Virus record (IMG/VR): IMGVR_UViG_3300020401_000126
Location: 1-20,419 of that record
Direction: 5' to 3' (one strand)
Origin: a virus
Length of the DNA stretch: 20,419 bases
Shown here: positions 1 to 20,419 of the stretch, in pieces
Numbering within the stretch: position 1 is the stretch's first letter
Layout of the letters: each line of letters starts with the position of its first letter
Program-made: the position numbers and the translations under genes
Notes under the pieces: generated by a model
The model's input: only the letters and a program-made list of their open reading frames with translations
Told to the model about the DNA's origin: nothing
The model's database searches: none

Positions 1-2
1 AT

Positions 3-305
3 CCCCAGACAAATTATTTTCGTGTTCTAAATTTACTTCTTTATTTGAATCCTAATTGGTTACGTGAATGGGAAGGGTGTTTAGAATTATGGGACATGGA
101 TATTAAAAAATGTACGAAAAAGATTGAACCAATTTTTAATCGAGCAGTTATTTTTACATTATCAGATAGATCAGTTCATGGACATCCAATTCCTTTAAAA
201 ACTCCACCGAATATTGAAAGATATTCACTCGCATTGTATTACTATATTGAACAACCAAATCAAGAACACTATGAAAGGAGGTCAGTTGTCTGGCATGACT
301 TTTAA
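3..305 (+). CDS. 2OG-Fe(II) oxygenase, C-terminal part (5' truncated by window)
   Basis: The frame is open from the left edge of the window, so the true start lies outside it; the in-frame TTG at 45 is not a credible start. The translated end has the order expected of the prolyl-4-hydroxylase-like 2OG-Fe(II) dioxygenase fold: an RVLNLLLYLNPNW strand, an E(G)CLELWD strand, then VIFTLSDRSVHGHP carrying the distal metal-binding histidine (codon at 177-179), and ERYSLALYYY carrying the arginine that normally holds 2-oxoglutarate. The proximal HxD pair would be upstream and cannot be checked. Such oxygenases are frequent in T4-like cyanophages; the substrate is unknown, with protein or nucleic-acid hydroxylation both possible. 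The last 11 bases overlap the next gene. The family call is firm, the role is not. Confidence 0.85.
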   Translation, partial: PQTNYFRVLNLLLYLNPNWLREWEGCLELWDMDIKKCTKKIEPIFNRAVIFTLSDRSVHGHPIPLKTPPNIERYSLALYYYIEQPNQEHYERRSVVWHDF

Positions 306-984
306 TCACGTTGATATAAATTTACCTCATCTAGACAGAGAGACCATAGATGGTGTAAGATACTATAAGATACCTGATGAAGATGAACTAATTAAATTAG
401 TTTCAATCACATCAATCACCAGTCATTATAATAAACAAATTTTTATTGATTGGAGAAAAAGAGTCGGAACTGAAGAGGCAGATCGTATCACTAAAGCAGC
501 AACATCTCGTGGAACAGATATGCATACTTTAACTGAACATTACCTTAAAAATGATGATAAACTTCCAAAAGTTCAACCATTATCAGACTTTTTATTTAAG
601 ATATCTAAACCAGAATTAAATAAAATTGATAATATTCATACTCTGGAAGGTGCCCTATATAGTAGGCAACTAGGTATCGCTGGAACTGTTGACTGCATCG
701 CTGATTATGATGGTGAGTTAGCAATAATCGACTTTAAAACATCTAAAAAACCAAAACCTAGAGATTGGATTGAACATTATTTTGTTCAAGCAATGGGTTA
801 TGGATGTATGCTGTATGAATTAAAAAACATATCAGTAAAAAAACTTGTAATCATTATGGCTTGTGAAAATGGAGAATGTGTCGTCTACGAAGAATACAAC
901 AAAGCAAAATATATCAAACTGCTTGGGGAATACATTAGAAAATTTGTTGCAGATAAACTGGAGCTCTATGGAACCAATCAATGA
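295..984 (+). CDS. PD-(D/E)XK exonuclease (RecB/MGME1-like)
   Basis: I place the start at ATG 295 (229 residues), because AAAGGAGG at 274-281 is a strong ribosome binding site 13 bases upstream; the longer frame from 214 would lie inside the preceding gene. Motifs of the RecB/Cas4/lambda-exonuclease-like nuclease fold are visible: R72-G73 and H77 with E81 in an N-terminal helix, E118, D133 in GIAGTVD, D146 and K148 in the IDFKTSKK catalytic strand, and Q165...Y169 matching the QxxxY motif. The family cleaves DNA ends using Mg2+. The protein probably acts in phage recombination, repair or host DNA breakdown. It sits in a replication/expression block, overlapping the oxygenase by 11 bases and gp33 by 17. 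Family is confident; exact biological role is inferred. Confidence 0.85.
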   Translation: MTFNHVDINLPHLDRETIDGVRYYKIPDEDELIKLVSITSITSHYNKQIFIDWRKRVGTEEADRITKAATSRGTDMHTLTEHYLKNDDKLPKVQPLSDFLFKISKPELNKIDNIHTLEGALYSRQLGIAGTVDCIADYDGELAIIDFKTSKKPKPRDWIEHYFVQAMGYGCMLYELKNISVKKLVIIMACENGECVVYEEYNKAKYIKLLGEYIRKFVADKLELYGTNQ

Positions 985-1228
985 ACTAGAAAAAGCAATT
1001 GAGAGTAAGTTTCTAACTCCTCAAAAATTTGCAATGGAAATCGAAAAGATTGTTGTTGAAGAAGAATTTAATTACATTGATGCGATTTGTTACTATTGCG
1101 AGATTAACAATCTTGAGATAGAATCAGTAACGAAACTCATATCAAAATCTTTAAAAGAAAGATTGAAGTGGGATGCAACTCGTCTCAACTATATGAAGAA
1201 AACATCAAGAGCAAAATTACCTTTATAA
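968..1228 (+). CDS. gp33: gp33-like late promoter transcription co-activator
   Basis: An 86-residue protein starting at ATG 968, with GGAG at 960-963 just upstream. It resembles T4 gp33, which bridges the sliding clamp gp45 and the RNA polymerase beta flap so that the gp55 sigma factor can fire late promoters. Matching features are the FLTPQKFAMEIEKIV helix, the YIDAICYYCEINNLEIESV segment and the SKSLKERLKWDATRLNYM helix near the C-terminus. A longer open frame begins at 863 but lies within the nuclease gene, so I reject it. The stop overlaps the next start as TAATG. Its presence implies that this phage uses T4-type clamp-assisted late transcription, consistent with the TATAAATA-like element before gp26. 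Identity rests on remembered family sequence, not on a search. Confidence 0.75.
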   Translation: MEPINELEKAIESKFLTPQKFAMEIEKIVVEEEFNYIDAICYYCEINNLEIESVTKLISKSLKERLKWDATRLNYMKKTSRAKLPL

Positions 1229-1428
1229 TGAAAAAATCAGAATTAATTCACTGGAGATTGCAAGCGATGCTTCGTGAGCATTCTTTCCCCGATTTACAAT
1301 ACTTGGGTATAAGACCTGATAGTATTGGTATAGATCAACATTGGTATCGTATTGGTAAGGCAGAAGTGCCTGTAGATTCAATTACAGAATTAGAATGTGA
1401 GGCAGAAGATGAAAGTGACACCATTTGA
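1228..1428 (+). CDS. Small conserved hypothetical protein
   Basis: A 66-residue acidic-tailed protein starting at ATG 1228, which overlaps the gp33 stop by one base (TAATG), indicating translational coupling. It begins MKKSELIHWRLQAMLREHSFPDL, has a middle YLGIRPDSIGIDQHWYRIG and ends in a strongly acidic ECEAEDESDTI. The last 20 bases overlap the gp59 start. I do not recognise a family. Its fixed place between gp33 and gp59 in a coupled string suggests a replication or transcription accessory role, but that is inference from context only. No membrane segment or signal peptide is seen. Confidence 0.7.
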   Translation: MKKSELIHWRLQAMLREHSFPDLQYLGIRPDSIGIDQHWYRIGKAEVPVDSITELECEAEDESDTI

Positions 1429-1999
1429 AACCTATCAAACATATCTTTCTGTAAAAAATCATTTTTCAAATCCGAAATATGATTATTTTAAGTATGGTGG
1501 TAGATCAAGAGCAAAGATAACATCCTTTAATAAGAGAAAAGATAAGTATTGGTTTGAGAAAACATCAAGAAAATATCCAGATAAACAAATTGTAGAATTT
1601 TTAGTATCTAACTTTGTATCTGCTGATAATCCACAAAGTCTTTGGATTGGTGAAATTATAAACTCTGGTGAGCGAACGTATTCTGAGTGGTCGAAGACTC
1701 AGCAGAGTTTAGGATATATCTTTAAAGAAACAATCACTGATCTTTTAGATAATAATGATCTTGAAGAATTATTTGATTGTTCTAATGGTCATCCACTTTT
1801 ACTTAAAAAGTATCTAGGTGGAGAAATCAATTTAGAGATACTTGTTATCCTTGAACAAATCTTTTCATTTGTAAAAGATTTTGATAAGAAATTATCTGAT
1901 CCAGTGTGGGAAACCGTCAGTATGAAAATAAGGAAATATACTCCTTTCATAAATATAGATGTATTCCAATACAAGAAGGTTCTAAGAGAATTGATATGA
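1409..1999 (+). CDS. gp59: gp59-like loader of replicative helicase
   Basis: A 196-residue protein (T4 gp59 is about 217). It resembles T4 gp59, which binds forked DNA and gp32-coated ssDNA and loads the gp41 helicase. Matching segments are the N-terminal VTPFETYQTYLSVKNHF helix followed by YDYFKYGG, KRKDKYWFEKTSRKYPD (T4 has KRRDKYFFQKLSEKYK), a FLVSNFV...WIGEI strand, and a C-terminal all-helical half with DPVWETVSMKIRKYTPFINID. I choose ATG 1409 over the in-frame GTG at 1397 because the preceding AGGCAGA places a weak ribosome binding site there and the protein then begins MKVTPFETY. It ends in an ATGA overlap with the DUF1825 gene. Its partner gp32 is encoded 559 bases downstream, the usual pairing in this virus group. 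Confidence 0.88.
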   Translation: MKVTPFETYQTYLSVKNHFSNPKYDYFKYGGRSRAKITSFNKRKDKYWFEKTSRKYPDKQIVEFLVSNFVSADNPQSLWIGEIINSGERTYSEWSKTQQSLGYIFKETITDLLDNNDLEELFDCSNGHPLLLKKYLGGEINLEILVILEQIFSFVKDFDKKLSDPVWETVSMKIRKYTPFINIDVFQYKKVLRELI

Positions 2000-2331
2000 G
2001 TGCTTTTTTTGACTCTGAAATTATCAGAGAGGAATTAGGAAAAATTAATAAACTTCAAGAAGAAGTTTATGGTAAACTAATTTCTTTTCATATGATGGAA
2101 CATGATGAGCAAGTAGAACATGTTACTAAACTAACAGATTTGTTAGATCGTCAACGTGTAATGTATGCTCGTCTGTCTTTATCTGATGATCCTGCTGCAA
2201 TCGAAATGAAAAAGGATTTAAACAAAACAGTTAGACTGATGGGTTATCCAGAAGGAACTGATATTAAATTCTTATTTGATAATATGCACACAACTATTGA
2301 AGCACTGAAAATTTTTCTCGAAACTGCATAA
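1996..2331 (+). CDS. DUF1825 family protein (cyanobacteria-type)
   Basis: A 111-residue helical protein that starts at ATG 1996 inside an ATGA overlap with gp59. The opening MSAFFDSEIIREEL, the central LLDRQRVMYARLSLSDDP and the C-terminal FLFDNMHTTIEALKIFLE match my memory of DUF1825, a small family found in cyanobacteria (typically beginning AFFDSEIVQEE) and in T4-like cyanophages. No function is established that I know of. The longer frame from 1906 lies within gp59 and is rejected. Lying between gp59 and gp32 in a coupled operon, it could take part in replication or regulation, but this is only positional inference. It is the best single hint that the host is a cyanobacterium. Confidence 0.75.
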   Translation: MSAFFDSEIIREELGKINKLQEEVYGKLISFHMMEHDEQVEHVTKLTDLLDRQRVMYARLSLSDDPAAIEMKKDLNKTVRLMGYPEGTDIKFLFDNMHTTIEALKIFLETA

Positions 2332-2353
2332 ATAATTAGTTACACTAATTATT
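2331..2353 (+). repeat. Perfect AT-rich hairpin after DUF1825 gene
   Basis: AATAATTAG at 2331-2339 and its exact reverse complement CTAATTATT at 2345-2353 enclose the five-base loop TTACA. The stem begins in the stop codon of the DUF1825 gene and is followed by TTATG. It has too little G/C for a strong intrinsic terminator, but it could pause polymerase, protect the mRNA 3' end or bind a protein. The motif CATAAATA at 2327-2334 overlaps it. Confidence 0.5.
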
Positions 2354-2355
2354 TT

Positions 2356-2496
2356 ATGTATCATAAACACGATCAAATTTCAATCCACCGTAATCCACTC
2401 AGAGAATACTCAACACCTTTAAAAAGAGAAGAGTACAAAAGTCCCAAATATCATCAGATTCGTATTTATTTCAAATGCGAAAGAAAAGTTGACTGA
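2356..2496 (+). CDS. Possible 46-residue ORF upstream of gp32
   Basis: An ATG frame of 46 codons beginning MYHKHDQISIHRNPLREYS and ending CERKVD. It is basic, has no recognised family and no Shine-Dalgarno sequence. It follows the 2331-2353 hairpin, and its 3' end contains the -35 box of the gp32 promoter. It fills most of the 227-base gap between the DUF1825 gene and gp32, which is unusually large for this compact region. That makes it worth noting, but it may be non-coding leader sequence. Confidence 0.3.
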   Translation: MYHKHDQISIHRNPLREYSTPLKREEYKSPKYHQIRIYFKCERKVD

Positions 2497-2517
2497 CGAG
2501 GACTTTTCTGATATAAT
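2489..2517 (+). promoter_or_regulatory. Sigma70-type promoter for gp32
   Basis: TTGACT at 2489-2494 and TATAAT at 2512-2517 are separated by 17 bases, a near-perfect vegetative consensus. Transcription would begin near 2524, leaving a leader of about 35 bases. The leader holds GAGG at 2547-2550, eight bases before the gp32 ATG. This gives gp32 its own early/middle expression by unmodified host polymerase, separate from the coupled genes upstream. Confidence 0.8.
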
Positions 2518-2558
2518 CTAAACATCCCCCGAATCCAAATTAATCCGAGGTAATCTAA

Positions 2559-3467
2559 ATGTCATTCGCAGACTTAAAAAAACAATCCAAATTAGGTTCT
2601 TTGACTGCTAAGTTAGTTAAGCAAGTCGAGAAGATGAATAATAATGGAGGGTCAGGTGATGACCGTCTATGGAAACTAGATGTCGATAAATCAGGTAATG
2701 GTTATGCTGTTATCAGATTTCTACCTGCACCAAATGGTGAAGATTTACCATTTGTAAAATTATATTCACATGCCTTCCAAGGACCTGGTGGTTGGTATAT
2801 TGAAAACTCTCTGACTTCTTTAGGTCAGAAAGATCCAGTATCCGAATACAACACATCTTTGTGGAACAACGGAACAGACGCTGGAAAGGAGTTAGCAAGA
2901 AAGCAAAAGCGTAAACTAACTTACATTTCCAACATATATGTTGTGAAGGATCCTGCAAATCCAGATAATGAAGGGAAAGTATTCCTATTCAAGTATGGTA
3001 AGAAAATCTTTGATAAACTTACTGCTGCGATGCAACCTGAGTTTGAAGACGAAGAAGCAATCGACCCATTTGATTTCTGGCAGGGTGCTAACTTTAAGTT
3101 AAAGGCAAAGAATGTAGCAGGTTACAGAAACTATGATAGTTCTGAATTTGCTGCAGTAAGTCCTGTCTTAGATGATGATGATGCTCTTGAAGCATTGTGG
3201 AAGAAGCAGTATTCACTCGCTGAATTAGTTGCTTCTGATCAGTTCAAGTCATACGACGAATTGAAAAAACGTCTCAATTCAGTTCTTGGAAATGCTGCAC
3301 CTCGTCAAGATGCAGAAGTAGAAGATGAAGTAGAAATCATTGAGAGAGAAAGAGCAGAGCAAGTTGTAACTGCTGCTACCACATCAAGTTCAGCACCAGT
3401 AACTGCTAGTGCAGATGCTGATGAGGAAGATACACTCTCATACTTTGCAAGACTTGCTGAAGAGTGA
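2559..3467 (+). CDS. gp32: gp32-like single-stranded DNA-binding protein
   Basis: A 302-residue protein, the same length as T4 gp32. It coats ssDNA cooperatively and organises replication, recombination and repair. The domain order matches: a basic N-terminal LAST-type region (MSFADLKKQSKLGSLTAKL), an OB-fold core with VIRFLPAP, VKLYSHAFQGPGGWYIE, NIYVVKDPANPDNEGKVFLFKYGKKIFDKL and FWQGANFKLKAKNVAGYRNYD, then a hydrophilic linker and an acidic tail ending DEEDTLSYFARLAEE, the part that recruits partners such as gp59. The T4 zinc ligands (His-Cys-Cys-Cys) are not conserved: the histidine in YSHAF remains, but the protein has no cysteine at all. It has its own promoter and terminator, and GAGG eight bases before ATG 2559 fixes the start. 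Confidence 0.93.
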   Translation: MSFADLKKQSKLGSLTAKLVKQVEKMNNNGGSGDDRLWKLDVDKSGNGYAVIRFLPAPNGEDLPFVKLYSHAFQGPGGWYIENSLTSLGQKDPVSEYNTSLWNNGTDAGKELARKQKRKLTYISNIYVVKDPANPDNEGKVFLFKYGKKIFDKLTAAMQPEFEDEEAIDPFDFWQGANFKLKAKNVAGYRNYDSSEFAAVSPVLDDDDALEALWKKQYSLAELVASDQFKSYDELKKRLNSVLGNAAPRQDAEVEDEVEIIERERAEQVVTAATTSSSAPVTASADADEEDTLSYFARLAEE

Positions 3468-3536
3468 AATACAATCAACTCTGTCTAACACTGTTAGTCA
3501 TAGCAGCATATTTAAATTTACTACTTAAGTAAATCG

Positions 3537-3563
3537 AGACCGTAGAGAAATCTACGGTCTTTT
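3537..3563 (+). terminator. Rho-independent terminator of gp32
   Basis: A perfect 10-bp stem, AGACCGTAGA at 3537-3546 and TCTACGGTCT at 3551-3560, closed by a GAAA tetraloop and followed by a TTTT run and AATTT. It ends gp32 transcription 70 bases after the stop. In the other direction no U-tract follows the stem, so it should work mainly on the plus strand. Its T-run overlaps the stop codon (3562-3564) of the convergent gp53 gene. Weaker inverted repeats lie just upstream (CTAACA/TGTTAG at 3485-3497 and ATTTACT/AGTAAAT at 3516-3534). Confidence 0.9.
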
Positions 3564-4212
3564 AATTTGGATCTGTATTTCTTGTATTTTCAGTTCTAAC
3601 TACTCTACCGTTGATATATTGTGAAGACTTGCTGTAAGTCATAATTTCTCGAATATCAAGTAGGAAAACATTTAGATATGAAGGTCGTAATATTGTTATG
3701 TTTCTTTTATCTTCATTGATGTTTGATTCATGCTCATAGTTTGTAACTCCACCCACTGGATTAAGAGTTGCAGTTGGTGAAGAGGGATCAGGTATCGTAA
3801 AATCTTTATCAACAACTTTACCTTTTGGTAGAATAATATTTCCTGACGAATCTTTTACCTCTGTTGTTTGATAGTATCGAATCTCATTTAGATCATTACC
3901 ATACTTATTTGAAGAGTAATCATATATTTCTTTACTTGTTAATGGCCATTCATCTCTGACATTTACAATACCTGCTGTGTGTAATACGACCCAATCTAAA
4001 TCTTGGCGACCATACAAATCCTCTGCAACTTGATCAGGTCTAAATCCATCTTTCACATAATAATTTTGTAAAAATGTAATTGATTGTTTTAAGTCATCAC
4101 GAAGTTTAACACGACGAAATAAATTTTTTACATTTACATATTCTTCAGATGTCGATCTTGTAGAAAATGGTGATTGATATTGTATTATAGGTAATTCTCT
4201 GAAATAAGTCAT
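3562..4212 (-). CDS. gp53: gp53-like baseplate wedge subunit
   Basis: A 216-residue protein (T4 gp53 is 196). In T4, gp53 joins the wedge arms around the hub when the baseplate dome assembles. The diagnostic stretch is residues 51-77, YYVKDGFRPDQ followed by AEDLYGRQDLDWVVL, parallel to T4 YYIKGSPRPEE...AIYGNPQLYWVLL. After it comes DEWPLTSKEIYDYSSNKYG, and near the end LNVFLLDIREIMTYS, which parallels the T4 C-terminal INSFMNDLIRIM. It is the last gene of the minus-strand island, and its start overlaps the gp48 stop by one base (TAATG), so translation is probably coupled. It runs convergently into the gp32 terminator region, and no terminator of its own is visible before 3537. Confidence 0.88.
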   Translation of the reverse strand: MTYFRELPIIQYQSPFSTRSTSEEYVNVKNLFRRVKLRDDLKQSITFLQNYYVKDGFRPDQVAEDLYGRQDLDWVVLHTAGIVNVRDEWPLTSKEIYDYSSNKYGNDLNEIRYYQTTEVKDSSGNIILPKGKVVDKDFTIPDPSSPTATLNPVGGVTNYEHESNINEDKRNITILRPSYLNVFLLDIREIMTYSKSSQYINGRVVRTENTRNTDPN

Positions 4213-5312
4213 TAGTATCCAACTCCTCCAACGTCGTTGTAATCTTCGTGGAAAATAGGATTGAGTTCTTTGAATTGCATATCCACTTGAATATGAGTGG
4301 GAGTTCCATCGTAGAATGATGAGTATGCTCCACTCGCAGCATAATTCACTTTCATATCACTTAATACTGCTGGTAAGAAACGATTTAAAAATGGATGTTG
4401 TTTTCTTCCTTGTTTATATGTAAGTTGAAATACACTTGGTGCACCAATAAAAACTCCAGCACCTGCTTCACTTGTTCTTCGAGGTGCCATCTCTTTTTTA
4501 AAAGTTCTTATAATCTGTAATACAACTTGACCCTCTCTTCTATTACGAGCAAAAAATATAAAAGACATTGGAAAAGTTCTTATGCCCACTCCATTGAATA
4601 GTAATTCAAGGTTTGGATTTAATATTTGTCCAGATGCTCTTGCTACAAGTTGATTTGCACTTACGTTACCACCTAATGCACCGACTGCTGTTCCTGATAT
4701 CGCTGCTGCAATTGCCTGTTGTTGTCGTTCATCCGATGCGAAGTTTGCAGCACTCTTTGTTATTCTTTTAAATGATCCCTTCAAACTATCTATGTTTGTG
4801 AGGTTACTATTGACTGCAGATGTGGTTGCGGCTAAACCAAACGCTTCAAGAGGATTAAGCGAACCCTCACCATATAAAACACCTTGTGTATCAGTAACAT
4901 TTCGGGGTATAGGTAAGTTTATAATATGTTTGATTTGTTTCTTTTTCCTCTGTGTTGTAAAATTATTTGATGTGCTACCTGTGTTTAAAGCGAAAGTATT
5001 ATTATTTTTACTTTCGTCTAATACTGATATTGGAATTTTTTTATTATCTGCATCTTTTAAAAAGACACCATCATCATCAGTTGCAAAATCACCTTTAAAT
5101 GCAGGTAAATCTAATTTAGGTGGTTTATATTCTGCAATTTCAATTTGTATATAATCGGTGTCTGCTTCGTTATTTCTCTGTAAAGGATAAGATAATAATT
5201 TGGGTATTATTGGTGTATCATTTTCTTGATCACCAGTTCCAGTTGTCTTAGCACCACCATCCGATCCAAAGGTGTTTGAGTCAAACTCATCGGTAACGGT
5301 GTATTGAGCCAT
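4212..5312 (-). CDS. gp48: gp48-like baseplate tail-tube cap
   Basis: A 366-residue protein (T4 gp48 is 364). T4 gp48 binds the central hub and, with gp54, forms the platform on which the gp19 tail tube polymerises. The N-terminal 230 residues are variable and polar, with a small Ala/Gly-rich stretch near 195-215. The conserved C-terminal half has NPNLELLFNGVGIRTFPMSF from about 232, then the FFARNRREGQVVLQIIRTFKKEMAP helix, and ends with HIQVDMQFKELNPIFHEDYNDV, the tube-fold pattern seen in cyanophage gp48 proteins. It starts 10 bases after the end of the upstream minus-strand gene. Rated good but not certain because the N-terminal half cannot be aligned by eye with T4. Confidence 0.78.
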   Translation of the reverse strand: MAQYTVTDEFDSNTFGSDGGAKTTGTGDQENDTPIIPKLLSYPLQRNNEADTDYIQIEIAEYKPPKLDLPAFKGDFATDDDGVFLKDADNKKIPISVLDESKNNNTFALNTGSTSNNFTTQRKKKQIKHIINLPIPRNVTDTQGVLYGEGSLNPLEAFGLAATTSAVNSNLTNIDSLKGSFKRITKSAANFASDERQQQAIAAAISGTAVGALGGNVSANQLVARASGQILNPNLELLFNGVGIRTFPMSFIFFARNRREGQVVLQIIRTFKKEMAPRRTSEAGAGVFIGAPSVFQLTYKQGRKQHPFLNRFLPAVLSDMKVNYAASGAYSSFYDGTPTHIQVDMQFKELNPIFHEDYNDVGGVGY

Positions 5313-5322
5313 ATCTTTTTAA

Positions 5323-5781
5323 CTATTTAGGAGGTTTCATCTGGAAATTCTGGAATGGTATTAATTCAAGGTCTTTCAACTCATCAGTTGTTACCTGATA
5401 CAATCCACCTTGTATCTCTGGATATGTATATTTTCGATTACGACCCCAGTGAAAATTAAATCCAATGAAACCCCAAGCAAAAACTTCTGTTATTTGCACT
5501 AATGGATTTAAGTCAAAACGAATCTCAGGTGTCTTCGCCATATATCGAAAAACATATAATGAACCAGGTATGGGAACCACAGGACCTTCGACTAAAACAC
5601 TTTTAACTCTTTCAGCAAGATCATCTGGGTTTTTAATTCGTGCAAGACTATCTGATATGGGTCGAATTCGATTACCAAGTGTGTCTGCTGGTTGTTCAAA
5701 CTCTCCATAACCTTGATCAATTAGTTTTGATCTAAGTCTTAGAAGTGCCTTTGGTGATAATCTTGTTGCTCTACGTGCCAT
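5323..5781 (-). CDS. Conserved myovirus protein of unknown function
   Basis: A 152-residue protein overlapping the end of gp4 by 11 bases and lying 10 bases before gp48, so it belongs to the same transcript. The N-terminal 60 residues are basic and helical (MARRATRLSPKALLRLRSKL). The core is a beta-rich SLYVFRYMAKTPEIRFDLNPLVQI followed by FAWGFIGFNFHWGRNRKYTYPEI, resembling a small module common in tailed phages with the pattern YxFxYxPKTxxxLPYxDxxPL...GxNxHY. I do not know an established function. Position between the head-completion nuclease and the tail-tube cap suggests a virion or assembly protein. Confidence is for the gene being real. Confidence 0.8.
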   Translation of the reverse strand: MARRATRLSPKALLRLRSKLIDQGYGEFEQPADTLGNRIRPISDSLARIKNPDDLAERVKSVLVEGPVVPIPGSLYVFRYMAKTPEIRFDLNPLVQITEVFAWGFIGFNFHWGRNRKYTYPEIQGGLYQVTTDELKDLELIPFQNFQMKPPK

Positions 5782-6217
5782 ATCTTATACCTAACTCCTT
5801 CTCAGTGAATACTTTAAATTGGAATCCGTGATCTTTACACCACTCATCTGCAGCTCTCCATTTTGCTTGATTCTTTGCATACTCATATGCTTCACGTAAA
5901 TACCCCTTTGTTTGTCTTTTTGGTTTTGCGGGTGGTTTTGTTTGTCGATCAGGTTTAATTTCGATAATATATTTTCTTACAACATCTTCACTTTCTTGCA
6001 CTTTGATGTAGAAATCGGGATAGTATCTGTGAGGTCGTTTGTCGATTGGAGACCGATACCATACATACATTTCTTCACTACCCCACTCAAGTATTCTTTC
6101 ATTTGTGTCACAGTAAACCATGAACTTTCTTTCCCAAAGTGACCTATAAATGATGTTTGTGGGATTACCCCTATACTTTCGAGGATAAGATGGTTGATAT
6201 TTACCCTTGTAGGACAT
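5771..6217 (-). CDS. gp4: gp4-like head completion nuclease
   Basis: A 148-residue protein (T4 gp4 is about 150). T4 gp4 (gene 50/4) acts after packaging so that filled heads can join tails. The opening MSYKGKYQPSYPRKYRGNPTN followed by IIYRSLWERKFMVYCDTNE matches the T4 protein closely. A PD-(D/E)XK nuclease arrangement is visible: E29 in LWER, D68 in YYPDF, then E86 and K88 in IIEIKPD, the same layout as TnsA-type endonucleases. It is the first gene of the minus-strand island, with its start at 6217 facing the divergent plus-strand gene across 35 bases. It overlaps the next minus gene by 11 bases. Confidence 0.92.
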   Translation of the reverse strand: MSYKGKYQPSYPRKYRGNPTNIIYRSLWERKFMVYCDTNERILEWGSEEMYVWYRSPIDKRPHRYYPDFYIKVQESEDVVRKYIIEIKPDRQTKPPAKPKRQTKGYLREAYEYAKNQAKWRAADEWCKDHGFQFKVFTEKELGIRYGT

Positions 6218-6252
6218 CTAAATAATAATAAGACAAGTTTTAGGTATTTAGA
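6218..6252. promoter_or_regulatory. Divergent control region with paired CTAAATA motifs
   Basis: These 35 bases separate the starts of gp4 (minus) and the tube-fold protein (plus), so both transcripts must begin here or read through. CTAAATAA at 6218-6225 on the plus strand and CTAAATAC on the minus strand (complement of 6244-6251) each lie about 27 bases before the start codon they point towards. They resemble the NATAAATA late-promoter element of T4-like cyanophages. The match is imperfect and such AT-rich words are common by chance; the mirrored placement is the main support. Confidence 0.4.
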
Positions 6253-6996
6253 GTGGTAAGACCCCGTAGAATATCAGATTTCAAACCTACCTTTACCAAT
6301 TTAGCACAAACTTCACACTATCAAGTGATTTTTGGGGGTGTCCCTCTTGGTGTTAGACAATATTTGAATGTTCGTGATGTAGAATATAGATTTGTGACTG
6401 AAACATCAGGTTTGCTGTGTAGTAATGCTGTGATACCAGGCAGCACTCTTGCTGATACAAAAATAATTGGTAACTATCAGGGCATGATTGAAAACATGAC
6501 TCATGCTCGAATATTTCCTGATATAACTCTTGAATTTTATGTTGATAAGGAATATAAATTACTCAAATTTTTTGAGCATTATATTGAATTTATTGCAAAT
6601 GGTTCAGGATATGATAAAATAAGAGAGGACTACTATTTCAAAATGGAGTATCCTTTTGATTATAAAATGTATGGAACGAAGATTATTAAATTTGATAGAG
6701 ATTATGAAAATGAAATGGAATATACATTTTTTGGACTATATCCATATCAAATGAGTAATATACCAATCAAGTATGAAAATTCTGAGGTTTTGAAACTAAA
6801 TGTTAATTTCCATATTGATAGATATGTAGCAGGTCGAGTTTCAACATATGATAAGTATCGAGGAACATATAACAACATTAAAGCGAGAAATGATAGAATT
6901 AGATTAATGCAAGACTATAACCAAGGTCGTGGTGGAGTTAAAGCATCCACTGATAAAGAGGGAAGAGACTTTGATGATCCAGATTACGGATCTTAA
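6253..6996 (+). CDS. Tail-tube-fold protein, probable gp54-like tube initiator
   Basis: A 247-residue protein that must start at GTG 6253, since the in-frame TAG at 6241 closes the frame upstream and no other start codon precedes the conserved SHYQVIFGG. It looks like the gp19-type tail tube fold used by tube and tube-initiator proteins: SHYQVIFGGVPLGV, FVTETSGLLCSNAVIPGSTLAD, ITLEFYVDKEYKLLKFFEHYIEFI, then YPFDYKMYGTKIIKFDRDYENEMEYTFFGLYPYQM and VNFHIDRYVAGR. Similar cyanophage proteins are annotated as baseplate tail tube initiator (gp54). The C-terminal 45 residues are charged and probably disordered. Its location between gp4/gp48 and gp26 favours a baseplate-tube junction role. It could instead be another tube-like subunit; the choice needs a profile comparison. 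Confidence 0.65.
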   Translation: MVRPRRISDFKPTFTNLAQTSHYQVIFGGVPLGVRQYLNVRDVEYRFVTETSGLLCSNAVIPGSTLADTKIIGNYQGMIENMTHARIFPDITLEFYVDKEYKLLKFFEHYIEFIANGSGYDKIREDYYFKMEYPFDYKMYGTKIIKFDRDYENEMEYTFFGLYPYQMSNIPIKYENSEVLKLNVNFHIDRYVAGRVSTYDKYRGTYNNIKARNDRIRLMQDYNQGRGGVKASTDKEGRDFDDPDYGS

Positions 6997-7003
6997 ATCA
7001 CCC

Positions 7004-7011
7004 TATAAATA
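7004..7011 (+). promoter_or_regulatory. Late promoter TATAAATA before gp26
   Basis: An exact T4-type late -10 element TATAAATA (preceded by C) sits in the 36-base gap between the tube-fold gene and gp26. It is 21 bases before the gp26 start, giving an expected leader of about 15 bases. T4 late promoters need only this element plus gp55/gp33/clamp, and a gp33-like gene is encoded upstream in this window. The leader shows no clear Shine-Dalgarno sequence. Confidence 0.6.
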
Positions 7012-7032
7012 TACTTACTGAATTGAATAATT

Positions 7033-7746
7033 ATGCCTTTACCAAAGATTAGCACTCCTACCTATGATTTGACGATACCTTCATCGAATCGAAAAATTAA
7101 ATACAGACCATTTCTCGTCAAGGAGGAGAAGATTCTTATCATCGCAATGGAAACTCAAGATGATAAGCAAATCGCAGAGGCGGTGAAAGATGTATTGGGT
7201 AGTTGTATTTTAACAAAGGGTATTAGTATTGATAAGTTATCGACATTCGATATTGAATATTTGTTCTTGAATATTCGTGGTAAGTCTGTTGGTGAGACAG
7301 TTGAAGTCATGATAACTTGCCCTGACGACAACACAACAAAAGTTCCTGTGACGGTTAATTTAGATGAGATACAAGTGAAGAGAAGTGATGATCATGATGT
7401 TGATATAAACTTAGATGGAAAACTATCCATGAGAATGAAGTATCCTTCAATGGGTGAATTTGTGAAGAATAACTTTAATGTTGAGATGAAGGTTGAAGAT
7501 ACTTTTGATATGGTATGTTCATGTATCGAACAAGTGTTCAGTGAAGATGAGTCTTGGGCAGCATCAGATTGCACAAAGAAAGAATTACTTGATTTTTTAG
7601 AGCAACTAGATTCAAGTCAATTTAAGAAAATTGAAAAATTCTTTGATACCATGCCTAAGTTATCACATACGATCAAGGTAACAAATCCAAAAACAAAAGT
7701 TGAAAGTGATGTTGTATTAGAGGGATTGAACGCTTTTTTCGTCTAG
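7033..7746 (+). CDS. gp26: gp26-like baseplate hub assembly protein
   Basis: A 237-residue protein of the T4 baseplate family (T4 gp26 is 208). T4 gp26 is needed for hub assembly and is not a major part of the finished particle. The N-terminus PLPKISTPTYDLTIPSSNRKIKYRPFLVKEEKILIIAMETQDD is characteristic: a short strand followed by FLVKEEK and a helix. Mid-protein contains FDIEYLFLNIRGKSVGE and CPDDN, and the C-terminal third is helical with LLDFLEQLDSSQFKKIEKFF. It begins 21 bases after a TATAAATA element. Its last codons, GCT TTT TTC GTC TAG, hold a slippery heptamer that could shift ribosomes into the next ORF; in that case this 237-residue form is the shorter of two products. Confidence 0.85.
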   Translation: MPLPKISTPTYDLTIPSSNRKIKYRPFLVKEEKILIIAMETQDDKQIAEAVKDVLGSCILTKGISIDKLSTFDIEYLFLNIRGKSVGETVEVMITCPDDNTTKVPVTVNLDEIQVKRSDDHDVDINLDGKLSMRMKYPSMGEFVKNNFNVEMKVEDTFDMVCSCIEQVFSEDESWAASDCTKKELLDFLEQLDSSQFKKIEKFFDTMPKLSHTIKVTNPKTKVESDVVLEGLNAFFV

Positions 7747-7776
7747 GTATGGCTCATGAGGATCTTGAGTCATACT
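7720..7776 (+). promoter_or_regulatory. Predicted programmed -1 ribosomal frameshift signal
   Basis: Three elements occur in order. First, an SD-like GAGG at 7720-7723. Second, ten bases on, the heptamer T TTT TTC at 7734-7740, in the correct X XXY YYZ phase for gp26 (codons TTT and TTC). Third, after five bases, an 11-bp hairpin: GGTATGGCTCA at 7746-7756 with TGAGTCATACT at 7766-7776, a 9-base loop and two G-U pairs. The -1 frame then reads CGT CTA GGT ATG with no stop and continues in the ORF beginning at 7749. This is the dnaX-type layout. Seen directly in the sequence; use in vivo is inferred. Confidence 0.75.
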
Positions 7777-7934
7777 ACAAAACAAATTTTGCCTTGATAC
7801 AACATCATAAATATAGTTTGACAGAGCTAGAAAATATGATTCCGTGGGAAAGAGATATCTATCTCACACTCCTTCAACAGTATATTGAGGAGGAAAAGTT
7901 AAAGCAACAACAGGAAAACGGTATCAATGGATGA
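7749..7934 (+). CDS. Small gp51-like/tail chaperone extension ORF
   Basis: A 61-residue helical ORF, AHEDLESYYKTNFALIQHHKY followed by SLTELENMIPWERDIYLTLLQQYIEEEKLKQ. The motif ELxxMxPWERDIY...L is typical of the short second reading frames of phage tail assembly chaperones. By position after gp26 it corresponds to T4 gene 51 (hub assembly catalyst), although T4 gp51 is much longer. Independent initiation looks poor: only AGG sits directly before ATG 7749, and that ATG is inside the left arm of a predicted 11-bp hairpin. It is therefore probably translated mainly as the C-terminal part of a gp26 frameshift product. It overlaps the next gene by 8 bases. Confidence 0.7.
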   Translation: MAHEDLESYYKTNFALIQHHKYSLTELENMIPWERDIYLTLLQQYIEEEKLKQQQENGING

Positions 7935-9249
7935 AGACCAACAACAAGATGGTCAGCAGGAACAGAAGATCTCATCATCTGCGTTCACAAGTTTTAATAT
8001 AACTCCTGCACCTCGAAGACCAATCTCATCTCTTGCACTATTTCAACGTCAGAGTGCTGAAAGTGATGAGCAAATTCGTGGTGTCGTAAGAAAAAATCAG
8101 TCAGCAATTAATACTATAAATTTGACTCTTGTGAATGTTACAGGTCAACTTCGTGAATTATCATTATCTCTAGTTAAAGTATCAACAGGAATAAAAGATT
8201 CAGCAGCAATAGAGAATTTAAGAATCGCTCAGGAACAAAAACAAGCACAGATGCTTGCTGATCGAAATGCAAGAAGGGGAACAGAGAATACATTAGAAAG
8301 AGGAATACAAGCAGCATTATTTGCACCAGTGCAAAGGATTGGTGCAAAGGTTAGATTTACTTTAGGTAGATTAATTAGTTTCTTTAATATTTTACTTGGT
8401 GGTTTTTTAGTAGGTAGAGTTATAAAAACAATTGAAGCATTGGTGAAGGGTGATGAAAAGGCACTAAAAGGTATTGGTGATGTAATCGTAAAGCAATTGA
8501 CTGCAGCTGGTGCAATATTCGTAGCGATTAATGGTGGATTAGGATTAGCGATAAGATCCCTGACTCAATTAGCATTTTTCATGGGTCGAATAGCAATATC
8601 AAATTTATTATTAAAACCAATCACTTTAATCTTTAGTGTTGCAAAAGCAGCTGGTGCAGCATTGGTTGCTCTTGCAGCTGCAGGACTTGGTGGTATATCA
8701 ATACCTCCCATTCGTGGAAACCCAAGATTACCGAATAATCGAAGACGGAATCGTGTTGGAGGAACTAGTGGTAATTTATTTAATATTCTTGGTGCTTTTC
8801 AATTGCGAGAGTTTGCAATCAATCAAGGAACAGACCCTAACGTTGCAACCGCTCAATCTATCGGTGGTTTAATTGCTGCTGGAGGTTTAAATAGGTTAGG
8901 TGATAGATTACAAAAAAGTCCGAACAGATTTGCTAAAGTCGGTGGATTCCTCCTGTCAACATTCTCAGGAGTCCTTGGACTCGGTGGTGCATTTTCACCT
9001 CAACTTGTTTCTCTTTTAGATTCAGCAGAAGTATCAAATGCAATTTCTGGAAATGTGAATAATTTTGATGATATTTTTAAAAATATTGAACAAAGTAATA
9101 TACCTAACATTGTCGTGGAACCAACTCAACGACCATCTCAACCTGTAACTGCAGAGGGTAGAGGTGCATTATTGATGGTTACACCATCAATAAATGATAA
9201 AAACCCTTATGTTCTAAATTCTCATCTTCTGTATAACGTAATAGTATGA
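7927..9249 (+). CDS. Putative tape measure / baseplate hub protein A (gp29-like position)
   Basis: A 440-residue protein starting at ATG 7927, overlapping the small chaperone ORF. The first 60 residues are Gln-rich and polar. Residues about 60-125 look like a coiled coil (repeated hydrophobics in NTINLTLVNVTGQLRELSLSLVKV). Next comes a basic segment, then about 150 residues rich in Gly, Ala, Leu and Ile with several possible membrane-inserting helices (FFNILLGGFLVGRVI; AAGAALVALAAAGLGGI). A coiled coil followed by hydrophobic stretches is typical of tape measure proteins, which set tail length and leave through the tube during DNA entry. The place straight after the chaperone ORFs fits this. 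At 440 residues it is shorter than T4 gp29 (590). It ends in an ATGA overlap with a second protein of similar layout. Confidence 0.55.
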   Translation: MDEDQQQDGQQEQKISSSAFTSFNITPAPRRPISSLALFQRQSAESDEQIRGVVRKNQSAINTINLTLVNVTGQLRELSLSLVKVSTGIKDSAAIENLRIAQEQKQAQMLADRNARRGTENTLERGIQAALFAPVQRIGAKVRFTLGRLISFFNILLGGFLVGRVIKTIEALVKGDEKALKGIGDVIVKQLTAAGAIFVAINGGLGLAIRSLTQLAFFMGRIAISNLLLKPITLIFSVAKAAGAALVALAAAGLGGISIPPIRGNPRLPNNRRRNRVGGTSGNLFNILGAFQLREFAINQGTDPNVATAQSIGGLIAAGGLNRLGDRLQKSPNRFAKVGGFLLSTFSGVLGLGGAFSPQLVSLLDSAEVSNAISGNVNNFDDIFKNIEQSNIPNIVVEPTQRPSQPVTAEGRGALLMVTPSINDKNPYVLNSHLLYNVIV

Positions 9250-10601
9250 GATCAATAATAAATTTAGATTCAATTAATAAATCTCTATCTGGATTAACAG
9301 AGTCAATTAAAAATGCTCAAAAACAATCTAATCAGATATCAGATAATGTAGAAAAAAGAAATAAAGTAAAGAGGGATGGTCTAACCATGTCTTCTAAACT
9401 ATTTGCGAGAAGAAGAGATAATAATCGTAGAAGAGAAAAGGAAGATCTTTTAGAGGCAAGTGGAGTCTTAGGAGCGTTAAAAGCAGGTAATAAAGTAATT
9501 AGGAGAACTTCAAAAGGATTTTTGGGTAGAATACTCGATTTCGTTGGAACAATCATAATTGGTTGGTCAATCTTAAATTTCCCTAAGATTATAAAACTTG
9601 CACAAGGTGTGATGAATAGACTTAAAAAGTTTTTTGGAATCTTGAACAAATTTGTAAATGGATTGAGTTTATTTTTTACAGGACTCGGAGCACGATTTGG
9701 TGAAATCGCTGAACTTTTAACAAGAATTAATTTTGAACCATTTTTAAATCAAGTTAAGAATTTCATGAAGAGAGTGACTGACTCTTTTACTAAGATCACA
9801 GTAAATACTATGAGAACAATTAAAAAATTTGTTGGTCGTAGTGAGAGGGAGATTGCATATGATATAGGTATAGGTGAGTTGTATGATAAAATTAAAAAAG
9901 GTCAATTACCCTTGCCTGAAGGAGAACCTAAAGAAGATGGGGATGAAGATCAACCACAAGGAGAGGAGGAAGGCACATCTGGAGATGAGTTTTTAGAAAA
10001 TCTTATAAAACAGGGATTAGAAGTTTTTAAGGAAAAAACTGGAGGTGAAATTACCGCAGAACAAAAGAAATTGCTTGAAAATAGAGAATTTGCTAAATTA
10101 GATGATTTATTAAGAACTCGAACTTCAAAATTTGAAGGAGCAGTTCTTCTGGAAGATACAAAAACTGGAATAGTTTCTTACATGGCTCTTAATGATTATA
10201 CTAGATTAGCACAACAATTATCAGAAAATGGAATTTTTCCTATCGGTCAACAATATGATCAAACAATTGATAATCCATTTCTAAACCCTCCACCCCCACC
10301 AGGTTCAAGTGGTGATTTTGAAGCAGGTGCTTTTTCTGAGATTACACCTGGTGATATTATGAGAGAAAAAATGATTGATTTTACTGCAAATGTTGAAGAT
10401 AGATTAGGAAAAATAAAATCAAAATTGTTTGATTTTACACCACCAAATAAACGTGTTAAAGAAATTCGTATACCAATAGAGGTGCCTGGTGGAGAGAGTC
10501 TTTCTCCTATTAGAAATTCTGCAGACTCTGATACAAGTGACATAAATAATAGTGATTTAAATATTAAATTAAAAGACTTATACAGATCAATAAGAAACTA
10601 G
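9246..10601 (+). CDS. Putative tape measure / baseplate hub protein B
   Basis: A 451-residue protein translationally coupled by ATGA to the preceding gene. Its layout is similar: N-terminal coiled-coil-like region (INKSLSGLTESIKNAQKQSNQI), a very basic patch (FARRRDNNRRREKEDLL), then a hydrophobic segment near 90-150 with GFLGRILDFVGTIIIGWSILNF and FVNGLSLFFTGLGARF. The middle is acidic and probably disordered (EPKEDGDEDQPQGEEEG), followed by a folded-looking stretch, a PPPPP run near residue 350 and an extended C-terminus. I do not recognise a named family. It may be a second tape-measure-like chain or an inner hub protein. The CATAAATA word at 10541-10548 lies near its 3' end, 55 bases before the gp27 start. 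Confidence 0.5.
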   Translation: MRSIINLDSINKSLSGLTESIKNAQKQSNQISDNVEKRNKVKRDGLTMSSKLFARRRDNNRRREKEDLLEASGVLGALKAGNKVIRRTSKGFLGRILDFVGTIIIGWSILNFPKIIKLAQGVMNRLKKFFGILNKFVNGLSLFFTGLGARFGEIAELLTRINFEPFLNQVKNFMKRVTDSFTKITVNTMRTIKKFVGRSEREIAYDIGIGELYDKIKKGQLPLPEGEPKEDGDEDQPQGEEEGTSGDEFLENLIKQGLEVFKEKTGGEITAEQKKLLENREFAKLDDLLRTRTSKFEGAVLLEDTKTGIVSYMALNDYTRLAQQLSENGIFPIGQQYDQTIDNPFLNPPPPPGSSGDFEAGAFSEITPGDIMREKMIDFTANVEDRLGKIKSKLFDFTPPNKRVKEIRIPIEVPGGESLSPIRNSADSDTSDINNSDLNIKLKDLYRSIRN

Positions 10602-10602
10602 A

Positions 10603-11976
10603 ATGTCTGCTATAAATTCATCAATCTACGAAGATATAGAAATCTCTGCTGAAACGACAACAGGGAAAGGAGATACACTCGATCTAAGATTAGGTGTTGT
10701 TAAATTTAATTATTTTGAAGATCTTTTTTCTCCTACTATTACTGCAGAAATATTAGTTGCAAGTGCAGGTAATGCAACTAACGCAGCAGGTGATGTACTT
10801 GAGACTGTTTATAGTGGTCTACCAATTCGTGGTGGTGAAAGAGTGAAAATTAATATAGCACCAAATACTAAAACTAATAAACCATTAAAATTTGATACAC
10901 CTGATACCTATCTTTATGTTTCAAATGTTTCAAGACAATTTTCTGATGGTGCAAAAGAACTATTCACACTTGATTTAGTATCAAGAGAGGCGATCACAAA
11001 TGAAACATCAAGACTATCTGAGAAATATTATAAAACTTCTCCGATAAGTGATACTGTTAAAAAGATTATTGAAACAAAGTTAGCATCTACTATAGATGAA
11101 AAAAATATAGATCGAACTGTAAATACTTATCCATTTATTGGAAACTTGAAAACACCATTTCATACACTTGTATGGTTAGCGTCAAAATCACAACCTGAAA
11201 AAGGATTACCAGGATATTTTTTCTATCAGACTAAGGATGGATTTAATTTTAGATCAATAGAGTCGCTAATAAAAGGTAAAAGTGATCCTAAATTTACATA
11301 TTTTGAGAGAAAATTTACTCAGAGTTCAAGAATAATTGATACTCTTGATGATACTATTATAAGTTATAATGTAAGTCAAAATAATGATCTTTTAACTAAA
11401 TTAATGTTAGGTCAATTTAGTAGTCATATTATGGAGTTTGATCCTTTAACAGGTTATTTTACGACAGAAGAGCAGGGCAAATTTACATTAGATGATTCAA
11501 CTAACCAAAAAATAAATTTTTCAAAACCTGAAAAATCAGATAATGTTGTTAAAACTGAAGATGTAGAAACACTTGGAGCAACTCCAGAAATACCTGTATT
11601 GTTAAATGATGAAAAACAAAATCTAGGAAGTCTACCAAGTCGTATGATTACAATGGTTGCTGATAGGGGAGCACTTCAATTTGAACCAAGTATTGAAAAA
11701 GGTTCAACTCCTACACTATGGCAGAGACAGGCATTAATGAGATATCAAGTTTTGTTCACTCAAATTGTAAACATGCTTGTCCCTTTAAACACTAATTTGG
11801 TGGTGGGTGATATAATAAATATAAAGTTCTTAAATGCAAACATGGAAGCGAAGGAACATGATCGAAGACAGAGTGGAAATTATATGATTAAAAGTTTATG
11901 TCATAGTTTTGATGCAAATCAATCTGTCACTTCTTTAACTTTAGTAAGAGATGCCTTTGGGGAGATAAGTAAATAA
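10603..11976 (+). CDS. gp27: gp27-like baseplate hub subunit
   Basis: A 457-residue protein (T4 gp27 is 391). gp27 forms the trimeric ring that links the spike gp5 to the tail tube, and shares its fold with gpD and the N-terminal part of VgrG. Supporting segments are SIYEDIEISAETTTGKGDTLDLRLGVVKFNYFEDLFSPTIT at the N-terminus (split here only by reading), YLYVSNVSRQFSDGAKELFTLDLVSREAI, the helix NTYPFIGNLKTPFHTLVWLASKS followed by YFFYQTKDGFNFRSI, and the C-terminal VVGDIINIKFLN with SGNYMIKSLCHSF, the usual gp27/VgrG ending. It starts one base after the previous stop and ends in a one-base TAATG overlap with the gp5-like gene, matching the physical partnership of the two products. Confidence 0.82.
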   Translation: MSAINSSIYEDIEISAETTTGKGDTLDLRLGVVKFNYFEDLFSPTITAEILVASAGNATNAAGDVLETVYSGLPIRGGERVKINIAPNTKTNKPLKFDTPDTYLYVSNVSRQFSDGAKELFTLDLVSREAITNETSRLSEKYYKTSPISDTVKKIIETKLASTIDEKNIDRTVNTYPFIGNLKTPFHTLVWLASKSQPEKGLPGYFFYQTKDGFNFRSIESLIKGKSDPKFTYFERKFTQSSRIIDTLDDTIISYNVSQNNDLLTKLMLGQFSSHIMEFDPLTGYFTTEEQGKFTLDDSTNQKINFSKPEKSDNVVKTEDVETLGATPEIPVLLNDEKQNLGSLPSRMITMVADRGALQFEPSIEKGSTPTLWQRQALMRYQVLFTQIVNMLVPLNTNLVVGDIINIKFLNANMEAKEHDRRQSGNYMIKSLCHSFDANQSVTSLTLVRDAFGEISK

Positions 11977-14201
11977 TGGATTCATTTATAAAACAAAATT
12001 TTATTGGTAAAGATGGGTTTGTCTGGTGGATAGGACAAATTGCACCTGAGAAAGTATGGATAGATAATTATGGAAAAATATCTACAGAATCAAAAAAGGC
12101 ATGGGGACAAAGATATAAAGTTCGTATCATGGGTTATCACCCATATTCAATTGCTGAATTGAAAGATGAGGATTTACCTTGGGCACAAGTATTAACTACT
12201 GCTGGTAATTCTGGATCACAGAATACTGCTGAAACAGTTCGATTAGCACAGGGTGATGTAGTTGTTGGATTTTTCTTAGATGGACATAACGCACAGGTGC
12301 CGATGATAATGGGTGCTTTTGCAAATACAACACAATGGGATGATCTTAAAAAGTTATGGAAGAAAGATGGTGCACCTCCATCACCATTTGGTGTATTTGG
12401 TGGATATGATAAAGAATTTCAAGAAGACGGATATGCAATTAATAAATCAAGTTCAAACGATAATACAGAAAATTCTGATATATCAAATGTTCAGGTAACT
12501 CAAGGGCAAGCAAATGATCGACAACAAAATGATCCTACAAATGAAATTCACACTACAGACAGCACAACTGGTCAAATAGTCAATTTATGTGATACTGGAC
12601 CAACGGATGGTATAAAAAATGATGTCTTAGGATTAGTCAAAGATGTGCAAGCACTTAAAGGTAAGATGGATTTTGGAAATGAATTTTTTCGTGATAAAGT
12701 TAAAGGTCTTGTAAGAAGCACAACTGAGAGTGTTGTAAGAAAATCTGGAGTGATGGTTAGTGGTATGGTTGATCATGCATTTAATGAGATTATACCAATT
12801 GGAAAAGTAGGTTTAAGAGTTTTGTATGATGGTGTTTTTGGTAAAGTATTAGCAGCGACTCAAAATCCAGCAATCGCACATCTAGCAGGAGTAGCAGCAC
12901 AAAATGCCATGTTGGGACCTTTGAATAAGGCAGAGAACTTAATTGGTTGTCTTGCGAATAATATTATTGCAGATCTTGGTGGAATGACTGAAGATATTTT
13001 AAACTCTGTTGTTGATAATGTTTTTAATTTTACGGATTGTGTCGGTGATCAGACCGTTGGTGCGATTACAAATGGAATTATTGAGAAAGTTGGTGGTGGA
13101 ATGGCTGGTGCTTTAGGTGGATTAGACAAAATTTTAAGATTTTTCGGTGGTAAGAAAGGATTTGATATCAGAGATGTAATCAGAAATACGGGAGGTGCCT
13201 CTATTGCAGGTCAGGTAGGTTTAAGAGGATGTAACGAACCTGTAAAGAGAGATGAATTAGGTCCTTGTCGATATCGTCTAGGTTATGGTCCGATATCATC
13301 TAGTCCTAAAGACTTGGATAAAATTGTAAAGGATGCAAATGCTGCATGGGCGATTAGTCAAGCAGCAAAACTTACAGGATTCCCCCTTGATGGAATTCAA
13401 GATATTGCTGGTGCTTTAGATATTTTTAATTCAGAAATGAAAGTACCTGGTTTCAAAAGTTCAATCAGTGATTGCTACTCAGGACTTCCAACAATATGTG
13501 AACCACCAAAAATTAATATATTTGGAGGTGGTGGTTTTGGTGCTGAGGCAATTCCTATCTTTGGTAATATAGTTGGCACTGGATCAAAAAGAACAGGAAG
13601 TATTATTGATATAAAAATGACGAATCCTGGTAATAATTATCAGTTCCCACCTTTCGTAGAAATTGTAGATAATTGTGATCAAGGAATCGGTGCACAGGCA
13701 AGAGCAACTGTAAAGGATGGAAAGGTAAACATCTATGTTGTATCAGAGGGTGAAAATTACCCTGTGAGTGATCAACCTCAGATGGCGGTTGTTGATGTGA
13801 ATATAATTAATCCAGGTTCTGGATATGCTGAGGGTGATACTGTAACTGATAATATTGGAAATGATTATGATATTGTGATACAAAGTGGTGCGATTGTTAA
13901 AGTTAAACCAATTACTACGATAGCAGTGGAAGAAGTTGTTGAACTTACTGTAAATTCAACTACAGGTCGAGATGCTCTTATGTTTGCTACAATAGATGAA
14001 AGACCTGAGTATCAAGGTGTTGTGAAACAACAAATTGATTGTGTCGCTCCAAGAACTGATAATCTCGTTGGATATGTAAAAGGAGAACCATACTACGGTG
14101 ACTTCCATGTTCATCCTAACACTGGTAAGAAGATGGTTGGTGCAGCACATACAACCACTCCTCATGAGGTGATCTATGATACCCCTCAAGAAAGTTTATA
14201 A
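11976..14201 (+). CDS. gp5: gp5-like baseplate hub protein with OB-fold, no visible lysozyme domain
   Basis: A 741-residue protein. Residues 1-125 resemble the gp5 N-terminal OB-fold that sits on gp27: WWIGQIAPEKV, RYKVRIMGYHP, LPWAQVLTTAGNSGS, GDVVVGFFLDGHNAQVPMIMGAF. T4 gp5 then has a T4-type lysozyme and a beta-helix. Here neither follows: residues about 205-500 are helical and Gly/Val/Ile-rich with scattered cysteines (CDTGPTDGIKNDVLGLV; GCLANNIIADLGGMTEDILN), and residues about 540-640 are beta repeats of the form NPGNNYQFPPFVEIV / NPGSGYAEGDTV. The last 45 residues (PYYGDFHVHPNTGKKMVGAAH and on) look like a capping module. It is coupled to gp27 by TAATG, and the needle is encoded separately next door. 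The hub role is confident; the central region's function is unknown. Confidence 0.75.
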   Translation: MDSFIKQNFIGKDGFVWWIGQIAPEKVWIDNYGKISTESKKAWGQRYKVRIMGYHPYSIAELKDEDLPWAQVLTTAGNSGSQNTAETVRLAQGDVVVGFFLDGHNAQVPMIMGAFANTTQWDDLKKLWKKDGAPPSPFGVFGGYDKEFQEDGYAINKSSSNDNTENSDISNVQVTQGQANDRQQNDPTNEIHTTDSTTGQIVNLCDTGPTDGIKNDVLGLVKDVQALKGKMDFGNEFFRDKVKGLVRSTTESVVRKSGVMVSGMVDHAFNEIIPIGKVGLRVLYDGVFGKVLAATQNPAIAHLAGVAAQNAMLGPLNKAENLIGCLANNIIADLGGMTEDILNSVVDNVFNFTDCVGDQTVGAITNGIIEKVGGGMAGALGGLDKILRFFGGKKGFDIRDVIRNTGGASIAGQVGLRGCNEPVKRDELGPCRYRLGYGPISSSPKDLDKIVKDANAAWAISQAAKLTGFPLDGIQDIAGALDIFNSEMKVPGFKSSISDCYSGLPTICEPPKINIFGGGGFGAEAIPIFGNIVGTGSKRTGSIIDIKMTNPGNNYQFPPFVEIVDNCDQGIGAQARATVKDGKVNIYVVSEGENYPVSDQPQMAVVDVNIINPGSGYAEGDTVTDNIGNDYDIVIQSGAIVKVKPITTIAVEEVVELTVNSTTGRDALMFATIDERPEYQGVVKQQIDCVAPRTDNLVGYVKGEPYYGDFHVHPNTGKKMVGAAHTTTPHEVIYDTPQESL

Positions 14202-14206
14202 CCACA

Positions 14207-14214
14207 GATAAATA
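14207..14214 (+). promoter_or_regulatory. Possible late promoter GATAAATA before needle gene
   Basis: GATAAATA fits the NATAAATA late element and lies in the 25-base gap between the gp5-like gene and the needle gene. It ends only 12 bases before ATG 14227, which would leave a leader of about six bases with no ribosome binding site. Position favours it, leader length argues against it. Confidence 0.3.
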
Positions 14215-14226
14215 ATTAAAAAACAT

Positions 14227-15117
14227 ATGGCTGGACGTAAAGAAAACTGGTATAAAAGATACAAGAAATCATTTGGTCCTGGATTATATTTTGATGTTGA
14301 TAATCCGACTGAGGGTGTAGGAGGGAAGGATGCGTTTCGACTTTTTAGCACGACTAATAAAGGTGATAAATTCACTCTTGCAATGAAGGGTGATGGTAAA
14401 GTTCAAATGAACTCTGATGTTAGCATTGAAATGGTCGCTGGACAGAAAAATAACCCAAAAGGAACAGATATTTTAATACACAGTCGTAAGGGATCAATTG
14501 ATATTCAAGTTAATCAAAATGGTGATGTAAGAATAAAGGGGGATAATATCCGTCTTACTGCGAATGATGAAATCAAAATGAAGGCAAGAAAGATACGTAT
14601 GGAAGCAGCTGATGAAATAAGTTTACAAGCACCTAAGATTTGGAGTCGTGGTAAGAAAGGTAATCTTGTTCCAAAAACATTCATGCAATCAATTACAGCA
14701 GGATCATTTATAGGTCCTGGTTCACTTGCAGGTTTCTTAGAGAAAGGTCTTACAGATGCAGCAGGTATTTTTGATGGTATTAATGATTTAGCACCTGGTT
14801 TTACAGCACTTGCTGGTGGTGGTGCTTTAGCAGGAATAACTGGACAACTTCCTGGTATGGCGAGTCAACTATCAGGATTAACCAGTCAATTACCAACTGG
14901 TCAATTATCAGGATTAACGGGTCAACTATCATCACTCGCTGGAACAGCAGGACCTCAACTTCAATCTCTTGCGGGCACAGTTGCTCCACAATTACAATCA
15001 TTTGCACAAGGACCAGGTGCAGCACTAGGTGGTAACATACAATCATTTGGTCAACAATTACAAAGTAATGAAGCGTTTGTGAATCTAGGAAAAGGTTTGA
15101 TACCTTCAGGATATTAA
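14227..15117 (+). CDS. gp5C-like spike beta-helix (cell-puncturing needle) protein
   Basis: A 296-residue protein. Residues about 60-145 are short alternating strands with glycine turns, DILIHSRKGSIDIQVNQ, GDVRIKGDNIRLTAND, EIKMKARKIRMEAADEISL, the same style as the intertwined triple-stranded beta-helix of T4 gp5C and VgrG tips that pierces the outer membrane. The N-terminal 45 residues (YKRYKKSFGPGLYFDVDN) may attach it to the hub. The last 100 residues are low complexity, rich in Gly, Gln, Leu, Ser and Ala with repeated QLSGLT and PQLQS units, which is not seen in T4 gp5. In T4 the needle is the end of gp5; here it is a separate gene 25 bases downstream. Assignment rests on repeat pattern and position. 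Confidence 0.7.
   Translation: MAGRKENWYKRYKKSFGPGLYFDVDNPTEGVGGKDAFRLFSTTNKGDKFTLAMKGDGKVQMNSDVSIEMVAGQKNNPKGTDILIHSRKGSIDIQVNQNGDVRIKGDNIRLTANDEIKMKARKIRMEAADEISLQAPKIWSRGKKGNLVPKTFMQSITAGSFIGPGSLAGFLEKGLTDAAGIFDGINDLAPGFTALAGGGALAGITGQLPGMASQLSGLTSQLPTGQLSGLTGQLSSLAGTAGPQLQSLAGTVAPQLQSFAQGPGAALGGNIQSFGQQLQSNEAFVNLGKGLIPSGY
14865..14919 (+). repeat. Short direct repeat in needle gene C-terminal region
   Basis: TCAACTATCAGGATTAACC at 14865-14883 recurs as TCAATTATCAGGATTAACG at 14901-14919, 36 bases apart. They encode QLSGLT units in the Gly/Gln/Leu-rich tail. Differences fall mainly at third codon positions, so the peptide repeat is maintained. Repeats like this let the tail change length by slippage or recombination. 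Confidence 0.75.
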
Positions 15118-15118
15118 T

Positions 15119-18100
15119 ATGGCTGCAACAGATCCAAATCCTAATGTAGAACCAGAGATAACAGGTCAAGAGGCTTGGTTTAATAAGGATGTTCGTGTCT
15201 ACGAGGATCTATATGTTTATGGAAATTTATATTATAATTTTGATGGAACTGATAGTCTTGATTTAGATCAATTAAATGTTTCTGGTATCTCGACATTCAA
15301 TGATGTTGATATTACAGGCACCATTGATATTACAGATTTAACTTTAAGAAATCTTTTTTCGACAGGTATTGCTACCTTTACAAATGCTATTTTACCTGAG
15401 ATTGATAATCTACAAGTTGGTTTTCTAACTGTAACTGATAGTTTTCAATTTATCAATACTGGAAATGAATTTTTTACAATTAAAGGAACTGGAACAAGGG
15501 CAGGTAATGTTGGTATCAATAGCACTTTACCAGATCAGAAATTAGATATTGGTGGATCTGTTCATATTGATGAGCAAATATATGACTCAGATAATACACC
15601 AGGTAATGTTGGAAATTTCTTAAGTAAGGATGCTGGAGGAATACGTTGGGTTCCAGCACCTCCAACATCTTTAGTTGATGGATTCTTCGCTCAAAATGAA
15701 GGTATTAACATTGGTGTTAGCTCATTTACTACAATCAATTTAATTGGAACGAGAAGTGGTGGTGATATTGTATTTGGAACAGATGGTGGTAGTGGCATAC
15801 TAGATGTTGATATTAGATCATTCTGGGTAAAAAACGCTTCAGGAATACACACGACATCAAACGTTGGTATCAATATATCTAATCCAACAAAACCCCTTGA
15901 TGTAAATGGATCAGCGAGAATTAGAAATGATCTTGATGTTGATGGAGTTACTTATTTAAATAGCACCCTTGATGTAGATGGTCCTGCAACTTTAAGAGAT
16001 ACTTTAAATGTTCTTAATGATGTTGATTTTGATCAGGATTTAAATGTAGATGGAGATACAACTTTAGATGGATTAACTGTTGATGAACTTTCTAGGTTTA
16101 ATGATTCTGTATTCATAGGTAAAGATTTAATAATAACAGGATTTACAACAGGAACAATATCAACTTCAATATTAGCAACTGAGGCAAAAAGGGCAGGTTT
16201 TGCAACCTTCTCTGACTTTGCTGGTATCTCAACATTCGCTAACATTGCTGGTGTTGCAACTATCGCAGGATTCGCAACAAATTCACACCGTGCTGGTTTT
16301 GCTACATTCTCTGATTTTGCAGGTATAGCGACGTTTGCAGCAACAGCAGGGTTTGCTCTCACTGCTGGTTTATCTACAAACACAAACTTTATTGATGTTG
16401 ATTCAACAGATGCGAACTCTTCACACCCAATAACTTTTATTGATTCAACTGCAACAAATACTTTTCATAAATTAAAGATTGATGCTAGTCAGGGGTTAAT
16501 TTTTAATCCATTTGATAATTTGCTTACAGTTGGAGAGGTTGGTGTAGTTGGGATATTGACTGTTGGAAGTGCCTCTACCTTCTTTAGTTCACTTGATGTA
16601 TTCCAAAAGACGACACTTAAAAATGAATTAGAAGTAGATGGTGCTGCAGTATTTGATGGGACTGTTGAGTTAAATTCAAGTCTTATCGACATTAATGGAA
16701 GTGTTGCTGCTGGTAAGACTGATTACAGATTATCGTCTGTTGGAACTGGTGTATCATGGAGACCACCAGGTGTTGAGACAACAAATATTTTATATGTAAC
16801 AAAAGATGGAAATGACAGTAATTCTGGTTTACTAGAAGGTGATGCAAAGGCAACAATAGGTGGTGCTGCTGCAGTTGCTCTTGACGGTGATACAATTTAC
16901 GTAAGACCAGGTGTATACTTTGAAAATAATCCAGTTGGTTTGAGAACTGACGTATCAATCTCTGGACAAGATTTAAGATTAGTAACCGTAGTGCCTAATA
17001 ATGTAAATGATGATATCTTTCATGTAAGGAGAGGTTGTCTTGTTGAAAACTTAAACTTCGCTGCTGCTAACTTTGGTGTATTACATGAGGGTTGTGGTTG
17101 TCTTGCTTTTCCACCTATACAGGCAGATATTGATGCTGGTGACGCAACAGCGACAAGAAGTGGATACATTGGACCTGGTCCTGCGAATGAAGGTCCTAGT
17201 GGTAGATGGAGATCACCTTATGCAAGAAACTGCACCAACTTTATCACAGGTAGTATTGGATTAAAGATTGATGGAAGATACGCTGATGCTTCATATTCTG
17301 GAACTAATAATCTTGGACAAGATTTAAGAAGTATGGTGTGTGATTCATTCACACAATATAATGAGGCAGGTATTGGTGTGTCCGTGACTAATAAAGCGTA
17401 TGCACAGTTAGTTTCTATCTTTACAATTAATAGTCATATTGGTATCTTTGCTGGAACTGGTGGACAGTGTGATTTAACAAACTCTAACTCATCATTTGGT
17501 GATTTTGGATTAGTCGCTGATGGAACAAGTCTTGCAGAGTTTACTGGAGTCACAACGGGTGGAGCAACTGCTGAAAGTGATGTATTCCAATTCTTAAACG
17601 TAAGAGATGTTGATAATAATATTCGTAAACCATTTGACGGTCAATCATTATTCTTTAAAATAAATCTATCTGATTATCCTGAAGTTGCTGGTTATAGTGG
17701 TATTCTCACACAACCCATGAGAACTATCCGAAGTATCAAGATAACTAATGGTGGATCTGGATATAGTGCTGCTGCTCCACCTAACGTGTTAGTCACCGCA
17801 CCAGCAGGTCCTGAAGGTATTCTTGCTGAACTATCTGCTAATGTGAGTGCTGCTGGAACAATTACATCAGTAGATGTGATTGCAAGTGGTAGAAACTTCT
17901 TACCAATTCAACCAATCGAAGTTACATTCAGTGGAACTGGTGGTGCTGTTGGTATTGCGATTACTGATCCAATATTGTTTACAGTTGATGATGCGACTGA
18001 ACCAGTTCAAAGTGGTGTGAACGCTGGACTAACTACAGTGACATTCAATGAGTTTATACCATATAGTGTTGCTCAGGGTGTTGGTGTTGAGTTTTTAAGA

Positions 18101-18382
18101 ATTAGTCGTATCATTACTAGTTCACACTCTTTTGAGTACGTAGGTGCAGGTACCGACATAAATAGAGCAAACCCCTTCCAAGGTGGTGAACCAATTCCTG
18201 CGAATGAAATTGTTGCAATAAATGGAGGTCAAGTTCCATTCACCAGCACCGATCAGAAAGGTAATTTTAGAATTGGTCAAGGATTAGAAATTAACCAAAC
18301 TACTTCAACTATTTCTGGAAGAGACTTTAATAGAGCGATACAAGCAAACCTTACCCCACTAATTCTTGCACTGGGAGGATAA
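15119..18382 (+). CDS. Large virion structural protein, fibre-like with beta-helix domain
   Basis: A 1087-residue protein starting two bases after the needle stop, with AGGA about nine bases upstream. The first 340 residues are strand-turn repeats of fibre type (DVDGPATLRDTLNV; NVDGDTTLDGLTVDELS), with motifs NVGINSTLPDQKLDIGGSVHI and SGIHTTSNVGIN known from tail-fibre shafts. An Ala/Gly/Phe repeat follows at 359-410. From about 557 to 845 the sequence looks like a right-handed beta-helix (YVTKDGNDSNSGLLEGDAKATI, GDTIYVRPGVYFEN, SISGQDLRLVTVV), a fold used for glycan binding or as a rigid shaft. Residues about 866-960 have NGGSGY-type beta repeats, and the C-terminus ends NFRIGQGLEINQ...NLTPLILALGG. 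It is probably a baseplate-associated fibre or plate protein of cyanophages; exact location in the virion is unknown. Confidence 0.75.
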   Translation: MAATDPNPNVEPEITGQEAWFNKDVRVYEDLYVYGNLYYNFDGTDSLDLDQLNVSGISTFNDVDITGTIDITDLTLRNLFSTGIATFTNAILPEIDNLQVGFLTVTDSFQFINTGNEFFTIKGTGTRAGNVGINSTLPDQKLDIGGSVHIDEQIYDSDNTPGNVGNFLSKDAGGIRWVPAPPTSLVDGFFAQNEGINIGVSSFTTINLIGTRSGGDIVFGTDGGSGILDVDIRSFWVKNASGIHTTSNVGINISNPTKPLDVNGSARIRNDLDVDGVTYLNSTLDVDGPATLRDTLNVLNDVDFDQDLNVDGDTTLDGLTVDELSRFNDSVFIGKDLIITGFTTGTISTSILATEAKRAGFATFSDFAGISTFANIAGVATIAGFATNSHRAGFATFSDFAGIATFAATAGFALTAGLSTNTNFIDVDSTDANSSHPITFIDSTATNTFHKLKIDASQGLIFNPFDNLLTVGEVGVVGILTVGSASTFFSSLDVFQKTTLKNELEVDGAAVFDGTVELNSSLIDINGSVAAGKTDYRLSSVGTGVSWRPPGVETTNILYVTKDGNDSNSGLLEGDAKATIGGAAAVALDGDTIYVRPGVYFENNPVGLRTDVSISGQDLRLVTVVPNNVNDDIFHVRRGCLVENLNFAAANFGVLHEGCGCLAFPPIQADIDAGDATATRSGYIGPGPANEGPSGRWRSPYARNCTNFITGSIGLKIDGRYADASYSGTNNLGQDLRSMVCDSFTQYNEAGIGVSVTNKAYAQLVSIFTINSHIGIFAGTGGQCDLTNSNSSFGDFGLVADGTSLAEFTGVTTGGATAESDVFQFLNVRDVDNNIRKPFDGQSLFFKINLSDYPEVAGYSGILTQPMRTIRSIKITNGGSGYSAAAPPNVLVTAPAGPEGILAELSANVSAAGTITSVDVIASGRNFLPIQPIEVTFSGTGGAVGIAITDPILFTVDDATEPVQSGVNAGLTTVTFNEFIPYSVAQGVGVEFLRISRIITSSHSFEYVGAGTDINRANPFQGGEPIPANEIVAINGGQVPFTSTDQKGNFRIGQGLEINQTTSTISGRDFNRAIQANLTPLILALGG
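16193..16339 (+). repeat. Direct repeat of 48 bases encoding AGFATFSDFAGI units
   Basis: Bases 16193-16240 and 16292-16339 are diverged copies 99 bases apart, each encoding AGFATFSDFAGI(S/A)TFA (residues 359 and 392 onwards). Between and after them are looser AGxATxA units. The copies differ largely at third codon positions, so selection has kept the peptide. They form a periodic shaft segment within the large structural protein. Confidence 0.8.
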
Positions 18383-18391
18383 TAAAATAAT

Positions 18392-19369
18392 ATGGCAATT
18401 GCACCAGTCAATAAGTTTCTATCTATCGCTGTTCCTGTCGCACCAGGTGAGCAGAAACTTTATGAAGTTCCTACTGGAACTACTGCAATTTTGCTGTATG
18501 CACAAGTATCTAATGTAGGAATCGGGCAAACATTTCCAACAGCAACTTTAATTCATCGAAGAGAATCAAGAAGCACAGGTAATAAAAGAGATATAAGAGT
18601 AATTAAGGATATCGAGATACCACCCAATGATGCAGCGATATTGATTGATGGTAGATTGGTTTTAGAGAAAACACCCTTAATACTAGATAGATTATTTTTA
18701 AGAGGCGTACAATCAGGCGTAGGAACAATTACGAATGTTGTTTATCATGAACCAACTGGTGTAGCTACAGTTACTACCATGAGTCCACATAATTTCAATG
18801 TGGGTGATCCAATTACAATGAGTGGTATTGCTTTCACTTGTTCAGGGAGCACAGGTATTACAACTACAATATTCCCTGATCCACAGCAATCATATGTCGT
18901 AGATGAAATAACAAATGCAGTTGGTATATCAAGGACATTTACAGCAGTTATAGGTAGTTCAAAAGGATACCCACACTTTTATAATCCAGCGATACATTAT
19001 TTTGTTCGTTCGAGGAGCAATGCAGTCACTGCAAATACTGGAGCACAGTTTACACCATCTTTTGCAACATATACAGGGATTGATGGTGTGCTGACCTTAA
19101 CTTTAGGTGCTGGACATGGATTGGTTGCAGGAAGTAACACCGTTCAAATAGCAGACAATTCCATTATTTTCACTTGCACACAAGATGGTAACTCCACAGA
19201 GCATGGATATCCAAGATCAACCGACCCATATTCAGGAACTAATATTGCGATTGCATCAACAACTACTACAACGATTGCAGTTAGTGTTGGAATTTCATCT
19301 TCTGGTGGATTAGTCGCACCACTTCAAATGGAATTCATTGCGAGTATCCTAGAAAATAGCACTGCATAA
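18392..19369 (+). CDS. Modular virion structural protein with duplicated beta domain
   Basis: A 325-residue protein with GGGAGGA at 18373-18379, 12 bases before ATG 18392. The first 110 residues (FLSIAVPVAPGEQKLYEVPTG, HRRESRSTGNKRDIRVIKDIE, LILDRLFLRGVQ) look like a small beta-sandwich, and the final LQMEFIASILENSTA reads like its closing strand. Between them lie two related modules: GVATVTTMSPHNF...GIAFTC at residue 123 and GVLTLTLGAGHGL...SIIFTC at 232, the second continuing EHGYPRSTDPYSGTNIAI. Modules of this H-YPRSTDP type are common in marine phage structural proteins. The gene ends in a TAATG overlap with the next. It is probably a tail or fibre component; no specific T4 counterpart is recognised. 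Confidence 0.7.
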   Translation: MAIAPVNKFLSIAVPVAPGEQKLYEVPTGTTAILLYAQVSNVGIGQTFPTATLIHRRESRSTGNKRDIRVIKDIEIPPNDAAILIDGRLVLEKTPLILDRLFLRGVQSGVGTITNVVYHEPTGVATVTTMSPHNFNVGDPITMSGIAFTCSGSTGITTTIFPDPQQSYVVDEITNAVGISRTFTAVIGSSKGYPHFYNPAIHYFVRSRSNAVTANTGAQFTPSFATYTGIDGVLTLTLGAGHGLVAGSNTVQIADNSIIFTCTQDGNSTEHGYPRSTDPYSGTNIAIASTTTTTIAVSVGISSSGGLVAPLQMEFIASILENSTA

Positions 19370-20419
19370 TGGCTGAAGGAAGAAGATCTAGTCAGCGATA
19401 TTTAAGTGGAAGATCCAAGATTGTTGGATTTTCTGGATTAAGTACAGATAGACATCTGTATGTTGAACCAGGTCAGGTAGAACCTAACTTGGGTTTTCCT
19501 GGTGAAAAAAGTTTACCAGCATCAGGAACTTATTACAAATTAATTACAGTCCCAAATGGGAACACATATGACAGATACTGGCAGGAAGATTTACCAGCAA
19601 CCCTTGTTAATGGAATATCAATATTCGATGAAGGAACATTAGTAGGAACTGCAAACACTGTATCAAAATTAAACTTTGTTGGTGCTGCTGTTACTGCAAC
19701 TGCAAGTGGAACTATATCTACAATCACGGTTACACCTGTATCAATATCAACACTTGCACCACCTAATCCAAGATCAGGAGAGTTATGGTGGGATAGTGAT
19801 GAAGGTGAATTAAATGTATATTATCAAGATATTAATAGTGCCCAATGGGTATTAGCGAATAGTGGAATTGGAACCACCTCTGGAAGTGGTGGAGGAGGTG
19901 GCGGTGGCGGTGGATCTGGTGGTGCTAACGTAACAGTATCATCAAATCCACCAACAAGTCCCACACCAGCAAACGGAGATTTATGGTGGGATAGTGATAT
20001 AGGTGAACTTTACATCTACTATACTGATGGTGATAGTAATCAGTGGGTTGAAACTTCAGGTGGAAGTGAGACTGTTACAATATCGGACAACGCTCCACCG
20101 AATCCAAATGATGGTGATCTGTGGTGGGAAAGTGATACTGGATCTTTAAAAATATATTACAATGATGGAGATAGTCAACAGTGGGTTGATGCTAATGCTG
20201 GCGTATTAAGTTCTTTATCATCATTTATAGCGTGGAGCACAAATAGTGCTGGTATTCATACTACATCAAATGTAGGTATAGGCACAACAAATGTATCTGC
20301 AGTAGATTCAAGTAATACAGCAGTCTTAGCAGTTGGTATTGTCACTGCATACAAATATTATGGTGATGGTTCTAATTTAACTGGTATTAGTGGTGGTGGT
20401 GCGAGTGTTACTGTATCTA
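19369..20419 (+). CDS. Tail-fibre-like structural protein, N-terminal part (runs off window)
   Basis: The frame opens at ATG 19369, overlapping the preceding stop by one base (TAATG), and is open to the window end (350 codons). The N-terminus MAEGRRSSQRYLSGRSKIVG with DRHLYVEPGQVEPNLG is probably the virion anchor. Three copies follow of a unit of the form PPNPxxGxLWWDSDxGxLxxYYxDxxSxQWV, with the WW pair at residues 140, 206 and 252. A nine-glycine linker (174-182) separates the first two. The visible end has SGIHTTSNVGIG and YGDGSNLTGIS, shaft motifs shared with the 1087-residue protein and with cyanophage fibres. It is likely an adhesion or fibre protein, with receptor-binding parts beyond the window. 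The role is inferred from repeats and position. Confidence 0.75.
   Translation, partial: MAEGRRSSQRYLSGRSKIVGFSGLSTDRHLYVEPGQVEPNLGFPGEKSLPASGTYYKLITVPNGNTYDRYWQEDLPATLVNGISIFDEGTLVGTANTVSKLNFVGAAVTATASGTISTITVTPVSISTLAPPNPRSGELWWDSDEGELNVYYQDINSAQWVLANSGIGTTSGSGGGGGGGGGSGGANVTVSSNPPTSPTPANGDLWWDSDIGELYIYYTDGDSNQWVETSGGSETVTISDNAPPNPNDGDLWWESDTGSLKIYYNDGDSQQWVDANAGVLSSLSSFIAWSTNSAGIHTTSNVGIGTTNVSAVDSSNTAVLAVGIVTAYKYYGDGSNLTGISGGGASVTVS
19786..20193 (+). repeat. Three tandem LWWDSD-type protein repeats with Gly9 linker
   Basis: TGGTGG codon pairs at 19786, 19984 and 20122 mark three copies of the LWW(D/E)SD...YY.D...QWV unit, 66 and 46 residues apart. The longer first interval is due to a glycine-rich insertion at 19882-19926 with nine consecutive Gly codons (19888-19914), using both GGN and GGC codons and locally much richer in G/C than its surroundings. 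Confidence 0.8.

Follow-up and report, generated by a model that had tools for sequence, protein, structure and literature searches.

Results

A candidate -1 frameshift site lies at the end of gp26

We analysed a stretch of 20,419 nt, referred to below as the window, that forms part of a T4-like marine phage (IMGVR_UViG_3300020401_000126). According to profile matches, its genes run in the order gp32-like, gp53-like, head closure, tail tube and gp26, followed by tail genes. The gp26 gene, a candidate short tail assembly chaperone (TAC-N), lies on the plus strand at 7033-7746, encodes 237 aa and ends with a TAG at 7744-7746. Among the cultured phages listed, its nearest relative is the gp26 of Prochlorococcus phage P-SSM5, with 69.9% identity. 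The protein is a member of the Pfam family T4_baseplate (PF12322; E 2.6e-73, 246.8 bits, against a curated cut-off of 24.5) and also matches phrog_150 (E 1.3e-81).

Following an Asn codon, the zero frame of gp26 closes with GCT TTT TTC GTC TAG, giving N A F F V stop. A slippery T TTT TTC heptamer, on which tandem tRNA-Phe could slip by -1, sits in phase with this frame at 7734-7740. An SD-like GAGGG, a putative stimulator, lies upstream at 7720-7724 and ends 9 nt before the heptamer. Downstream are a 5-nt spacer, GTCTA (7741-7745), and a putative stimulatory hairpin (7746-7776) with arms at 7746-7756 and 7766-7776 and a loop at 7757-7765; the hairpin comprises 11 pairs, G.U pairs included, and a 9-nt loop. 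All of these elements are on the plus strand, and in order the site reads GAGGG ATTGAACGC TTTTTTC GTCTA GGTATGGCTCA TGAGGATCT TGAGTCATACT. A ribosome that slipped on the heptamer would continue as FF-RLGMAHEDLESYYKTNFAL..., reading F F R L G M A H E D L E S Y Y K, for a total of 64 codons past the slip. This extension, which we call the T domain, spans 7740-7934 on the plus strand with its stop at 7932-7934, and the predicted fusion is 236 + 64 = 300 aa long. A sequence-only reading of the same DNA had reported a GAGG-type SD element, an in-phase T TTT TTC, a five-base spacer and an 11-bp hairpin together at the end of gp26, and we recovered all of them where it had placed them. It had also described a -1 frame that enters the next ORF without a stop, and this frame is indeed open for 66 codons, up to the stop at 7932-7934.

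To place the site against background, we folded the 60 nt from 7741 and obtained a minimum free energy of -16.0 kcal/mol, compared with -9.2 +/- 2.3 in shuffled sequences (z -3.0; 0 of 200 shuffles as low). The window contains 42 in-phase X XXY YYZ heptamers in 6,105 codons. None of the others has so stable a fold downstream as the one that closes gp26, and a long -1 frame (66 codons) is found only there. We conclude that the site is confirmed and stands far above chance. In -1 cassettes of the E. coli dnaX type, an SD-like sequence is located about 10 nt upstream of an A AAA AAG heptamer and a hairpin about 5 nt downstream. The layout in the window is alike, although the heptamer here is U UUU UUC and the hairpin is not universal in the gp26 family.

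The slippery heptamer and the -1 frame are conserved

From IMG/VR contigs and from phages in GenBank, we assembled 269 gp26 junctions. Reducing them at a DNA identity of 90%, measured over the final 240 nt of gp26, left 182 non-redundant junctions. The sequence-only reading had named conservation of the heptamer phase and of the open -1 frame across many relatives as support for frameshifting. Both were retained together, as in-phase T-TTT-TTN plus an open -1 frame, in 265 of the 269 homologous junctions and in 178 of the 182 non-redundant ones. TTTTTTN occurs elsewhere in the same genes at 6.7e-4 per codon. The 178 heptamers are 146 TTTTTTC, 19 TTTTTTA, 12 TTTTTTT and a single TTTTTTG, and 162 junctions of the non-redundant set have 3 nt between the heptamer end and the stop codon. 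Phages with the site include Kyanoviridae cyanophages, Pelagibacter HTVC008M, Methylophilales Melnitz, Sinorhizobium phiM7, Rhizobium RHph_I46, Caulobacter Cr30, Pseudomonas Astolliot, Ochrobactrum OC, Nitratidesulfovibrio SRB7757, Stenotrophomonas BUCT608, Aeromonas 65 and G2, and Vibrio KVP40.

Synonymous positions at the site are also biased. The base preceding the two Phe codons is T in 178/178 junctions, compared with 109.9 expected from synonymous codon usage, and TTT-TTC accounts for 146/158 Phe-Phe pairs at the site and 8/177 elsewhere. The nominal probability of 10^-39 overstates the evidence because the sequences are related, yet protein identities to the window go down to ~24-30%.

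We then considered the -1 frame itself, which is 56-73 codons long across homologues and conserved at the protein level. Its residues on either side of the gp26 stop are constrained, with Arg at codon 0 in 139 junctions, Ile, Val or Leu at codon 1 in 176/178, and His at codon 5 in 156, and the zero-frame tail is variable. A stop in the -1 frame was sought in close relatives, as a finding that would speak against frameshifting, and none was found. Judging from sequence conservation, we conclude that it is the -1 frame that codes for protein across the gp26 stop.

The heptamer is missing from four junctions: BX-1, D494, IME-SM1 and L065. In the Vibrio phages BX-1 (Ackermannviridae; L092:3700-3760) and D494 (L093:3600-3640), the T domain is still in the -1 frame, and GTTTTTC or CTTTTC stands in place of T-TTT-TTN together with an overlapping TAATG; these phages may use another slip site or reinitiation. 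Stenotrophomonas phage IME-SM1 (L091:3735-3745) has five T's, where BUCT608 of the same genus has six (TTTTTTC), and its gp26 becomes a 280-aa ORF. Because this close relative has TTTTTTC, the disruption in IME-SM1 is probably a homopolymer sequencing error, a missing T.

The remaining case, L065 (L065:3700-3730, on a 236-kb contig), belongs to the clade of the window, where a disrupted heptamer had been named as evidence against the site. It is the single disruption in that clade, and the remaining relatives are intact. In L065, the slippery site is replaced by TCTTTTTGGTTAGG, and a net 2-nt deletion brings the T domain in frame with gp26, so that the two are fused in a single frame of 297 aa. 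A duplication like that of T4 was ruled out for L065, as the 236-kb record contains only one gp26-like gene. L065 represents either a sequencing or assembly error or a natural change in a phage that makes the long form only.

Putative stimulatory elements vary among relatives

An SD-like tetramer is present 6-20 nt upstream of the heptamer in 166/178 non-redundant homologues. Where a Glu codon occupies the SD-like position, it is GAG in 102/150 cases (68%), compared with a background of 31% (Fisher p 2.7e-19). Downstream, we scanned fold energy in 36-nt windows. The mean falls to -9 kcal/mol between 0 and +6 nt past the heptamer and is about -2.5 further off, and the commonest first paired base is +6 after the heptamer (62/176 homologues).

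For covariation, we aligned 60 of the 66 distinct sequences of the window's clade. The six outside the alignment are the L046 type, which is without the stem, and five that seem, by eye, to keep it. Across the 60 sequences, 93% of the cells of the 11-bp stem are paired. Compensatory changes in the stem, another expectation of the sequence-only reading, were found at column pair 21-35, which joins position 3 of a fourfold-degenerate Ala codon with position 2 of a Glu/Ala/Val codon. This pair is UA in 26 sequences, GC in 21 and AU in 11, such that pairing is kept in 58/60. Other clades have different stems in the same place, for example GCCCTC/GAGGGC in P-HM2.

The window and its clade have both the SD-like element and the structure, but elsewhere the structure can be weak. 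The stem is weak or absent in many lineages, including the L046 type of the window's own clade, and fold energies outside the lowest 5% were found for about 40% of junctions. Since so many junctions have no outstanding stem, the comparison indicates that the hairpin is widespread, not universal, and is not an obligatory part. We conclude that the site is real, strongly conserved and very probably a working -1 frameshift.

T4 gp51 is related to gp26 and carries the T domain

In T4 gp51, residues 1-201 match PF12322 (E 3.9e-52) and the whole length matches phrog_150. Similarity to the last 40 residues of gp51 had already been recorded by the annotators of KVP40. By homology, gp51 is a gp26 paralogue fused to a T domain. 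T4 and the window thus share the same protein families, with gp26 as the short form and gp51 as a gp26-like domain plus the T extension. They differ in that T4 has two genes on opposite strands and no frameshift, whereas the window has one gene and a predicted frameshift. PF12322 genes number one in each of seven frameshift-type genomes and two in T4. TTTTTTN is absent from gene 26 in 7/7 phages with a separate fused gp51 (T4, Aes508, 44RR, AV114, Kpn6N, AB1I1T and KM3), and T4 gene 26 keeps the Phe-Phe pair as TTC TTT.

In a tree that is unrooted and has some long branches, the T4-group rows, gp26 and gp51 alike, fall together, apart from 27 frameshift-type rows (support 96/92). This clustering fits the prediction of a single duplication. 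In Klebsiella phage KM3 (L284:1801-3095), gp51 and gp26 are in tandem on the same strand, and in T4 the arrangement is divergent; the KM3 order may resemble the original duplication.

gp26 and its extension as a probable tail assembly chaperone pair

The sequence-only reading had suggested that gp26 and gp51 are the myoviral form of the lambda G/GT chaperones. We modelled gp26 with AlphaFold2 (pLDDT 88.7). The best structural matches of the model are to known TACs, 3fgx, 2ob9 (the HK97 tail assembly chaperone) and 3klu (YqbN), over ~85 N-terminal residues, with Z scores of 7.4-8.0, where unrelated chains give 4.1 or below and a Z of ~8 is near the level of chance arrangements. Foldseek ranked 2ob9 first, with an E above 1. 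The TAC-like region of the model is the N-terminal ~90 residues. Sequence profiles gave no link between gp26 and TACs, as a PDB sequence search returned chance matches only and NCBIfam no match; the link came from comparing folds alone.

Directly after the T domain lies the first gene of a probable tape-measure region (7927-9249, plus strand, 440 aa), with a weak phrog_35029 match. The downstream genes of the window match tape-measure families weakly; in Cr30 and HTVC008M, a tape measure is annotated shortly downstream of T, one small gene away. We also observed that 7927-10601 holds two consecutive genes of similar length, 440 and 451 aa, both with weak phrog_35029 matches, as if the tape measure region consisted of two related genes. 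The equivalent pairs in relatives measure 475/393, 644/653, 799/798, 918/918, 948/752 and 1018/940 aa, and equal length as a rule was borne out in part only.

A different reading is that the gp26-T frameshift fusion is a component or catalyst of the baseplate hub, unrelated to the G/GT chaperones. This corresponds to the older annotation, in which gp26 is a baseplate hub subunit and gp51 a hub assembly catalyst. Yet the same source (PMC3004832) has T4 gp51 required for assembly and missing from the particle. A chaperone is also favoured by the location before the probable tape measure, by the predicted frameshift as such and by the match to TAC folds, and the title of a 2022 paper by Vladimirov and colleagues, as cited in PMC10885494, names them tail assembly chaperones. 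We consider a hub role improbable.

A short and a C-terminally extended form exist in both systems, as gp26 and gp26-T (by predicted frameshift) in the window and as gp26 and gp51 in T4. The assignment of gp26 and its -1 product as a G/GT (TAC-N/TAC-NC) pair is supported by gp51 paralogy with the same extension, by the absence of the slippery site where gp51 is fused, by the modelled gp26 fold, by gene order in annotated relatives and by the role of T4 gp51 in assembly. The suggestion of a myoviral G/GT form is supported.

The small downstream ORF is the C-terminal extension

Mechanical gene calling places a 61-aa 'gp51' ORF at 7749-7934 on the plus strand. The ORF starts at an ATG that forms T-domain codon 3 and lies inside the hairpin. 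The ORF matches columns 239-278 of phrog_150 and columns 60-116 of phrog_634. The sequence-only reading had called it gp51-like, and its gp51 homology stands, in the C-terminal extension. It is not a whole gp51 gene, as it is homologous only to the last ~45-60 residues of T4 gp51 and the gp26-like domain is missing. An independent full-length gp51 would have its own gp26-like N-terminal domain and the extension in one ORF, and this ORF holds the extension only.

One alternative is that this ORF is translated alone, from the ATG at 7749 or by termination-reinitiation at the gp26 stop, to give a separate small protein. In the window's clade, an ATG is indeed located a few nucleotides past the gp26 stop. 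Overlapping TAATG or TGATG occurs in the distant KVP40, Cr30, RHph_I46, phiM7, BX-1 and D494, and GenBank records list the T-domain ORF as a gene. However, the conserved domain begins at codon 0-1, and the first -1-frame ATG is at codon 8 or later, or absent, in 98/174 complete non-redundant cases. More than half of the lineages are therefore without an ATG near the start of the T frame, and in these the T domain cannot start alone, so we rejected an independent start at Met 7749 as the main route. Further, the codons from the heptamer to the ATG are constrained in the -1 frame, reinitiation needs neither T-TTT-TTN nor its codon choice, and in T4 the T domain exists only as a fusion to a gp26-like domain. 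Separate translation is thus very unlikely. Transcriptional rather than ribosomal slippage on the T6 run is also very unlikely. It could yield both products because a change in transcript length at this homopolymer would create the same fusion. However, efficient slippage by bacterial RNA polymerase takes a run of about 9 or more, and ~6-7 T's are kept across junctions. Moreover, ribosomal -1 sites make use of just such an SD-like element, phase and downstream hairpin.

With ribosomal frameshifting as the preferred reading, the annotation of this region can be understood. The ATG at 7749 in the window's clade is simply a Met where the common motif R-[ILV]-A-L-S-H has Leu. P-HM2 'gp51' is annotated from ~30 codons in, and ACG-2014d and Aeromonas G2 have no such gene annotated. 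This erratic annotation arises because the conserved domain begins without a nearby ATG. The same T domain is hit by phrog_634 ('baseplate hub assembly catalyst') and by phrog_150 in its final ~45 columns, a split that arises because frameshift extensions are annotated as separate genes. We found the T domain in 574 phage records, and it is likely that the 'gp51' gene in hundreds of genome records is spurious and represents the tail end of a frameshift protein.

Discussion

Our results lead us to a model in which gp26 is the short chaperone, a predicted -1 slip at U UUU UUC gives a 300-aa TAC-NC, and the T4 group uses two paralogous genes instead; we assign this reading a probability of about 0.92. 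gp26 would act as TAC-N, the counterpart of lambda gpG. A minority of ribosomes would slip by -1 at U UUU UUC, aided by the upstream SD-like GAGGG and the hairpin 5 nt downstream, pass the gp26 stop and add the T domain of ~64 residues, producing the counterpart of gpGT. By analogy with lambda, the tape measure protein would be coated by many copies of TAC-N and few of TAC-NC, with the T domain recruiting subunits of the tail tube. The paralogous genes 26 (short) and 51 (fused, long) would supply the two forms in T4 and its closest relatives, where the slippery site is absent. The site, its phase and conservation, the open frame, the covariation, the absent start codons, the homology to gp51 and the complementary distribution are read from sequence; we infer the slippage itself, its efficiency, the stoichiometry and the binding to tape measure and tube.

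The gpG/gpGT pair of lambda and the conserved tail-assembly frameshift were reportedly described by Levin in 1993 and by Xu, Hendrix and Duda in 2004. The window shares with lambda a -1 slip, here predicted, near the end of the chaperone gene, a long form with a C-terminal T domain and, probably, the position of these genes before the tape measure. The slippery sequences differ, G GGA AAG in lambda and U UUU UUN here, and sequence similarity between the two systems was undetected. A 2016 review (PMC5009743) describes wide conservation of the G-T frameshift among long-tailed phages 'except T4', and states that in lambda many G and few GT molecules occupy the tape measure, with T recruiting tube subunits. 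The same mode of action is, by inference, most likely here.

According to PMC10885494 and PMC12846349, Vladimirov, Gautam and Davidson (2022, Virology 566:9-15) identified gp26 and gp51 as tail chaperone genes of T4-like phages. With reference to that study, the PRFect paper (PMC10885494) mentions 'some T4-like phages' with one short and one fused gene and no frameshift, and PMC12846349 mentions T4-like phages whose TAC-N genes carry poly-T slippery sequences. According to the latter (2025), the TAC locus of Vandenendeviridae and Andersonviridae also has a conserved -1 frame, a poly-T motif at the end of TAC-N and a downstream frame misannotated as a gene. In contrast to the window, it belongs to other families and its motif is GTTTTT. 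Our literature search, in which the 2022 study was represented by the papers citing it, found no description of a cyanophage gp26 frameshift. The concept is published already, and perhaps cyanophage sites are too. New here are the extent of the survey, the tests on synonymous sites and on start codons, the covariation in the stem and the observation that the site and a separate gp51 are distributed in complementary fashion.

Taken together, we consider it likely that U UUU UUN frameshifting is the general, and probably ancestral, route to the long chaperone in the T4 superfamily. The T4 group would be the exception: its gene would have been duplicated, with one copy staying short and the other being fused, and the slippery codons would have been lost. 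A review made T4 the exception to the widespread tail-chaperone frameshift; judging from our data, frameshifting is used across most of the T4 superfamily in its wider sense. The analysis also explains the identity of the small cyanophage 'gp51' ORFs, corrects a systematic misannotation and provides a testable site in cyanobacterial phages. With a gene pair in place of a slip, T4 would illustrate clearly how duplication can take the place of recoding, and recoding that of duplication.
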